Assembly: GCF_026810505.1 (NCBI RefSeq)
Contig: NZ_CP101750.1
Location: 3,191,254-3,255,253 of the forward strand
DNA from: Streptomyces sp. Je 1-369
Lineage (GTDB): Bacteria; Actinomycetota; Actinomycetes; Streptomycetales; Streptomycetaceae
Reading direction: 5' to 3'
DNA length: 64,000 bases
The first letter of the stretch is position 1. The number at the start of each line of letters is the position of its first letter. Positions 1-64,000 of this stretch are shown piece by piece. Position numbers and translations under genes: made by a program. A model generated the notes under the pieces. That model ran no database searches. It was not told where the DNA came from and worked only from the letters and a program-made list of their open reading frames with translations.

Positions 1-1
1 C

Positions 2-601
2 GCCGGGCGCACGGCTGTCCTGGTCGCCTGGGACGGCGCCGCACGCGGCGTCCTGGCTGTCGCGGACGCCCTGAAGGAGACCAGCGCGGACGCGGTGCGG
101 GAGCTGCGGGCGCTCGGTATGACGCCGGTGCTGCTCACGGGCGACAACGAGGCCGTCGCGCGGACGGTCGCCGACGCGGTGGGCATCGCGCCGGACGCGG
201 TGTTCGCGGAGGTCCTGCCGCAGGACAAGGTCGACGTCGTACGGCGGTTGCAGGGCGAGGGCAAGGTCGTGGCGATGGTCGGGGACGGCGTGAACGACGC
301 GGCCGCGCTCGCCACCGCCGATCTGGGGCTCGCGATGGGCACCGGCACGGACGCGGCGATCGAGGCGAGCGACCTGACATTGGTGCGCGGGGACTTGCGG
401 GTCGCGGCCGACGCCATCAGGCTCTCCCGGAAGACCCTCGCCACCATCAAGGGCAATCTCTTCTGGGCCTTCGGCTACAACGTCGCCGCACTGCCGCTCG
501 CCGCCGCCGGTCTCCTCAATCCGATGATCGCGGGGGCCGCGATGGCCTTCTCCTCGGTCTTCGTGGTCACCAACAGTCTTCGTCTGAGTACGTTCAGATA
601 A
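2..601 (+). CDS. Copper-type P1B ATPase, C-terminal part (5' end outside window)
   Basis: This is the last ~199 residues of a heavy-metal-translocating P-type ATPase, an inner-membrane pump that exports metal at the cost of ATP. The visible parts are the end of the nucleotide/phosphorylation domain with the TGDN motif, the hinge motif GDGVNDAAAL, and the MGTGTDAAIEASD segment. Two final membrane helices follow. The helix carrying FGYNVAALPL and the last helix carrying MAFSSVFVVTNSLRL match the Tyr-Asn and Met-x-x-Ser-Ser signatures of Cu(I)-type (P1B-1) pumps. The frame is open from the window edge, so the metal-binding N-terminus and the phosphorylated aspartate are not visible. Metal identity is inferred from the helix motifs. 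Confidence 0.93.
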   Translation, partial: AGRTAVLVAWDGAARGVLAVADALKETSADAVRELRALGMTPVLLTGDNEAVARTVADAVGIAPDAVFAEVLPQDKVDVVRRLQGEGKVVAMVGDGVNDAAALATADLGLAMGTGTDAAIEASDLTLVRGDLRVAADAIRLSRKTLATIKGNLFWAFGYNVAALPLAAAGLLNPMIAGAAMAFSSVFVVTNSLRLSTFR

Positions 602-966
602 CGATCGCGGGCGCTCACATACCGTCTTCACAAGGTCGTTTCAGCACCCACACCCCTTTCCCGAGATCCACATATCGGGGATCTTGCGCATGTACTGGAC
701 ATATGCAAGAGACGCAGATCACAGTGTTTGCAACGTAACCATTGAGGGGGGTCGCGAGTCTAATGGGGCGATGCAGGAAGATGTCTTGGGGGACGTCTTC
801 CGACATCGAGGGACATCTTGGGGGATGTTCCTGGATATTGCGTTGCCGGGGCACGTGCACCGGGGAGCTTTGAGCGGCCCTCCCGTACGTACGCGTCCCG
901 GCAGACCGCAGGGCCGCCACAGACGCCCGGCCGGATCCCGTGGGGGGAATCCGCACCGGGAAAAAG
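602..966. other. Intergenic stretch without a convincing gene; contains an imperfect direct repeat
   Basis: Between the ATPase and citrate synthase genes there is no frame with convincing actinomycete coding character. The notable structure is a G-rich imperfect direct repeat, GATGTCTTGGGGGACGTC at 780-797 and GACATCTTGGGGGATGTTC at 812-830, with 32 bp between the starts. The first copy lies in an inverted repeat, GGAAGA (777-782) with TCTTCC (796-801). No promoter-terminator logic is clear. Confidence 0.45.
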
Positions 967-1018
967 GGAAGCGCCCCGACCGTCGACCCGTGGGGGGATC
1001 GGCGGCGGGGCGCTTTCC
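967..1018 (-). terminator. Probable terminator of citrate synthase gene
   Basis: Inverted repeat GGAAGCGCCCC (967-977) with GGGGCGCTTTCC (1007-1018), about 36 bp downstream of the citrate synthase stop codon on the minus strand. There is no U-tract, which is usual for Streptomyces hairpin terminators. Confidence 0.6.
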
Positions 1019-1054
1019 GCTCTGCGGAGCGTTGCCGAGGTGCGACCGGGAAGG

Positions 1055-2353
1055 TCAGCGGCCCTCGACGGGGACGAAGTCGCGGAGGACCTCACCCGTG
1101 TAGATCTGGCGCGGGCGGCCGATGCGCGAACCCGGCTCCTTGATCATCTCGTGCCACTGGGCGATCCAGCCCGGCAGGCGGCCGAGGGCGAACAGGACCG
1201 TGAACATCTCGGTCGGGAAGCCCATCGCGCGGTAGATGAGGCCCGTGTAGAAGTCGACGTTCGGGTAGAGCTTGCGCTCGACGAAGTAGTCGTCGGCCAG
1301 CGCGTGCTCCTCCAGCTTCAGGGCGATGTCCAGCAGCTCGTCGGACTTGCCGAGCGCCGAGAGGACGTCGTGCGCCGCCGCCTTGATGATCTTCGCCCGG
1401 GGGTCGAAGTTCTTGTAGACGCGGTGCCCGAAGCCCATGAGCTTCACGCCGTCTTCCTTGTTCTTCACCTTGCGGATGAAGGTGTCGACGTCGCCGCCGG
1501 ACGCCTGGATGCCTTCGAGCATCTCCAGGACCGACTGGTTGGCGCCGCCGTGCAGCGGGCCCCACAGGGCCGAGATGCCGGCGGAGATCGAGGCGAACAT
1601 GTTCGCCTGCGAGGAGCCGACCAGACGCACGGTGGACGTCGAACAGTTCTGCTCGTGGTCCGCGTGCAGGATCAGGAGCTTGTCGAGCGCGTTGACCACG
1701 ACCGGGTCCAGCTCGTACTCGGCGGCGGGCACCGAGAACGTCATGCGCAGGAAGTTCTCGACGTAGCCGAGGTCGTTGCGCGGGTAGACGACCGGGTGGC
1801 CCTGCGACTTCTTGTACGCGTACGCCGCGATCGTCGGAAGCTTGGCGAGAAGGCGGATCGTCGAAAGGTGACGCTGCTTCTCGTCGAACGGGTTGTGGCT
1901 GTCCTGGTAGAACGTCGACAGCGCGCTGACCACGGACGACAGCATCGCCATCGGGTGGGCGTCACGCGGGAAGCCGTCGTAGAACCGCTTGACGTCCTCG
2001 TGCAGCAGGGTGTGCTGCGTGATCTCGTTCTTGAAGGTGGCCAGCTCGTCGACCTTCGGCAGCTCGCCGTTGATCAGGAGGTACGCCACCTCGGTGAAGG
2101 TGGAGCGCTCGGCCAGCTGCTCGATCGGGTAGCCGCGGTACCGGAGGATGCCCTGTTCACCGTCGAGATAGGTGATGGCGGATTTATAGGCGGCGGTGTT
2201 GCCGTAGCCGCTGTCCAGGGTCACCAGACCGGTCTGGGCGCGGAGCTTCCCGATGTCGAAGCCCTTGTCGCCGACGGTCGACTCGATCACCGGGTAGGTG
2301 TACTCGTCATCGCCGTACCGCAGTACTACACCGTTGTTAGCGTTCTCGCTCAC
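1055..2353 (-). CDS. gltA: Citrate synthase (type II)
   Basis: Cytoplasmic citrate synthase condensing acetyl-CoA and oxaloacetate in the first step of the TCA cycle. The 432-residue length is normal for bacterial type II enzymes. Recognisable parts are the N-terminal VVLRYGDDEYTYPV region, the LLILHADHEQNCSTSTVR segment (catalytic His), GPLHGGANQSVLEML (catalytic His), MGFGHRVYK (catalytic His region) and the C-terminal NVDFYTGLIYRAMG with its catalytic Asp. I chose the GTG at 2353 because GAGGGA lies 6 nt upstream in the message and the protein then begins with the family N-terminus; a 19-residue upstream extension is open but unlike the family. It is a single gene with its own terminator. 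Confidence 0.96.
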   Translation of the reverse strand: MSENANNGVVLRYGDDEYTYPVIESTVGDKGFDIGKLRAQTGLVTLDSGYGNTAAYKSAITYLDGEQGILRYRGYPIEQLAERSTFTEVAYLLINGELPKVDELATFKNEITQHTLLHEDVKRFYDGFPRDAHPMAMLSSVVSALSTFYQDSHNPFDEKQRHLSTIRLLAKLPTIAAYAYKKSQGHPVVYPRNDLGYVENFLRMTFSVPAAEYELDPVVVNALDKLLILHADHEQNCSTSTVRLVGSSQANMFASISAGISALWGPLHGGANQSVLEMLEGIQASGGDVDTFIRKVKNKEDGVKLMGFGHRVYKNFDPRAKIIKAAAHDVLSALGKSDELLDIALKLEEHALADDYFVERKLYPNVDFYTGLIYRAMGFPTEMFTVLFALGRLPGWIAQWHEMIKEPGSRIGRPRQIYTGEVLRDFVPVEGR

Positions 2354-2534
2354 GTCATCCCTCACCGACGTTGTGCCTCTTCTTCGAGGTGCCCTGACTG
2401 TCTCTACCATCCCCCATTTGGCCCTGGAGAGTGCACTCGGGGTCGACCATTGGGCCTATTGGCGGCACTCAGTGCCGCCAACCTGCTCATCCTGCCCCCT
2501 TCGCCCCGGTTCCGGAAGTCCTGTGTGAGGTTTC

Positions 2535-4802
2535 CTACTCGTTTGATCGATCAAAATATCCAGGGCCTGCTCCGCGGCGCCCGGGAAGCCCGGAAAGCCG
2601 GAAGTCCAGGGCCGTGCAGCGCCTGCCCGCGGAGACCGTGCGCACTGCCTGCCCCAGAGCCTTGCGCGAACCGACCAGGACGACCAGCCTCTTGGCGCGT
2701 GTCACGGCGGTGTAGAGCAGATTGCGCTGCAGCATCATCCAGGCGCCGGTGGTGACCGGGATCACCACCGCCGGATATTCACTGCCCTGGGAGCGGTGGA
2801 TCGTCACCGCGTAGGCATGTGCCAGCTCGTCCAGTTCGTCGAAGTCGTACGGCACTTCCTCGTCCTCGTCCGTGCGGACGGTGAGCCGCTGCTCGTCGGT
2901 GTCGAGCGCGGTGACGACGCCAACCGTGCCGTTGAAGACGCCGTTCTGTCCTTTCTCATAGTTGTTACGGATTTGGGTGACCTTGTCGCCCACGCGGAAC
3001 ACCCGGCCGCCGAACCGCTTCTCGGGCAGGTCGGGTCTGGCGGGCGTGATGGCCTGCTGGAGGAGGCCGTTGAGGTTCCCCGCGCCGGCGGGGCCGCGGT
3101 GCATGGGCGCGAGGACCTGCACGTCGCGCCGCGGGTCGAGACCGAACTTCTTGGGGATGCGGTGCGCGGCGACGTCCACCGTCACGCGGCCCGCGTCCTC
3201 GGTCTCCTCCTCGACGAAGAGGAAGAAGTCCTTCATGCCCTGGGTGATGGGCGGGACACCGGAGTTGATGCGGTGGGCGTTGGTGACGACGCCCGACTCC
3301 TGGGCCTGCCGGAAGATGCGGGTGAGGCGGACGGCGGGGATCGGGCTCTCGTCGCTGAGCATGTCCCGCAGCACTTCTCCGGCACCGACGCTGGGCAGCT
3401 GGTCGACGTCGCCGACGAAGAGCAGGTGGGCGCCGGGCGGGACGGCCTTCACCAGCTTGTTGGCGAGCAGCAGGTCGAGCATCGACGCCTCGTCGACGAC
3501 GACCAGATCGGCGTCGAGCGGCCGCTCCTTGTCGTACGCCGCGTCTCCCCCGGGTCTCAGTTCGAGCAGCCGGTGCACGGTGGAGGCCTCGGCTCCGGTG
3601 AGCTCGGCGAGGCGCTTGGCGGCGCGACCGGTCGGGGCGGCGAGGACGACCTTCGCCTTCTTCGCGCGAGCCAGCTCGACGACGGAGCGGACCGTGAAGG
3701 ACTTGCCGCAGCCGGGTCCGCCGGTGAGGACGGCGACCTTCTGCGTCAGGGCGAGCCTGACCGCCTCCTTCTGTTCGGGCGCGAGCTCGGCGCCGGTGCG
3801 GGCCGCGAGCCAGGCGAGCGCCTTGTCCCAGGCGACGTCCTGGAAGGCGGGCATGCGGTCGTCGCCGGTCTTCAGGAGCCGCGACAGCTGCCCGGCGAGG
3901 GACAGTTCGGCACGGTGGAAGGGGACGAGGTAGACGGCGGTGATGTCGTCGCCCCCGTCCGGATCGGGCAGCGCCTCGCGGACGACGCCCTCCTCCTCCC
4001 CCGCGAGTTCGGCGAGGCAGTCGATGACCAGGCCCGTGTCGACCTGGAGCAGCTTCACCGCGTCCGCGATGAGGCGCTCCTCCGGGAGATAGCAGTTTCC
4101 CTGGTCGGTGGATTGCGAAAGGGCGTACTGGAGACCGGCTTTGACGCGCTCGGGACTGTCGTGCGGGATGCCGACGGACTGCGCGATGCGGTCGGCGGTG
4201 AGGAAGCCGATGCCCCAGACGTCGGCGGCGAGGCGATAGGGCTCGTTCTTCACCACGGAGATCGACGCGTCCGCGTACTTCTTGTAAATACGCACGGCGA
4301 TGGAGGTGGAGACGCCGACCCCCTGGAGGAAGACCATGACTTCCTTGATGGCCTTCTGCTCCTCCCAGGCGGCGGCGATCATCTTCGTCCGCTTGGGTCC
4401 GAGCCCGGGCACTTCGACGAGGCGCTTGGGCGCGGTCTCGATGATGTCGAGGGTGTCGACGCCGAAGTGGGTGGTGATGCGGTCGGCCATGACGGGGCCG
4501 ATGCCCTTGATGAGGCCGGAGCCGAGATAGCGGCGGATGCCCTGGATGGTGGCGGGCAGCACCGTCGTGTAGTTCTCGACCGTGAACTGTTTTCCGTACT
4601 GCGGGTGGGAGCCCCAGCGGCCGTGCATGCGCAGCGATTCGCCCGCCTGCGCGCCGAGCAGCGCGCCGACGACGGTGAGCAGGTCACCGGAGCCGCGGCC
4701 CGTGTCTACGCGCGCGACCGTGTAACCCGTCTCTTCGTTGGCGTACGTGATGCGTTCGAGGACCCCCTCGAGCACCGCCATCGCCGCAGCTGGACTCGAC
4801 AT
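2535..4802 (-). CDS. recD2: RecD2-type SF1B DNA helicase (RecD/TraA family)
   Basis: 755-residue ATP-dependent 5'-3' DNA helicase of the RecD2 group, which acts without RecBC. The N-terminal ~330 residues hold the OB-like start and helix-hairpin-helix repeats (SGLIKGIGPVMADRI and VEVPGLGPKRTKMIAAAW). The motor core has Walker A GGPGCGKSFT near residue 357, the DEAS box near 434 (VVVDEASMLD), GDVDQLPSVG, and the C-terminal motif VI region AVTIHRSQGSEYPAVVIP followed by LYTAVTRAKRLVVLVG. The ATG at 4802 has a TAGCGT box ending 6 nt upstream, so a leaderless transcript is likely. Two DnaA boxes lie 40-85 bp upstream. The role in replication-fork repair is inferred from the family. Confidence 0.92.
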   Translation of the reverse strand: MSSPAAAMAVLEGVLERITYANEETGYTVARVDTGRGSGDLLTVVGALLGAQAGESLRMHGRWGSHPQYGKQFTVENYTTVLPATIQGIRRYLGSGLIKGIGPVMADRITTHFGVDTLDIIETAPKRLVEVPGLGPKRTKMIAAAWEEQKAIKEVMVFLQGVGVSTSIAVRIYKKYADASISVVKNEPYRLAADVWGIGFLTADRIAQSVGIPHDSPERVKAGLQYALSQSTDQGNCYLPEERLIADAVKLLQVDTGLVIDCLAELAGEEEGVVREALPDPDGGDDITAVYLVPFHRAELSLAGQLSRLLKTGDDRMPAFQDVAWDKALAWLAARTGAELAPEQKEAVRLALTQKVAVLTGGPGCGKSFTVRSVVELARAKKAKVVLAAPTGRAAKRLAELTGAEASTVHRLLELRPGGDAAYDKERPLDADLVVVDEASMLDLLLANKLVKAVPPGAHLLFVGDVDQLPSVGAGEVLRDMLSDESPIPAVRLTRIFRQAQESGVVTNAHRINSGVPPITQGMKDFFLFVEEETEDAGRVTVDVAAHRIPKKFGLDPRRDVQVLAPMHRGPAGAGNLNGLLQQAITPARPDLPEKRFGGRVFRVGDKVTQIRNNYEKGQNGVFNGTVGVVTALDTDEQRLTVRTDEDEEVPYDFDELDELAHAYAVTIHRSQGSEYPAVVIPVTTGAWMMLQRNLLYTAVTRAKRLVVLVGSRKALGQAVRTVSAGRRCTALDFRLSGLPGRRGAGPGYFDRSNE

Positions 4803-4839
4803 GATCCGACGCTACCGCCCCGCACCGACAGCGCGGTGA

Positions 4840-4909
4840 GCCTGTGGACAACTTGCGCGCCGCGGACGGCGGCGGCCTGTGGACAAATGCGCGCCGCGGA
4901 CGGCGGCGG
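4840..4909. promoter_or_regulatory. Two DnaA boxes in a ~35-bp tandem duplication upstream of recD2
   Basis: The 9-mer TGTGGACAA, the complement of the Streptomyces DnaA box TTGTCCACA, occurs exactly at 4843-4851 and 4878-4886 in the same orientation. Each is embedded in a near-identical unit GCCTGTGGACAA...GCGCGCCGCGGACGGCGGCG; the two units differ by one indel and one substitution. They sit just upstream of the inferred recD2 promoter. The rest of 4803-5144 shows a GGATCCCCC triplication at about 4991-5018 and a T8 tract near 5089-5096, and no further gene. Confidence 0.7.
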
Positions 4910-5144
4910 CCGGAGAACTTCGAAGGGGCCTGGCCTCCCAGCCAGACCCCCTCGGGTTTTCCCTCCCCTGTCAGAACTCGCGATCCCCCCGGATCCCCCG
5001 GATCCCCCCAGATCCTGGTTCCCCCCTCATAAGCCCTGACGCCATATACGACACGCGTCGTGCCCGGAGGGTTGCACCGTGTTGCCAATTTTTTTTGCCC
5101 GGCTCCAGGTGCTGACAAAGCGGGGCAGACGTAGCGTTTGTCGC

Positions 5145-5681
5145 ATGAGCGATGATTCCCAGGCCTCCGAGTCCCGGTCCTTCGAGCAGGACGTCCTCGA
5201 CGAGCTCGGCGACGACCGGCTCCAGGAGATCGCGGGTGTGCTCGGCACGGACGCGTCCGGCGCGCAGGACGTCGTGGGCACGACCGTGTCCGCGCTCTCC
5301 GGCGACATCCAGGGCCGCGCCGCCGACCCCGCGGAGGCCGACGAGGTACGGCAGGCCTTCAGCGAGGTCGGGCCCGCCGATCCGACCCTGCAAGGGGTGG
5401 CCACCCTCGGCGGCCTCGGCGGCCTCGCCGGGGGCGGGATGATGGCCGGCATGCTCGCCAAGATGAGCAGGCCGGTGGCGAACGCGGTCTCCAAGAAGAC
5501 CGGCATCCCCGCGCCGCAGGTCACCCGCGTGATCGAGATGCTGATCCCCGTCGTGCTCGCGGTGGTCTCCAAGAGGGCGGCGCGGACCAAGGGACCCGGT
5601 GGTGCACCGAACGGGTCGGCGGCCTCCTCCGGCGGCGGGCTCGGCGACCTCCTCGGCCAGATCCTGGGCGGCAGGAAGTAG
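5145..5681 (+). CDS. DUF937 (YidB-like) family protein
   Basis: 178-residue protein of unknown function. The N-terminal half is acidic and helical (FEQDVLDELGDDRLQEIAGVLG). A glycine-rich hydrophobic stretch follows (GGLGGLAGGGMMAGMLAKM), then the DUF937-like block with VTRVIEMLIPVVLAVVSKR, and a C-terminal tail GGGLGDLLGQILGGRK typical of the family. The ATG at 5145 is chosen because TAGCGT at 5132-5137 is followed by exactly 7 nt, the spacing of leaderless Streptomyces promoters; there is no Shine-Dalgarno sequence. A 22-residue upstream extension is open but reads through the promoter. It stands alone, divergent from recD2 and convergent with the next gene. Confidence 0.82.
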   Translation: MSDDSQASESRSFEQDVLDELGDDRLQEIAGVLGTDASGAQDVVGTTVSALSGDIQGRAADPAEADEVRQAFSEVGPADPTLQGVATLGGLGGLAGGGMMAGMLAKMSRPVANAVSKKTGIPAPQVTRVIEMLIPVVLAVVSKRAARTKGPGGAPNGSAASSGGGLGDLLGQILGGRK

Positions 5682-5699
5682 ACAGGCGGACCTTGGGCC

Positions 5700-6536
5700 C
5701 TACGCGTGCGTGCGGAACCGTTCGGCCGTCTCCCTCAACACCTCGCCCCCGTCCCGCGCCCACAGCTCCTCGTTGAAGATCTCCACCTCGATCGCGCCGC
5801 GGTACCCGGCGGCGTCGACGGCCGCACGGAAGGCCCTGAAGTCGACGCTGCCGTCCCCCAATTGCCCGCGCCCCAGGAGCACGCCCGCGGGCAACGGCGT
5901 GATCCAGTCCGCGAGTTGGAAGGCGTGCAGACGGCCGTCGCGGCCCGCCCTCGCGATCTGCGCGGGCGCCTGGTCGTCCCACCACACGTGGTAGGTGTCC
6001 ACGACGACGCCGACCTGGCGCGCGGGGAAGCGTTCCGCGAGGTCGAGTGCCTGGCCGAGGGTGGAGACGACGCAGCGGTCCGAGGCGAACATCGGGTGGA
6101 GCGGCTCGATGGCGAGGCGCACGCCCCGCTCCTCGGCGTAGGGCCCGAGGACGGCCAGCGCGTCCGCGATGCGCTCGCGCGCCCCCGCCAGGTCCTTGCT
6201 GCCGGCCGGGAGGCCGCCCGAGACCAGGACCAGGGTGTCCGTGCCGAGCGCCGCCGCCTCGTCGACCGCCGCGCGGTTGTCGTCGAGGGCACGCGTGCGT
6301 GGCGCCCCCTCGATGTCCGTGAGGAAGCCGCCCCTGCACAGGCTCGTCACCGTGAGCCCGGTGTCCCGCATGAGGCGGGCGGTGCGCTCGACCCCGTACT
6401 CCTGGACGGGTGCGCGCCACAGGCCGACGGCTCCGATGCCCTCCTTGGCGCAGCCCTCGGCGAGTTCGGGCAGGGACCACTGCTTGATGGTCTCCTGGTT
6501 GATGCTCAGCCGCGACGACGGCACCGGCTCGCTCAT
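5700..6536 (-). CDS. Sugar phosphate isomerase/epimerase, TIM barrel (AP endonuclease 2 family)
   Basis: 278-residue Xylose-isomerase-like TIM barrel. Metal-binding and barrel motifs are visible: the LAIEPLHPMF strand with Glu, GVVVDTYHVWWD with Asp and His, LHAFQLADWITP, and the C-terminal IEVEIFNEELWA. Such enzymes isomerise or epimerise free or phosphorylated sugars or inositols; the substrate cannot be read from sequence. Its start overlaps the end of the preceding gene by 4 bp (ATGA), so it is the third cistron of the 8841-to-5700 operon with the DUF993 protein and a Gfo/Idh/MocA dehydrogenase, under the paired palindromes upstream. Confidence 0.86.
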   Translation of the reverse strand: MSEPVPSSRLSINQETIKQWSLPELAEGCAKEGIGAVGLWRAPVQEYGVERTARLMRDTGLTVTSLCRGGFLTDIEGAPRTRALDDNRAAVDEAAALGTDTLVLVSGGLPAGSKDLAGARERIADALAVLGPYAEERGVRLAIEPLHPMFASDRCVVSTLGQALDLAERFPARQVGVVVDTYHVWWDDQAPAQIARAGRDGRLHAFQLADWITPLPAGVLLGRGQLGDGSVDFRAFRAAVDAAGYRGAIEVEIFNEELWARDGGEVLRETAERFRTHA

Positions 6537-7693
6537 TGGGGCACTCCGTGGACGGTGAGCAGGGATCGCATACGGTCGGCGGCGAGGCCCGGGTCGGGGA
6601 ACAGGCCGAGTGCGTCGGCCAGTTCGTAGGCGCGGGCCAGGTGGGGCAGCGAGCGGGCCGACTGCAGGCCGCCGACCATCGTGAAGTGCGTCTGGTGCCC
6701 GGCCAGCCAGGCGAGCAGGACGACGCCGGTCTTGTAGTAGCGGGTCGGGGTTCGGAAGAGGTGCCGGGAGAGCTCGACGGTGGGGTCGAGGAGGGCGCGG
6801 AAGCGCTTCACGTCCCCCGTGTCCAGGGCTCGCACGGCCTCCGCGGCGAGGGGGCCCAGCGGGTCGAAGATGCCGAGCAGGGCGTGGCTGAAGCCGTGGT
6901 CGTCCCCGGCGATCAGTTCGGGGTAGTTGAAGTCGTCGCCGGTGTAGCAGCGCACGCCCTCGGGGAGGCGGCGGCGCAGGGCGATCTCGCGGTCGGCGTC
7001 CAGGAGGGAGACCTTGATGCCGTCGACCTTGTCGGGGTGGGCTCCGATCACCTCCAGGAAGGTGTCGGTGGCCGCGTCCAGGTCGGCGGCGCCCCAGTAG
7101 CCCTCCAGGGCGGGGTCGAACATGGGGCCCAGCCAGTGCAGGATCACGGGTTCGGAGGCCTGGCGCAGGAGATGGCCGTACGTCTCCACGTAGTCGTCCG
7201 GCGACGTGGCCGCGGCGGCCAGGGCCCGGGAGGCCATGAGGATCGGCTGGGCGCCCGCCGCGTCGACGAGGGCGAGCTGCTCCTCGTAGGCGTTCCTGAC
7301 CTGCGGCAGGGTTGCCGGGCCCGCGAGTTGGTCGGTGCCGACGCCGCAGGCGATGCGCCCCCCGACGGCCTTCGCCTCGGCGCTCGACCGGCGGATCAGC
7401 TCGGCCGCTCCCGCCCAGTCCAGGCCCATGCCCCGCTGGGCGGTGTCCATGGCCTCGGCGACGCCCAGGCCGTGCGACCAGAGGTGGCGGCGGAAGGCGA
7501 GGGTGGCGTCCCAGTCGACGGCGGCGGGGCCGTCCGGTGACACGTCGGCGAACGGGTCGGCGACGACGTGCGCGGCGGAGAAGACGGTGCGCGAGGTGAG
7601 CGGGGGGCCATCGGCGGTCGTGGGCGGCGGTTCGGCGCGCGGTGTGTACGCGCGCGTGCCGCCGCCCACGACGGGGAGCAGGAGGGTGGTCAC
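6533..7693 (-). CDS. DUF993 family protein (dihydrodipicolinate-synthase-like fold)
   Basis: 386-residue protein of the DUF993 group, often annotated as dihydrodipicolinate synthase family. Typical stretches are VDWDATLAFRRHLWSHGLGVAEAMDTAQRGMGLDW, AQPILMASRALA, KVDGIKVSLLD (position of the family's Schiff-base-type lysine strand) and RYYKTGVVLLAWLAGHQTHF. It is likely an aldolase or dehydratase on a sugar acid or cyclitol intermediate, but no member's reaction can be assigned from the sequence. The GTG at 7693 overlaps the upstream stop as GTGA, and the stop overlaps the next start as ATGA, giving translational coupling on both sides. Confidence 0.85.
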   Translation of the reverse strand: MTTLLLPVVGGGTRAYTPRAEPPPTTADGPPLTSRTVFSAAHVVADPFADVSPDGPAAVDWDATLAFRRHLWSHGLGVAEAMDTAQRGMGLDWAGAAELIRRSSAEAKAVGGRIACGVGTDQLAGPATLPQVRNAYEEQLALVDAAGAQPILMASRALAAAATSPDDYVETYGHLLRQASEPVILHWLGPMFDPALEGYWGAADLDAATDTFLEVIGAHPDKVDGIKVSLLDADREIALRRRLPEGVRCYTGDDFNYPELIAGDDHGFSHALLGIFDPLGPLAAEAVRALDTGDVKRFRALLDPTVELSRHLFRTPTRYYKTGVVLLAWLAGHQTHFTMVGGLQSARSLPHLARAYELADALGLFPDPGLAADRMRSLLTVHGVPQ

Positions 7694-8841
7694 AGCGCGA
7701 TCTCCGGTACGTCGATGCGCCGTCCCTCGGCGGACGACTTGAGCCCCAGTTCGGCGAGCTGCACGCCGCGTGCGCCCGCGAGGAGGTCCCAGCGGTAGGG
7801 GCCGTCCGCGTAGACGTGCTTGAGGAAGAGCTCCCACTGTGCCTTGAAGCCGTTGTCGAAGTCGCCGTTGTCGGGCACCTCCTGCCACTGGTCGCGGAAG
7901 GAGTGGGCGGCGGGCAGGTCCGGGTTCCAGACCGGCTTCGGCGTCGTACCGCGGTGCTGCACCCGGCAGTTGCGCAGGCCCGCGACGGCGGACCCCTCGG
8001 TCCCGTCGACCTGGAACTCCACGAGCTCGTCGCGGTTGACGCGCACCGTCCAGGACGAGTTGATCTGCGCGACGGCGCCGCCGTCCAGCTCGAAGATGCC
8101 GTACGCGGCGTCGTCGGCGGTGGCGTCGTAGGGCTTGTCGCGCTCGTCCCAGCGCTGCGGGACGTGCGTGGCGGTGAGCGCCTGGACGCTGCGCACGCGG
8201 CCGAACAGCTCGTGCAGGACGTACTCCCAGTGCGGGAACATGTCGACGACGATGCCGCCGCCGTCCTCGCTCCGGTAGTTCCAGGACGGGCGCTGGGCGG
8301 GCTGCCAGTCGCCCTCGAAGACCCAGTAGCCGAACTCGCCGCGCACCGACAGGATCCGCCCGAAGAAGCCGCCGTCGATCAGCCGCTTCAGTTTGCGCAG
8401 GCCCGGCAGAAAGAGCTTGTCCTGTACGACCCCGTGCTTGATGCCCGCGGCCTCGGCGAGGCGTGCCAGGCCGAGCGCGGCCTCGAGCCCGGTGGCGCTC
8501 GGCTTCTCGGTGTAGATGTGCTTGCCCGCGGCGATGGCGCGCTTGAGTGCGTCCTCGCGCGCGGAGGTGACCTGCGCGTCGAAGTAGATGTCGACGGACG
8601 GGTCGGCGAGGACCGCGTCGAGGTCGGTGGAGTACTCCTCCAGGCCGTGCTGAGCCGCGAGGGCGCGCAGCGCGTGCTCCCTGCGGCCGACGAGGACGGG
8701 CTCGGGCCACAGCACGGTGCCGTCGTCCAGATCGAGGCCTCCTTGTGCACGGAGGGCGAGGATCGAGCGGACCAGATGCTGGTGGTGGCCCATGCGTCCG
8801 GTGACGCCGTTCATGGCGATGCGCACCGTCTTACGTGTCAC
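7690..8841 (-). CDS. Gfo/Idh/MocA family NAD(P)-dependent sugar/inositol dehydrogenase
   Basis: 383-residue oxidoreductase with an N-terminal Rossmann fold (RIAMNGVTGRMGHHQHLVRSIL) and the family EKP motif in HIYTEKPSATGLEAALGLA. The C-terminal substrate domain includes GVVQDKLFLPGLRKLKRLI and the DMFPHWEYVLHELFGRV helix. It probably oxidises a sugar or cyclitol as the first step of the operon. The GTG at 8841 has GGAGGGGA about 5 nt upstream in the message; a 29-residue extension upstream runs through the operator palindromes and is rejected. It is first gene of the operon and divergent from the LacI regulator. Confidence 0.9.
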   Translation of the reverse strand: MTRKTVRIAMNGVTGRMGHHQHLVRSILALRAQGGLDLDDGTVLWPEPVLVGRREHALRALAAQHGLEEYSTDLDAVLADPSVDIYFDAQVTSAREDALKRAIAAGKHIYTEKPSATGLEAALGLARLAEAAGIKHGVVQDKLFLPGLRKLKRLIDGGFFGRILSVRGEFGYWVFEGDWQPAQRPSWNYRSEDGGGIVVDMFPHWEYVLHELFGRVRSVQALTATHVPQRWDERDKPYDATADDAAYGIFELDGGAVAQINSSWTVRVNRDELVEFQVDGTEGSAVAGLRNCRVQHRGTTPKPVWNPDLPAAHSFRDQWQEVPDNGDFDNGFKAQWELFLKHVYADGPYRWDLLAGARGVQLAELGLKSSAEGRRIDVPEIAL

Positions 8842-8862
8842 GAAAGTCCCCTCCGTAGATGC

Positions 8863-8901
8863 GTAGCAAGCGCTCTCGATCGCGTAGCAAGCGCTTTCTA
8901 C
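8863..8901. promoter_or_regulatory. Two LacI-family operators between the sugar operon and its LacI regulator
   Basis: GTAGCAAGCGCTTTCTAC at 8884-8901 is a near-perfect 18-bp palindrome around AAGCGCTT. GTAGCAAGCGCTCTCGAT at 8863-8880 repeats its left half and core. The centres are 21 bp apart, two helical turns, immediately upstream of the dehydrogenase ribosome binding site. LacI-family repressors typically bind such central-CG palindromes; assignment to the adjacent lacI gene is inferred from position. Confidence 0.75.
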
Positions 8902-8984
8902 CTGGAGGCAAGCTAGCCTGCCGCACAAGGTTCGGACAAGGGCTTCGGTCGAGAGCGGTGACCGGGCGGGACAAACGGGTGACC

Positions 8985-9080
8985 GGAGGACGATGAGATG
9001 ACCGTGACCCTTGCGGACGTGGCGGCCCGCGCGAGGACGACGACGTGAGCGTGACCCTGGCGGACGTGGCGGCCCGCGCG
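8985..9080 (+). repeat. 47-bp-period tandem duplication of RBS, start and first 12 codons of lacI
   Basis: The 36 nt from 8998 to 9033 and from 9045 to 9080 are nearly identical (both contain GCGGACGTGGCGGCCCGCGCG), and each is preceded by a GAGGACGA-type ribosome binding site. The copies have diverged at a few positions, including ATG to GTG, so the duplication is not a simple sequencing repeat. Because 47 is not a multiple of three the copies are out of frame with each other. Confidence 0.85.
8998..9048 (+). CDS. 16-codon leader ORF produced by duplication of the lacI 5' end
   Basis: ATG at 8998, preceded by GGAGGA at 8985-8990, opens a 16-codon frame (MTVTLADVAARARTTT) that stops at TGA 9046-9048. 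This stop overlaps the GTG start of the downstream LacI gene as GTGA. The first 12 residues copy the N-terminus of the real repressor (MSVTLADVAARA). It has its own ribosome binding site and could be translated and coupled to the repressor gene, or simply be a relic of the duplication. Function unknown. Confidence 0.45.
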   Translation: MTVTLADVAARARTTT

Positions 9081-10088
9081 CAGGTCTCTCCCGCCACCGT
9101 CTCCCGCGTGCTGAACGGCAACTACCCGGTGGCGGCCGCCACCCGCGAACGGGTCCTGCGCGCCGTCGACGAGCTCGACTACGTCCTCAACGGTCCCGCG
9201 AGCGCGCTCGCCGCCGCCACCTCCGACCTGGTCGGCATCCTCGTCAACGACATCGCCGACCCCTTCTTCGGGATCATGGCGGGCGCCGTGCAGTCCGAGA
9301 TCGGCGGCCCCGGCGGACGCGCGGGCGGCGAGCGGATGGCCGTCGTCTGCAACACGGGCGGCTCCCCGGAACGCGAACTCACCTACCTCACGCTCCTTCA
9401 GCGCCAACGCGCCGCCGCGGTGATCCTCACCGGCGGCGCGATCGAGAACGCCGAGCACGCCGACGCGATCGCCGGGAAGCTGCGGCGCCTCACGGAGGCG
9501 GGCACGCGCGTGGTGCTCTGCGGCAGGCCGCCGTCGCCCGACACCGACGCGGTGGCGCTCACCTTCGACAACCGCGGCGGCGGGCAGCGGCTGACGGACC
9601 ACCTGCTGCGCCTCGGCCACCGCCGCATCGGCTACATCGCGGGCCCCGAGGAGCGCACGACCACCCGCCACCGACTGGAGGGCCACCGCGCCGCACTCGC
9701 CACCCGCGGCGTCCCGGACGACCCCGCGCTGACGGTCCACGGCCCCTACGACCGCCGCTCCGGCTACGACGCCACGGACGAACTCCTGCGCCGCGCCCCC
9801 GACCTGACGGCCGTCGTCGCCGCCAACGACACGGTGGCGCTCGGCGCGTGCGCGGCCCTGCGCGACAAGGGCCTGCGCATCCCGGACGACGTGTCGGTGG
9901 CGGGCTTCGACGACCTGCCGTTCAGCATCGACGCGGTGCCCGCGCTCACGACGGTGCGGCTGCCTCTCCACGAGGCGGGCGCCCGGGCGGGCCGCATCGC
10001 GATGAGCAAGGAGAAGCCGCCGCCCGGGGGTGTGGCGACGGTGCACGGGGAGTTGATGGTGCGGGGGTCCACGGCGGGGCCTCGGTAG
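9045..10088 (+). CDS. LacI-family transcriptional regulator
   Basis: 347-residue repressor with the N-terminal LacI helix-turn-helix (TLADVAARAQVSPATVSRVLNG) and a periplasmic-binding-protein-like effector domain (LVGILVNDIADPFFGIMAGA, RIGYIAGPEERTTTRHRLEG, TAVVAANDTVALGACAALRDKG, SVAGFDDLPFSIDAVPALTTVRLP). It is divergently placed from the dehydrogenase-DUF993-isomerase operon and very likely controls it, with a sugar or cyclitol inducer. The GTG at 9045 is used because it starts the intact HTH frame and has GAGGA 7 nt upstream; the same start region is duplicated just before it. Confidence 0.92.
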   Translation: MSVTLADVAARAQVSPATVSRVLNGNYPVAAATRERVLRAVDELDYVLNGPASALAAATSDLVGILVNDIADPFFGIMAGAVQSEIGGPGGRAGGERMAVVCNTGGSPERELTYLTLLQRQRAAAVILTGGAIENAEHADAIAGKLRRLTEAGTRVVLCGRPPSPDTDAVALTFDNRGGGQRLTDHLLRLGHRRIGYIAGPEERTTTRHRLEGHRAALATRGVPDDPALTVHGPYDRRSGYDATDELLRRAPDLTAVVAANDTVALGACAALRDKGLRIPDDVSVAGFDDLPFSIDAVPALTTVRLPLHEAGARAGRIAMSKEKPPPGGVATVHGELMVRGSTAGPR

Positions 10089-10104
10089 CGACGGCCCCCT
10101 CGCC

Positions 10105-11658
10105 TCACCCCTCGCGCACCAGGCGCCCGAGCACCGCCACCCCCTCGGCGATCTCCGTGGGTGTGCTCGCCGCGTAGCCGAGGACCAGGCCCCGGGCGTG
10201 CGGGAGTTGCGTGTGCCAGGACAGGGGATGCACCTTGACACCCTGTCCGAGCGCGGCGGTGGCGAGGGTGGCGTCGGAGCCTTCGTACGCGCCCCTCTGG
10301 AAGGTGATGGTCAGGTGCAGGCCCGCCGCCGCGCCGTGCACGACCGCCGTCGGCAGGTCCGCCCCGATCGCCGCGATCATGGCGTCCCTGCGCCTGCGGT
10401 GGTGCCTGCGGATCAGGCGGAGGTGGCGTTCCAGGTCGCCGGAGTCCATGAGGTGGGCCAGGACCAGTTGGGGCAGCGCCGCCGTGCCGAGGTCGGTGAG
10501 GCGTTTGGCGTCGAGGAGCGCGTCCCGGTACGCGGGCGGGGCGAGCAGCCAGCCCAGGCGCAGGGCCGGCGCGAGGAGCTTGGAGACGCTGCCCGCGTAG
10601 CAGACGTGTTCCGGGAGCAGTGCGCGCAGGGCGGGGACCGCGGGCCGGTCGTAGCGGTGTTCGGCGTCGTAGTCGTCCTCGATGACGAGGCCGCCGTCGT
10701 GGACCCACTCCATCAGCTCGCGGCGGCGTTCGCCGCCGAGGACGACGCCGGTGGGGAACTGGTGGGCGGGGGTGAGCAGTACGGCGCGTGCCCCGGTGGC
10801 GCGCAGTGCGTCGACGCGGATGCCGTGGGCGTCGACCGGTACGGGCGGCGTGCCGAGCGGCCGCAGGTGCTGCCGTACCCCGAGCGACCCCGGCTCCTCG
10901 ACCGCCACCTCGCGGACCCCGTCGGCGTGCAGTACGTCGACGAGGAGCCGCAACGCCTGGGCCGTACCGTTCACGATCATCACGTCGTCCGGGTCCGCGC
11001 GGATTCCGCGGTTCCGGGAGAGCCAGTGGGCGACGGCGGTGCGCAGGACCGGGGTGCCACGCGGATCCCCGTACCCGAAGTCCGACGGGATGAGCCCGGC
11101 CAGCACGGAGCGTTCGGCGCGCAGCCAGGCCGCTCGCGGGAAGGCGGCGAGGTCGGGCAGGCCGGGCGAGAGGTCGATGCGGGCGGGCGCGGCGCGGATG
11201 GCGTCGAAGACGCCGAGGTCGTCGGGCGGGACCGTGAAGAGAGCTGCGCGACCCTTACCAGCCGCTGTACACGCGGGAGTTGGCGCGTTCGGCGCGGGAC
11301 CCGGCGTATGCGGTACGGGAACCGGCGTGCGCGGTACGGCCACGACGACCGTTCCGCCCCGCCCGCGCCCCGCGACATGGCCGTCCTCGGTGAGCCGCCG
11401 GTAGGCCTCCGTGACGACGCCGCGGGAGACGCGCAGGTCGGCGGCGAGCGTACGGGTGGCGGGGAGTCTGCCGCCGACGGGGAGGCGGCCGTCGGCGATG
11501 GCGTGCCTGACCTCTCCCGCGAGCCAGTCGGCGAGACCGCCCCTGGGGGCGTCACCCGTGTCGAGCTGGAGGAAGTCGGAGACTCCGCCTCCCCGTACGG
11601 GCACAGTCCGCGCGGTCGTTATGGACCTGTGGGAAGGAGATCCAATGGACCTGTTCAT
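10105..11658 (-). CDS. MocR/PdxR-type GntR regulator with aminotransferase domain
   Basis: Up to 517 residues: an N-terminal winged helix of the GntR class (LADWLAGEVRHAIADGRLPVGGRLPATRTLAADLRVSRGVVTEAYRRL) joined by a low-complexity Pro/Ala linker to a fold-type I aminotransferase-like domain that binds PLP (DLSPGLPDLAAFPRAAWLRAER, VVIEDDYDAEHRYDR, YAGSVSKLLAPALRLGWLLAP with the PLP lysine in SVSKLLAP). MocR proteins sense PLP or amino-compound adducts. The start is uncertain: ATG at 11658 is the longest, while GTG at 11604 would place the 24-bp-period direct repeats entirely upstream. It is divergent from a LysE-type exporter, its likely target. Confidence 0.88.
   Translation of the reverse strand: MNRSIGSPSHRSITTARTVPVRGGGVSDFLQLDTGDAPRGGLADWLAGEVRHAIADGRLPVGGRLPATRTLAADLRVSRGVVTEAYRRLTEDGHVAGRGRGGTVVVAVPRTPVPVPHTPGPAPNAPTPACTAAGKGRAALFTVPPDDLGVFDAIRAAPARIDLSPGLPDLAAFPRAAWLRAERSVLAGLIPSDFGYGDPRGTPVLRTAVAHWLSRNRGIRADPDDVMIVNGTAQALRLLVDVLHADGVREVAVEEPGSLGVRQHLRPLGTPPVPVDAHGIRVDALRATGARAVLLTPAHQFPTGVVLGGERRRELMEWVHDGGLVIEDDYDAEHRYDRPAVPALRALLPEHVCYAGSVSKLLAPALRLGWLLAPPAYRDALLDAKRLTDLGTAALPQLVLAHLMDSGDLERHLRLIRRHHRRRRDAMIAAIGADLPTAVVHGAAAGLHLTITFQRGAYEGSDATLATAALGQGVKVHPLSWHTQLPHARGLVLGYAASTPTEIAEGVAVLGRLVREG
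11621..11654. promoter_or_regulatory. Direct repeat ATGGACCTGT, candidate MocR operator
   Basis: ATGGACCTGT occurs exactly at 11621-11630 and 11645-11654, a 24-bp period, in the space between the mocR-type regulator and the exporter gene. Known MocR regulators (GabR, PdxR) bind direct repeats in divergent promoters. The repeat overlaps the extreme 5' end of the regulator frame if its longest start is used. Confidence 0.55.
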
Positions 11659-11687
11659 GGAGCCATTGTGGCGCCAGTGTCGGGGGC

Positions 11688-12287
11688 ATGGAATTCCTCC
11701 TCACCTCCCTCGTCGTCTGCGTGACGCCCGGCACCGGCGTCCTGTTCACGATCGCGGCCGGCCTCTCGCGCGGCACCCGCGCCGCGGTGACCGCCGCCGT
11801 GGGCTGCACGCTGGGCGTCGTCCCGCACATGGTGGCCGCGATCACGGGGCTCGCGGCGCTCCTGAACACCAGCGCCGTCGCCTTCCGGACGCTCAAGTAC
11901 CTGGGCGTGGCCTACCTGCTGTACATGGCGTGGAGCACCTGGCGGGACAAGAGCGAGCTCACCGCGGAGCGGGAGAGCGAGCCGCGGTCGGCGGGCCGCA
12001 CGATCCTGACGGGCGTACTGATCAACATCCTCAACCCGAAGCTGACGCTGTTCTTCTTCGCGTTCCTGCCGCAGTTCGTGAGCACCGACGAGCCCTACGC
12101 CTTCCTGCGCATGACGGAGCTGAGCGCCTACTTCATGCTGATCACGTTCGTGGTCTTCGTGGCGTACGGCCGGTTCGCGGCGGCCATGCGCCACCACGTC
12201 ATCTCACGCCCGCGCGTGGTGGCCTGGATGCGCCGCACCTTCGCGGTGGCGTTCGCGGCGCTGGGAGCGCGTCTGGCTTTCCTCTGA
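11688..12287 (+). CDS. LysE/RhtB family amino-acid exporter
   Basis: 199-residue membrane protein with the LysE family start MEFLLTSLVVCVTPGTGVLFTIAAGLSRGTRAAVTAAVGCTLG (helix 1 and the conserved PG-G loop). Later helices include KYLGVAYLLYMAWSTWR, TGVLINILNPKLTLFFFAFLPQF and the C-terminal VAWMRRTFAVAFAALGARLAF. It probably exports an amino acid or analogue out of the cell. CAGTGT ending 7 nt before the ATG suggests a leaderless promoter. Pairing with the divergent MocR regulator implies control by an amino compound. Confidence 0.9.
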   Translation: MEFLLTSLVVCVTPGTGVLFTIAAGLSRGTRAAVTAAVGCTLGVVPHMVAAITGLAALLNTSAVAFRTLKYLGVAYLLYMAWSTWRDKSELTAERESEPRSAGRTILTGVLINILNPKLTLFFFAFLPQFVSTDEPYAFLRMTELSAYFMLITFVVFVAYGRFAAAMRHHVISRPRVVAWMRRTFAVAFAALGARLAFL

Positions 12288-12301
12288 CGACAGGGCTACC
12301 G

Positions 12302-12314
12302 TTGACTCAGTCAA
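12302..12314. promoter_or_regulatory. MarR-type palindrome TTGACTCAGTCAA upstream of MarR-GNAT gene
   Basis: Perfect palindrome arms TTGACT/AGTCAA around one base, 23 bp before the ATG of the MarR-GNAT gene. MarR proteins commonly bind TTGAC/GTCAA-type palindromes over their own promoters, so autoregulation is likely. The left arm also resembles a -35 element. Confidence 0.65.
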
Positions 12315-12336
12315 GGGTAATCCGGAGTGATGCACA

Positions 12337-13320
12337 ATGGCGACAACAGCGACGACGTCGACACCCATCCACGAGATGCGCGCCTTCAACCGCTTCTATA
12401 CGAACCTCATCGGCGCGCTCGACTACAGTCGGCACCTGTACGTCCCGTACACCCTCACCGAGTCGCGCGTCCTGTACGAACTGGCCCGCTCACCCCGTAC
12501 CGACGCCGCCGACATCCGCTCCGAACTCTCCCTGGACGCGGGCTACTTGAGCCGCCTCCTCGCCAAGTTCGAACGGGACGGGCTCGTCGAGCGGGCCCCC
12601 TCCGCCGACGACTCGCGACGTCAGCGCATCACGCTCACCGCGCGCGGGCGCGACGCCGCCGAGCTGCTCGACGAGCGGTCGCGGGAAGCGGTCGGCTCCC
12701 TGCTGGCCGATGTGCCCACCGCCGACCGGTCCCGGCTCGCGGCGGCCATGCGCACGGTGCGGGAGATCCTGGAGGACGGCCGCGGGCGGGATCGCGGGCA
12801 GGGGGGCCGCCGCGGGCGCCGCGCGGACGTGACGCTGCGGGAGCCCGGGCCCGGCGACTTGGGGTGGATCGTGCAGCGCAACGCCGCTCTGTACGCCGCC
12901 GAGTTCGGCTGGAACGCGGACTACGAAGGCCTCGTCGCCCGTATCGTCGCCGACTTCGCCCAGGACCACGACCCGCACCTGGAGCGGGTGTGGATCGCCG
13001 AGGCCGACGGGCGTCCCGCGGGGTGCGTGATGTGCGTACGGGACGAGGCGCCCGGCACGGCACGGCTGCGCCTCCTGCTCGTCGAGCCCGACGCGCGGGG
13101 GCTCGGCATCGGGGACCAGCTGGTCGCCGCCTGCGTGGAGTTCGCGCGGGGTGTCGGCTACCGCGAGCTGACGCTGTGGACCAATGACGTACTGCAGTCG
13201 GCGCGCGGCATCTACCGGCGCCACGGGTTCGTCCTCGTCGCGGAGAAGCCGCACCGCTCCTTCGGCGTCGACCTCGTCGGGCAGGACTGGCTGCTTCCGC
13301 TGCACGAGCGGCCCGAGTGA
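12337..13320 (+). CDS. MarR regulator fused to GNAT acetyltransferase
   Basis: 327-residue two-domain protein. Residues ~10-145 form a MarR winged helix (RVLYELARSPRTDAADIRSELSLDAGYLSRLLAKFERDGLVERAPSADDSRRQRITLTARG). A basic linker (GRGRDRGQGGRRGRRAD) leads into residues ~165-320, a GNAT domain with the acetyl-CoA loop region LRLLLVEPDARGLGIGDQLVAACVEFARG and the C-terminal ARGIYRRHGFVLVAEKPHRSFG. Such fusions occur widely in actinomycetes and may acetylate a ligand or protein while sensing it; the substrate is unknown. A palindrome over the promoter suggests autoregulation. Confidence 0.92.
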   Translation: MATTATTSTPIHEMRAFNRFYTNLIGALDYSRHLYVPYTLTESRVLYELARSPRTDAADIRSELSLDAGYLSRLLAKFERDGLVERAPSADDSRRQRITLTARGRDAAELLDERSREAVGSLLADVPTADRSRLAAAMRTVREILEDGRGRDRGQGGRRGRRADVTLREPGPGDLGWIVQRNAALYAAEFGWNADYEGLVARIVADFAQDHDPHLERVWIAEADGRPAGCVMCVRDEAPGTARLRLLLVEPDARGLGIGDQLVAACVEFARGVGYRELTLWTNDVLQSARGIYRRHGFVLVAEKPHRSFGVDLVGQDWLLPLHERPE

Positions 13321-13384
13321 GTCCGGCGGGTCCCGTCGTCGCGGCGGGGTTGACCGCGGTCGTACGCCGCCTACTGTCGGGGCC

Positions 13385-14185
13385 ATGAGATTCGCCTTCT
13401 CCACGCTCGGCGTGCCCGGCCTGCCCGTCCCCGACGTGCTGCGGCTCGCCACGGCCCACGGCTACCACGGCGTCGAGCTCCGCGCGCACCCCGAGGAGCC
13501 GGTCCACCCCGGCCTCGGACTCGTCGAACGGGCCGACGTGGCGGCCGAGTTCAAGGCGGCGGGCGTCGAGATCCTGGGCATCGCCGGGTACGCGCGCGTG
13601 GCGGCGCCCGGCGACGACGGGCCCGTGCTCGACGAGATACGTTCCCTCGTCGCGCTCGCCCGTGACCTGGGCGCCCCCTTCGTCCGCGTCTTCCCCGGCG
13701 GCGGCACCGAGCAGGGCGCGGCCGAGGCCGACGCGACGGCCGCGCGGCGGCTCGGCACCGCCGCCCGCTACGCCGCCGACGCGGGCGTACGCATCCTCCT
13801 GGAGACCCACGACTCGCACCGCACCGGCGCCGACACCACCCGCATCCTCGGCATTGTCGGGCACCGCCGGGTCGGCGCCCTGTGGGACCTCATGCACACC
13901 TGGCTCGGCGGCGAGTCCGTCACCGAGACCTTCGCCGCGCTCTCCCCGTACCTCGGCTACGTACAGGTGAAGGACATCGTCTCGGCCGACGACACCACAC
14001 CCCTGGCCCTCGGCTCCGGAGTGCTGCCGCTGGAGGAGTGCGTGGCGCGGCTCAGCGCGGAGGGCTGGGAGGGGTGGCTGTGCTGGGAGTACGAGAAGCG
14101 GTGGTACGAGGATGCGGTGCCGTTGCCGGGGCTGTTGGGGCCGGGGCGGGAACTGTTGTCCCGGCTGGTGAGCCGCTCGGGTTGA
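13385..14185 (+). CDS. Sugar phosphate isomerase/epimerase, TIM barrel
   Basis: 266-residue AP-endonuclease-2-like TIM barrel (MRFAFSTLGVPGLPVPDVLRLATAHGYHGVELRAHPEEP; RILLETHDSHRTGADTTRIL with Glu/His ligands; VGALWDLMHTWLGG; LGYVQVKDIVSAD; LCWEYEKRWYED). Probable isomerase or epimerase of a sugar or related polyol; substrate unknown. It is unrelated in context to the isomerase at 5.7 kb and shows no operon partner. TACTGT at 13372-13377 stands exactly 7 nt before the ATG, so the transcript is probably leaderless. Its 3' end overlaps the convergent EamA gene by 134 bp. Confidence 0.85.
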   Translation: MRFAFSTLGVPGLPVPDVLRLATAHGYHGVELRAHPEEPVHPGLGLVERADVAAEFKAAGVEILGIAGYARVAAPGDDGPVLDEIRSLVALARDLGAPFVRVFPGGGTEQGAAEADATAARRLGTAARYAADAGVRILLETHDSHRTGADTTRILGIVGHRRVGALWDLMHTWLGGESVTETFAALSPYLGYVQVKDIVSADDTTPLALGSGVLPLEECVARLSAEGWEGWLCWEYEKRWYEDAVPLPGLLGPGRELLSRLVSRSG

Positions 14186-15054
14186 GCGGGACCGAGGCGG
14201 AGGCCTTCCCGAAGGAGGCCAGCGCGACGCCTCCCACGAGCAGCGCCGCCGCGCACCACCGCAGCCCGCTCACCGACTCGTCGAGGACCAGGGCGGCCGA
14301 CGACATTCCGAAGACGGGGACGAGCAGCGAGAAGGGGGCGACCGTCGACGCGGGGTGGCGGCGCAGCAGGTACCCCCAGGCGCCGAAGCCGAAGACCGTG
14401 GTGACCCAGGCGACGTAGACGATGATGCCCGCGCCCTGCCAGTCGAGGGAGCGGAGGGCGGCGAGGTCCCGGGACGGCCCCTCGAAGAGCAGGGAGAGCG
14501 CGAGCAGCGGCAGCACCGGGACCGTACTCACCCACACCATGAAGTTCAGGGAGTCCGGCGGGGACGCCTTGCGGGTCAGGACGTTGGAGACGCCCCAGCA
14601 GGCCGCGGCGCCCATCAGCAGCGCGAACGCGGTCAGCGGGCCGGTCTCCCCCTCGTCGACGGCGGCCACGGCGATCCCGCCGAGGGCGATCACCATGCCC
14701 GCGACCCGTACGCCGCCGGGCCGCTCCCCCAGCGCCAGGAACGCGAAGAACCCGGTGAAGACGGCCTGGACCTGCAACACCAGGGACGACAGACCGGCCG
14801 GCATCCCGGCGTCCATCCCGATGAAGAGCAGCCCGAACTTGGCCACGCCGAGGACGAGCCCCACCCCGACGATCCACTTCCACGCCACCTTCGGCCGCCC
14901 CACGAAGAAGACGGCGGGCAGCGCGGCGACGAGGGAAGCGGAGGGCGGAGAAGAGCAGCGGCGGGAAGTGGTCGAGCCCCACTTCGATGACGACGAAGTT
15001 GACGCCCCATACGGCGGCGACGAGGACGGCCAGGCAGATGTGTGCGGGTCGCAT
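14052..15054 (-). pseudogene. EamA-family (DMT) transporter, frameshifted
   Basis: A ten-helix drug/metabolite transporter interrupted by one frameshift. The N-terminus MRPAHICLAVLVAAVWGVNFVVIEVG...LLFSALRF begins at 15054. At about 14931-14938 (TTCCCTC in the message) the frame changes, and the protein continues as LVAALPAVFFVGRPKVAWKWIVGVGL through the GERPGGVRVAGMVIALGG and MGAAACWGVSNVLTRKA helices to GVALASFGKA. The total differs from a multiple of three by +1, so either one base was gained or two lost. The C-terminal ~40 residues are Pro/Thr-rich and lie antisense to the isomerase gene. It may be a real loss or a sequencing error. Confidence 0.82.
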
Positions 15055-15080
15055 GCGTCGAGGATCACCCGGCGTGAATG

Positions 15081-15128
15081 TGTAGCACCAGCGCCGATCT
15101 CTGCATGGTTGAATGAAGCGGCGCTACA
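15081..15128. promoter_or_regulatory. Inverted repeat between EamA and LysR genes
   Basis: TGTAGCACCAGCGCC (15081-15095) faces GGCGCTACA (15120-15128); the arms share TGTAGC and GCGCC. It fills the divergent promoter region, where LysR regulators normally bind a site of the T-N11-A type. Assignment to the adjacent LysR protein is inferred from position only. Confidence 0.45.
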
Positions 15129-15194
15129 TGGTCGTGTGTCCGGTGCGGTTCAGTGCCGTCCGGTGAAGTCCGGTTGCTTTTCTTGGGGGCTCTC

Positions 15195-16091
15195 GTGCTC
15201 GATCTCGGTCGGCTCCGCGCGCTGCACGCCGTCTCCGTGCACGGTACGGTCGGCGCGGCCGCCACGGCTCTCGGCTACACGCCGTCCGCCGTCTCCCAGC
15301 AGATCGCCAAGCTGGAGCGCGAGACGCGGACGACCCTGCTCGAACGGCGGGGTCGCGGGGTCGCCCTCACCGAGGAGGCGCTCCATCTCGCCGATACGGC
15401 GCGGCAGTTGCTGGCCATCGTCGAGCGTGCCGAGACGGAGCTGGAGGAGCGGCGTGGGGTGCCCGCGGGGCGGCTCACGATCGCGGCGTTCGCTTCGGCG
15501 GCGCGGGGTCTCATGCCGGCGGTCCTCGCGGACCTGGCGCGGCGTCACCCTTCGCTCGACACCCGCATGACGGAGATCGATCCGCACCTGTCCATCGACC
15601 TCGTGGCCAAGGGGGCGGTCGACATGGCCGTCGTCCACGACTGGGACATCGCGCCGCTTCCTGCGCCGCCGGGGGTCGAGCAGGCGGTCATCGGCGACGA
15701 CCTCTGCGACCTCGTCGTACCGCACGACCATCCGCTCGCGGGGCGGGAGTCCGTGCGCCGCGAGGAGCTGAAGGCCGAACGGTGGATCACGCAACCTCCT
15801 GGGCTCGTCTGCCACGAGTGGCTCATCCGGACGCTTCGGGAGGCGGGGTGCGAGCCGGACATCGCCCACCAGGCGGAGGAGAACCCCACGTTGGTGGCGT
15901 TGGTCGCGGCGGGACTCGGGGTCGCGCTCATCCCGCGCCTCGGGCGCGGGCCGGTCCCTTCCGGGGCGGTCACGGTTCCCCTCGCTCCTGTGCCGGTACG
16001 CCGCCTGTACGCGCTGTGGCGGACCGGGGCGTCCCGTCGGCCCGCGATCGCCGAGACGGTCCGCACGCTGCAGTTGCACTGGGCTCCGTAG
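15195..16091 (+). CDS. LysR-family transcriptional regulator
   Basis: 298-residue LysR protein. The N-terminal winged helix is LGRLRALHAVSVHGTVGAAATALGYTPSAVSQQIAKLERETRTTLLERRGRGVALTEEA. The effector domain has GRLTIAAFASAARGLMPAVLADLARRHPSLDTRMTE and NPTLVALVAAGLGVALIPRLG. The GTG at 15195 is chosen because it gives the standard start VLDLGRL; a 14-residue extension to 15153 is open. Divergent placement suggests it regulates the EamA exporter gene, which is broken here. Confidence 0.9.
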   Translation: MLDLGRLRALHAVSVHGTVGAAATALGYTPSAVSQQIAKLERETRTTLLERRGRGVALTEEALHLADTARQLLAIVERAETELEERRGVPAGRLTIAAFASAARGLMPAVLADLARRHPSLDTRMTEIDPHLSIDLVAKGAVDMAVVHDWDIAPLPAPPGVEQAVIGDDLCDLVVPHDHPLAGRESVRREELKAERWITQPPGLVCHEWLIRTLREAGCEPDIAHQAEENPTLVALVAAGLGVALIPRLGRGPVPSGAVTVPLAPVPVRRLYALWRTGASRRPAIAETVRTLQLHWAP

Positions 16092-16296
16092 GGGCGGCCC
16101 CGCCGACCCGTACCGCGAAGGGAACCCCCCGCCGCCCCCGCCCGTCCAACCGGCACGCTGTCGGTGAGTCTCCGCAGGGCGGTGTCGGCATCGCTGCTGG
16201 CTGCGAACGCCGACCACCCTCTCCGCCGCCTGTGGCCGACAGCTCGCCGTCACCGGTGCGCCCCCCTTCCAACAGCGCCGGTGACGGCCCCATCCC

Positions 16297-16348
16297 TTGA
16301 CCGGCAGAAATCTTCGGGATATCCGTTGCTCCTGAAACTAGTCTTCAG
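16297..16348 (+). promoter_or_regulatory. Promoter with overlapping inverted repeat, GH3 hexosaminidase
   Basis: TTGACC (16297-16302) and TATCCG (16320-16325) are 17 bp apart. The predicted transcription start falls on CTGAA-N7-TTCAG (16332-16348), an inverted repeat ending a few bases before the ribosome binding site. The left part ACTAGTCT resembles half of a DasR site (ACTGGTCT), which would fit a GlcNAc-releasing enzyme, but the other half does not match. Confidence 0.45.
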
Positions 16349-16364
16349 CCCGCAGGAGCACCTC

Positions 16365-18224
16365 TTGTCCGCATCCGTCGAGCGCGACCCCGACCGCCCG
16401 CTCCGCGCCCTCCTCCGCACCCTGTCCCTGGAGGACAAGGTCGGCCAGCTCTTCGTGATGCACGTGTACGGGCACACCGCCACCGACCCCGACCAGGCGG
16501 ACGTCGACACCAACCTCCGGGAGCTCGGCGTGCGGGACGCCGCCGAGCTCATCGACCGGTACCGGCTCGGCGGCATCATCTACTTCGGCTGGGCCCACAA
16601 CACCCGCTCCCCGCACCAGGTCGCCGAGCTCTCCGAGGGCATCCAGAAGGCCGCCCCCGCCATCCCCGTCCTGATCTCCGTCGACCAGGAGCACGGCGCC
16701 GTCGCCCGTATCGGCGCGCCCGCGACCCTCCTCCCCGGCGCCATGGCCCTCGGCGCCTCCGGGTCGCACGAGCACGCCCGCGAGGCCGCCCGGATCGCCG
16801 GTGCCGAGCTCCGCGCCCTCGGCATCCGCCAGGACCACGCCCCGGACGCCGACGTGAACGTCGACCCCGCCAACCCCGTCATCGGCGTACGCTCCTTCGG
16901 CGCCGACCCCGACGCCGTCGCCGGATTCGTGGCCGCCCAGATCGAGGGCTACCGGAGCGCGGGCATCGCCACCGCCGCCAAGCACTTCCCCGGCCACGGC
17001 GACACGACCGACGACAGTCACACCGAGCTGCCGCACATCCACCACACCCGCGAGGAGTGGGACCGCCACGACGCGCCCCCCTTCCGCGCCGCGATCGCCG
17101 CAGGCGTCGACTCCGTCATGACCGCCCACATCGTGGTGCCCTCCCTCGACCCCTCGGGCGACCCCGCCACGCTCTCCCGCCCGATCCTCACCGGCATCCT
17201 CCGCGAGGAGCTCGGCTACGACGGTGTCATCGCCACCGATTCCCTGGCCATGCGCGGCGTCCGCACGAAGTACGGCGACGACCGCGTGGCCGTGCTCGCG
17301 CTCAAGGCCGGTGCCGACCAGCTCCTCAACCCGCCCCGCCCGGACATCGCCTGGAACGCCGTGCTCGACGCCGTCCGGAGCGGTGAGCTGACGGAGGAGC
17401 GCATCGACGAGTCCGTCCTCCGCGTGCTCCGCGTGAAGGCGCGGGTCGGCCTCCTGGACCAGGTGCTGAACCAGGATGGGACACCGCCGACGCCGAGCGC
17501 TTCCACCCCCTCCGTCGACGCCACCGTCGGCAGCCCCGCCCACCTCGTCGCCGCCGACCACATCGCCGACGCCACCACGACCCTCCTGGTCAACACCGAC
17601 GCGCTCCTCCCCCTCTCCCCCGCCACCCACCCCCGCATCCTCGTCGTCGGCGCGGACCCCCGTTCGCCGTCCGGCACCACGGGCCCGCCGACCACCGTCC
17701 TCGCGGGCGCCCTCAACAGCCTCGGCTTCCAGGCCGTCGCCCTGCCCACCGGAACCGCGCCCGACGAGGCGACGATCGAGAAGGCGGTGGCGGAGGCCCA
17801 CGGCCGGGACGCCGTCCTCGTGGCCACGTACAACGTCACCACGCACGCGACCACCAAGGACAACACCCAGGCGGCGAACACCACCTTGGAGCAGACCCCG
17901 AGTCCGCACGCCCGCACCCACCAGGCGACGGACCCGAGCGACAGCAACGGCACCGAGCACGGGCAAGTCGGTCTCGTCTCCGCCCTTCGAGCCACCGACC
18001 TCCCCGTCATCACCCTCGCCGTGCGCAACCCCTACGACGTGGCACACCTGCCCCCCGTCGACGCCGCCCTCGCCTCGTACTGCTGGACGGATGTCGCACT
18101 CCGCGCCGCCGCACGGGTGATCGCTGGCCGGACCACCCCGCAGGGTCGGCTTCCCGTGCCGGTGCGGCGGGCGGACGATCCCGCTCAGGTGCTGTATCCG
18201 ATCGGGCACGGCCTGACGTACTAA
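16365..18224 (+). CDS. GH3 beta-N-acetylhexosaminidase (NagZ-like) with C-terminal domain
   Basis: 619-residue glycoside hydrolase family 3 protein. The barrel begins LSLEDKVGQLFVMHVYG and carries VLISVDQEHGAVARIGAP. Near residue 206 is the NagZ signature KHFPGHGDTTDDSHTELP with the catalytic Asp-His pair, and near 289 the nucleophile strand GVIATDSLAMRGV. Residues ~370-619 form the alpha/beta C-terminal domain (HPRILVVGADPRSP, PVITLAVRNPYDVAHLP). It removes terminal GlcNAc from chito-oligosaccharides or muropeptides. No signal peptide is visible from the chosen start. TTG at 16365 is preferred because GCAGGAG lies 8-9 nt before it; a GTG at 16164 is open but crosses the promoter. Confidence 0.87.
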   Translation: MSASVERDPDRPLRALLRTLSLEDKVGQLFVMHVYGHTATDPDQADVDTNLRELGVRDAAELIDRYRLGGIIYFGWAHNTRSPHQVAELSEGIQKAAPAIPVLISVDQEHGAVARIGAPATLLPGAMALGASGSHEHAREAARIAGAELRALGIRQDHAPDADVNVDPANPVIGVRSFGADPDAVAGFVAAQIEGYRSAGIATAAKHFPGHGDTTDDSHTELPHIHHTREEWDRHDAPPFRAAIAAGVDSVMTAHIVVPSLDPSGDPATLSRPILTGILREELGYDGVIATDSLAMRGVRTKYGDDRVAVLALKAGADQLLNPPRPDIAWNAVLDAVRSGELTEERIDESVLRVLRVKARVGLLDQVLNQDGTPPTPSASTPSVDATVGSPAHLVAADHIADATTTLLVNTDALLPLSPATHPRILVVGADPRSPSGTTGPPTTVLAGALNSLGFQAVALPTGTAPDEATIEKAVAEAHGRDAVLVATYNVTTHATTKDNTQAANTTLEQTPSPHARTHQATDPSDSNGTEHGQVGLVSALRATDLPVITLAVRNPYDVAHLPPVDAALASYCWTDVALRAAARVIAGRTTPQGRLPVPVRRADDPAQVLYPIGHGLTY

Positions 18225-18240
18225 GAGCCCCAAAGCCCCC

Positions 18241-18255
18241 GCACGCCTGGCGTGC
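18241..18255 (+). terminator. Hairpin after GH3 gene
   Basis: GCACGC-CTG-GCGTGC, a perfect 6-bp stem with 3-nt loop 17 bp after the stop codon. It probably terminates the GH3 transcript before the lipoprotein gene. Confidence 0.45.
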
Positions 18256-18295
18256 GCCCGCAGCGCCGGGTCACGCTGGGTGCACGTATCGGGGG

Positions 18296-18940
18296 ATGGT
18301 CATGATTGCCTGCGACTCGGGGTGGCCTCGTACGGCCGGGCGGGCCGTCTGTGCCCTCCTGCTCGCCGTCACCGCGACCGTGACAGTGACCGGTTGTCAG
18401 AAACCGTCCGGAGCAGAGGGTTCCGCCACACCCTCCGCCGCACAGCCCTCCGGCTTCGGCGCCGCCTTCCTCGCCGTCGACGAGTGCAGTTCGCGGGGGC
18501 GCGAGTCCTTCACGGAGGTGCCGTGCGGCAGCGAGCGGGCCGCCGCGCGGGTCATCGCGCGCTACGACGGCAAGGTCAAGCAAGGTCCCGCCTGCCCCGC
18601 CCGTACCGACTTCGTGCTGCACGTCAGCGAGAGCAGGCCCGCCGTCGACGAGGACGGCGACGGCGAGGTGCCGCAGGGGTACGCCTGCATGCGGAACCTG
18701 GAAGCACCGCATCCCGGCGACCCCGGGCGGGGCGGCGGTCCACGGACGGTCGTCGGCGACTGCGTGTACGGCGCGGGGCGCGGCGAGGTGCGGGAGACCG
18801 CCTGCGACGGCTCCGGCGAACGGGCCCCGGAGTACCTGGTGTCGTCGGCGGTGCGGGAGCGGGCCGCGTGTCCCGCCGCCACGCGGCTGTACGTGACGCT
18901 GGACGGTGCGCGTCCTGTGGGGTGCGCGGTGCGGATGTGA
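18296..18940 (+). CDS. Secreted lipoprotein of unknown function
   Basis: 214-residue lipoprotein with an N-terminal membrane segment (AVCALLLAVTATVTVTGC) and lipobox TVTGC, so Cys34 should be lipidated and anchored outside the membrane. The mature part is rich in Cys (six to eight, in pairs such as DECSSRG...VPCGSE and CVYG...TACDG), suggesting disulfides. Two similar halves may exist (VPCGSERAAARVIARY; ETACDGSGERAPEYLVSS), as in DUF-type duplicated lipoproteins. ATG at 18296 or the ATG two codons on are both possible. No function can be assigned. Confidence 0.8.
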   Translation: MVMIACDSGWPRTAGRAVCALLLAVTATVTVTGCQKPSGAEGSATPSAAQPSGFGAAFLAVDECSSRGRESFTEVPCGSERAAARVIARYDGKVKQGPACPARTDFVLHVSESRPAVDEDGDGEVPQGYACMRNLEAPHPGDPGRGGGPRTVVGDCVYGAGRGEVRETACDGSGERAPEYLVSSAVRERAACPAATRLYVTLDGARPVGCAVRM

Positions 18941-18944
18941 CGGA

Positions 18945-18985
18945 CGCGGGCGCTGAAGAACCGGACCGGTCCTCCAGCGCCCGTC
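18945..18985. terminator. Bidirectional hairpin terminator
   Basis: CGGGCGCTG (18947-18955) pairs with CAGCGCCCG (18975-18983), and the loop holds a small ACCGG/CCGGT stem. It sits between the convergent lipoprotein and S28 peptidase genes. Confidence 0.75.
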
Positions 18986-19012
18986 ATGTACCGCGTGTAC
19001 CGAGTCAGCGCC

Positions 19013-20449
19013 TCACGGCCGCAACGTCTGCTCCTTGCGCACGTCGCGCCGGTCCAGCTTCTTGTCGTACGCGGCCAGCGGCTTGCCCGAGGACGAGGAC
19101 ACCCCGGCCCACGCCTGGATCCGCTGCGTCGCCTTCGCCTTGTCGGCGGCGACGAGCTGCGCCACGTTCGCGCCGTGGTTGGCACCGGGCGCCGTGAAGA
19201 CGTGCGAGTCGTGCTTGGCGCCCCGGGCGGGGCGGAACGGCTCGGCGCCCCACGGGTCGTACTCGCCGTACACGTACATCATCCGGTGCGCGTTGTGCCG
19301 CACCCAGCGGTCGACGTCCCGCATCGCGTGCGGCTTGAACTTCATCGGGATGTCGCGCGGCACGAAGTTGCGCGGCGGCTGGTAGCCGTAGCGGCTGAGG
19401 TCGCCGAGCCAGGGCTGGCCGATGGTGGGCGCGCCGAGTTCCGTGCCCGCCTGGTAGTAGTACGGCGTGTAGGGCTCCAGGCCCTGGTCGGTGTACGAGG
19501 ACCAGCCGCCCACCGAGTCGACGTAGTCGAAGATCTCCTGGTCGGTCGCGGTGGCCGCGGTCGGGATCTTGCCGCAGGCGGTGGCCGCCGGCTGGTACTG
19601 CCAGAAGCCCCACACCAAGTCCATGACGACCGCTTCGAAGGCCTTGTCGAGCGTGCCGACGGTCTTGAAGGTGTAGCCCTCGGCCTCGGCGTGGGCGGCG
19701 AGCTTCGCGGACAGCGGCTCCCTGCGCACCAGCGCCTCGCGCTGCACGTCCTGGATCCGGGTGCGGCACTCGCGCGGTCCGACGCCGGCGAGGAACCTGT
19801 CGTACGCCGAGTCCTCCTTGTCGACCACGTCGTTGGGGGCGACGTACGCGACGACGCCGTCCATGTCACGCGGGTAGAAGCGCTCGTAGTACGTGGCGGT
19901 CATGCCGCCCTTCGAACCACCCGTGGCCAGCCACTTCTTGCCGTAGATCGGCTTCAGCGCCTGGTGGATGCGGTGCTGGTCGCTCGCGGCCTGCCAGATG
20001 TCGAGCTTGGACCAGTCGGCCGGCTGGGGGCGCGACGGCGTGAAGTAGCGGTACTCCATGGAGACCTGATTGCCGTCGACGATCTGCGTCGGCTCGCGGC
20101 GGCTGGGGCTCGTGGAGACGCTGTAGCCGCTGGTGTAGAAGACCGTCGGGCGGTTGGTGTCCTTGTGCAGCACGGTCAGGCGCTGCTTGAAGGTGCCCTT
20201 GGACGGGTGCCGGTGGTCCACCGGCTGGGTGTAGTCGAGTACGAAGAAACGGTAGCCGGGGTACGGCTTCTCCTCGATCAGGCTCATGCCGGGTACGGCG
20301 AGCAGCCTGTCCTTGATGTCGGTGCTGTCAGCACGACTATTGGTTCTCGTGTGGTCCGCGGCCGTCGCCGTCCCGGTCGTCGCTCCGGCCACGCCCACGG
20401 TGCCTATCAGCACCACGAGCGACAGCACCCATCTGAGCGCCTTACGCAT
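19013..20449 (-). CDS. Secreted S28-type tripeptidyl aminopeptidase (PS-10 family serine peptidase)
   Basis: 478-residue secreted peptidase. Signal peptide MRKALRWVLSLVVLIGTVGVAGATTGTATA. The catalytic domain shows FVLDYTQPVDHRHPSKGTFKQRL, the nucleophile motif WLATGGSKGGMTATYYERFYP (Ser in GGSKGG), the acid VYGEYDPWGAEPF and the catalytic His in APGANHGANVAQL. These are the prolyl tri/tetrapeptidyl aminopeptidases that Streptomyces secretes to release peptides from protein N-termini. Length and motif order are normal for the family. It is a single gene on the minus strand with its own terminator. Confidence 0.9.
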   Translation of the reverse strand: MRKALRWVLSLVVLIGTVGVAGATTGTATAADHTRTNSRADSTDIKDRLLAVPGMSLIEEKPYPGYRFFVLDYTQPVDHRHPSKGTFKQRLTVLHKDTNRPTVFYTSGYSVSTSPSRREPTQIVDGNQVSMEYRYFTPSRPQPADWSKLDIWQAASDQHRIHQALKPIYGKKWLATGGSKGGMTATYYERFYPRDMDGVVAYVAPNDVVDKEDSAYDRFLAGVGPRECRTRIQDVQREALVRREPLSAKLAAHAEAEGYTFKTVGTLDKAFEAVVMDLVWGFWQYQPAATACGKIPTAATATDQEIFDYVDSVGGWSSYTDQGLEPYTPYYYQAGTELGAPTIGQPWLGDLSRYGYQPPRNFVPRDIPMKFKPHAMRDVDRWVRHNAHRMMYVYGEYDPWGAEPFRPARGAKHDSHVFTAPGANHGANVAQLVAADKAKATQRIQAWAGVSSSSGKPLAAYDKKLDRRDVRKEQTLRP

Positions 20450-20551
20450 GCACCCTCCCCTGTCGACACAGCAATGCCCCGGAACCTAACGGAGCAACTG
20501 GGTCCGCACCAGGGGGAGTTATCGGGACATCGTGCGGTCACAGACCGGACG

Positions 20552-20965
20552 TCAGCAGAGAATCCAGCCCGAACTGACCCCGCGGCCGCTGATGTTCCCC
20601 TTCACCCACACGCAGCGGTGGCCCGCGTGGACCGTCACCGGGCCCGCGTGGTGGCTGTAGTGGCCCTTGTCGCGGGCGGGGCGGCCGCCGCGTGCCTTGA
20701 CGCTGACGGACATCGACTTGCGGGCGCCGGTGCGCTTGGCGACGACCACGGCGCAGACGTAGCCGCGGGACTTGAAGACGTCGACGCGACCGGTGCTGAA
20801 GGGCAGGGTGCGCACCTTGCGGCCTGCGCAGAAGCCGTCGACGGCCTGCGCCGAGTACGTGCCGGGGCCCGCGAGGGCGAGGAGTACGGCGGCTGCGAGC
20901 ACGGCCGTGCCGAGCATCAGCCGCCGTCGTATCCGACCAGTGCCGCGCCCGCGCCCACTGCTCAC
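20552..20965 (-). CDS. Small secreted cysteine-containing protein
   Basis: 137-residue protein. A basic N-terminus (GRGRGTGRIRRRL) precedes the signal helix MLGTAVLAAAVLLALAGPGTYSAQA. The mature ~95 residues hold four Cys (GFCAGRKV, YVCAVVVAK, HRCVWVKG, WILC-stop). The motif NISGRGVSSGWILC ends at the stop, so two disulfides are likely. No family is recognised with certainty; it resembles small secreted Streptomyces proteins of unknown role. The GTG at 20965 is set by GGGAGGGG 6-8 nt upstream in the message. Confidence 0.78.
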   Translation of the reverse strand: MSSGRGRGTGRIRRRLMLGTAVLAAAVLLALAGPGTYSAQAVDGFCAGRKVRTLPFSTGRVDVFKSRGYVCAVVVAKRTGARKSMSVSVKARGGRPARDKGHYSHHAGPVTVHAGHRCVWVKGNISGRGVSSGWILC

Positions 20966-21088
20966 GATTGCCCCTCCCGCCACTCCTGCCTCAACGTTCT
21001 GAGGTACGGACGCAGTGCGCGGCCCGTGCGGTTGCGGGATCCCCGCCCCTTTTTCCGGCACCCTTCTCCCGGCACCCGTTCAGGCCGT

Positions 21089-24000
21089 TCAGGCCGCCTC
21101 CACCGGCTCCCCCACGAACGTCCGCCACAGGCGCGCGTACCGCCCGTCCAGCGCGAGGAGCTCGTCGTGCGTGCCGTCCTCGGCGACCCGGCCGTGGTCC
21201 ATCACGACGACGCGGTCGGCGCGGGCGGCCGTGGTGAGGCGGTGGGCGACGACCAGCGTGGTCCGCTTGCCCGCGATGCGGTCGGTGGCCTGGTTGACCT
21301 GCGCCTCCGTGGCGAGGTCGAGGGCGGCCGTCGCCTCGTCGAGGAGCAGGATGTCGGGGTCGACCAGTTCGGCGCGGGCCAGGGCGATCAGCTGGCGCTG
21401 TCCCGCGGAGAGGTTCCGGCCGCGCTCGCTGACCTCGTGGAGGTAGCCGCCGTCCAGGGTGGCGATCATGTCGTGGGCGCCGACCGCGCGGGCTGCGGCC
21501 TCGACCTGGGCGTCGGTGGCGTCGGGGCGGCCGTAGGCGATGGCGTCGCGGACGGTGCCCGCGAAGAGGTACGCCTCCTGCGGGACGACACCGAGGCGGT
21601 GGCGGTACGAGGTGAGGTCGAGGGAGCGCAGGTCCGTGCCGTCGACCGTGACGCGGCCGCCCGTGGGGTCGTAGAAGCGGGCGACGAGCTTCACGAGTGT
21701 CGACTTGCCCGCGCCGGTCTCACCGACGAACGCGACGGTCTGTCCGGCGGGTATCCGCAGGCGTACGTCGCTGAGCGCCTCCTCGGGGGCGCCCTCGCCC
21801 GTGGCCGCGTACGCGAAGTCCACGTCCTCGAAGGCGATCTCGCCGCGCAGGGAGAGCACCTCCATGGGCTCGTCGGCGTCCTTCGTCGACGTCGGCTCCT
21901 GGAGCAGTTCCTGGATGCGGCCGAGCGAGACGGACGCCTGCTGGTAGCCGTCGAAGACCTGGGAGAGCTGCTGCACGGGGGCGAAGAACAGGTCGATGTA
22001 GAGGAGGTACGCGACGAGCGCGCCGGTCGTCAGGGTGCCCGCCTCGACCCGGCCCGCGCCGACGATCAGTACGGCGACGACGGCGACGGACGACAGGAGC
22101 TGCACGAACGGGAAGTACACGGAGATCAGCCACTGGCCGCGGATGCGGGCCTGCCGGTAGCTGTCGCTGTTCTCGGCGAACCGCTCGGCGCCCGCGCGCT
22201 CGCGCCGGAAGGCCTGCACGATGCGCAGCCCGGCGACGGACTCCTGGAGGTCGGCGTTGACGACGGACACGCGCTCGCGCGCCAGCTCGTACGCCTTCAC
22301 GCTCGACTTGCGGAAGAAGTACGTGCCGACGATCAGCAGCGGCAGGGTCGCGAAGACGACGAGGGCGAGCTCCACGTCGATGACGAGCAGGGCGACCATG
22401 ATGCCGAAGAAGGTGACGACGGAGACGAACGCGGTGACGAGCCCGGTCTGCAGGAACGTGGAGAGCGCGTCGACGTCGGTCGTCATCCGGGTCATGATGC
22501 GGCCGGTGAGCTCCCGCTCGTAGTAGTCGAGCCCGAGCCGCTGGAGCTGCGAGAAGATCTTGAGCCGGAGCGAGTACAGGACCCGCTCGCCGGTGCGCCC
22601 CGTCATGCGTGTCTCGCCGGTCTGCGCCGCCCACTGCACGACGACGGCGGCGAGCGCGAGCCCGGACGCGGTCCAGACGGCGCCGAGCGCGAGGTCGCTG
22701 ACGCCCTCGTCGATGCCGTGCCGGATCAGGACGGGCAGCAGCAGCCCCATGCCCGCGTCGACGGCGACGAGGAGCAGGCTGAACAGCAGCGGCACGCCGA
22801 ATCCGGCGAGCAGCCTGCGCAGCCCGTACGACTCCTCGGGCGTGACGGCCCGCGCCTCGTCGATGCCGGGGGTGTCGGTGGCCGGGGGCAGCGCGTCGAC
22901 CTGGGCGAGGAGCTCGGGCGTGGACGGCATCCCGGCGAGGGCCGGATCCTTGACGCTGCCGGCGTCGCGGTCGCCGGTCCACAGGGCGGGCGTGATGCCG
23001 CGCTCCGCGTCGAACTCGGCGTCGAGCTCCTCGCGTACGGAGGTGTCCTCGGGCAGGTCGGCGGGGAGGGCGTGGCCCGGGGATACGCCGCCGAGCTCGT
23101 CGGGGTCGGTGAGCAGCCGCCGGTAGAGGGCGGAGCGCTCCTCCAGCTCCTCGTGCGTGCCGAGGTCGGCGAGGCGCCCTCCGTCGAGGACGGCGATGCG
23201 GTCGGCGAGGCCGAGGGTGGAGCGGCGGTGGGCGATGAGGAGGGTGGTCCGGCCCGCCATCACGCCTCGCAGCGCCTCGTGGATCTCGTGCTCCACGCGC
23301 GCGTCGACCGCCGATGTGGCGTCGTCGAGGACGAGGAGGCGGGGGTCGGTGAGGATGGCGCGGGCGAGCGCGATGCGCTGGCGCTGACCGCCGGAGAGGG
23401 TGAGGCCCTGCTCGCCGACCTTGGTGTCGTACCCCTCGGGCAGCTCGGATATGAAGCCGTGGGCCTGGGCGGCGCGCGCGGCGGTCTCGATCTCTTCGCG
23501 GGTGGCGTCCGGGTGGCCGTAGGCGATGTTGGCGCCGACGGTGTCGGAGAAGAGGAAGGAGTCCTCGGGGACGAGCCCGATGGCGGAGCGCAGGGAGTCG
23601 AGGGTCAGCTCGCGCACGTCGTGGCCGCCGATGAGGACGGCGCCGTGCGTCACGTCGTAGAAGCGCGGCAGGAGCAGCGAGACGGTCGACTTGCCGCTGC
23701 CGGAGGAGCCGACGACGGCGAGGGTCTCGCCGGGGCGGATCTCGAAGGAGAGGCCGTCGAGGACCGGGCGGTCGTCCTCGTAGGCGAAGCTCACGTCGTC
23801 GAACTCGACCGTCGCCGGGGCGTCGGCGGGCAGCTCCTTGCGGCCGTCCGCCATGCTCGGCTCGGTGTCGATCAGTTCGAGGACGCGCTCCACTCCGGCG
23901 CGCGCCTGCTGGCCGACGGTCAGGACCATGGCGAGCATGCGCACGGGTCCGACGAGCTGGGCGAGGTAGGTCGAGAAGGCGACGAAGGTGCCGAGGGTGA

Positions 24001-24826
24001 TGTCGCCCTTGACGGCGAGCCAGCCACCGACGGCGAGCATGGCGACCTGGCCGAGCATGGGGACGGCCTGGAGGGCGGGGGTGTAGCGGGAGTTGAGGCG
24101 GACGGTCCGCAGCCGTCCGGCGAAGAGCTTGCGCCCGACCTCGCGGAGCTTCCCTGTCTCCTGCTCCTCCTGTCCGAAGCCCTTCACCACGCGTACGCCG
24201 CTGACGGCGCCGTCGACCACTCCGGCGACGGCGGCGGCCTGCGCCTGCGCGTACCAGGTGGCGGGGTGGAGGCGGGAGCGGGAGCGGCGGGCGATGACCC
24301 AGAGGGCGGGGGCGACGGCGAGGGCGACGAGGGTGAGCGGCAGGGAGAGCCACGCCATGATCACGAGTGAGATCACGAAGAGCAGGATGTTGCCGATGGT
24401 CATCGGCAGCATGAAGAGCAGGCCCTGGATGAGCTGGAGGTCGCTGGTAGCCCGGCCGACGACCTGCCCGGTGGACAGCTCGTCCTGGCGCCGCCCGTCG
24501 AGCTTGGTGATCGTCCCGTACATCTCGGTCCGCAGGTCGTGCTGGACGTCGAGGGCGAGGCGGCCGCCGTAGTAGCGGCGGATGTAGGTGAGGACGTAGA
24601 CGACGAGGGCGGCGCCGATCAGGGCACCCGCCCAGGGGCCCATGGAGCGGCCGCCGCCCTCCCCGTCCTGACCTATGACGTCATCGATGATCACCTTGGT
24701 GATCAGCGGTACGAGCGCCATGACGGCCATACCGCCGAGCGAGGAGCCGAGCGCGAGCACGACGTCCTTCGGGTAGCGCCATGCGTACCCGGTGAGTCGT
24801 TTCGCCCAGCCCCGTTGCTCCGCCAC
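21089..24826 (-). CDS. Fused ABC exporter with two membrane and two ATPase domains
   Basis: 1,245-residue full-length type IV ABC exporter: TMD1-NBD1-TMD2-NBD2 in one chain. NBD1 has Walker A GSSGSGKST (~residue 372), signature LSGGQRQR and Walker B VLDDATSAVD. NBD2 has Walker A GETGAGKST (~1037), signature LSAGQRQL and Walker B LLDEATAALD. NBD1 carries Asp in place of the catalytic Glu, and NBD2 has an altered signature. The site formed by NBD1 Walker motifs and NBD2 signature is therefore degenerate, while the other is canonical, as in asymmetric heterodimeric exporters. Start: GTG at 24826 with GGGAGG upstream. Substrate unknown; drug or lipid export is typical. Confidence 0.93.
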   Translation of the reverse strand: MAEQRGWAKRLTGYAWRYPKDVVLALGSSLGGMAVMALVPLITKVIIDDVIGQDGEGGGRSMGPWAGALIGAALVVYVLTYIRRYYGGRLALDVQHDLRTEMYGTITKLDGRRQDELSTGQVVGRATSDLQLIQGLLFMLPMTIGNILLFVISLVIMAWLSLPLTLVALAVAPALWVIARRSRSRLHPATWYAQAQAAAVAGVVDGAVSGVRVVKGFGQEEQETGKLREVGRKLFAGRLRTVRLNSRYTPALQAVPMLGQVAMLAVGGWLAVKGDITLGTFVAFSTYLAQLVGPVRMLAMVLTVGQQARAGVERVLELIDTEPSMADGRKELPADAPATVEFDDVSFAYEDDRPVLDGLSFEIRPGETLAVVGSSGSGKSTVSLLLPRFYDVTHGAVLIGGHDVRELTLDSLRSAIGLVPEDSFLFSDTVGANIAYGHPDATREEIETAARAAQAHGFISELPEGYDTKVGEQGLTLSGGQRQRIALARAILTDPRLLVLDDATSAVDARVEHEIHEALRGVMAGRTTLLIAHRRSTLGLADRIAVLDGGRLADLGTHEELEERSALYRRLLTDPDELGGVSPGHALPADLPEDTSVREELDAEFDAERGITPALWTGDRDAGSVKDPALAGMPSTPELLAQVDALPPATDTPGIDEARAVTPEESYGLRRLLAGFGVPLLFSLLLVAVDAGMGLLLPVLIRHGIDEGVSDLALGAVWTASGLALAAVVVQWAAQTGETRMTGRTGERVLYSLRLKIFSQLQRLGLDYYERELTGRIMTRMTTDVDALSTFLQTGLVTAFVSVVTFFGIMVALLVIDVELALVVFATLPLLIVGTYFFRKSSVKAYELARERVSVVNADLQESVAGLRIVQAFRRERAGAERFAENSDSYRQARIRGQWLISVYFPFVQLLSSVAVVAVLIVGAGRVEAGTLTTGALVAYLLYIDLFFAPVQQLSQVFDGYQQASVSLGRIQELLQEPTSTKDADEPMEVLSLRGEIAFEDVDFAYAATGEGAPEEALSDVRLRIPAGQTVAFVGETGAGKSTLVKLVARFYDPTGGRVTVDGTDLRSLDLTSYRHRLGVVPQEAYLFAGTVRDAIAYGRPDATDAQVEAAARAVGAHDMIATLDGGYLHEVSERGRNLSAGQRQLIALARAELVDPDILLLDEATAALDLATEAQVNQATDRIAGKRTTLVVAHRLTTAARADRVVVMDHGRVAEDGTHDELLALDGRYARLWRTFVGEPVEAA

Positions 24827-24883
24827 GTGTTGCCTCCCGTCGACCTGACCTGCCGAGAGGCCCAACACGGCGGGGGGCGGATT

Positions 24884-25816
24884 TCATCCCGTCGCAACAA
24901 ATGCTTCCCGGGGCGAATCGGTCGGGACGTACCTGTTCACCGACGAGGCGCGGGGCGCGAGGTCCTTGTGGACCGCCTTGGCCACGCCCTGGATCGTGGC
25001 GACGCCGTAGTTCATCGTGCTGTTGCCGTGGGTGAGCACGGAGATCGTGTAGTCGTGGCCGCCGCCCTTGAACGCGCCGATGCTGTGCACGCGCCATCCG
25101 TGCGTCGACCGCTGGAGCCAGCCGTTCTTGACGTGGATGGAGACTCCGGAGGGCGTGCCCGCGGGGGTGCCCCAGCGCTGCGAGGGGGTGACCTTGCCCA
25201 TCAGCTTGAGGACGTAGGCGCGCGCGTTGTCGCTGAGGACGGAGTTCTTGGCCGTGATCAGCGCGAGGAGCTTCTGCTCGTCGGTCGCGTTGATCCTGGT
25301 CAGGCCCCAGTAGCCGCCGGACCCGGGCACGGTCTTCGTCATCTTCGCGGCCTTGAGGAACGCCTTGATCTTCCCCGTGCCGAGCTGCCGCCAGAGCTTG
25401 CTGGTCGCGTCGTTGTCCGACTTGGTGATCATGGCGTACGCGAGGTCCGACTCGCGCTCGGACAGCTTCCGGTCGGTCTTCTTCGCGTCCCACAGGAGCG
25501 CCGCGAGCACGGTCACCTTGACGACACTCGCGGAGTCGAAGGAGGTGCCCGCGCGCAGGGTGCAGGTGGTCTTGGTGGTGCGGTCGTGGACGCCGACCGC
25601 GACGGTGCCCTTGCGGTTCTTCAGCGCCGCCGTGATGTCCTTCTTGAGCTTGGCGGCGAGGCCCGCCTGTCCGGAGGTGCAGGTGACCTGCGGTGCGGGC
25701 GCGGCGGCGGCGGGCGCGGCGGTCGCGACCGCGCCGAGCGGCACGAGCACCCCGGCGGCGAGTCCCGCCGAGAGCACGCGGGCACGCCTGGATATACCGG
25801 ATGTCCGGTGAGTCAT
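24884..25816 (-). CDS. Secreted serine hydrolase, class A beta-lactamase/PBP-like fold
   Basis: 310-residue secreted protein. The signal region RARVLSAGLAAGVLVPLGAVATAAPAAA precedes a penicillin-recognising fold: catalytic Ser-x-x-Lys as SVVK in FDSASVVKVTVLAALLW, the SDN loop as KSDNDAT, and KNG in IHVKNGWLQRS replacing the usual KTG triad. Two Cys (VTCTS and KTTCTLR) may bond. It could be a beta-lactamase relative or DD-peptidase-like protein; activity on beta-lactams cannot be claimed from sequence. ATG at 25816 has GGGAAG upstream; an in-frame ATG four codons earlier lacks spacing. Confidence 0.85.
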   Translation of the reverse strand: MTHRTSGISRRARVLSAGLAAGVLVPLGAVATAAPAAAAPAPQVTCTSGQAGLAAKLKKDITAALKNRKGTVAVGVHDRTTKTTCTLRAGTSFDSASVVKVTVLAALLWDAKKTDRKLSERESDLAYAMITKSDNDATSKLWRQLGTGKIKAFLKAAKMTKTVPGSGGYWGLTRINATDEQKLLALITAKNSVLSDNARAYVLKLMGKVTPSQRWGTPAGTPSGVSIHVKNGWLQRSTHGWRVHSIGAFKGGGHDYTISVLTHGNSTMNYGVATIQGVAKAVHKDLAPRASSVNRYVPTDSPREAFVATG

Positions 25817-25927
25817 GGAGCTTCCCATCCCCTGTGTGCGAAACGAGCGCGCCCCCGGCGCACTCGCCCCTCATGACTCGCCGGTACCGGTGAATGGTTG
25901 CACGACTTGTACGAAAATCTGCTCGGA

Positions 25928-27616
25928 TCAGTCCAGATGCGTGGGCGCGAACATCCGCAGCAGCGCCGGAAGCACCACCACCGAAGGACCCGGCTCGCCC
26001 AGCGCCTTCGCGAGGTCGTCCCGGAGCGTCTCCGGGGTCGTGAGGACCCCCGGCACCCCGAAGGACTCCGCGAGCGCCACGAAGTCCGGCCGCGCCAGCT
26101 CCGTGGCCGTCGCCTCGCCGAAGGCGTCGGACATGTACTCGCGCAGGATGCCGTAGCCGCCGTCGTCGACGATCAGCCAGGTCACGGGCAGGTTGTACTG
26201 CCTGGCCGTGGCCAGCTCCGCGATCGAGTACATCGCGCCGCCGTCGCCCGAGACGGCGAGCACCGGCTGGGAGGGGTCCGCGACGGCGGCGCCGAGCGCG
26301 GCGGGGAAGCCGTAGCCGAGGCCGCCCGCGCCCTGCGCCGAGTGCATGGTGTTGGGGCGCCGCGCGTCGAACGCCGACCACGCCCAGTACGCGAGGATCG
26401 TCATGTCCCAGAAGGACGGTGACGCGTCCGGCAGAGCCTCGCGGACGGCGGCGAGGATCCGCTGCTCCAGGGTGAGGTCCTGGGCGTCGATGCGCGCGCG
26501 GACCTTCGCCAGGACGGCCGCCACCCGCTCCGGAGCCGACGGGTCCTCCCTCGGCTCCTCGATGGTCTCCAGGAGCGCCGACAGCGCCGTCCGCGCGTCC
26601 GCGTGGATGCCGAGCGCGGGGTGGTTGGACTCCAGCTTCCCGGCGTCCGCCTCGATCTGGATCACCCGGCCGCGGGGAGCGAACGTGTGGTAGTTCGAGG
26701 AGAGCTCGCCGAGGCCGGAGCCGACGACGAGCAGGACGTCCGCGTCCTCAAGGAAGTCCGTGGTGTGGCGGTCCTCCAGCCAGGACTGGAGCGAGAGCGG
26801 GTGCTCCCAGGGGAAGGCGCCCTTGCCGCCGAAGGTGGTGACGACGGGGGCGTTCACGAGCTCGGCGAGCGCGCGCAGCTTGCCGGAGGCGTCCGAGCGC
26901 ACGACGCCGCCGCCCGCGATGATCGCGGGGCGCTCGGCGCGGGACAGCAGGTCGGCGGCGACCGCGGTGAGCTCGGGGCGCGGCACGACCTCCTCGGGCG
27001 TCGCGTCCATCGCGGTGACGACGGGCAGTGTCGTCTCCGCGAGCAGCACGTCCTGCGGGATCTCCACCCAGACCGGGCCGTGCGGCGCGGTGAGCGCGGA
27101 CTCCCAGGCCGCGGCGACGGCGGACGGGATCTGCGAGGCCGTACGGACCGTGTGCACGGACTTCACGACGTCCCTGAACGAGGCCTGCTGGTCGCGCAGC
27201 TCGTGCAGATAGCCGTGGCGGCCGCCGCCGAGCCCGGCCACCGGCACCTGACTGCCGATGGCGAGGACCGGCGATGAGCCCGCGGCCGCCTCCTGGAGCG
27301 CGGCGAGCGAGGTGAGCGCGCCGGGCCCGGTGGAGAGCAGCAGCGGGGCGACCTCGCCGGTGATGCGGCCGTACGCGTCCGCCGCGAAACCCGTGTTGTT
27401 CTCGACGCGGAATCCGACGTACGAGAGCGAGGAGCGCCGCAGCGCGTCGAACATGCCGAGCGCGTGCTGGCCGGGCAGGCCGAAGACGGTGGTCGCGCCG
27501 AGGCCGGCGAGCGTCTCCATGACGAGGTCGCCGCCGTTGCGCCCGGGGGGCGGGTCGAGGGCGGCCTCGGTCTGGCGCGGCGTGGGGCGCAGTACCAGGT
27601 CGTGGTCGTGGGTCAT
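25928..27616 (-). CDS. Thiamine-pyrophosphate enzyme, acetolactate-synthase/2-ketoacid decarboxylase type
   Basis: 562-residue TPP-dependent enzyme with the PYR domain (TVFGLPGQHALGMFDALR, catalytic Glu in FRVENNTGFAADAYGR), a central domain (PAIIAGGGVVRSDASGKL) and the PP domain with the metal-TPP motif AVSGDGGAMYSIAELATA...VDDGGYGILREYM. It is the last gene of a group with a ureohydrolase and an SSS symporter. In Pseudomonas the comparable acetolactate-synthase-like enzyme AruI decarboxylates 2-ketoarginine to 4-guanidinobutanal; this context makes that reaction plausible here, though it is not proven. A plain acetolactate synthase is less likely because no regulatory subunit gene is adjacent. 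Confidence 0.88.
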   Translation of the reverse strand: MTHDHDLVLRPTPRQTEAALDPPPGRNGGDLVMETLAGLGATTVFGLPGQHALGMFDALRRSSLSYVGFRVENNTGFAADAYGRITGEVAPLLLSTGPGALTSLAALQEAAAGSSPVLAIGSQVPVAGLGGGRHGYLHELRDQQASFRDVVKSVHTVRTASQIPSAVAAAWESALTAPHGPVWVEIPQDVLLAETTLPVVTAMDATPEEVVPRPELTAVAADLLSRAERPAIIAGGGVVRSDASGKLRALAELVNAPVVTTFGGKGAFPWEHPLSLQSWLEDRHTTDFLEDADVLLVVGSGLGELSSNYHTFAPRGRVIQIEADAGKLESNHPALGIHADARTALSALLETIEEPREDPSAPERVAAVLAKVRARIDAQDLTLEQRILAAVREALPDASPSFWDMTILAYWAWSAFDARRPNTMHSAQGAGGLGYGFPAALGAAVADPSQPVLAVSGDGGAMYSIAELATARQYNLPVTWLIVDDGGYGILREYMSDAFGEATATELARPDFVALAESFGVPGVLTTPETLRDDLAKALGEPGPSVVVLPALLRMFAPTHLD

Positions 27617-27646
27617 GCGGCGTCTCCTCCGTCTCGTCCGGGCTAC

Positions 27647-27689
27647 GGCCCGGCAGGCGCTCCGACCGCCGGGCCGTGTACGGCCCGGC
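27647..27689 (-). terminator. Alternative hairpins between ureohydrolase and TPP-enzyme genes
   Basis: GGCCCGGC at 27647-27654 and again at 27682-27689 flank one GCCGGGCC at 27668-27675. The central arm can pair with either copy, giving two mutually exclusive 8-bp stems. This lies in the 106-bp gap between the second and third cistrons and could attenuate or terminate transcription. Confidence 0.5.
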
Positions 27690-27722
27690 GGGCTCGGGCG
27701 CCCAACAGCCTTGCGGCCGCGG

Positions 27723-28709
27723 TCACTTCGTGCTCTGCTCCGCGCCGCGGGCGGCGGCGATCTGCCTGCTCATGATCGTCGTCAGTTCGTACGCCGTGTG
27801 GGAGGCGGCGACGGCGGTGATCTCCGCGTGGTCGTAGGCGGGGGCGACCTCGACGACGTCGGCGGAGACGAGGTTGCAGGAGGCGAGGCCGCGCAGGATC
27901 TCCAGGAGCTCGCGGGAGGTCATGCCGCCCGCCTCGGGGGTGCCGGTGCCGGGCGCGTGGGCCGGGTCGAGGCAGTCGATGTCGATGGAGATGTAGAGGG
28001 GACGGTCGCCGATGCGCTGGCGGAGCTGGTCGGCGACCTCGTCGGCGCCGCGGCGGTAGATGTCCGCGGAGGTGACGATGCCGAAGCCCATCTTCTCGTC
28101 GTCGGTGAGGTCCTTCTTGCCGTACAGCGGGCCGCGCGTGCCGACGTGGGAGAGCGCCTCGGTGTCGAGGATGCCCTCCTCGACGGCGCGGCGGAACGGC
28201 GTGCCGTGCGTGTACTCGGCGCCGAAGTACGTGTCCCAGGTGTCCAGGTGCGCGTCGAAGTGGAGCAGCGCGACCGGGCCGTGCTTCTTGGCGACGGAGC
28301 GGAGCAGCGGCAGCGCGATGGTGTGGTCGCCGCCGAGGGTCATCATGCGGGCGCCGGAGCCGAGGAGGTCGTCGGCGGCGGCCTCGATGGTCTCCACGGC
28401 CTCGTTGATGTTGAACGGGTTGGCCGCTATGTCACCAGCGTCCGCGACCTGGGCGAGCGCGAACGGCGAGGCGTCCTGCGCCGGGTTGTAGGGGCGCAGG
28501 AGGCGGGAGGCCTCGCGGATCGCGTTGCCGCCGAAGCGGGCGCCGGGACGGTACGAGACGCCGGAGTCGAACGGCACGCCGACCACCGCGACATCCGTCC
28601 TGCCGCCGACCTCGTCGAGGCGGGGCAGCCGGGCGTACGTCGCCGGGCCCGCGTAGCGCGGGATGCGGGAGGAGTCGACGGGGCCGCGGGGCGTCTCGTT
28701 GCTGCTCAT
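27723..28709 (-). CDS. Ureohydrolase (agmatinase/guanidinobutyrase type)
   Basis: 328-residue manganese enzyme of the arginase/agmatinase family that releases urea from a guanidino compound. All metal ligands are visible: [13 protein letters not shown] (His), [16 protein letters not shown] (Asp-His-Asp) and [24 protein letters not shown] (Asp pair with the GTGTPE loop). Family members act on agmatine, guanidinobutyrate, guanidinopropionate or guanidine. The neighbouring TPP enzyme favours 4-guanidinobutyrate, but that is inference. It is the middle gene of the SSS-ureohydrolase-TPP group divergent from a PucR regulator. Confidence 0.9.
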
Positions 28710-28760
28710 GGAATGCCTTCCTTTTTACGCTTCGACGCGCTTTGTGGGCGCTTTCTGACT

Positions 28761-30240
28761 TTACTGAGGTGTGGGGGCCGGTTCCGCCACGGGCTGTGCC
28801 GCGACGGGTTCGGCGCCGCGCCCGGCGAGGCGTTCGCGCCAGGCGGCGAGGACCGCGGCGTCGGTGGGCTTCGTGGCGAAAGAGACCACTACGTAGACGG
28901 CGAGTGAGGTCAACAGGCCGTAGTAGACGGGCTCGTTGGCGAGGATCCCGTACCACCACATGAGCCCGATCACGGACAGGCCACCGGCGGCGACCGCCGC
29001 GAGCGCGCCCGCCGCCGTCCCGCGCCGCCACAGCAGCCCGCCGAGGATCGGCACAAGGAGCCCGCCGACGAGCAGGTTGTACGCGACGGTCAGGGCCTCG
29101 ACGACGTCGTTGAGCGCGATGGCGATGACGACGACGGCGACGCCCATGACGAGGATGAAGGCGCGGTTGCCCTTGACCTCGTCGTGCTCCTCCCCGGCCG
29201 GCTTCCCCATCGCGCCCCGCAGCCGCGACCAGATGTCGTTGTTGGCGACGGTGGCGCAGGCGATGAGGGCGCCGGAGGACGTCGACATCACGGCGGCGAG
29301 CGCCGCGGCGAGGACGAGGCCGCGTACACCCATGGGCAGCTCGTCCTTGACGATGGTCGCGAAGGCCGCGTCGGCGCTCGGCAGCTTCGGGTACATGACC
29401 TTGGCCGCGGTGCCGATGACGGCGCCCGCGATCGCGTAGACGAGGCAGTACGTGCCGGCGACGGTGCCTCCGTAGCGGGCGACCTTGTCGCTGCGGGCGG
29501 TGAAGACGCGCTGCCAGATGTCCTGCCCGATGAGCATGCCGAACGTATAGATCAACACGTACGTGAAGATCGTCTCGCCGCCGACGCCCAGCGGGTCGAA
29601 GTACATCGGTGGGCAGCTTGGCCTTCATCTCACCGAACCCGCCGGCCTTGACGACGGCGATGGGCAGCAGAAGCAGCAGCACACCGATCGTCTTCACCAC
29701 GAACTGCACCATGTCGGTGAGCGTGATGGACCACATGCCGCCGAGCGTCGAGTAGGCGACGACGATCGAGCCGCCGATGACGATCGCCACGGTGCGGTTG
29801 AGGTCGAAGAGGACGTCGAAGATCGTGGCGTACGCGATGGTCGAGGTGACCGCGAGCATCAGCGTGTACGCCCACATGACCACTCCGGAGACGACGCCCG
29901 CGCGCCCGCCGTAGCGCAGGTCGAGCATCTCGGAGACGGTGTAGACCTTCAGGCGCGCGATGCGGGCCGAGAAGAACACGCTCAGCGCGAGCAGCCCCAG
30001 GCCGATGGTGAAGACCATCCAGGCACCGGAGAGCCCGTACTGGTAGCCGAGGCCGACGCCGCCGATGGTGGAGGCGCCGCCGAGGACGATCGCGGCCATG
30101 GTCCCGGAGTACATCCAGGGCCCGAGGCGGCGACCGGCGACCAGGAACTCACTCTTGGACTTGGCGCGGCGCATGCCCCACCAGCCCATGGCCAGCATCC
30201 CGGCGAGATAGACGACGATCACTGTGTAGTCGACGGCCAT
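28761..30240 (-). pseudogene. Sodium:solute symporter (SSS family), frameshifted
   Basis: An SSS-family transporter of about 490 residues split by one frameshift near 29607-29612. The first part, MAVDYTVIVVYLAGMLAMGWWGMRRAKSKSEFLVAGRRLGPW through FGEMKAKLPTD, ends there. The second part resumes as YFDPLGVGGETIFTYVLIYTFGMLIGQDIWQRVFTARS and contains VMSTSSGALIACATVANNDIW, a core SSS segment. The 1,480-bp length is one over a multiple of three, so one base was gained or two lost. It would import the substrate of the adjacent ureohydrolase (guanidino compound or polyamine-like). Real decay versus sequencing error cannot be told apart here. Confidence 0.85.
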
Positions 30241-30416
30241 GGGGGGCCTCCTTCGCGCACCTCGGTGGCGTGTCGTGCAGATGGGGTGAGGACCGGCCGC
30301 GGGGACATCCGCCCGTACCCGCGGCCTCCGGTCGGCACGACCTTAGGTGGCCGGAAAGCAACGCTGAAGTGTACGTTTCCTCTACTCTCCGCGTTCTGCA
30401 CGGATGGATTGTCCAT

Positions 30417-31919
30417 ATGCCCGATCCCGCGCCCCCTCCCGCTTCTCCCACGGCTCCGCCACCCACCCCACCCACCCCGCCGGTACCGCTCGCCGCGCTG
30501 CTCGCCCGGGAGGACCTGGGCCTGCGGCAGGTCGCCGGGCCCGACGCGCGGGCGGCGGGCACGGCCGTGCAGTGGGTGCACACCTCGGAGATGGCGGACC
30601 CGTATCCGTACCTCCTGGGCGGCGAGCTGCTCCTCACGGCGGGCGTGCACATCACGGACCCGGCGGATCCGGCGGACGCGGGAGGCTCCCTCGACGCCTA
30701 TGTGGCGCGCATCGTCGCGGCGGGCGGCGCGGCCCTCGGCTTCGGCGTGGCGCCCGTGCACGACACGGTGCCGGACGCCCTGGTGGCGGCCTGCGACCAC
30801 TACGGCCTGCCACTCGTCGAAGTCCCCCGGCGGACCACGTTCAGCGGCGTCGCCCGCGCGGTGTGGCGGCTGATGGCCGAGGCGCGCCACGCGGAGCTGC
30901 GCCGGGTCACGGAGGCGCAGCAGGGCCTCGCCACGGCGGCGGCAAGGACGGACCCGGTTCCGGCGGTCCTGCGCCAACTGGCGTCGCGGCTGAGCGGGAC
31001 GGCGGTCCTGTACGGCCCTGACGGCACGGAGCTCCAGTCGGCGGGCCTCATGCGGGAGGCGGCGCGGGACGCACTCCGCGACCTGACGGGCGTAGTACGC
31101 CGCGCGGCCCCCGCCGCCCCGGCCTCCGCGGCCGACACGGCGGGCGCCACGCATCTGGCCGCGTACGCGCTGGGCGGCGGCCGGGGCTTCGCGCTCGGGG
31201 TCGCCACGGACCGCCGCGAGCCGGGCGACCACACGATCGCGGGCGCGGCGGTGGTCCTGCTGTCGCTTCTGACGGGCGAACACCAGAGCACGTCGGAGGC
31301 GGCGCGGTCGACGGCGCTGGTCCGCCTGCTCCTGGGCGCACCGGCACACGAGGTGGGCACGCTCCTGGGGAGCGACCTGTGGACCGTGGTGCACGCGCGC
31401 GGAGAACAGACCACTCCCCTGTCGGCGTCCGCGCTCGCCGCGGCGCTTGGCACGGCGCTGGTCGACCCGGGCGAGCACGCCGTACGCCTCCTCGTCCCCG
31501 CGGACCGCGAACTCACGCCCCTGGAGGGCTGGACGCTGGGCGCCTCCGCACCGGCCCCGGCGGCGGGCCTGGCGGCAGCCGACGCACAGGCGGCCCGCGC
31601 GTTGCGCCGCGCGGAGGCCACGCGGGTCCCCCTGATCCGCCAGCACGCCAACGGAGTCGCCGACCTGATCGCCCCCGAGGAGGCCGACGCCCACGCGCGC
31701 GTGCTGCTGTCCCCCCTGTCGGACAACGAGCCCCTGCTGTCCACCCTCCGCACCTGGCTCTCCCTCCACGGCAGCTGGGACCGGACGGCGGTGGCCCTGG
31801 GAATCCACCGCAACACGGTCCGCCAACGCATCACCCGCTGCACGACTCTGCTGGGCACAGACCTGAACGACCCGGACGTCCGCATGGAACTCTGGTTCGC
31901 CCTGAGCAGAGCCCACTGA
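30417..31919 (+). CDS. PucR-family transcriptional activator
   Basis: 500-residue PucR-type regulator. After a Pro/Thr-rich start comes the PucR N-terminal domain (LAALLAREDLGLRQVAGPDARAAGTAVQWVHTSEMADPYPYLLGGELLLTAG), then a middle region, and the C-terminal HTH_30 domain (LLSTLRTWLSLHGSWDRTAVALGIHRNTVRQRITRCTTLLGTDLNDPDVRMELWFAL). Members sense nitrogen-rich compounds such as purines, GABA or amino acids and activate catabolic genes. It is divergent from the SSS-ureohydrolase-TPP genes, its probable targets. ATG at 30417 is used; upstream in-frame codons cross the promoter region. Confidence 0.9.
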   Translation: MPDPAPPPASPTAPPPTPPTPPVPLAALLAREDLGLRQVAGPDARAAGTAVQWVHTSEMADPYPYLLGGELLLTAGVHITDPADPADAGGSLDAYVARIVAAGGAALGFGVAPVHDTVPDALVAACDHYGLPLVEVPRRTTFSGVARAVWRLMAEARHAELRRVTEAQQGLATAAARTDPVPAVLRQLASRLSGTAVLYGPDGTELQSAGLMREAARDALRDLTGVVRRAAPAAPASAADTAGATHLAAYALGGGRGFALGVATDRREPGDHTIAGAAVVLLSLLTGEHQSTSEAARSTALVRLLLGAPAHEVGTLLGSDLWTVVHARGEQTTPLSASALAAALGTALVDPGEHAVRLLVPADRELTPLEGWTLGASAPAPAAGLAAADAQAARALRRAEATRVPLIRQHANGVADLIAPEEADAHARVLLSPLSDNEPLLSTLRTWLSLHGSWDRTAVALGIHRNTVRQRITRCTTLLGTDLNDPDVRMELWFALSRAH

Positions 31920-31999
31920 GGGAATCCCGTAAGGGGGGGCGGCGCAGGCTGAACAAACCCGCCCCCAGCGCAAAGCACTCGTCCCGCAGAATAGGAGGC

Positions 32000-32788
32000 A
32001 TGCCAATACCCAGCCGCGCCGCGCTAGTCGATCACCTCGTCCGCACCCGCATCGCGGGCGACGTAGCCACGCCCCGCGACAACAACCTCAGCCACTACAG
32101 GAAGCTCGCGAACGGCGACCGCCACTACTGGCTGGGGCTTGAGCTCGGCGACCGCTGGACGGACGAGCAGGACGTCCTCGCGGTGATGGCCGAGCGTTGC
32201 GGCGTCATCGACGACCCGGAGCACCGGTACGGCCAGGACACGATCGACCCGGAGCTGACGGTCGACGCCCTGGAGCGGATGGCCGCCCGTCTGCGGAAGG
32301 CGGCCGCCGGCAAGGAGAGGGTGCTTTTCGCCACGGGTCACCCCGGAGGACTGCTCGACGTGCACCGCGCGACGGCCGCCGCGCTGCGCGCCGCGGGCTG
32401 CGAGATCGTCGTGATCCCCGAGGGCCTGACGGCCGACGAGGGCATGGTCTTCCAGTTCGCGGACGTCGCGATGCTGGAGCGCGGCGCGACGCTGTGGCAC
32501 ACGCACTCGCCGGAGCCGATGAACGCGATCCTGGACGGCCTGGAGCGCGAGGGACGCCCGCACCCGGACCTGGTCGTCGCCGACCACGGCTGGGCGGGCC
32601 GCGCGGGCCAGCGCGGCGTGGACTCCGTCGGCTACGCGGACTGCAACGACCCCGCGCTGTTCATCGGCGAGGCCGAGGGCACCGTGCAGGTGACCGTGCC
32701 GCTCGACGACCATGTGACGAGCCCGCGCCACTACGACCCGATGACGGCCTACCTGCTCGCCGCGGCGGGGCTGACGCCCGGCTCCTGA
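32000..32788 (+). CDS. Conserved protein, annotated as putative phosphatase in Streptomyces
   Basis: 262-residue soluble protein. I recognise it only as a conserved actinomycete protein usually labelled phosphatase. Visible blocks are RDNNLSHYRKLANGDRHYWLGLELG, RVLFATGHPGGLLDVHRATAAALRAAGCEIVVIPEG, TLWHTHSPEPMNAILDGLE and DLVVADHGWAGRAGQRGVDSVGYADCNDPALFIGEAEG. The alternation of strands ending in GHP, HTH and DHGWA suggests a Rossmann-like fold with a metal or phosphate site. CAGAAT ending 7 nt before the ATG suggests a leaderless transcript. It overlaps the convergent CDF gene by 40 bp. The biochemical role is not established. Confidence 0.7.
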   Translation: MPIPSRAALVDHLVRTRIAGDVATPRDNNLSHYRKLANGDRHYWLGLELGDRWTDEQDVLAVMAERCGVIDDPEHRYGQDTIDPELTVDALERMAARLRKAAAGKERVLFATGHPGGLLDVHRATAAALRAAGCEIVVIPEGLTADEGMVFQFADVAMLERGATLWHTHSPEPMNAILDGLEREGRPHPDLVVADHGWAGRAGQRGVDSVGYADCNDPALFIGEAEGTVQVTVPLDDHVTSPRHYDPMTAYLLAAAGLTPGS

Positions 32789-33720
32789 GCGGGGCCCGGC
32801 GTCGGGTCCAGGTAGACCCTGCGGACCGCGGGGAAGCGTTCCTGGATGCGGAGGGCCATCCGGTCGCAGGCCCGCTCGATGTCCGCCGCGCTCGACATGT
32901 CCCGAAAGTCGACCTTCGCGGCGACCAGGGCCTCCTTGGGCCCCTGAAGGAGCGTGGTCAGCTCCAGTACGTCCACCACGTGCGGGTCGGCGAGGAGTTC
33001 GGCGCGGACCGCGGCCCGCATCTCCGGGGGCAGCGGGCGTCCGATGAGGAGCTCGGAGTTGGCGTGTCCGAGGACCCAGGCGACGTACACGAGGAGCACG
33101 CCGATGCAGAGCGAGGCGATGCCGTCCCACGCGCCGGACCCGGTGAGCTGTCCGCCGAGGAGTCCGGCCGCGGCGAGCACGAGGCCGACCAGCGCCGCGG
33201 AGTCCTCCATCACGACGGCTTTGACCGCGGTGTCGGGGGTGTGGCGCAGGTAGCGCTTGATGTGGACTCCGAAGCGGTCGGCCTCGCCGCGCGCCTGCTT
33301 GAGGCCGGTGCGCAGCGAGTAGCCCTCCAGGAGGAAGGCGATGCCGAGCACGATGTACGAGATGAGGGGGTCCCCGGGGTCCTCGCCGTGGGTGAGGGTG
33401 TGGATGCCGTCGTAGACGGCGAAGACGCCGCCGCCGACGAACGTGGCGACGGAGGCGAGGAGCGCCCAGATGTAGCGGGCGCCTCCGTAGCCGAGGGGGT
33501 GCTCCTCGTCGGCGGGCTTGTCACTGGCTTTCAGGGAGACGAGCAGCATCAGCTCGGTGACGGTGTCGGCCACGGAGTGCGCCGCTTCGGAGAGCATGGC
33601 GCTGGAGCCGCTGATGACGCCCGCGACGGCCTTGGCCAGCGCGATCCCGAGGTTGGCGACGGCGGCGACGATGACGGTGAAGGTGCTCTCGCCGCCCGCC
33701 TCGGAGGGTTGCTCACTCAT
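32749..33720 (-). CDS. Cation diffusion facilitator (CDF) family transporter
   Basis: 323-residue CDF-type metal efflux transporter. Helices are seen in TVIVAAVANLGIALAKAVAGVISGSSAMLSEAAHSVADTVTELMLLV, where the SEAAHSVADT metal-binding motif stands, then YIWALLASVATFVGGGVFAVYDGI, PLISYIVLGIAFLLEGYSL, the second acidic site [19 protein letters not shown], and the cytoplasmic C-terminal domain VVDVLELTTLLQGPKEALVAAKVDF. It likely exports zinc or a similar divalent ion by proton exchange. ATG at 33720 has TACCGT exactly 7 nt upstream, a leaderless arrangement. Confidence 0.9.
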   Translation of the reverse strand: MSEQPSEAGGESTFTVIVAAVANLGIALAKAVAGVISGSSAMLSEAAHSVADTVTELMLLVSLKASDKPADEEHPLGYGGARYIWALLASVATFVGGGVFAVYDGIHTLTHGEDPGDPLISYIVLGIAFLLEGYSLRTGLKQARGEADRFGVHIKRYLRHTPDTAVKAVVMEDSAALVGLVLAAAGLLGGQLTGSGAWDGIASLCIGVLLVYVAWVLGHANSELLIGRPLPPEMRAAVRAELLADPHVVDVLELTTLLQGPKEALVAAKVDFRDMSSAADIERACDRMALRIQERFPAVRRVYLDPTPGPAQEPGVSPAAASR

Positions 33721-33740
33721 GTATCGGACGGTATGTCCGA

Positions 33741-34601
33741 TCAGCGAGGAACGCGAACGACGCCCTCCTGGATGACCGTCACCGCGAGCCGCCCGGCCTG
33801 TGTCCAGATCCGCGCCTGGCCGAGGCCGCGTCCGCCGGAGGACGACGGCGACTCCTGGTCGTAGAGGAGCCATTCGTCGGCCCTGAAGGGGCGGTGGAAC
33901 CACATGGCGTGGTCGAGCGACGCGCCGACCACGTCGCCGACGGCCCAGCCGCCCCTGCCGTGCGCGAGCAGCACCGAGTCGAGGAGCGTCATGTCGGAGA
34001 CGTACGTGGCGAGGCAGACGTGCAGCAGGGAGTCGTCGGCCAGCTTGCCGTTGGCGCGGAACCAGACCTGGGAGCGCGGTTCGCGGGGCTGTCCGACGGT
34101 GGCCCAGGGCGGCTCGTCGACGTAGCGCAGGTCGACGGCGGCGCGGGTCTCAAGCAGCCGGTCGGCGACGTCTCGCGGCAGGTGGCGCGGGAGCGTCTCG
34201 GCGGCGGTGGGCAGCGTCTCCGGGTCGGGCGCTTCCGGCATGCCGCTCTGGTGCTCCAGGCCCTCCTCGTACGTCTGGAAGGACGCGGAGAGGTGGAAGA
34301 TCGGGTGCCCGTGCTGGACGGCGACGACGCGGCGCGTGGTGAAGGAACGGCCGTCCCGGATCCGGTCGACCGTGTACACGATGGGCGCGCCGGGGTCCCC
34401 GGGGCGCAGGAAGTACGCGTGCAAGGAATGGGCGGGACGATCGTCGGGGACGGTGCGTCCGGCGGCGACGAGGGCCTGTGCGGCGACCTGGCCGCCGAAG
34501 ACGCGGGGCACGAGCGCCGAGCGGCTCACGCCCCGGAAGATGTCCTCCTCGATCTGCTCCAGGTCGAGCAGATCGAGGAGGGCTTCAAGTGCCTGGTTCA
34601 T
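33741..34601 (-). CDS. tesB: Acyl-CoA thioesterase II
   Basis: 286-residue double hot-dog thioesterase that hydrolyses acyl-CoA to free acid and CoA. Family features are RVFGGQVAAQALVAAGRTV, HSLHAYFLRPGDPGAPIVYTVDRIRDGRSFTTRRVVAVQHG, and in the second hot dog ASLDHAMWFHRPFRADEWLLYDQESPSSSGGRGLGQARIWTQAGRLAVTVIQEGVVR. The last block holds the Asp/Thr(Ser)/Gln catalytic residues of TesB. It is downstream of an acyl-CoA dehydrogenase on the same strand with ~20 bp between them, so co-transcription is likely and fits fatty/branched acyl-CoA turnover. Confidence 0.92.
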   Translation of the reverse strand: MNQALEALLDLLDLEQIEEDIFRGVSRSALVPRVFGGQVAAQALVAAGRTVPDDRPAHSLHAYFLRPGDPGAPIVYTVDRIRDGRSFTTRRVVAVQHGHPIFHLSASFQTYEEGLEHQSGMPEAPDPETLPTAAETLPRHLPRDVADRLLETRAAVDLRYVDEPPWATVGQPREPRSQVWFRANGKLADDSLLHVCLATYVSDMTLLDSVLLAHGRGGWAVGDVVGASLDHAMWFHRPFRADEWLLYDQESPSSSGGRGLGQARIWTQAGRLAVTVIQEGVVRVPR

Positions 34602-34622
34602 GAAGGTAGTTCTACAGGCGTC

Positions 34623-35780
34623 CTACAGGCCCATGTTCTTCGCGATGATCATCTTCATGACCTCGCTGGTGCCGCCGTAGATGCGGTTGACGCGGTTGTC
34701 CGCGTACAGGCGGGCGATGGGGTACTCGTTCATGAAGCCGTAGCCACCGTGCAGCTGGAGGCACTTGTCGATGACGCGGTGCGCGACCTCGGTGTTGAAG
34801 AGCTTCGCGGAGGCGGCCTCGGCGGCGGTCAGCTCGCCCGCGTCCAGGGCCTCAAGGGCGCGGTCGGCGACGGCCTCGGCGGCGTCGACCTCGGCCTGGC
34901 AGGCGGCCAGCTCGAACTTGGTGTTCTGGAAGGAGGCGACCGTCTTGCCGAAGACCGTGCGGTCCTGGACGTACTCCTTGGCGAACCGGACGGCGGCCTT
35001 GGCCTGTGCGTACGCTCCGTAGGCGATGCCCCAGCGCTCGGAGGGCAGGTTGCTCCCGAGGTAGTAGAAGCCCTTGTTCTCCTCGCCGAGGAGGTCCTCG
35101 ACGGGCACCTTGACGTCGACGAACGCGAGCTCGGCGGTGTCGGAGGTCTTCAGGCCGAGCTTGTCGAGCTTGCGGCCGATGGAGTAGCCCTCGGACTTGG
35201 TGTCGACGGCGAAGAGCGAGATGCCGTAGCGACGGTCCTCGGCGGTGGGCGCGGAGGTCCGGGCGCAGACGATCACGCGGTCGGCGTGCACGCCGCCGGT
35301 GATGAAGGTCTTGGAGCCGTTGAGGAGGTAGTGGGTGCCGTCCTCGGAGAGCTTGGCCGTGCTCTTCATGCCCGCGAGGTCGGAGCCGGTGCCCGGCTCG
35401 GTCATCGCGAGGGCCCACATCTCCTCGGCGGAGACGAACTTCTCCAGGTAGCGCTTCTTCTGCTCGTCGGTGGCGAGCGCCTTGATGTAGGGCAGGGCGA
35501 GCAGCACGTGCACGCCGGAGCCGCCGAAGGTGACGCCCGCGCGGGCGGTCTCCTCGTACTGGATGGCCTCGAACTTGTGGGTGTCCAGCCCGGCGCCGCC
35601 GAACTCCTCGGGGACGTTGATGCCGAAGAGGCCCAGCTCCGCGAGCTTGTAGTAGAACTCGCGCGGCACCTGACCCGCGGCGAACCACTCGTCGTGGACG
35701 GGGACGACCTCGGCCTCGATGAAGGCGCGCAGGGTCTCCCGGAACGCCTCGTGGTCCTCATCGAAAACGGTACGGCGCAC
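34623..35780 (-). CDS. Acyl-CoA dehydrogenase
   Basis: 385-residue FAD-dependent acyl-CoA dehydrogenase that introduces the alpha-beta double bond in acyl-CoA. Seen are the N-terminal helices (VPREFYYKLAELGLFGINVPEEFGGAGLD), the flavin region (MWALAMTEPGTGSDLAGMKSTAK, NGSKTFITGG) and the catalytic Glu in the C-terminal VNRIYGGTSEVMKMIIAKNMGL. Start is GTG at 35780 with AGAAGGAG about 7 nt upstream. A three-unit 10-bp repeat and an AAGCGCTT-centred palindrome precede it. It neighbours the TetR gene and the leucine-type operon, so branched-chain acyl-CoA is a fair guess for substrate. Confidence 0.92.
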   Translation of the reverse strand: MRRTVFDEDHEAFRETLRAFIEAEVVPVHDEWFAAGQVPREFYYKLAELGLFGINVPEEFGGAGLDTHKFEAIQYEETARAGVTFGGSGVHVLLALPYIKALATDEQKKRYLEKFVSAEEMWALAMTEPGTGSDLAGMKSTAKLSEDGTHYLLNGSKTFITGGVHADRVIVCARTSAPTAEDRRYGISLFAVDTKSEGYSIGRKLDKLGLKTSDTAELAFVDVKVPVEDLLGEENKGFYYLGSNLPSERWGIAYGAYAQAKAAVRFAKEYVQDRTVFGKTVASFQNTKFELAACQAEVDAAEAVADRALEALDAGELTAAEAASAKLFNTEVAHRVIDKCLQLHGGYGFMNEYPIARLYADNRVNRIYGGTSEVMKMIIAKNMGL

Positions 35781-35791
35781 GGAGAACTCCT

Positions 35792-35839
35792 TCTGCCTGC
35801 ATCTGCCTGTATCTGCTTACATCGACTAAGCGCTTGCTC
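35792..35839. promoter_or_regulatory. 10-bp tandem repeat and AGCGCT palindrome upstream of acyl-CoA dehydrogenase
   Basis: Three 10-bp units, TCTGCCTGCA (35792-35801), TCTGCCTGTA (35802-35811) and TCTGCTTACA (35812-35821), fill the leader. Next to them GACTAAGCGCTTGCTC (35824-35839) is a palindrome around AAGCGCTT. Its core matches the operator-like TTAGCGCTCG near the TetR gene at 36497-36514, suggesting a shared repressor. Confidence 0.5.
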
Positions 35840-35884
35840 AGAGGAAGGTTACCCGGCAGTCACCAGAGCGTCCAGAGATACGTG

Positions 35885-36475
35885 TCACTCTGCGGCGGCC
35901 GCGAAGGCCCCCCGGGCCAGGCGGTGCAGGAGTTCCGCCATCGCCGCCCGGCTGGGCAGCATGTCGCGACGGCTCAGGTGCGGCGTGGAGTTCAGCAGCC
36001 CGAAGACCGCGTGCACGGCCACGCGCGCGGCGTTCTCGGCGAGGTCCGGGTAGACCTTGCGGACGACGTCGACCCAGATCTCGACGTACTGCCGCTGGAG
36101 CTGACGGACCAGCTTGCGGTCACTGTCCCGGAGCCGGTCGAGCTCACGGTCGTGCAGGGTGATCAGGGAGCGGTCGTCGAGCGCGAAGTCGATGTGCCCC
36201 TGGATGAGCGCGTCGAGAACCCGTTCGGGTGATCCGCCCACATCGGCCACGCAGTGCTTGCCGCCCGTCAGGAGCTGCCCGCTGATACCGACGAGCAGCT
36301 CGGCGAGCATTGCGTCCTTGCCCGCGAAGTGCCGGTAGAGCCCGGGGCCGCTGATGCCGACGGCGGCTCCTATCTCGTCGACTCCGACTCCGTGGAAGCC
36401 CCGCTCGGCGAAGAGCCGGGCGGCCTCCTTGAGGATCTGCTCGCGCCGGGTGGGGGCGTCGGTTCTCGTGGCCAT
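35885..36475 (-). CDS. TetR-family regulator of the acyl-CoA/leucine catabolic genes
   Basis: 196-residue TetR repressor with the N-terminal HTH (REQILKEAARLFAERGFHGVGVDEIGAAVGISGPGLYRHFAGKDAMLAELLVG) and a helical ligand domain (ERVLDALIQGHIDFALDDRSLITLHDRELDRLRDSDRKLVRQLQRQYVEIWVDVVRKVYPDLAE) resembling acyl-CoA-sensing members. TAGAAT lies exactly 7 nt before the ATG, so the mRNA is probably leaderless. It sits between an acyl-CoA dehydrogenase gene and the divergent carboxylase operon, with shared palindromes in both promoters, and probably represses both until an acyl-CoA accumulates. Confidence 0.9.
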   Translation of the reverse strand: MATRTDAPTRREQILKEAARLFAERGFHGVGVDEIGAAVGISGPGLYRHFAGKDAMLAELLVGISGQLLTGGKHCVADVGGSPERVLDALIQGHIDFALDDRSLITLHDRELDRLRDSDRKLVRQLQRQYVEIWVDVVRKVYPDLAENAARVAVHAVFGLLNSTPHLSRRDMLPSRAAMAELLHRLARGAFAAAAE

Positions 36476-36482
36476 GGAATTG

Positions 36483-36543
36483 ATTCTAGACAGGCCGGTT
36501 AGCGCTCGTTAACCTGAAGGAAACGCGTTAACGGTCATTAACC
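36483..36543. promoter_or_regulatory. TetR promoter and two palindromic operator candidates
   Basis: TAGAAT on the minus strand (36488-36483) is the -10 box of the tetR gene. GGTTAGCGCTCGTTAACC (36497-36514) has GGTTA/TAACC arms, and GTTAACGGTCATTAAC (36528-36543) has GTTAA/TTAAC arms. Both stand in the 131-bp divergent region between tetR and the carboxylase operon, where a TetR dimer pair could block both promoters. Confidence 0.65.
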
Positions 36544-36606
36544 GGTCCGGGAGTCGATCCGCCGGACCCGGTGCGACCGAATGGACCCAGCAAGGGGGCT
36601 CGACTG

Positions 36607-38223
<1,617 letters not shown>

Positions 38224-38230
38224 GGAACGA

Positions 38231-40180
38231 ATGACGATGTTCGACACGGTTCTGGTCGCCAACCGGGGCGAGATCGCGGTCCGCGTCATCCGCACGCTGC
38301 GCGAGATGGGCGTCCGCTCGGTCGCCGTCTTCAGCGACGCGGACGCGGACGCCCGGCACGTGCGCGAGGCCGACACGGCGGTACGGATCGGCCCGGCCCC
38401 GGCCGCCGAGAGCTATCTGTCCGTGGAGCGCATCCTGGAGGCGGCGGCGAAGTCCGGCGCCCAGGCGGTCCATCCGGGGTACGGCTTCCTGGCCGAGAAC
38501 GCGGAGTTCGCGCAGGCCTGCGCCGACGCGGGCCTGACCTTCATCGGCCCGCCCGCCGCGGCCATCGCCCTCATGGGCGACAAGATCCGCGCCAAGGCGA
38601 CCGTGCAGGCCGCCGGGGTGCCGGTCGTGCCCGGCTCATCGGGCAGCGGCCTGACCGACGCCCAACTGGCGGACGCGGCACGCGAGATCGGCACCCCGGT
38701 GCTGCTCAAGCCGAGCGCGGGCGGCGGCGGCAAGGGCATGCGCCTGGTCCGCGACGAGGCGCTCATCGCCGACGAGATCGCGGCGGCCCGCCGTGAGGCC
38801 CGCGCCTCCTTCGGCGACGACACGCTGCTCGTGGAGCGCTGGGTCGACCGCCCCCGGCACATCGAGATCCAGGTCCTCGCGGACGGCCACGGCAACGTGG
38901 TGCACCTCGGCGAGCGCGAGTGCTCCCTCCAGCGCCGCCACCAGAAGATCATCGAGGAGGCCCCGAGCGTCCTGCTCGACGAGGCCACGCGCGCGGCGAT
39001 GGGCGAAGCCGCGGTCCAGGCGGCCCGCTCGTGCGGGTACGCGGGCGCGGGCACGGTCGAGTTCATCGTCCCCGGCGGCGACCCGTCGTCGTACTACTTC
39101 ATGGAGATGAACACCCGCCTCCAGGTGGAGCACCCCGTCACGGAGCGCATCACCGGCCTCGACCTCGTCGAGTGGCAGCTGCGCGTGGCCGCGGGCGAGC
39201 CGCTGCCGTTCGCCCAGCACGACATCACCCTCACCGGGCACGCGGTGGAGGCCCGCATCTGCGCCGAGGACCCCGCGCGCGGGTTCCTCCCCTCGGGCGG
39301 CACGATCCTGGCGCTGCACGAGCCGCAGGGCGACGGCGTGCGCACCGACTCCGGCCTCAGCGAGGGCACCGAGGTCGGCAGCCTCTACGACCCGATGCTG
39401 TCGAAGGTCATCGCGTACGGCCCGGACCGCGCGACGGCCCTGCGCAAGCTGCGCGCCGCCCTCGCGGACACGGTCACCCTCGGTGTGCCGACGAACGCGG
39501 GCTTCCTGCGCCGCCTCCTCGCGCACCCGGCGGTCGTCGCGGGCGACCTGGACACGGGCCTCGTGGAGCGCGAGGCGGACGGACTCGTCCCGGACGGCGT
39601 GCCCGACGAGGTGTACGAGGCGGCGGCCGCGGTCCGCGAGGACGCCCTCAAGCCCGTGGGCGGCGGCGACGGCTGGACCGACCCCTTCTCCGTGCCGAAC
39701 GGCTGGCGGCTCGGCGGCACCCCGGCGCCCGTGACGCACTGGCTCAAGGCCGCGGGACTCGAACCCGTCACCCACCGCCTCCGCGACACCGGCCGCACCG
39801 TCACCGCCGACCGCGTGCGCGTCACCGTCGACGGCACCCTGCACACCTTCCGCCGCGCGGGCGACTGGCTGGGCCGGGACGGCGACGCCTGGCACGTCCA
39901 GGACCACGACCCCGTCGCCGCCTCCCTCACCGGCGCCGCGCACGCCGGGGCCGACGCGCTCACCGCCCCCATGCCCGGCACCGTCACCGTCGTGAAGGTC
40001 TCCCCCGGCGACACGGTGGCCGCGGGCCAGAGCCTGCTCGTCGTCGAGGCGATGAAGATGGAGCACGTCATCTCCGCCCCGCACGCGGGCACCGTCACCG
40101 AACTCGACGTCACCCCGGGCACGACCGTCGCCATGGACCAGGTCCTCGCCGTCGTCACCCCCGAGGAGGAACAGGAATGA
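38231..40180 (+). CDS. Acyl-CoA carboxylase biotin carboxylase/biotin carrier subunit
   Basis: 649-residue alpha subunit. Residues 1-450 are biotin carboxylase: [35 protein letters not shown], the ATP-grasp loop [14 protein letters not shown], and [32 protein letters not shown]. The C-terminal ~80 residues are the biotin carrier domain with the biotinylated Lys in [19 protein letters not shown] near residue 607. It partners the carboxyltransferase encoded 8 bp upstream; together they should carboxylate methylcrotonyl-CoA. Its stop overlaps the HMG-CoA lyase start (ATGA), indicating tight coupling. Confidence 0.95.
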
Positions 40181-41175
40181 CCAGCACCGACCCCCTTGAG
40201 CTGGCGTCCGCACCGCTCCCCATGGTCGTGCCGACCCGCGGCCTGCCCACCCGCGTCCGCATCCACGAAGTGGGCGCACGCGACGGCCTGCAGAACGAGA
40301 AGACGGTCGTCCCCACGGAGATCAAGGCGGAGTTCATCCACCGCCTCGCCGACGCGGGCCTCACCACCGTCGAGGCGACCAGCTTCGTGCACCCCAAATG
40401 GGTGCCCCAACTGGCCGACGCCGAGGACCTCTTCCCGCTCCTCGGCGACCTCCAGGGCGTCCACCTGCCGGTCCTCGTACCGAACGAACGCGGTCTGGAC
40501 CGCGCCCTCGCGCTCGGCGCGCACCGCGTCGGAGTGTTCGCCAGCGCCACCGAGTCGTTCGCCCGCGCCAACCTCAACCGCACGGTGGACGAGGCCCTCG
40601 CGATGTTCGCTCCGGTGGTCGCCCGCGCCCGTGAGCAGGGCGTGCACGTGCGCGGCTATCTGTCGATGTGCTTCGGCGACCCCTGGGAGGGCGCCGTCCC
40701 GATCTCCAAGGTCGTCCGCGTCTGCCGCGCCCTGCTCGACATGGGCTGCGACGAGCTGAGCCTCGGCGACACCATCGGCGTGGCCACGCCGGGCCACGTC
40801 TCGGCGATGCTCGCCGCGCTCAACGCGGTGCAGGTGCCGACCGAGCGCATCGGCGTCCACTTCCACGACACGTACGGCCAGGCGCTCACCAACACCCTCG
40901 CCGCCCTGCAGCACGGCGTGACGACGGTGGACGCCTCCGCGGGAGGCCTCGGCGGCTGTCCGTACGCGAAGAGCGCCACCGGCAACCTCGCCACCGAAGA
41001 CCTCGTGTGGATGCTCCACGGCCTCGGCATCGACACCGGGGTCGACCTCGTCCGTCTCAGCGCCACCAGCGCCTGGATGGCCGACCAGTTGGGCCGGCCG
41101 AGCCCGTCCCGCACCGTCCGTGCCCTCACGGCCCGCTCCCACGAAGAGCAGACCGCCGTCCCACAGGAGCAGTGA
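40177..41175 (+). CDS. Hydroxymethylglutaryl-CoA lyase
   Basis: 332-residue DRE-TIM metallolyase that splits 3-hydroxy-3-methylglutaryl-CoA to acetoacetate and acetyl-CoA, the last leucine step. Signature elements are [28 protein letters not shown] (family RDGLQNE), [51 protein letters not shown] (metal His pair) and [28 protein letters not shown] (catalytic Cys in GGCPYA). It overlaps the upstream gene and is followed 6 bp later by an acyl-CoA dehydrogenase, completing the pathway set. Confidence 0.95.
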
Positions 41176-41181
41176 ACAACG

Positions 41182-42336
41182 ATGGACCACCGTCTGAGCC
41201 CCGAGCACGAGGAACTGCGCCGCACGGTAGAGGCGTTCGCGCACGACGTCGTCGCCCCCAAGATCGGCGACTTCTACGAGCGCCACGAGTTCCCGTACGA
41301 GATCGTCCGCGAGATGGGCCGCATGGGCCTGTTCGGCCTGCCCTTCCCGGAGGAGTACGGAGGGATGGGCGGTGACTACTTCGCGCTGGGCATCGCCCTC
41401 GAGGAACTCGCGCGCGTCGACTCGTCCGTGGCGATCACCCTGGAGGCGGGCGTCTCCCTCGGCGCGATGCCGCTGCACCTCTTCGGCACGGAGGAGCAGA
41501 AGCGGGAGTGGCTGCCGCGGCTGTGCGCGGGCGAGGCCCTCGGCGCGTTCGGCCTGACCGAGCCGGACGGCGGCTCGGACGCGGGCGGGACGCGCACGAC
41601 GGCGGTGCGCGACGGCGACGAGTGGGTGATCAACGGCTCCAAGTGCTTCATCACCAACTCCGGCACGGACATCACGGGCCTGGTCACGGTCACCGCCGTC
41701 ACCGGTCGCAAGGACGACGGGCGCCCGCTGATCTCCTCGATCATCGTGCCGTCGGGCACGCCCGGGTTCACGGTCGCCGCGCCCTACTCGAAGGTGGGGT
41801 GGAACGCCTCGGACACCCGCGAGCTGTCCTTCTCCGACGTCCGCGTCCCTGCGGCGAACCTGCTCGGCGAGGAGGGCCGGGGGTACGCGCAGTTCCTGCG
41901 CATCCTCGACGAGGGCCGGATCGCGATCTCCGCGCTGGCCACCGGTCTCGCCCAGGGGTGTGTGGACGAATCGGTGAAGTACGCGCGGGAGCGGCACGCC
42001 TTCGGCAGGCCGATCGGCGCGAACCAGGCCATCCAGTTCAAGATCGCCGACATGGAGACGCGGGCGCACATGGCGCGCGTGGGGTGGTACGACGCGGCGT
42101 CGCGGCTGGTCGCGGGCGAGCCCTTCAAGAAGCAGGCGGCCATCGCCAAGCTCTACTCGTCGACGGTCGCGGTGGACAACGCCCGCGAGGCCACGCAGAT
42201 CCACGGGGGGTACGGCTTCATGAACGAGTACCCGGTCGCCCGCATGTGGCGGGACTCGAAGATCCTGGAGATCGGCGAGGGGACGAGCGAGGTGCAGCGC
42301 ATGCTGATCGCCCGGGAACTGGGCTTCGCGAGCTGA
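41182..42336 (+). CDS. acdH: Acyl-CoA dehydrogenase, isovaleryl/branched-chain type (AcdH-like)
   Basis: 384-residue FAD-dependent acyl-CoA dehydrogenase: MDHRLSPEHEELRRTVEAFAHDVVAPKIGDFYERHEFPYEIVREMGRMGLFGLPFPEEYGGMGGDYFALGIALEELARVDSSVAITLEAGVSLG opens the helical domain. The flavin motif is ALGAFGLTEPDGGSDAGGTRTTA, and the C-terminus has the catalytic Glu region LEIGEGTSEVQRMLIARELGF. In Streptomyces the acdH gene in this position has been linked to branched-chain acyl-CoA oxidation. It is the fourth gene of the TetR-linked operon; a cluster of TCAGCT/AGCTGA palindromes follows its stop. Confidence 0.9.
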   Translation: MDHRLSPEHEELRRTVEAFAHDVVAPKIGDFYERHEFPYEIVREMGRMGLFGLPFPEEYGGMGGDYFALGIALEELARVDSSVAITLEAGVSLGAMPLHLFGTEEQKREWLPRLCAGEALGAFGLTEPDGGSDAGGTRTTAVRDGDEWVINGSKCFITNSGTDITGLVTVTAVTGRKDDGRPLISSIIVPSGTPGFTVAAPYSKVGWNASDTRELSFSDVRVPAANLLGEEGRGYAQFLRILDEGRIAISALATGLAQGCVDESVKYARERHAFGRPIGANQAIQFKIADMETRAHMARVGWYDAASRLVAGEPFKKQAAIAKLYSSTVAVDNAREATQIHGGYGFMNEYPVARMWRDSKILEIGEGTSEVQRMLIARELGFAS

Positions 42337-42360
42337 TGTCAGCTACTGAGTCAGCTGATG
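42331..42360 (+). terminator. Overlapping AGCTGA/TCAGCT hairpins after acdH
   Basis: AGCTGA-TG-TCAGCT (42331-42344) is followed by ACTGAG and then TCAGCTGA (42351-42358). The three complementary 6-mers can form alternative stems spanning the acdH stop codon. This may be the operon terminator. Confidence 0.45.
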
Positions 42361-42415
42361 CCCGCTGAGGCAGGCTGATCGGGAGTCGTACCGCGAGGGG
42401 GCGCAGGACCCGGAG

Positions 42416-42434
42416 TTAGCTTAGGTTAGCCTAA
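42416..42434. promoter_or_regulatory. Iron box upstream of desE (DmdR1/IdeR-type)
   Basis: TTAGCTTAGGTTAGCCTAA matches 15 of 19 positions of the DmdR1/DtxR consensus TTAGGTTAGGCTCACCTAA and lies inside the longer near-palindrome AGCTTAGGTTAGCCTAAGCT (42418-42437). It is 57 bp before the desE start. Iron-loaded DmdR1 should repress desE. Confidence 0.85.
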
Positions 42435-42490
42435 GCTCTAATTCCGGCCAGCGGCCCCGCCGCCGTACGTCACGAAAGCAGAGACCCCAC

Positions 42491-43531
42491 ATGCGCCAGG
42501 TCCGCCTCCCCCAGCCGTCCCGCCGGGGCATCCTCGCCGCCGGCGGCGCCCTCGGCCTCACCGCCGCCCTCGCGGCCTGCGGCAGCGAGAAGAAGGACGG
42601 GTCGGGCAAGACCGAGGGCGGCGGCAAGACCGGCCCCTGGAGCTTCAAGGACGACCGCGGCACGACCGCGAAGCGCGACGCGACGCCGAAGAACATCGTG
42701 GCGTTCACCGGTGTCGCCGCCGCCCTGTTCGACTACGGCATCGAGGTCAAGGGCGTCTTCGGCCCGACGAAGACCAAGGACGGCAAGGCCGACGTCCAGG
42801 CCGGCGACATGGACATCAGCAAGCTGACGATCATCGGCAACGAGTGGGGCCAGTTCAACATCGAGAAGTACGCGGGCCTCGCCCCGGACGTGCTGATCTC
42901 CACGATGTTCGATGACAAGGGCACCCTCTGGTACGTCCCGGAGGAGAGCAAGGACAAGATCCTCAAGCTCGCCCCGAGCGTCGGCGTCAGCGTCTACGAC
43001 CGCCAGCTCACGCACCCGCTCCAGCGCATCCAGGCGCTCGCCGAGTCGCTCGGCGCGGACGTGAAGGCCGACAAGGTCGTCAAGGCGAAGAAGCGCTTCG
43101 AGGACGCCTCCGAGCGGCTGCGCAAGGTCGCCAAGGCGCACAAGGACATCAAGGTCCTCGTCGGCTCCGCGAGCCAGGACCTGTTCTACGTCTCCGGCTC
43201 CAACCTCTCCGTCGACCTGGAGTACTTCAAGGCGCTCGGCGTGAACCTCGTCGAGCCCCCGGAGCAGGCCAAGAAGGAGTCCGGCGGCTGGTTCGAGAAC
43301 CTGAGCTGGGAGAACGTCGACAAGTACAAGGCGGACGTCATCATGATGGACAACCGCTCGTCGGCGATCCAGCCGGCCGACATCGCCAAGCCGACCTGGA
43401 AGAAGCTGCCCGCGGTCAAGGCCGGACAGGTCATCCCGCGCATCGCGGAGCCGATCTTCTCGTACGACAAGTGCGCGCCGATCCTCGAGGACCTGGCCGA
43501 CGCGATCGAGAAGGCGAAGAAGCTCAAGTAA
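42491..43531 (+). CDS. desE: Siderophore (ferrioxamine) binding lipoprotein DesE
   Basis: 346-residue iron-siderophore ABC transporter solute-binding lipoprotein. The signal has a twin-arginine-like SRRGILAAGGALG and lipobox LAAC with Cys30 lipidated. The class III binding-protein fold shows PKNIVAFTGVAAALFDYGIEVKGVFGPTKTKDGKADVQAGDMDISKLTIIGNEWGQFNIEKYAGLAPDVLISTMFD in the N lobe and IMMDNRSSAIQPADIAKPTWKKLPAVKAGQVIP in the C lobe. In Streptomyces this protein binds ferrioxamines outside the membrane and hands them to an ABC importer encoded elsewhere. The gene is complete, with its iron box, and directly precedes the damaged biosynthesis genes. Confidence 0.92.
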   Translation: MRQVRLPQPSRRGILAAGGALGLTAALAACGSEKKDGSGKTEGGGKTGPWSFKDDRGTTAKRDATPKNIVAFTGVAAALFDYGIEVKGVFGPTKTKDGKADVQAGDMDISKLTIIGNEWGQFNIEKYAGLAPDVLISTMFDDKGTLWYVPEESKDKILKLAPSVGVSVYDRQLTHPLQRIQALAESLGADVKADKVVKAKKRFEDASERLRKVAKAHKDIKVLVGSASQDLFYVSGSNLSVDLEYFKALGVNLVEPPEQAKKESGGWFENLSWENVDKYKADVIMMDNRSSAIQPADIAKPTWKKLPAVKAGQVIPRIAEPIFSYDKCAPILEDLADAIEKAKKLK

Positions 43532-43545
43532 CGACACGTCACCCG

Positions 43546-43582
43546 CCGCCCCCTTCATGCCCGGAGGGGGCGGTTTCGTTTT
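43546..43582 (+). terminator. Rho-independent-like terminator after desE
   Basis: CCGCCCCCT (43546-43554) pairs with AGGGGGCGG (43565-43573) and is followed by TTTCGTTTT. It separates desE from the desA promoter, so the two are independent iron-controlled units. Confidence 0.85.
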
Positions 43583-43612
43583 CCGGCTCCCGGCCTCCAC
43601 ACGGAGTCGAGA

Positions 43613-43631
43613 TTAGGTTAGGCTTGCCTAA
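43613..43631. promoter_or_regulatory. Iron box upstream of desA
   Basis: TTAGGTTAGGCTTGCCTAA matches the DmdR1 consensus TTAGGTTAGGCTCACCTAA at 17 of 19 positions, 27 bp before the desA ATG, which still has a good GGAGGA ribosome binding site. The control element is better preserved than the enzyme it controls. Confidence 0.9.
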
Positions 43632-43658
43632 GTTAATCCCTCACCCGGAGGACAACCC

Positions 43659-44870
43659 ATGCGCTCGCACCTGCTCAACGGCACCACCGCGGAGCGGTAC
43701 CGCACCTCCGTGACCGCAGGAGTCGCGTCCGTCGACCTGGACGAGCCCTTGTACGACACCCTCGCGGCCCTCGACGAACTCGACGAGCTGCATGTGGGGG
43801 ACGCCGTACGCCCCCACGGCCCCCGCCACCTCGGCACCTGGGACCAGCCGCCCGGCGCCCCGCTCATCGAGCGCCGCCTCATCGACTGGACCGCCGAGCG
43901 CATCGGCCTCGGACCGGCCGCCGGGGGAGCGTTCACCGACGGAGGCGCCGACGCCGAACTGCAGGCGCTGCTGCTCGCCCGCGAGGAGGCCGCGGACCGC
44001 GACCCCGCCGCCCTGCGCGTCTTCGTCTCCGAGGCCGCCCAGACCGGCGTCCGGCGCACGGCCCGGCTGCTCGGACTCGGCGACGAAGCCGTCGTGACCG
44101 TCCCCACCGACCGCGACAAACGCCTGCAGACCGTGGCCCTCGCCCGCGCGCTGGAGCGCTGCGCACGCGACGACCTCTCCCCCATGGCGGTCGTCGCCAC
44201 CGCGGGCACCGCCGACTTCGGCTCCATCGACCCGCTGCCGGAGATCGCCGGGCTCTGCGCGCAGTACGGCACATGGCTGCACGTGGACGCCTCGTACGGC
44301 TGCGGGCTGCTCGCATCGCGCCGCAACCGGCACCTCATCGACGGCATCGAGCGCGCCGACTCCGTCACCGTGGACTTCGACAAGTCCTTCTTCCAGCCGG
44401 TGGGTTCGTCCGCCGTCCTGGTACGGGACCGGGCGCTTCCCGAGCCGCGGACGAGCCGCCGCTTCGACGCGCTGAAGCTGTGGATGACGCTGCGCGTGAT
44501 GGGCGCGAACGGCATCGGCGACCTCTTCGACGAGGTCTGCGGCCTGGCCACCCGCGGCTGGGAACTGCTCCTCGCCGACCCGCGCTTCGACGTCGTGTCC
44601 GAGCCGCAGCTCTCCACGCTCGTCTTCCGCTACATCCCCGCGACGATCTGCTCGCCCGCCGCGATCGACCGCGCCAACCTGTACGCCCGCAAGGAGCTCT
44701 ACACCTCCGGCGACGCGGTCGTGGCGACCACCCGGGCGGGCGGCCGCCAGTACCTCAGGTTCACCCTGCTCAGCCCCGAGACGACCACCGCCGACATCGA
44801 AGCCGTCCTCGACCTGATCGCCGGCCACGCCGAGCAGTACCTGGGAGAGCACCTTGACCGCGCTTGCTGA
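43659..44870 (+). CDS. desA: Degenerate DesA (PLP-dependent lysine decarboxylase remnant)
   Basis: 403 residues against ~480 for normal DesA, the PLP group II decarboxylase that makes cadaverine for desferrioxamine. The start MRSHLLNGTTAERYR and end LDLIAGHAEQYLGEHLDRAC match DesA. Three internal blocks are missing in frame: ~25 residues after position 22, ~23 before GTWDQ, and ~25 between SSAVLVRD and RRFDALKLW. The conserved active-site His after the SEAS segment is gone (now SEAAQTG), and the His before the PLP Lys is Asp (DFDKSFFQP). TSGGTQSN-type residues are altered to TDGGADAE. Probably inactive as a decarboxylase, although the frame is open and the promoter intact. Confidence 0.85.
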   Translation: MRSHLLNGTTAERYRTSVTAGVASVDLDEPLYDTLAALDELDELHVGDAVRPHGPRHLGTWDQPPGAPLIERRLIDWTAERIGLGPAAGGAFTDGGADAELQALLLAREEAADRDPAALRVFVSEAAQTGVRRTARLLGLGDEAVVTVPTDRDKRLQTVALARALERCARDDLSPMAVVATAGTADFGSIDPLPEIAGLCAQYGTWLHVDASYGCGLLASRRNRHLIDGIERADSVTVDFDKSFFQPVGSSAVLVRDRALPEPRTSRRFDALKLWMTLRVMGANGIGDLFDEVCGLATRGWELLLADPRFDVVSEPQLSTLVFRYIPATICSPAAIDRANLYARKELYTSGDAVVATTRAGGRQYLRFTLLSPETTTADIEAVLDLIAGHAEQYLGEHLDRAC

Positions 44871-45150
44871 CCTCCACCTGCCCACCGCCCGCCTCGACTG
44901 CGCGCTCCGGCCGGTCGATCCCCTCACCGACGCCGAGCTGGTGCACGCCTGGGTGACGCACCCCCGGGCGGAGCACTGGATGCCGCGGAACGCCACCCTG
45001 ACCGACGTCGAACGCGCCTACATGGCGATCGCGGCCTCCAGCCACCGCGAGGCCTACCTCGGGCTGCGCGAAGGCGTGCCCTCCTTCCTCATGGAGTGGT
45101 ACGACTTGCGGGAGCTGTCGGCGGGCCAGGGCACCTGCGGCGACGCGTAG
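44854..45150 (+). pseudogene. desC: Truncated DesC (siderophore acyltransferase) N-terminal fragment
   Basis: The first ~78 residues match the N-terminus of DesC/IucB-like acyl-CoA acyltransferases: ALRPVDPLTDAELVHAWVTHPRAEHWMPRNATLTDVERAYMAIAASSHREAYLGLREGVPSFLMEWYD. Normal DesC is ~180 residues with the acyl-CoA site in its second half. Here the frame leaves homology at about 45111 and runs 15-20 residues antisense through the end of the hexosaminidase gene. TTG at 44854 overlaps the desA end and has GGAGAG before it. desB, which normally lies between desA and desC, and desD, which follows, are absent. Confidence 0.82.
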
Positions 45151-46730
45151 TAGCCGATGCCCAGCGCGTCCCAGCGCGGGGCCTGCGCGGCGAGCCGCAC
45201 CTTGTACGTGTCCCAGTCGTGCGTGGCGGCCGGCGACCAGCCGAGCTCGGCGATGCCGGGCAGCCGCGGGAACGCCATGTAGTCCAGGTGGGCGGGGGTC
45301 GAGAGGGTCTCCGTCCACAGCGGCGCCTCGACGCCGATGACCGCGTCCTCGGGCGCGCCCTTGAGGTAGGTGGCCGGGTCCCAGTCGTAGGAGCGCTGCA
45401 CCTCGACGTAGCCCGCCCACGAGAGGCCGAGCGGCGTGTCCTTGGTGTACTTGTGGTCGATGTAGGCGCGGTCGGCCGGTGAGAGCAGCAGCTTGGTGCC
45501 GTTCTTCGCGGCGTTCACGACCTGTTCGCGCTCGGCGGCGCCTGTCCTGTCGTAGCCCCAGTACTGCGCGACGGCGCCCTTGGCCGGATTGGCGCCTGCC
45601 AGCTGGTGCCAGCCCATCACCGTCTTGCCGTACTTGGCGACGATCGGCTGCACCTTGTCCATGAAGGCGACGAAGTCCTCGTGGCTGGTGGAGTGCGCCT
45701 CGTCGCCGCCGATGTGCAGGTACTTGCCGGGCGTCATCGCGGCGAGCTCACGGATCACGTCGTCCACGAAGTCGTACGTGACGTCCTTCTTGACGCACAG
45801 GGAGCTGAAGCCGACCTCGGTGCCGGTGTAGAGCGGCGGGGCGACGCCGTTGCAGTTCAGTTCGGCGTACGAGGCGAGGGCGGCGTTGGTGTGTCCCGGC
45901 ATGTCTATCTCGGGGACGACTTCCAGGTACCGCGAGGCGGCGTAGTCGATGATCTCCTTGTACTGCGCCTTCGTGTAGTAGCCGCCCTTGCCGCCGCCGA
46001 CCTGCGTGGAGCCGCCGTATGTCGTGAGGCGCGGCCAGGAGTCGATGGCGATGCGCCAGCCCTGGTCGTCGCTCAGGTGCAGGTGCAGCTTGTTCATCTT
46101 GTAGAGGGCGGCCTGGTCGATGTAGCGCTTGACCTGGTCGACGGTGAAGAAGTGCCGTGACACGTCGAGCATCGTGGAGCGGTAGCCGTAGCGCGGCATG
46201 TCCTTGACGGTGCCGCCCGCGATCCGCCAGGGGCCGCGCTGCTTCGTCCTCTTCTCCACGGCGGCGGGCAGCTGCTGCCGCACGGTCTGTACGCCGTGGA
46301 AGAGACCGGCGCCGCTCCAGGAGGTGATCGTGAGGGAGCCGCGCGCGGAGATCACGCGGTATCCCTCGTCGCCGAGCGCCTTGTTCGCCGGTTCGGCGCT
46401 GATGCGCAGCCGGATGCCGTCGGATCCCTTGTCGGTGGTGACGGGGAGCCGGTAGCCGGTGGAGGGGCGGAGGACCTCGGCGAGGTATTCGGCGACGCGG
46501 CGCTCCTCGGCGTTGCCCTTGCCGACGCGGATGCGCGTCTTGGCGGTGATCTCGTATCCGGTGCCACCCGGCTCGGCGGCCAGGGGCGCGGGCACGACCT
46601 GGCCGAGCGGTGTGGCGGCGGGGGCTCTCGCCTCTCCCGGGGCGGGCGCTGCGGCGAATGAGGAGATTCCGGCGGCCGCCACGAGCAGCAGCGAGCCGAG
46701 AATGCGTGTCGTTCTTCTGTGCGATCTCAC
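45054..46730 (-). CDS. Secreted GH20 beta-N-acetylhexosaminidase with altered C-terminus
   Basis: 558-residue exo-beta-N-acetylhexosaminidase that releases GlcNAc from chito-oligosaccharides. The signal peptide is TTRILGSLLLVAAAGISSFAAAPAPGEA. The GH20 N-domain (GTGYEITAKTRIRVG, GLFHGVQTVRQQLP) and barrel (RYGYRSTMLDVSRHFFTVDQVKRYIDQAALYKMNKLHLHLSDDQGWRI; VPEIDMPGHTNAALASY) are complete, with catalytic Asp-Glu in HIGGDEAHSTSHEDF. Homology ends at SPQVPWP; the final ~22 residues are read antisense from the desC remnant because the native stop was lost. GTG at 46730 fits GAAGGGA upstream. A dre-like site precedes it. Confidence 0.9.
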   Translation of the reverse strand: MRSHRRTTRILGSLLLVAAAGISSFAAAPAPGEARAPAATPLGQVVPAPLAAEPGGTGYEITAKTRIRVGKGNAEERRVAEYLAEVLRPSTGYRLPVTTDKGSDGIRLRISAEPANKALGDEGYRVISARGSLTITSWSGAGLFHGVQTVRQQLPAAVEKRTKQRGPWRIAGGTVKDMPRYGYRSTMLDVSRHFFTVDQVKRYIDQAALYKMNKLHLHLSDDQGWRIAIDSWPRLTTYGGSTQVGGGKGGYYTKAQYKEIIDYAASRYLEVVPEIDMPGHTNAALASYAELNCNGVAPPLYTGTEVGFSSLCVKKDVTYDFVDDVIRELAAMTPGKYLHIGGDEAHSTSHEDFVAFMDKVQPIVAKYGKTVMGWHQLAGANPAKGAVAQYWGYDRTGAAEREQVVNAAKNGTKLLLSPADRAYIDHKYTKDTPLGLSWAGYVEVQRSYDWDPATYLKGAPEDAVIGVEAPLWTETLSTPAHLDYMAFPRLPGIAELGWSPAATHDWDTYKVRLAAQAPRWDALGIGYYASPQVPWPADSSRKSYHSMRKEGTPSRSPR

Positions 46731-46810
46731 AAGCGGGTCCCTTCGGGCGCATATGTGGTGCATCGCAATCGAACGGTCCTCATTGGTAACCCGGCCCCCA
46801 CAAGGGGTCA

Positions 46811-46826
46811 AGGGGTGTAGACCATT
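46811..46826. promoter_or_regulatory. DasR-type (dre) site upstream of hexosaminidase
   Basis: AGGGGTGTAGACCATT matches 12 of 16 positions of the dre consensus ACTGGTCTAGACCACT, with a perfect TAGACCA right half. It is 81-96 bp upstream of the hexosaminidase start and 31-46 bp upstream of the divergent DUF4429 gene. DasR represses GlcNAc/chitin genes in Streptomyces, which fits the enzyme. Confidence 0.65.
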
Positions 46827-46856
46827 TGTCCAAGGGCTCGGTGCGAGAATCCTCGT

Positions 46857-47747
46857 ATGGCGGAAATCATCCAGCGCGACGGGACCTGGACCTTCGACGG
46901 GGAGACGCTGCGCCTTGTGCCGGGCCACGACAAGAACGTGTCCCTGCTGCGCAAGACACTGGGCGAACTGACGGTCCCGCTGGCGGCGTTGGCGGGTATC
47001 GCCTTCGAACAGGGGAAGAAGTCGGGGCGGTTGCGGCTGCGGTTGCGCGACGGCTCGGACCCGCTGCTCCAGGCGACGGGCGGAAAGCTGACGGACTCCG
47101 CGGACCCGTATCAGCTGACGGTCGAGCCCGACCGGTACGGGGTGGCGGAGTATCTGGTCGACGAGGTGCGCAACGCCCATCTGATCGAACAGGTGCCGGT
47201 GACGCCCTGCGACACGTACCTCCTGACGGGCCCTTCCGTGCCGCTGTCCGTCTCCGCGGGGGACGGCACCGCGAGCTTCGACGGGGAGACGATCCGTCTG
47301 GAGTGGAACTGGAAGACGGAGGAGGCGAAGACGGCGGCGGGCACGCGGTCGCTGGCGCTCGCGGACATCGCGGCGGTGGAGTGGCAGCCCGCGGCCGGTC
47401 TGGAGAACGGCTGTCTGCGGTTCACGGTGCGCAACGCGCCGACCAAGGCCCCGCCGAAGTACGACCCGAACTCCGTGGAGCTGTGGGGCTTCAAGAAGGA
47501 CCCGCTGATGGCGCTGGTGGCGGCCGCTGTACAGGCCCGCCTGCCGCACCCGTTGGCCCCCGCCGCCCCGAAGACGCTGACGGGCCCGGCTGCCGACGGG
47601 TCGCAGGACGGTGCGGCGCGGCCCACCGCCGACGACCACGACGCGCTCCTGCGCCGCCTGCGGGAGCTGGGCGAGCTGCACCAGGCCGGGATCCTCACGG
47701 ACGACGAGTTCACGACGGCCAAGCAGGCGGTCCTGCGCCGCATGTGA
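46857..47747 (+). CDS. DUF4429 domain protein with C-terminal SHOCT motif
   Basis: 296-residue cytoplasmic protein with two PH-like DUF4429 domains. They show as internal similarity: WTFDGETLRLVPGH at the start and ASFDGETIRLEWNWKTEEA near residue 140, each followed by a strand-rich block ending in hydrophobic Leu/Val segments. The C-terminus is a short SHOCT-type helix pair, DALLRRLRELGELHQAGILTDDEFTTAKQAVLRRM, often found in oligomerising or membrane-associated proteins. Function unknown. GAGAAT 6 nt before the ATG suggests a leaderless transcript. It is divergent from the hexosaminidase. Confidence 0.85.
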   Translation: MAEIIQRDGTWTFDGETLRLVPGHDKNVSLLRKTLGELTVPLAALAGIAFEQGKKSGRLRLRLRDGSDPLLQATGGKLTDSADPYQLTVEPDRYGVAEYLVDEVRNAHLIEQVPVTPCDTYLLTGPSVPLSVSAGDGTASFDGETIRLEWNWKTEEAKTAAGTRSLALADIAAVEWQPAAGLENGCLRFTVRNAPTKAPPKYDPNSVELWGFKKDPLMALVAAAVQARLPHPLAPAAPKTLTGPAADGSQDGAARPTADDHDALLRRLRELGELHQAGILTDDEFTTAKQAVLRRM

Positions 47748-47844
47748 GCGCCGATCGCGCCCACGGATGACCCGTTCGACACGCCCCTGCCCGATTCCGG
47801 GCAGGATTCTTGCGAAAGGGTGTCCGATACCCCAGGATCAACGA

Positions 47845-48102
47845 ATGCACGACGACCTGGTGGATCACCTCACCCGCAGCACCCCGCTCCAGCGGGGCGA
47901 AGCGCTGCGGGTCGTCCAGGACGTGCTCGCCTACTTCGACGAGACGACCGAGCAGTTCGTCCGTCGCCGCCACCGCGAGCTGCAGGGTCAGGGCCTGCTG
48001 AACGCGGCGATCTTCCAACAGATCTCGGCGGATCTCGAATACCGCGCGGTCGCGCCACCGGAGCTCACCCTCAGGCAGCTGCGCCGCATCGTCTACGGCT
48101 AG
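47845..48102 (+). CDS. Small conserved helical protein upstream of glmS
   Basis: 85-residue acidic-basic helical protein: DDLVDHLTRSTPLQRGEALRVVQDVLAYFDETTEQFVRRRHRELQGQGLLNAAIFQQISADLEYRAVAPPELTLRQLRRIVYG. No catalytic motif or membrane segment is visible. The helix-turn-helix-like alternation is not a clear DNA-binding fold. It ends 10 bp before glmS on the same strand and is probably co-transcribed, but no functional tie to amino-sugar synthesis is known. ATG at 47845 gives the sensible N-terminus. Confidence 0.72.
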   Translation: MHDDLVDHLTRSTPLQRGEALRVVQDVLAYFDETTEQFVRRRHRELQGQGLLNAAIFQQISADLEYRAVAPPELTLRQLRRIVYG

Positions 48103-48112
48103 GACACCCTTT

Positions 48113-49930
48113 ATGTGCGGAATCGTCGGATACATCGGCAAGCGTGACGTCGCCCCGCTTCTCCTCGAAGGCCTGCAGCGCCTGGAGTACCGCGGTTACG
48201 ACTCCGCTGGCATCGCCGTCACCTCCCCCAAGGCCGGCGGCCTGAAGATGGTCAAGGCCAAGGGCCGCGTCCGCGACCTGGAGGCCAAGGTCCCGGCCCG
48301 CTTCAAGGGCACGACCGGCATCGCCCACACCCGCTGGGCCACCCACGGCGCGCCCTCCGACGAGAACGCCCACCCGCACCTCTCCGAGGACGGCAAGGTC
48401 GCCCTCGTCCACAACGGCATCATCGACAACGCCTCCGAGCTGCGCGCCAAGCTCACCGCCGACGGCGTCGAGTTCCTCTCCGAGACCGACACCGAGGTCC
48501 TCACCCACCTCATCGCCCGCTCCCAGGCCGACAAGCTGGAGGAGAAGGTCCGCGAGGCGCTGCGCCACATCGAGGGCACGTACGGCATCGCCGTGCTGCA
48601 CGCCGACTTCAACGACCGCATCGTCGTCGCCCGCAACGGCTCGCCCGTGGTCCTCGGTATCGGCGAGAAGGAGATGTTCGTCGCCTCGGACGTCGCCGCG
48701 CTCGTCTCCCACACCCGCCAGGTCGTCACCCTCGACGACGGCGAGATGGCCACCATCAAGGCCGACGACTACCGCACCTACACCACCGAGGGCTCGCGCA
48801 CGACCGCGTCGCCGACCACCGTGGAGTGGGAGGCCGAGTCGTACGACATGGGCGGTCACGACACGTACATGCACAAGGAGATCTTCGAGCAGCCCGACGC
48901 GGTCGACCGCGTCCTGCGCGGCCGCATCGACGACCGCTTCTCCACCGTGCACCTCGGCGGCCTGAACCTCGACGCGCACGACGCCCGCAAGGTGCGCCGC
49001 GTCAAGATCCTCGGCTGCGGCACCTCGTACCACGCGGGCATGATCGGCGCCCAGATGATCGAGGAGCTGGCCCGCATCCCCGCCGACGCGGAGCCCGCGT
49101 CCGAGTTCCGCTACCGCAACGCGGTCGTCGACCCCGACACCCTCTACATCGCGGTCTCCCAGTCCGGCGAGACGTACGACGTGCTCGCCGCCGTCCAGGA
49201 GCTCAAGCGCAAGGGCGCCCGCGTCCTCGGCGTCGTGAACGTGGTCGGCTCGGCGATCGCCCGCGAGGCGGACGCGGGCGTGTACGTCCACGCGGGCCCG
49301 GAGGTCTGCGTCGTCTCGACCAAGTGCTTCACCAACACCACGGTCGCCTTCGGCCTGCTCGCCCTGCACCTGGGCCGCATCCGTGACCTGTCGGTCTCCG
49401 ACGGCAAGCGGATCATCGAGGGCCTGCGCAAGCTGCCCGGACAGATCTCGGAGATCCTCAAGCAGGAGGACGAGATCAAGAAGATCGCCAAGCAGTACGC
49501 GGAAGCCCGCTCCATGCTCTTCATCGGGCGCGTACGCGGCTACCCCGTCGCCCGCGAGGCCTCGCTGAAGCTCAAGGAGGTCTCGTACATCCACGCCGAG
49601 GCCTATCCCGCCTCCGAGCTGAAGCACGGCCCGCTCGCCCTCATCGAGCCCGCCCTGCCGACGGTCGCGATCGTCCCCGACGACGACCTCCTGGAGAAGA
49701 ACCGCGCCGCCCTGGAGGAGATCAAGGCCCGCAGCGGCAAGATCCTCGCGGTCGCGCACCAGGAGCAGGAGAAGGCCGACCAGACCATCCTCGTCCCGAA
49801 GAACGAGAACGAGCTGGACCCGATCCTGATGGGCATCCCGCTCCAGCTGCTCGCCTACCACACGGCGCTGGCGCTCGGCCGGGACATCGACAAGCCGCGC
49901 AACCTCGCGAAGTCCGTGACGGTGGAGTAG
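48113..49930 (+). CDS. glmS: Glutamine--fructose-6-phosphate aminotransferase
   Basis: 605-residue GlmS making glucosamine-6-phosphate, the entry to cell-wall amino sugars. The glutaminase domain starts with the catalytic Cys (MCGIVGYIGKRDVAPLLLEGLQRLEYRGYDSAGIAV) and has HTRWATHGAPSDENAHPH. Two SIS isomerase domains follow (GCGTSYHAGMIGAQMIEELARIPADAEPASEFRYR; VSQSGETYDVLAAVQELK; TNTTVAFGLLALHLG; FIGRVRGYPVAREASLKLKEVSYIHAEAYPASELKHGPLALIE). The C-terminus DKPRNLAKSVTVE is normal. It neighbours the hexosaminidase, making this an amino-sugar region. A strong hairpin terminator follows. Confidence 0.96.
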   Translation: MCGIVGYIGKRDVAPLLLEGLQRLEYRGYDSAGIAVTSPKAGGLKMVKAKGRVRDLEAKVPARFKGTTGIAHTRWATHGAPSDENAHPHLSEDGKVALVHNGIIDNASELRAKLTADGVEFLSETDTEVLTHLIARSQADKLEEKVREALRHIEGTYGIAVLHADFNDRIVVARNGSPVVLGIGEKEMFVASDVAALVSHTRQVVTLDDGEMATIKADDYRTYTTEGSRTTASPTTVEWEAESYDMGGHDTYMHKEIFEQPDAVDRVLRGRIDDRFSTVHLGGLNLDAHDARKVRRVKILGCGTSYHAGMIGAQMIEELARIPADAEPASEFRYRNAVVDPDTLYIAVSQSGETYDVLAAVQELKRKGARVLGVVNVVGSAIAREADAGVYVHAGPEVCVVSTKCFTNTTVAFGLLALHLGRIRDLSVSDGKRIIEGLRKLPGQISEILKQEDEIKKIAKQYAEARSMLFIGRVRGYPVAREASLKLKEVSYIHAEAYPASELKHGPLALIEPALPTVAIVPDDDLLEKNRAALEEIKARSGKILAVAHQEQEKADQTILVPKNENELDPILMGIPLQLLAYHTALALGRDIDKPRNLAKSVTVE

Positions 49931-49955
49931 TCACCGCACACACCCTCCACATGTG

Positions 49956-49996
49956 AACGACCCCCTGTGCGTGCCACCAGCACACAGGGGGTCGTT
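49956..49996 (+). terminator. Terminator of glmS
   Basis: AACGACCCCCTGTG (49956-49969) pairs perfectly over 14 bp with CACAGGGGGTCGTT (49983-49996), with a 13-nt loop, 25 bp after the glmS stop. Confidence 0.9.
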
Positions 49997-50164
49997 CCCG
50001 AAGGGCCGGGGTCGCCCATTACCCCGACCCGCGCTCGCCTCGTCCGATGGCCGTCACCCGCCGGTCCGAGACGCCGTTGTGACCCTTATGTACCCTTCCC
50101 CGGGGCCCGAACCACCTCTACGCGCGAGTAGATTTATCTGTCCACAAATGCACTACACAAGGCG

Positions 50165-50188
50165 AGTTGGGCCCCACGCGCCCCAACT
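50165..50188 (-). terminator. Terminator of universal stress protein gene
   Basis: AGTTGGG (50165-50171) pairs with CCCAACT (50182-50188), about 20 bp beyond the stop of the minus-strand stress-protein gene. The 168 bp between this and the glmS terminator hold CTGTCCACA near 50137-50145, one base off a DnaA box, and no gene. Confidence 0.65.
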
Positions 50189-50207
50189 GCCGGGGCGTGG
50201 ACGGGCG

Positions 50208-50732
50208 TTACGGAATGACGACGACGGGGCGCTGCGCGCGGCGCGCGAGACGGCCCGCGACGGAGCCGAAGATGCGCCCCACGATGCCGTGCGTGGAGCC
50301 GACGACGATCGCGTCCGCGCTGTACTCACGGCCGACCTCCTCCAGCTCGTGGCAGATGTCGCCGCCGCGCTCGACGAGGATCCACGGCACCTCGGAGAGA
50401 TACTCCGCGCAGGCCAGTTCGAGTCCGAGCACTTCCGTACGGTGATCCGGTACGTCGACGAAGACCGGAGGCTCGCAGCCCGCCCACACCGTGGTGGGCA
50501 GCCGGTTGGCGACGTGGACGATGATCAGGCCGGACCCGGAGCGGTGGGCCATCCCGATCGCATAGGCGAGGGCCCGCTCACTGGAGGTCGAGCCGTCGAA
50601 GCCGACGACGACACCGTGCAGGAAGGCGGGATCGCAGGAGTGACGCGGTTCTTCCGCCGCTCGGGGGGTCGCTGTGGGATCGGCGACCTGCCGTTTGCGG
50701 TCCGCTGGTTCGGAGAATTCGTGACCGGCCAT
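50208..50732 (-). CDS. Universal stress protein (UspA family)
   Basis: 174-residue single-domain universal stress protein. A ~40-residue charged N-terminus precedes the fold: HGVVVGFDGSTSSERALAYAIGMAHRSGSGLIIVHVANRL and, at the end, ADAIVVGSTHGIVGRIFGSVAGRLARRAQRPVVVIP, which is close to the ATP-binding G-x2-G-x9-G-S/T motif. Such proteins bind nucleotides and act in stress and dormancy. ATG at 50732 is chosen; a longer frame to 50843 is open but lacks a good ribosome binding site. It is convergent with glmS. Confidence 0.82.
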   Translation of the reverse strand: MAGHEFSEPADRKRQVADPTATPRAAEEPRHSCDPAFLHGVVVGFDGSTSSERALAYAIGMAHRSGSGLIIVHVANRLPTTVWAGCEPPVFVDVPDHRTEVLGLELACAEYLSEVPWILVERGGDICHELEEVGREYSADAIVVGSTHGIVGRIFGSVAGRLARRAQRPVVVIP

Positions 50733-51098
50733 GGGTGTCTCGGCGAAGGAGTCCTCTGTGGGAGGGTCGGCTTTTTCAAGTGCTGCAACGTTCAGGACCT
50801 GGAAGGTCGTCCGGGAATCATCTTCCCAACCCCATACCCCCAAGGGTACGGCGACACTCCTCCTCTGCCCAGAGCCTGCGAAGAGCCCCGGTCGGGGCCC
50901 GTTCCGGACCCTGTAAGGGCCTCCCGGCGTTCACCGGAGCATGCATGAGCCGCGCCCGTATGGCAATGGTTGCTGCCTCCTACAGGCGTTTTGCCCACCC
51001 GTCCGGCGCCACCCGCGGGCTCCCGCAGTGACTCGCCGACGTGCCCCGCGTTGGACAGCGCTGGACCGTCCTACGCCATATGTCACAGGGAGCACGCC
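50733..51098. other. Divergent intergenic region between stress-protein and small membrane-protein genes
   Basis: About 366 bp with no convincing gene. It should hold the promoters of both neighbours. Visible structure is GGGAA-N5-TTCCC (about 50815-50829) and GGGTAC near 50842, which resembles a SigB-type -10 element but lacks an obvious GTTT partner at the right distance. Several overlapping short frames here look like shadows. Confidence 0.4.
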
Positions 51099-51521
51099 GT
51101 GCATGGACCTTCGACCGCGTCCCCACCCTCCACCCGCTTCCCTTCTTCACCCGAGTCTTCACCCGAGCAAGGGACACCGGAGCAGCACCCCCTCGCGACG
51201 CACCGGCAGCGCACCCACGAGCAGCCGTCCGCACCCCCGCAGGACTCGGCGAGCGACGTGGTCCGCTGGGCCGCGTTCAGCTGCGTCCTGGTCCCCGTCG
51301 TCCTTGTCGGGTACGGGGGCTCGCTGGCCGGCGCGACCGGCGCGGCGCTCGGGCTCGTGGCCGTCACCGGGGTGTGCCGGGTGCTCCTGCGGCAGTCGGA
51401 GCGGGGCGCCGCGCGACTGCTTGCAGAACAGAACAGAGGACATCGCGGACGACACGGCAGGACGGGCGTGGGGGCACACAGGGGCACCCGTCAGAGTGCC
51501 GATGGTGCACCGTTGGACTGA
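51099..51521 (+). CDS. Small membrane protein upstream of adpA
   Basis: 140-residue protein. The N-terminal ~55 residues are Pro/Ser-rich and likely disordered (STASPPSTRFPSSPESSPEQGTPEQ). A hydrophobic pair of helices follows (VVRWAAFSCVLVPVVLVGYGGSLAGATGAALGLVAVTGVCRVLL), then a basic tail ending NRGHRGRHGRTGVGAHRGTRQSADGAPLD. GTG at 51099 is chosen because GGGAG stands 7 nt before it. Streptomyces genomes usually carry a small membrane protein gene just before adpA; its function is unknown to me. Confidence 0.68.
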   Translation: MHGPSTASPPSTRFPSSPESSPEQGTPEQHPLATHRQRTHEQPSAPPQDSASDVVRWAAFSCVLVPVVLVGYGGSLAGATGAALGLVAVTGVCRVLLRQSERGAARLLAEQNRGHRGRHGRTGVGAHRGTRQSADGAPLD

Positions 51522-51846
51522 CCAATTCACACACACGATCCCGTAGGTTTTCAGCCAACTTCCGGGGGCCGTCGATTTCTTGGCCGAACGCCCCCTCAAC
51601 CCCCTTCCGACCAGGGCTGAAAGCCGCGCTCAGGCCGCCCGCACCCTACGGGGACCGGCCATGGAGCGGAGGCGCACTTCCCAGCAAGCCGCACGAGTGC
51701 AACGCTTCGTGATCGAATGCTTCACGCCAAGTTGCCATGTCGACAATCTGCCGAGTGATGAACTGGTCACCCCGGCAGCACGGGACGCAGTAGATTCGAT
51801 CTTGACTGTATTACGGCGGGGGACTGGTGGAGGACCGAGGGGAAAC
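51522..51846 (+). promoter_or_regulatory. adpA: Upstream regulatory region of adpA
   Basis: A 325-bp stretch with no good gene, AT-richer than its surroundings. TAGATT at 51791-51796 is the best -10 candidate and would give a leader of about 145 nt. TGTCGACA (51738-51745) is a perfect palindrome beside GTTGCCA. In other Streptomyces this region binds several developmental regulators including AdpA itself; I could not place exact TGGCSNGWWY matches with confidence. Confidence 0.5.
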
Positions 51847-51948
51847 GTGCAGGAGCGACAAGCGAGGCAAGCGCGTCAAGCACGTCAAAAACGTCAAGCA
51901 CGCCAGGAACAAGGAGCCGCGACGCCCGAGGGGGGTTTAGCACCATGA
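51847..51948 (+). CDS. Candidate 33-codon upstream ORF with a TTA codon, overlapping adpA start
   Basis: GTG at 51847, with GAGGGG just before it, opens 33 codons ending at TGA 51946-51948, which overlaps the adpA ATG as ATGA. The peptide is dominated by Arg-Gln-Ala repeats (QARQARQARQKRQARQ) encoded by 9-bp DNA repeats at about 51871-51906. Codon 31 (51937-51939) is TTA, the rare leucine codon read by bldA tRNA. If translated, ribosomes would reach adpA by termination-reinitiation, and bldA would be needed in the leader as well as in adpA. Translation is not proven. Confidence 0.45.
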   Translation: MQERQARQARQARQKRQARQEQGAATPEGGLAP

Positions 51949-53174
51949 GCCACGACTCCACTGCCGCGCCGGAGGCCGCGGCTCGGAAACTCTCGGGGCG
52001 GCGCCGCCGGGAGATCGTAGCGGTGCTGCTGTTCAGCGGCGGACCCATTTTCGAGAGTTCCATACCGCTCTCCGTGTTCGGCATCGACCGGCAGGACGCG
52101 GGTGTCCCCCGCTACCGGCTGCTGGTCTGCGCCGGCGAGGAGGGCCCGCTGCGGACCACCGGCGGACTGGAGCTCACCGCACCACAGGGCCTGGAGGCGA
52201 TCGGCCGGGCCGGCACGGTCGTCGTGCCCGCCTGGCGGTCGATCACGTCGCCACCACCACCCGAGGCGCTCGACGCGCTGCGTCGCGCGCACGAGGAGGG
52301 CGCCCGCATCGTCGGGCTCTGCACGGGGGCGTTCGTGCTCGCCGCCGCCGGGCTGCTCGACGGCCGCCCGGCGACCACCCACTGGATGTACGCGCCGACG
52401 CTCGCGAAGCGTTACCCGTCCGTCCACGTGGACCCGCGCGAGCTCTTCGTCGACGACGGGGACGTCCTGACGAGTGCCGGCACCGCCGCCGGAATCGATC
52501 TCTGTCTGCACATCGTGCGCACGGACCACGGCAACGAGGCGGCGGGCGCGCTCGCCCGCAGGCTCGTGGTGCCACCGCGCAGGGCCGGCGGCCAGGAGCG
52601 CTACCTCGACAGGTCTTTACCCGAGGAGATCGGCGCCGACCCGCTCGCCGAGGTCGTCGCCTGGGCGCTGGAGCACCTCCACGAGCAGTTCGACGTGGAG
52701 ACGCTGGCCGCGCGCGCGTACATGAGCAGGCGGACCTTCGACCGCAGGTTCCGCTCGCTCACGGGCAGCGCGCCGCTTCAGTGGCTGATCACCCAGCGGG
52801 TGCTCCAGGCGCAGCGGCTCCTGGAGACCTCCGACTACTCGGTGGACGAGGTCGCGGGCCGCTGCGGCTTCCGCTCGCCGGTGGCGCTGCGCGGGCACTT
52901 CCGACGCCAGCTGGGTTCGTCCCCCGCTGCCTACCGGGCCGCCTACCGCGCCCGCAGGCCGCAGGGCGAGCGGGCGCTGGAGTCCGTGCCCGCGACGGCG
53001 CAGGCCATGCCCACCCTGGTGGAGACGGGTCCGGTGCCGTCCCAGTCACGGCGTACGGCTGCCGCGAGCGCGCTCGGCCCCTCGACCTCGGTGCCGACCG
53101 ATCCCGGCAAGCCGAACTCGGACATGTACGCACCAGGACGTGCTCCTCTGCCCGGCCAGAGGAGCGCGCCGTAG
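51945..53174 (+). CDS. adpA: Central developmental regulator AdpA (AraC family, DJ-1-like domain)
   Basis: 409-residue AdpA, the pleiotropic activator of Streptomyces morphological differentiation and secondary metabolism. Residues ~18-195 form the ThiJ/PfpI/DJ-1-like dimerisation domain ([45 protein letters not shown]). Residues ~235-335 form the AraC-type double HTH ([73 protein letters not shown]). The linker carries a TTA codon at position 225, making translation bldA-dependent. The Ser/Pro/Ala-rich C-terminal ~75 residues are variable. ATG follows GAGGGGGG. The orn promoter overlaps its stop. Confidence 0.97.
52617..52619 (+). promoter_or_regulatory. adpA: TTA codon (bldA checkpoint) in adpA
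   Basis: Codon 225 of adpA is TTA, within Ser-Leu-Pro of the linker between the DJ-1-like and DNA-binding domains. This is the known position of the bldA-dependent codon in Streptomyces adpA genes. Confidence 0.95.
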
Positions 53175-53184
53175 GGTAAGACGC
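53172..53184 (+). promoter_or_regulatory. orn: Leaderless promoter -10 box of orn overlapping adpA stop codon
   Basis: TAGGGT at 53172-53177 starts with the adpA stop codon TAG and is followed by exactly 7 nt before the orn ATG. A transcript starting here would have no 5' leader. In other Streptomyces the gene after adpA is reported to have its own promoter. Confidence 0.65.
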
Positions 53185-53787
53185 ATGAACGATCGCATGG
53201 TGTGGATCGACTGCGAGATGACCGGGCTCTCGTTGACGGACGACGCACTTATCGAGGTGGCCGCACTGGTCACCGACTCGGAACTGAACGTGCTCGGCGA
53301 AGGTGTGGACATCGTGATCCGCCCGCCGGACGCGGCGCTGGAGACCATGCCCGAGGTGGTGCGCACCATGCACACCGCCTCGGGGCTCCTCGACGAGCTG
53401 GCCGGCGGCACCACGCCGGCCGACGCCGAGGAGCAGGTCCTGGCGTATGTACGTGAGCACGTCAAGGAGCCGCGGAAGGCCCCGCTGTGCGGAAACTCCG
53501 TCGGCACCGACCGCGGCTTCCTCGCGCGGGACATGCGGACGCTGGAGGAGTACCTCCACTACCGCATCGTCGACGTCTCCTCCATCAAGGAGCTGGCCCG
53601 GCGCTGGTATCCGCGGGCGTACTTCAACAGCCCGGACAAGAACGGCAACCACCGCGCGCTCGCCGACATCCGTGAGTCCATCGCGGAGCTCCGGTACTAC
53701 CGCGAGGCGGTCTTCGTCCCGCAGCCGGGACCGGACTCGGAGACGGCGCGGACGATCGCGGCCAAGCACGTCCTGCCTGCGGAATAG
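53185..53787 (+). CDS. orn: Oligoribonuclease
   Basis: 200-residue DEDDh 3'-5' exonuclease that degrades short RNA and pGpG, important for growth and differentiation. Motifs: Exo [14 protein letters not shown], Exo II region [17 protein letters not shown], and Exo [26 protein letters not shown] with the active-site His and Asp. The order adpA-orn is conserved in Streptomyces. Start is ATG at 53185 directly after the leaderless promoter box. tRNA-His lies downstream on the same strand. Confidence 0.95.
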
Positions 53788-53897
53788 CCCAGGCGGGAGC
53801 CCTGTGTACGGGGTCGGGAAAACGTGTGCGCGAGCACCCCTCCAGACCCTGTACACTTTTTCTCGGCCGGTCGGAAGAACGACAAAAGACCGGGCAT

Positions 53898-53971
53898 GGT
53901 GGGTGTAGCTCAGTTGGTAGAGCACCTGGTTGTGGTCCAGGTGGCCGCGGGTTCAAGTCCCGTCACTCACC
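53898..53971 (+). tRNA. tRNA-His (anticodon GTG)
   Basis: Full cloverleaf: acceptor GTGGGTG/CACTCAC with one G-T pair, D arm GCTC-AGTTGGTA-GAGC, anticodon stem CCTGG/CCAGG with loop TTGTGGT (anticodon 53932-53934), T arm GCGGG-TTCAAGT-CCCGT. An extra G at -1 opposite discriminator C is the histidine identity pair. CCA is not encoded. Confidence 0.97.
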
Positions 53972-53981
53972 CTGATTGATC

Positions 53982-54013
53982 AAGGCCCGGCCTGCGAAAG
54001 CAGGCCGGGCCTT
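53982..54013 (+). terminator. Strong terminator after tRNA-His
   Basis: AAGGCCCGGCCTGC (53982-53995), GAAA tetraloop, GCAGGCCGGGCCTT (54000-54013): a perfect 14-bp stem. Confidence 0.92.
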
Positions 54014-54155
54014 CGTCATGCCCGAGACCGGCCCGCTCCCCTGCCGGGCGCGGACGCTTCCCTGATCGTGACATCACGAAACAGCCACGCCCCCCTCACA
54101 TGCCCCACACATCGGCGCATGATGCGCTGAGAACGCACAACCGCAGGGGGGACCC

Positions 54156-54833
54156 ATGAGTAACACCATGCCGCCACCGCCGCCCATGTATCCGCCGCAG
54201 CCCCCTCCCCCGAGGCGGGGGCCCAGTAACGCGGTCGTCATCGGTTCGGCCGCCGCGGTCATCGCGGCCGTCGTCGCGACGGGCATCGTCGTCGTCAACA
54301 GCGGTGACGACGACAAGAAGCCGGAGAAGACCGCCGGTGCCGCCGCCTCCGCGCCGGCCGACGACGTGGTCGCGGACGAGGAGGAGCCGGTCGACGAGCC
54401 CGAGCCGGAGTCCGACCCGCAGAGCGCCGAAGGGGAGGTGTCCGGGCTCAACGACACCGTGGAGTACGGGAACGACGTCCAGCTGGGCCTGTCCAAGTTC
54501 GCCCGGGGCACGTCCGGCTCGTACGGATCGCCGGAGAACACCCCGTACCTCAAGTTCGGCGTCGAGGTGAAGAACAACGGCAAGTCGACCGTCGACACGT
54601 CGATGTTCACCGTCAGCTGCTCGTACGGCAAGGCCGGCAAGTCCAGCGAATCGATCTTCGACTCGGAACAGGGGCTGAACGGCGGGCCCGACACGAAGCT
54701 GCTCGCGGGGCGGTCCATCACGGTGACGTGGGCGTGCGCGCTGCCGAAGGCCGAGAAGACGATCCAGATCGAGGTCTCGCCGGACATGGACATGGAGACG
54801 GAGCCCGCCATCTTCACGGGCGACGTGAAGTAG
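54156..54833 (+). CDS. Membrane-anchored secreted protein, DUF4352/immunoglobulin-like
   Basis: 225-residue protein. A proline-rich cytoplasmic tail (PPPPPMYPPQPPPPRRGP) leads to one membrane helix (AVVIGSAAAVIAAVVATGIVVV). An acidic linker (DDDKKPEKTAGAAASAPADDVVADEEEPVDEPEPESDPQ) follows, then an extracytoplasmic strand-rich domain, residues ~100-225 (VQLGLSKFARGTSGSYGSPENTPYLKFGVEVKNNGKSTVDTSMFTVSCSYG...WACALPKAEKTIQIEVSPD), resembling DUF4352-type folds. One Cys pair could bond. No function is known. The ATG has CAGGGGGGACCC before it. Confidence 0.8.
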   Translation: MSNTMPPPPPMYPPQPPPPRRGPSNAVVIGSAAAVIAAVVATGIVVVNSGDDDKKPEKTAGAAASAPADDVVADEEEPVDEPEPESDPQSAEGEVSGLNDTVEYGNDVQLGLSKFARGTSGSYGSPENTPYLKFGVEVKNNGKSTVDTSMFTVSCSYGKAGKSSESIFDSEQGLNGGPDTKLLAGRSITVTWACALPKAEKTIQIEVSPDMDMETEPAIFTGDVK

Positions 54834-54853
54834 CGGGGGAGGTCAGCGGGCCG

Positions 54854-55150
54854 TCAGCCGGTGTCGGGCGCGCGGCACCAGGCGCCGACACGGCTGTCCG
54901 TCCAGCGGGCGCGGGGGTGCGTGCAGTCCGGGCCTACGGGATGCCGGTCCAGGTAGACGTGGTGCGCCCGCACCGTTCCCATGTGCCCTTCGCACACGAA
55001 GGACGTTCTGATCTCGTCCGGGCCCTCGTGTTCCCACGCGATGTGCCACGCGCCCGGCGCCGCGCACCGGACGGCGGTGCCGTCCGGGTGGTGGTCGACG
55101 ACACCGCAGCCGTCGCCGTCGCCCGGACCGCCGTACTCGGGAAAGTTCAT
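54854..55150 (-). CDS. Small Cys/His-rich protein of unknown function
   Basis: 98-residue soluble protein rich in Cys, His, Trp and acidic residues (DGDGCGVVDHHPDGTAVRCAAPGAWHIAWEHEGPDEIRTSFVCEGHMGTVRAHHVYLDRHPVGPDC). The Cys and His spacings (C-x14-C ... C-x2-H) could bind zinc. No signal peptide is seen. ATG at 55150 is preferred with GAGG ~9 nt upstream; longer in-frame starts cross the promoter of the divergent coiled-coil gene. A conserved-looking but unrecognised family. Confidence 0.65.
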   Translation of the reverse strand: MNFPEYGGPGDGDGCGVVDHHPDGTAVRCAAPGAWHIAWEHEGPDEIRTSFVCEGHMGTVRAHHVYLDRHPVGPDCTHPRARWTDSRVGAWCRAPDTG

Positions 55151-55226
55151 GTGCCAGGTTCCTCGGCCGTGGGTGCGGGGGCCGTATCGCGCGCTCGGGA
55201 GGCGGCAGACGGAGCATACTGCCGTC

Positions 55227-55886
55227 ATGGGAACCGATCCGCAGAGCAGCCCCTCGGCCCGGGACGACCGCGAGCGCCGGGAAGCGGCCGACGCCCGGGA
55301 CCGGCTGGCCGACGCGCGCGAGCGCACGGCCGACGAGCGGGAGCGGAGCGCGGACGAACGCGAGGAGACCGCCGACCGGCGGGAAGAGGACGCGGACGAC
55401 CGGGAGCGCCATGTCGCGGACTGGGAGACGGAGGTCGACGACAGGGAGCGTGCCGTGGGCGCGACTTCCCCCAGCCGGCGGGAGCGCTCGTACGAACAGA
55501 TCGACCGGTCCCACAAGCTGCTGACGGCGAGCCAGGCGCGGCTCGACCGCAGTGAGGCGGCGCTCCGGCGCACGGACGCCGGTGACGCGCGGGAGCAGGG
55601 CGCCGTCGACCGGGAGGCAGCCGCCTCCGGCCATCAGCGGGCCACCGGCGGCTCCGCGAAGCGGGCCGACCTGGAGGCGCGGGTGCACCGCATGCAGGAG
55701 CAGTCCGCGACGGCTCTCGACGCCCTGGCCGACGCACAGGACAGCCTGGCCCATGACCACGGTGAGCACGGCCGGGCGCGGCGGGCCACCGAGCACCGGC
55801 GCCATGCCCAGCTGGCCCGCGAGATGGCGCAGACCCTGCGCGCGAGCGCTGTGACCGAAGACGGGCAGGACGGAGCCGCGGGGTAG
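55227..55886 (+). CDS. Charged coiled-coil protein with heptad repeats
   Basis: 219-residue, highly charged helical protein. Residues ~15-80 are eight or more consecutive 7-residue units of the pattern Asp-x-Arg-Glu/Asp-Arg-x-Ala (DARDRLA, DARERTA, DERERSA, DEREETA, DRREEDA, DDRERHV, ADWETEV, DDRERAV). This predicts a long coiled coil or single alpha-helix with i/i+4 salt bridges. A second helical part follows (RSYEQIDRSHKLLTASQARLDRSEAALRR; MQEQSATALDALADAQDSLAHDHGEHGRARRATEHRRHAQLAREMAQTLRAS). No enzymatic motif. CATACT 6 nt before the ATG suggests leaderless transcription. Could be structural or a signalling scaffold; unknown. Confidence 0.78.
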   Translation: MGTDPQSSPSARDDRERREAADARDRLADARERTADERERSADEREETADRREEDADDRERHVADWETEVDDRERAVGATSPSRRERSYEQIDRSHKLLTASQARLDRSEAALRRTDAGDAREQGAVDREAAASGHQRATGGSAKRADLEARVHRMQEQSATALDALADAQDSLAHDHGEHGRARRATEHRRHAQLAREMAQTLRASAVTEDGQDGAAG

Positions 55887-55900
55887 GACGGAGCCGCGGT

Positions 55901-56956
55901 TCAGGAAGAGGCCCGCTCCACCAGCTGCGTCGGGAGCACCAGCTGGCGCCGCTCCAGGCGCCGGGCGGCGGCGGGGCGGCTGTCCGCGATCTCGGCGAGG
56001 AGAAGGTCGATCATCGCGCGTCCCATCTCCTCGATGGGCTGGCGCACGCTCGTCAGCGGCGGGTCCATGTGGCGGGCGATCGCCGAGTCGTCGAAGCCGA
56101 CGAGCGCCACGTCGTCGGGTATACGGCGTCCCGCCTCGCGCAGCGCCTGACGGGCACCGGCCGCCATCACGTCGGAGCCCGCGAACACCGCGTCGATGCC
56201 GGGGCGGGCGGCGAGCAGCTCCCGCATCGCCCGGTGGCCGCCCTCCTCGGTGAAGTCGCCCGGCGCGATCAGCCGCTCGTCGACCTCGCGGCCCGCCTCC
56301 CGCAGCGCGGCGCGGTAGCCGTCCAGGCGGCGCTGCGCCCCGTACACGTCGAGGCGTCCCGTGATGGTGGCTATGGCGGTGCGGCCGCGGGCCAGGAGGT
56401 GTTCCACGGCCGAGCAGGCCCCCGCGTAGTTGTCGGAGTCGACGGAGGGCAGGGCTTCCTCGGCGGAGCGGCGGCCGCTGATGACGGCGGGGATCTCCAG
56501 CTGGGAGAGCAGGTCGGGCAGCGGGTCGTCGGCGTGGACGGAGACCAGGAGGACGCCGTCGACGCGGTGGGCGGCGAGGTACTGGGCCAGGCGCTGGCGC
56601 CTGCGGTCGTTGCCCGCGAAGATCAGCAGCAGCTGCATCTCGGTCTCGCTGAGCTCGGCGCCGACGCCGCGCAGGACGTCGGAGAAGTACGGCTCGGCGA
56701 AGAAGCGGGTCTCGGGCTCGGGGACGACCAGGGCGATGGCGTCCGTGCGGTTGGCCGCGAGAGCGCGCGCCGCGGTGTTCGGTACGTACCCGAGCTCGGC
56801 CACGGCGGCCTCGACGGCGGTCCTGGTCGCCTCGCTCACCCGCGGCGAACCGTTGATCACGCGGGAGACCGTGCCCCGGCCGACCCCCGCCCGCGCCGCC
56901 ACCTCTTCCAGAGTGGGCCGTCCGCCGCTGCGGCCGCGCGCCGCGTGAGCTGCCAT
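55901..56956 (-). CDS. cebR: LacI-family cellobiose repressor CebR
   Basis: 351-residue LacI-family regulator. HTH: RPTLEEVAARAGVGRGTVSRVINGSPRVSEATRTAVEAAVAELGYVPNTAARALAANRT. Effector domain: AIALVVPEPETRFFAEPYFSDVLRGVGAEL, GVLLVSVHADDPLPDLLSQLEIPAVISGRR, AVFAGSDVMAAGARQALREAGRRIPDDVALVGFDDSAIARHMDPPLTSVRQPIEEMGR. CebR represses cellobiose/cellotriose uptake and hydrolysis and binds TGGGAGCGCTCCCA; that sequence is present upstream of cebE and at bglC. ATG at 56956 has GGGAGG upstream; the 51-residue extension is rejected. Confidence 0.94.
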   Translation of the reverse strand: MAAHAARGRSGGRPTLEEVAARAGVGRGTVSRVINGSPRVSEATRTAVEAAVAELGYVPNTAARALAANRTDAIALVVPEPETRFFAEPYFSDVLRGVGAELSETEMQLLLIFAGNDRRRQRLAQYLAAHRVDGVLLVSVHADDPLPDLLSQLEIPAVISGRRSAEEALPSVDSDNYAGACSAVEHLLARGRTAIATITGRLDVYGAQRRLDGYRAALREAGREVDERLIAPGDFTEEGGHRAMRELLAARPGIDAVFAGSDVMAAGARQALREAGRRIPDDVALVGFDDSAIARHMDPPLTSVRQPIEEMGRAMIDLLLAEIADSRPAAARRLERRQLVLPTQLVERASS

Positions 56957-57086
56957 AGTCCCGCCTCCCGTCACACTTCCCCCGGCGAGGAATGTAACAG
57001 CCCGATCTTCACCGGGCTCCCGGGCCGATTCCACCGGCGTCCCGTAACGGCCCGATAACCGAAGACATAACTCCCTGTCCGGTCCC

Positions 57087-57144
57087 TTGACACCCCCGGC
57101 GCCAGCCACGAGTCTTCAACTCATCACTTGTGGGAGCGCTCCCA
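57087..57144 (+). promoter_or_regulatory. cebE promoter with perfect CebR box
   Basis: TTGACA (57087-57092) is a good -35; AGTCTT at 57111-57116 is a weak -10 at 18-bp spacing. The CebR box TGGGAGCGCTCCCA lies at 57131-57144 inside a 16-bp perfect palindrome, just downstream of the predicted start, so bound CebR would block elongation or clearance. Confidence 0.88.
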
Positions 57145-57259
57145 CACTACCTGACACGTACACAACCCGCACGTTCCCCGCCCGAGCCGCAGAGTGAACC
57201 AACGGGCCCAGCAGTGCAGTTGGCCGGGGGGTCGGCACGTCAGGCAACAGGAGGACGTC

Positions 57260-58582
57260 ATGCGAAGCAGCACTTTCCGCCGGTCCCGCAGGTCCCGTCG
57301 GTTCGTCGCCTGCGCGGCCACCGCCGCGCTGGCCACGAGCCTGCTCGCCGCTTGTTCGAGCGACGACGAAGGCGGCTCGGCCGGCGACGGCAAGATCACG
57401 CTCAACGTCGGCACGTTCGGCGTGCTGGGCCTGAAGCAGGCCGGTCTCTACGACGAGTACGAGAAGTCGCACCCGAACATCACGATCAAAGAGAACGTGA
57501 TCGAGCGGAACGACGCCTATTACCCGAAGCTGCTCACCCAGCTGCAGTCCGGAGCGGGCGTCAACGACGTCGCGGCCGTGGAGGTCAGCAACATCACCGA
57601 GGTCGTGCAGACGCAGGGCGCCAAGTTCGAGGACCTCGGCAAGGCCAAGGGCGTGGACAAGTCGACGTACCTCGACTGGAAGTGGGACCAGGCGACGACC
57701 GAGGACGGCAAGACGATCGGCCTCGGCGTCGACATCGGCCCGACCGCCCTCTGCTACCGCAAGGACCTCTTCGAGAAGGCCGGGCTGCCCACCGACCGCG
57801 AGAAGCTCGCGAAGGAGTGGGAGGGCGACTGGGACAAGTATGTCGCGCTCGGCAAGAAGTACATGGACAAGGCGCCCAAGGGCACCAAGTTCGTCGACTC
57901 CGCCTCCAGCGTCTACAACGCCGTCTTCGCCGGTGCCACCGAGCGGTACTACGACAAGGGCGGCAAGGAGATCTACGAGGACAGCCAGGGCCGCAAGAAC
58001 GCGTGGGACGCGGCGATGAAGGTCGCGCAGGGCGACATGTCCGCCAAGCTCAAGCAGTTCGACCCGACGTGGGACCAGGGCTTCGCCAACGCCAAGTTCG
58101 CCACGGTGGCCTGCCCCGCCTGGATGGCCGGGTACATCCAGGAGAAGGGCGGCGCGGAGGGCAAGGGCCAGTGGGACATGGCCAAGGCGCCGACGGACGG
58201 CAACTGGGGCGGCACGTTCCTCGGCGTGCCGAGCGCGGGCAAGCACAAGAAGGAGGCGACCGAGCTCGCCGTCTGGCTGACGCGGCCCGAGCAGCTCGCG
58301 AAGGTCTTCGCCAAGCAGGCGAGCTTCCCGTCGACCCCGTCGGCGTACGACACGCTGAAGCCGTCGGCGGCCACCAAGGCGTACTTCAGCGACGCGCCCA
58401 TCACGGAGATCTTCGCCGACATCGCCAAGAACACGCCCTCGGCGGTCTACGGCATCAAGGACGCCCAGATCGGCCAGTCCATCACGGACATCGGTGTGCT
58501 CCAGGTGGAGCAGCAGGGCAAGTCTCCCGAGGAGGGCTGGGACGCGGCCCAGAAGGAGATCAAGGATGTTCTGGGACAGTGA
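57260..58582 (+). CDS. cebE: Cellobiose/cellotriose ABC transporter substrate-binding lipoprotein CebE
   Basis: 440-residue family 1 sugar-binding lipoprotein. Signal with basic start (RRSRRSRR), hydrophobic core and lipobox LLAAC, Cys32 lipidated. The fold shows ITLNVGTFGVLGLKQAGLYDEYEKSHPNITIKENVIERNDAYYPKLLTQLQSGAGVNDVAAVEVSNI and the ligand-cleft aromatics WDQATTEDGKTIGLGVDIGPTALCYRKDLF. It captures cello-oligosaccharides for import through CebF/CebG and, in Streptomyces, MsiK energisation. First gene of cebEFG; GGAGGA precedes the ATG; the CebR box controls the operon. Confidence 0.95.
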   Translation: MRSSTFRRSRRSRRFVACAATAALATSLLAACSSDDEGGSAGDGKITLNVGTFGVLGLKQAGLYDEYEKSHPNITIKENVIERNDAYYPKLLTQLQSGAGVNDVAAVEVSNITEVVQTQGAKFEDLGKAKGVDKSTYLDWKWDQATTEDGKTIGLGVDIGPTALCYRKDLFEKAGLPTDREKLAKEWEGDWDKYVALGKKYMDKAPKGTKFVDSASSVYNAVFAGATERYYDKGGKEIYEDSQGRKNAWDAAMKVAQGDMSAKLKQFDPTWDQGFANAKFATVACPAWMAGYIQEKGGAEGKGQWDMAKAPTDGNWGGTFLGVPSAGKHKKEATELAVWLTRPEQLAKVFAKQASFPSTPSAYDTLKPSAATKAYFSDAPITEIFADIAKNTPSAVYGIKDAQIGQSITDIGVLQVEQQGKSPEEGWDAAQKEIKDVLGQ

Positions 58583-59592
58583 CGCACGTGTCCGAGACCG
58601 CTGAGTACGCCGAGACCGCGTCCCCCGGCGAGGGGGACGCGGCCCCGGCCGCGACCGGGAGCAAGGCCTCCCGCACGCCGTCGCCCTGGCGCAGCCGCCT
58701 GTACCGCTGGGACATCAAGGCGTCGCCGTACGTCTTCGTCGCGCCGTTCTTCCTCTTCTTCGGCGCCTTCGGCCTCTTCCCGCTCCTCTACACCGGCTGG
58801 GCCTCGCTGCACCGCCTGGAGCTCACCAACCTCGACGACAGCACCTGGCTGGGCCTGGACAACTACACCAACCTGTTGCGGAGCGAGTACTTCTGGAACG
58901 CGCTCGGCAACACCTTCACCATCGGCGTCATCTCCACCGTCCCCCAGCTGGCCATCGCGCTCGGCATCGCGCACCTGCTCAACTACAAGCTGCGCGGCTC
59001 CACCCTGTGGCGGGTCGCGATGCTCGCCCCGTACGCGACGTCCGTGGCGAGCGCCTCGCTGGTCTTCACGCTGCTGTTCGCGTGGGACGGCGGCATGGTC
59101 AACTGGCTGATCGGCTCGGTCGGCTTCGATCCCGTCAACTGGCGTGAGTCGTCGTGGGGTTCGCAGTTCGCCGTGTCGTCGATCGTCATCTGGCGGTGGA
59201 CCGGGTACAACGCGCTGATCTATCTGGCGGCGATGCAGGCCGTGCCGCACGACCTGTACGAGTCGGCGGCGCTGGACGGCGCCTCGCGCTGGCAGCAGTT
59301 CCGGCACGTGACGATCCCGATGCTGCGGCCGACGATCCTGTTCACGGTGGTCGTCTCCACGATCGGCGCGACGCAGCTCTTCGGCGAGCCGCTGCTGTTC
59401 GGCGGCACGGCCGGGTCCAAGGGCGGCGCCGACCACCAGTTCCAGACCCTGGGGCTCTACCTGTACGACCAGGGCTGGATCAACGGCCACCTGGGGCGCG
59501 CGTCGGCCGTCGCCTGGCTGATGCTCGTCATCCTGCTGCTCATCGCCGCGGTCAACATGCTGATCGCCCGACGCCTGAGGAAGGACCGATGA
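58579..59592 (+). CDS. cebF: Cellobiose ABC transporter permease CebF
   Basis: 337-residue MalF-type permease with six or more helices: SPYVFVAPFFLFFGAFGLFPLLYTGWASL, FTIGVISTVPQLAIALGIAHLLN, LWRVAMLAPYATSVASASLVFTLLFAW, SSIVIWRWTGYNALIYLAAMQAVPHDLYESAALDGASRWQQF (the EAA loop contacting the ATPase), and the final ASAVAWLMLVILLLIAAVNMLIARRL. GTG at 58579 overlaps the cebE stop as GTGA; GTG at 58588 is also possible. No ATPase gene is adjacent, as expected if the shared MsiK serves the transporter. Confidence 0.94.
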   Translation: MTHVSETAEYAETASPGEGDAAPAATGSKASRTPSPWRSRLYRWDIKASPYVFVAPFFLFFGAFGLFPLLYTGWASLHRLELTNLDDSTWLGLDNYTNLLRSEYFWNALGNTFTIGVISTVPQLAIALGIAHLLNYKLRGSTLWRVAMLAPYATSVASASLVFTLLFAWDGGMVNWLIGSVGFDPVNWRESSWGSQFAVSSIVIWRWTGYNALIYLAAMQAVPHDLYESAALDGASRWQQFRHVTIPMLRPTILFTVVVSTIGATQLFGEPLLFGGTAGSKGGADHQFQTLGLYLYDQGWINGHLGRASAVAWLMLVILLLIAAVNMLIARRLRKDR

Positions 59593-60449
59593 AGAGCAAG
59601 GCGCGCCCCCTCGGCCGGAAGGCGGCGGGCCGGACGATGCACGCGGGCCCGTTCACGTACGCGGTACTCGCGCTGTTCACGGCGGTCTCGCTGGCGCCCC
59701 TGATCTGGACGGCCATCGCCGCCTCGCGCACCAGCGGACGGCTCGCCCAGACTCCGCCGCCCGTATGGTTCGGCGGCAACCTGTTCAAGAACCTCGAACG
59801 GGCCTGGACGGAGGCGAGCCTCGGCGACGCGATGCTGAACACCACGATCGTGGCGGGCAGCATCACCATCGGCACGGTCCTGTTCTCCACCGTCGCCGGT
59901 TTCGCCTTCGCCAAGCTGAAGTTCCGGTTCAGCGGCGCGCTGCTCCTGCTGACCATCGGCACGATGATGGTGCCGCCGCAGCTCAGCGTCGTACCGCTGT
60001 ACCTGTGGGTCGCGGACCTCCAGTGGACCAACCAGCTCCAGGCGGTGATCCTGCCGACCTTCGTGAGCGCCTTCGGGGTCTTCTTCATGCGGCAGTACCT
60101 GCTGCAGGCGCTGCCCGGCGAGCTGATCGAGGCGGCGCGGATGGACGGGGCGAGCAGCCTGCGGATCATCTGGCACGTCGTGTTCCCCGCGGCGCGGCCC
60201 GCGATGGCGGTCCTCGGCCTCCTGACGTTCGTCATGGCGTGGAACGACTTCCTGTGGCCGATCATCGCGCTGAACCAGTCGAACCCGACGGTGCAGGTGG
60301 CACTCAACTCACTCGGCACGGGGTACATCCCCGACCGGGCCGTGATCATGGCGGGCGCGCTCCTCGGCACGTTGCCGCTGCTGCTCGCGTTCATCCTGTT
60401 CGGCAAGCAGATCGTGAGCGGCATCATGCAGGGCGCGGTCAAGGGCTGA
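59589..60449 (+). CDS. cebG: Cellobiose ABC transporter permease CebG
   Basis: 286-residue MalG-type permease. Helices include FTYAVLALFTAVSLAPLIWTAIA, TTIVAGSITIGTVLFSTVAGFAFAKL, GALLLLTIGTMMVPPQLSVVPLYLWV, AVILPTFVSAFGVFFMRQYLLQALPGELIEAARMDGASSLRIIWHVVFP (EAA loop) and AVIMAGALLGTLPLLLAFILFGKQIVSGIMQGAVKG. Its ATG overlaps the cebF stop (ATGA). With CebF it forms the membrane channel for cello-oligosaccharides. Confidence 0.95.
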   Translation: MKSKARPLGRKAAGRTMHAGPFTYAVLALFTAVSLAPLIWTAIAASRTSGRLAQTPPPVWFGGNLFKNLERAWTEASLGDAMLNTTIVAGSITIGTVLFSTVAGFAFAKLKFRFSGALLLLTIGTMMVPPQLSVVPLYLWVADLQWTNQLQAVILPTFVSAFGVFFMRQYLLQALPGELIEAARMDGASSLRIIWHVVFPAARPAMAVLGLLTFVMAWNDFLWPIIALNQSNPTVQVALNSLGTGYIPDRAVIMAGALLGTLPLLLAFILFGKQIVSGIMQGAVKG

Positions 60450-60460
60450 GCTCGCCGAAC

Positions 60461-60500
60461 GTCGATGTACGTCGCTGTACGTCGCTGTACGTCGCTGTAC
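60461..60500 (+). repeat. Four 10-bp tandem repeats between cebG and bglC
   Basis: GTCGATGTAC at 60461-60470 is followed by three exact copies of GTCGCTGTAC to 60500. One repeat is about one helical turn. They lie in the 144-bp gap before bglC. Confidence 0.9.
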
Positions 60501-60580
60501 GTCCGGGAAGCCTCCGGGGGCCGGTGGGCTCCCGGACTCCCCCGCCCCTCCTTTCTCCTCCACGCCTCTTCCTCTACCCA

Positions 60581-60594
60581 TGGGAGCGCTTCCA
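60581..60594 (+). promoter_or_regulatory. bglC: CebR box overlapping the bglC ribosome binding site
   Basis: TGGGAGCGCTTCCA differs from the perfect CebR box at one position and ends on the A of the bglC start codon. Its GGGAG (60582-60586) doubles as the Shine-Dalgarno sequence, so the operator and the translation signal are the same bases. Confidence 0.85.
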
Positions 60595-62027
60595 TGCCTG
60601 AACCCATTACGTTTCCGGCCGACTTCCTCTGGGGCGCGGCCACCTCCGCGTACCAGATCGAGGGCGCCGTGCGCGAGGACGGCCGTACCCCCTCCATCTG
60701 GGACACCTTCAGCCACACGCCGGGCCGCACCGCCGGTGGCGACACCGGTGACGTCGCCGTCGAGCACTACCACCGCTACCGCGACGACGTGGCGCTCATG
60801 GCGGACCTGGGCCTGAGCGCCTACCGGTTCTCCGTCTCCTGGTCCCGCGTGCAGCCCACCGGACGCGGCCCCGCCGTCCAGCGCGGCCTCGACTTCTATC
60901 GGCGCCTGGTCGACGAGCTGCTCGCCCGGGACATCAAGCCCGCCCTGACCCTCTACCACTGGGACCTGCCGCAGGAGCTGGAGGACGCGGGCGGCTGGCC
61001 GGTGCGCGAGACCGCGTACCGGTTCGCCGAGTACGCGGGCATCGTCGGCGAGGCGCTCGGCGACCGCGTCTCCTCCTGGATCACGCTCAACGAGCCCTGG
61101 TGCAGCGCCTTCCTGGGGTACGGCTCCGGTGTCCACGCCCCCGGCCGCACCGACCCGGCGGCCGCCCTGCACGCCGCCCACCACCTGAACCTCGCCCACG
61201 GCCTCGGCACGCAGGCGCTGCGCGCCGTCCTGCCGACCCGCGCCCAGGTCGCGGTGAGCCTCAACTCGGCTGTGGTCAGGGCGGTTTCGGACGACCCGCG
61301 GGACCAGGACGCGCGGCGGCGCATCGACCACCTCGCCAACGGCATCTTCCACGGCCCGATGCTGCACGGCGCCTACCCGGACGGCCTGTTCGCGGACACG
61401 GCCCGGGTCACCGACTGGTCCTGCGTGCGCGACGGCGACCTGGCCGCCGCGCACCAGCCGCTGGACGCGCTCGGCCTCAACTACTACACGCCCGCGCTGG
61501 TGTCGGCCGCGCCGGAAGGCCCTGGCAGCCGGCGCGCCGACGGGCACGGGGCGAGCGACCACTCCCCCTGGCCGGGCTCCGACGACGTCGCCTTCCATCA
61601 GACGCCGGGCGACCGTACCGAGATGGGCTGGACCATCGATCCGACCGGGCTGCACGAGCTGATCATGCGGTACGCGCACGAGGCGCCGGGGCTCCCGCTG
61701 TACATCACGGAGAACGGCGCGGCGTACGACGACAAGCCCGACCCGGACGGCCGCGTCCACGACCCGGAGCGCATCGCCTACCTGCACAAGCACCTGGCGG
61801 CGGTCCGGCGGGCCATCGCCGACGGCGCCGACGTCCGCGGCTACTACCTCTGGTCACTCCTGGACAACTTCGAGTGGTCCTACGGCTACGGCAAGCGCTT
61901 CGGCGCCGTGTACGTCGACTACGACACGCAGGTCCGCACGCCGAAGTCGAGCGCCCACTGGTACGCGACGGTCGCGGGCGCCGGGGAGCTGCCTTCCGAG
62001 TTGCCGTCGGAGCTCGTCGTGGACTGA
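60594..62027 (+). CDS. bglC: GH1 beta-glucosidase BglC
   Basis: 477-residue intracellular family 1 beta-glucosidase that splits imported cellobiose to glucose. The N-terminal GH1 signature is [33 protein letters not shown]. The acid/base Glu is in [15 protein letters not shown] (~residue 166) and the nucleophile Glu in [14 protein letters not shown] (~371). The C-terminal [18 protein letters not shown] lines the subsite. No signal peptide. It has its own CebR box and ends in short [10 protein letters not shown] repeats. It completes the cebR-cebEFG-bglC regulon. Confidence 0.96.
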
Positions 62028-62057
62028 CCTGGTGGACTGACCCGGTGGACTGACCTA
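62019..62057 (+). repeat. Three 13-bp tandem repeats over the bglC stop codon
   Basis: GTGGACTGACC(T/C)G-type units at 62019-62031, 62032-62044 and 62045-62057. Each carries a TGA; the first is the bglC stop, and the third touches the stop of the convergent chitinase. Confidence 0.85.
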
Positions 62058-63107
62058 CTTGTACGCGGCGAACGCCTTCGTGAACGCCAGCGGCTGCTGC
62101 TCGATCGACGAGCACGTCGGCTGCGCGGAGCCGGACGCGCCGCCCTCGCAGGCCTTGTCGCGGGTCGAGGACCACATCGAGAGCCAGGCGAGGTCCTTCT
62201 CCTCGGCGAACCGCACGAGCTCGGCGGCGTCGTCGGCCTTGAAGACCTCCGTCGTCACGTCGTTGACGCCGATCATCGGGGTGACGGCGACGGCCTGCCA
62301 GGCGGCCTTGTCGGAGAGGCCGAGGGCGGTCCTCATCTGCTTCTGCGTGGCGGTGGCGGCCTGGACGGCGTACTTGCCCATGTCGCCGCTGTACGAGGGT
62401 CCGTAGTCCATGGCCATGATGTTCACCGCGTCGACCTTCACGCCGTTCTTCTTCGCGTTGGCGAGCAGGTCGACGCCGGGCTGGGTCAGGCCCTCGGGCA
62501 TCACGGGCAGCGTGAACGACACGTTCAGGTCCGGGTGCCGCTTCTGGAGCTGCGCGATCGCCTGGGAGCGGCGGGTGTTGGCCGCGGTGTCGGGCAGCGC
62601 GGCGCCCTCGATGTCGAAGTCGACCTTGGTCAGCTCGTACGCGTCGACGACCTTGCCGTAGGCCTCGGCGAGGGCGTCGGTTCTGTCGCACTTGAGGCCG
62701 AGTTCGGAGCCCGCGGCGCCGCCGAAGGAGACGCGGACGTCGCCGCCCTTGGCGCGCAGGCCGTCGATCTGCGCGGCCACCTTGTCGTCGCCGAGGCCGG
62801 TGGCGCCGCCCCAGAGCGGCTCGCAGCCGCCGCCGGAGGTGACGAAGGCGAGGTTGAACTCCTTCACGCCGGTCTTCTCCGCGGTGCCGAGGAGGTCGTA
62901 GGCCGGGGCGAGGGAGGTGTCGACGAAGGGGGCGAACTTGGCGGGGGCGGCGGGGGCCGCGGCCTTGCTGGGGTTCTCCGCCGGGGCCTTCGTCGCCAGC
63001 GCCGTGCCGGAGAAGAGGAAGGCGCCGCCGCCGACGAGGGACGCGGCGACGAGTCCGCCGATGACCTTGGTCCGGGTGCTCACCGTGCGCCGGTGCGTGC
63101 TGCTCAT
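62055..63107 (-). CDS. Secreted GH18 chitinase
   Basis: 350-residue secreted chitinase without a separate carbohydrate-binding domain. Signal peptide RRTVSTRTKVIGGLVAASLVGGGAFLFSGTALA, an Ala/Pro linker, then the GH18 barrel: FAPFVDTSLAPAYDLLGTAEKTGVKEFNLAFVTSGGGCEPLWGG, GGDVRVSFGGAAGSELGL, the catalytic DxDxE as KVDFDIEGAAL, VDAVNIMAMDYGPSYSGDMGKY and LAWLSMWSSTRDKAC. It hydrolyses chitin to oligomers. No clear DasR site is visible in the 255 bp upstream. Convergent with bglC. Confidence 0.92.
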   Translation of the reverse strand: MSSTHRRTVSTRTKVIGGLVAASLVGGGAFLFSGTALATKAPAENPSKAAAPAAPAKFAPFVDTSLAPAYDLLGTAEKTGVKEFNLAFVTSGGGCEPLWGGATGLGDDKVAAQIDGLRAKGGDVRVSFGGAAGSELGLKCDRTDALAEAYGKVVDAYELTKVDFDIEGAALPDTAANTRRSQAIAQLQKRHPDLNVSFTLPVMPEGLTQPGVDLLANAKKNGVKVDAVNIMAMDYGPSYSGDMGKYAVQAATATQKQMRTALGLSDKAAWQAVAVTPMIGVNDVTTEVFKADDAAELVRFAEEKDLAWLSMWSSTRDKACEGGASGSAQPTCSSIEQQPLAFTKAFAAYK

Positions 63108-63362
63108 CGCGTTCCTGCCTTAGCTGTACGGGGGTGGGGGCGTGTGGGGTGCGATCAAGCTAGCCCCGCCGGAAACGACAAAACGGTTATCCGGGCGCCG
63201 AGTTGAGGTTCTTAGGGTGCGCTTAAGGAAGGGATGGGGGCCGATTAAGGGCCCTGCGCCGAGAGGTGGCGAAGCCGCCCCACCCTTAACGTAAGGATGG
63301 AAAACGTCGCATTACCGGCGAATTGCACCCGCTGCGCCGTCGGCAAACGGAGAAAGGGAAAC
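63108..63362. other. Divergent intergenic region upstream of the chitinase and CAP-domain genes
   Basis: 255 bp holding the promoters of two secreted proteins. I see TTAAGGAAGG and TTAAGGG clusters near 63220-63250, CTTAACGTAAGG at 63282-63293 and AGGGAAAC before the CAP gene start. No good inverted repeat of DasR type is visible. Confidence 0.35.
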
Positions 63363-63872
63363 ATGACTGGTCCGTACAGCAGGGCACTGGTCCCGGGAAT
63401 CGTTCTCCTCGTGACGCTCCCGGCCTGCCCGCCGACGCCCGCGTGGGCCTCATCCGCACCCGTACCTGCACCCGCGCCCACCCAGTGGCGCCCCCGCGCC
63501 ACCGCCCTCGTCGACGAGATCAACCGGCGCAGAGCCGGGGCCGGATGCCGTCCCGTACGGCTGCGGATCACCCTCAGCAAGGCCGCTCAGCGGCACAGCG
63601 CCGACATGTCACGCCACAAGCGCCTCAGCCACACCGGATCCGACGGCAGCCGCCCGCCAGGACGCATGCGGGCCGCCGGGTTCCGGGTGGGCCCCACCGG
63701 CGAGGTCATCGCGTCGGGACCGGACACGGCACGCGCCGCCGTACGGACGTGGCTGCGCAGCCCGTCCCACCGGACCGTCGTCCTCACCTGCCGCTACACC
63801 GACGCGGGCGTCGGCGTGGCCCGTGGCCCCGGCGGCCCGTGGTGGACGCTGGACCTGGCCGCACGCCGCTGA
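63363..63872 (+). CDS. Secreted CAP (SCP/PR-1-like) domain protein
   Basis: 169-residue secreted protein. Signal segment LVPGIVLLVTLPACPPTPAWA (an LPAC-like stretch could be a lipobox, but the -1/-3 pattern fits a signal peptidase site near AWASSAP). The CAP domain has ATALVDEINRRRAGAGCRPVRLRITLSKAAQRHSADMSRHKRLSHTGSDGSRPPGRMRAAGF, the His-rich core RHSADM/LSHTGSDG, and the WLRSPSHRTVVLTCRYTDAGVGVARGPGGPWWTLDLA end. CAP proteins occur outside cells with varied roles; this one is unassigned. AGGGAAAC precedes the ATG. Confidence 0.87.
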   Translation: MTGPYSRALVPGIVLLVTLPACPPTPAWASSAPVPAPAPTQWRPRATALVDEINRRRAGAGCRPVRLRITLSKAAQRHSADMSRHKRLSHTGSDGSRPPGRMRAAGFRVGPTGEVIASGPDTARAAVRTWLRSPSHRTVVLTCRYTDAGVGVARGPGGPWWTLDLAARR

Positions 63873-63895
63873 GCACCGGCCCGGAACCCAGCGAC

Positions 63896-64000
63896 TCAGG
63901 CCGCGCCGGTCGGGCGCTTGCGGCGGCGTACCGCGGGGCCGCGGTGGCCCCGGCGCCCCTCTCCGGGGCGGCGCGCGTCCAGCTGTATCCAGAGGCGGAC
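63896..64000 (-). CDS. C-terminal end of an unidentified protein (rest beyond window)
   Basis: An open minus-strand frame enters from the window edge and ends at the TGA complement 63898-63896. It encodes 34 residues starting VRLWIQLDARRPGEG, with a very basic Arg/Gly/Lys-rich tail (GPAVRRRKRPTGAA). The convergent position after the CAP gene supports a real gene end. No family can be named. Confidence 0.45.
   Translation of the reverse strand, partial: VRLWIQLDARRPGEGRRGHRGPAVRRRKRPTGAA

Follow-up and report, generated by a model that had tools for sequence, protein, structure and literature searches.

We analyzed a 64,000-nucleotide window, positions 3191254-3255253 of a one-contig Streptomyces genome of 8,820,026 bases (8.82 Mb), which contains a reduced desferrioxamine (des) locus. 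The first gene, desE, encodes an intact lipoprotein. Its residues 31-345 align with S. coelicolor DesE, for which structures have been solved (2x4l/6enk; E 1.9e-150); full-length homology and a position beside des genes make it, on sequence grounds, a probable ferrioxamine receptor. A terminator-like hairpin follows desE, with three overlapping terminator-like matches versus 1.0 expected from shuffles. Iron boxes stand 5' of desE and desA, as judged by a pattern built on what we take to be the DmdR/DtxR-type consensus, which gave four matches (two places, both strands) versus none in 100 shuffles. These features and the likely desA ribosome-binding site, GGAGGA, had been proposed in a preliminary description of this DNA, and all were confirmed.

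The locus has the DmdR-type iron boxes of a functional desABCD cluster but does not encode DesA, DesB, DesC and DesD together. Like the S. coelicolor-type des locus (desE, desF, desABCD), the window contains desE, the iron boxes and desA, and its β-N-acetylhexosaminidase neighbor occurs as in many intact relatives. The window differs from that locus in that the 127 bases separating desE from desA contain no desF, only the start of desB and half of desC are retained, and desD is missing (Table 1).

Table 1. Coordinates of the features of the des locus (positions within the window).
Feature	Position	Strand	Basis
Iron box (DmdR/DtxR-type palindrome) 5' of desE	42416..42439		Pattern match
desE, ferrioxamine-binding lipoprotein (putative), 346 aa, intact	42491..43531	+	Match to 2x4l/6enk; omega
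Terminator-like hairpin 3' of desE	43545..43574	+	12-pair stem
Iron box 5' of desA, 1 mismatch	43613..43631		Pattern match
GGAGGA, likely ribosome-binding site of desA	43647..43652	+	Read from sequence
desA relic, 403 aa, open frame, active-site motifs altered	43659..44870	+	
desB start codon (TTG) and ~14 codons, fused in frame to desC	44854..44898	+	By-eye alignment
desB-desC fusion ORF, 98 aa; DesC residues 5-78 at 44884-45105, then hexosaminidase-end sequence	44854..45150	+	
β-N-acetylhexosaminidase, C-terminal tail altered, 3' end antisense to desC relic	45054..46763	-	

Broken synthesis genes and their junctions

The DesA relic is 403 residues long, compared with 479-491 in 17 homologues (19 loci were taken, two of which gave no start). 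In-frame losses of 26, 25 and 26 residues lie near positions 43722, 43833 and 44433-44446; S. silaceus and the G44/S. huasconensis pair are also deleted in the third stretch, with differing lengths. Relative to the majority of homologues, SHFS is changed to AQTG, TSGG(T/S)QSN to TDGGADAE and DYHK to DFDK, and the lysine of DYHK and the aspartate of HVDA are still present. An active DesA lysine decarboxylase is full-length and carries the SHFS, TSGG and DYHK motifs, so the relic is predicted to be inactive; desA would have lost three internal segments together with its active-site signature. In the window, 27 bases separate the iron box from the desA start, with no leader stem-loop, and in three relatives the desA leader forms a strong stem-loop (z -2.8 to -3.5; L139:10220-10305, L086:10137-10222, L047:4198-4278).

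The surviving desB start codon overlaps the stop codon of desA, an arrangement shared with intact clusters. A tblastn search at 1e-5 found no match to desB or desD within the locus, and DesC matches there cover residues 5-78 only, ~74 homologous residues. Sought genome-wide, desD was not found; two IucA/IucC matches sit together in another operon. The preliminary description thus holds for the short DesA with its three in-frame losses and altered active site, for a desC that ends after ~78 residues and for the loss of desD. It had also called desB absent, which is true of the bulk of the gene but not of its start and ~14 codons, which persist fused to desC.

An 8-bp repeat, CGACTTCA, occurs in phase at both the desB and the desC start of the intact sisters G109 and G263; in these genomes the start codons of the two genes are separated by 1310 and 1304 bases, respectively (~1.3 kb). 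The window, G44 and S. huasconensis all have their fusion point at CGACTTCA, judged by eye. We propose that a deletion reaching from the desB start region to the desC start eliminated desB; a slip between the two repeats would give the observed fusion. A second deletion, of ~2 kb judged from G109, may then have joined the middle of desC to the end of the hexosaminidase gene, removing desD. This second break connects desC near residue 78 to the last hexosaminidase codons, so that the intergenic hairpin is gone and the two reading frames overlap antisense by 97 bases (window 45054-45150). In relatives, a hairpin missing in the window is seen by eye between desC and the hexosaminidase gene.

Reduced des loci among related Streptomyces

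Eighty named loci were fetched by DesE. DesA-D are present in 65, the locus is reduced in 8, and in the other 7 the sequence stops too close to desE for a call. Among named relatives, S. atriruber was the closest found, with 93% identity in DesE and 99.5% in acyl-CoA dehydrogenase; its contig ends within desA. The reduced loci can be ordered by degree of loss. In S. sp. NRRL B-1347, desD is lost and desB is eroded (51% identical over 347 codons). S. silaceus, S. sp. G44, S. huasconensis, S. lasiicapitis, S. longispororuber and G367, the last from a set other than the 80, keep desE-desA-desC and have lost desB and desD. In S. alfalfae and S. seoulensis desE stands alone with the hexosaminidase gene directly 3' (S. 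alfalfae XY25 has desE without desABCD), and G149 has desE without any des genes in the 19 kb fetched. In all, desE is retained in 11 loci without desD, desB or both, three of them without nearby desA-D. The preliminary rule that capture is kept applies to these 11 but fails in G019, where desA and desC are present with out-of-frame remnants of desD, and where a search for DesE at E<=1e-90 gave no match. DesC is full-length in G44, G367, S. longispororuber and G019.

Two of these loci show further rearrangements. By eye, G367 (L050:5740-5800) contains a desB mini-ORF made of the first and last codons, with desC's own start left in place. In the draft assembly of S. huasconensis, desA (L082:10167-11555) has two small deletions, of 2 bases and 1 base, so that ~59 residues are scrambled before the frame is restored; the normal stop is lost, and the frame runs for 881 codons.

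A tree of two flanking genes places the intact pair G109/G263 among reduced species (support is weak, 56-59, at some nodes), which means that a single simple loss does not account for the history. The DesA tree sets the window, S. silaceus, G44 and S. huasconensis apart from G109/G263 (support 92). The same loss could have been repeated at CGACTTCA, or alleles could have been exchanged; long branches could also produce the DesA grouping. The junctions of S. lasiicapitis, S. longispororuber, G367 and G019 differ from that of the window, and des loss therefore likely occurred more than once.

Across the genus, 76 of 392 Streptomyces genomes, counted by eye, have no DesD match better than 1e-200, two of them doubtful negatives (G240, 88% complete with a partial DesD, and G305, with a divergent cluster). 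DesA persists at E<=1e-120 in seven of the 76, G240 and G305 included. A DesE match at E<=1e-90 was counted by eye in 57/76 DesD-negative and 283/316 other genomes; these are upper bounds rather than proof because a 54% identical paralogue (8.7e-106) also passes the cut-off.

Selection on synthesis genes and receptor

Pairwise Nei-Gojobori ratios (omega) differ between intact and reduced loci. DesA gives 0.11-0.29 in nine intact pairs versus 0.46-0.81 in ten reduced pairs, and DesC 0.20-0.46 versus 0.43-0.93, the window DesC being computed on 74 codons. For DesE the ranges are 0.15-0.37 (intact) and 0.18-0.48 (reduced), and the acyl-CoA dehydrogenase gives 0.02-0.13. These ranges indicate that the synthesis genes relax and that the receptor mostly does not. 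DesA omega is 0.26-0.76 in 11 reduced-intact pairs and 0.32-0.36 in two G019 pairs. Three results fit this pattern poorly: DesE reaches 0.48 in the window-G44 pair and 0.64 in S. seoulensis-G149, and S. lasiicapitis DesA, the least relaxed, is hardly changed against intact relatives (0.26, 0.45).

Other siderophore genes and the retention of desE

The preliminary description had proposed that synthesis was lost and capture kept, a view that turns on whether an intact desABCD set lies elsewhere. None was found by DesA protein, IucA/IucC, Lys/Orn oxygenase or Acetyltransf_8 profile searches of the genome, and together with a mostly constrained DesE and relaxed DesA and DesC this upholds the proposal. 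The best other DesA match in the genome is 41% identical. An aminotransferase and an acetyltransferase are encoded alongside the two IucA/IucC genes in the operon at 6.52 Mb. The two strong N-hydroxylases are encoded in clusters other than des and share 41% and 32% of their residues with DesB, versus 81% for an intact sister. The first belongs to a decarboxylase-oxygenase pair at 2.325 Mb, which we rejected as a spare desA-desB, its members being only 37% (DesA) and 41% (DesB) identical; the two families adjoin in several DesD-negative relatives too. The second, at 6.548 Mb, is accompanied by a formyltransferase, a permease, an ATPase, a binding protein, exporters and a 3678-residue NRPS with three adenylation, four condensation-type and three carrier domains. 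From gene order and gene roles, we take the NRPS cluster to be coelichelin-type, and the 2.325 Mb pair with the 6.52 Mb NIS operon to be rhizobactin-like, the products being predicted. The rhizobactin-like pathway seems split over two places 4.2 Mb apart (L041, L030). With both gene sets kept, the strain probably does not lack siderophores altogether; desferrioxamine would be the one chelator that it fails to make. Co-loss of desGH, considered in light of PMC12161575, was uninformative, since intact G109 likewise has no third Acetyltransf_8 match at 1e-10.

We consider it quite probable that the des locus is in advanced decay, one siderophore pathway being lost in a multi-siderophore genome, with the iron-controlled receptor retained for ferrioxamine made by others. 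desE itself remains intact under iron control and purifying selection; the most likely reason is that it still captures ferrioxamines of other organisms. Against this reading stand the high DesE ratios and the hardly relaxed S. lasiicapitis DesA described above, G019, which keeps desA and desC without a close DesE, and the nesting of intact G109/G263 among reduced species. The DesE paralogue, which has neighboring permease-like genes, counts against it too, since DesE may not be the sole ferrioxamine route. This second receptor (L168, genome 2053247-2054263) has an iron-box-like sequence 5' of the gene and, by eye, divergent permease-like neighbors and a downstream siderophore-interacting-reductase-like gene.

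Siderophore receptors can be promiscuous, and DesE might instead be kept for the strain's other siderophores or for fungal hydroxamates. We regard this as unlikely, because homology to the solved S. coelicolor protein, which PMC13293324 describes as a ferrioxamine receptor, extends along the length of DesE, and because the NRPS cluster carries its own binding protein.

Somewhat less likely still is that the strain is a true cheater that depends on ferrioxamine from its neighbors, as an intact, constrained DesE under an iron box beside lost desferrioxamine synthesis could suggest. The term 'cheater', used in the preliminary description, fits insofar as the receptor is present and synthesis of that one siderophore is absent, which concerns the desferrioxamine genes only. 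In the sense of a strain with no siderophore of its own, or of one that benefits from neighbors, the term probably says too much, as coelichelin-type and rhizobactin-like gene sets are encoded here. Moreover, one or more N-hydroxylases are retained at E<=1e-60 in all 76 DesD-negative genomes (two of them doubtful negatives), and PMC8493286 reports that S. alfalfae XN-04 is CAS-positive and carries a 100% coelichelin cluster.

A last reading concerns the relic itself. After loss of desB and desD, two clades would have held on to a smaller desA-desC unit, still under iron control, either as a transcript or as a dead DesA with a DesC-type acyltransferase, in a role other than desferrioxamine synthesis; its promoter and start would be maintained while enzyme activity is lost. 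In two reduced clades, the desA iron box (identity 0.94, 0.97) and first 21 nt (0.97, 0.98) are conserved while the 40 bp 5' of the box have diverged (0.62, 0.61), a pattern that plain decay does not predict; the single intact pair compared gives 0.95, 1.0 and 0.78, respectively. Omega stays below 1, DesC is full-length in the four loci named above, and desA has no internal stop in 9/9 reduced loci with a complete desA, in S. huasconensis by way of two frame-restoring deletions. The probability of no stop under drift is 0.003-0.49 in an unbiased model but 0.47-0.85 in a GC-biased one; because it depends on the mutation model, open frames decide nothing, and we rejected them as proof of function. 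We find such a role improbable, as S. huasconensis lost its normal desA stop, active-site residues were lost differently by lineage (including the Schiff-base lysine in G367 and S. longispororuber), S. alfalfae and S. seoulensis lost the whole unit and the window DesC is cut in half.

Several known systems resemble this locus in part. Bruns et al., in 2018, reportedly found desferrioxamine lost and replaced in Salinispora; there, too, des biosynthesis was lost in an actinomycete, whereas the other pathways of our strain are types seen in relatives, and we claim no replacement. Receptor-bearing 'cheaters' in the Vibrionaceae are said to have been described by Cordero et al. in 2012. PMC5812596 reports them as well, and the likeness is a receptor for a siderophore that the genome cannot make; the Streptomyces differ in that relics persist beside the receptor and the stages are visible in named sister species. 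PMC13061897 describes piracy of another strain's DFO-B among Streptomyces with an intact des cluster, a use that we suggest for our strain as well, except that the cluster is conserved and expressed there and deleted here. The same paper calls the desferrioxamine cluster well conserved across Streptomyces, which contrasts with the 76 of 392 genomes (two doubtful) without a strong DesD match. PMC13293324 gives a DFO cluster in 987/5,940 genomes, 771 of the 987 with desE. We recognized no account of this Streptomyces series in a literature search by titles and abstracts whose coverage leaves out many journals.

The locus is ordinary in kind, and its value lies in the natural series of stages. 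In the S. atriruber/silaceus/alfalfae and S. longispororuber groups, related species range from the complete cluster to the receptor alone, so that the question of whether a public good is lost while selection holds its receptor becomes testable with ordinary strains.
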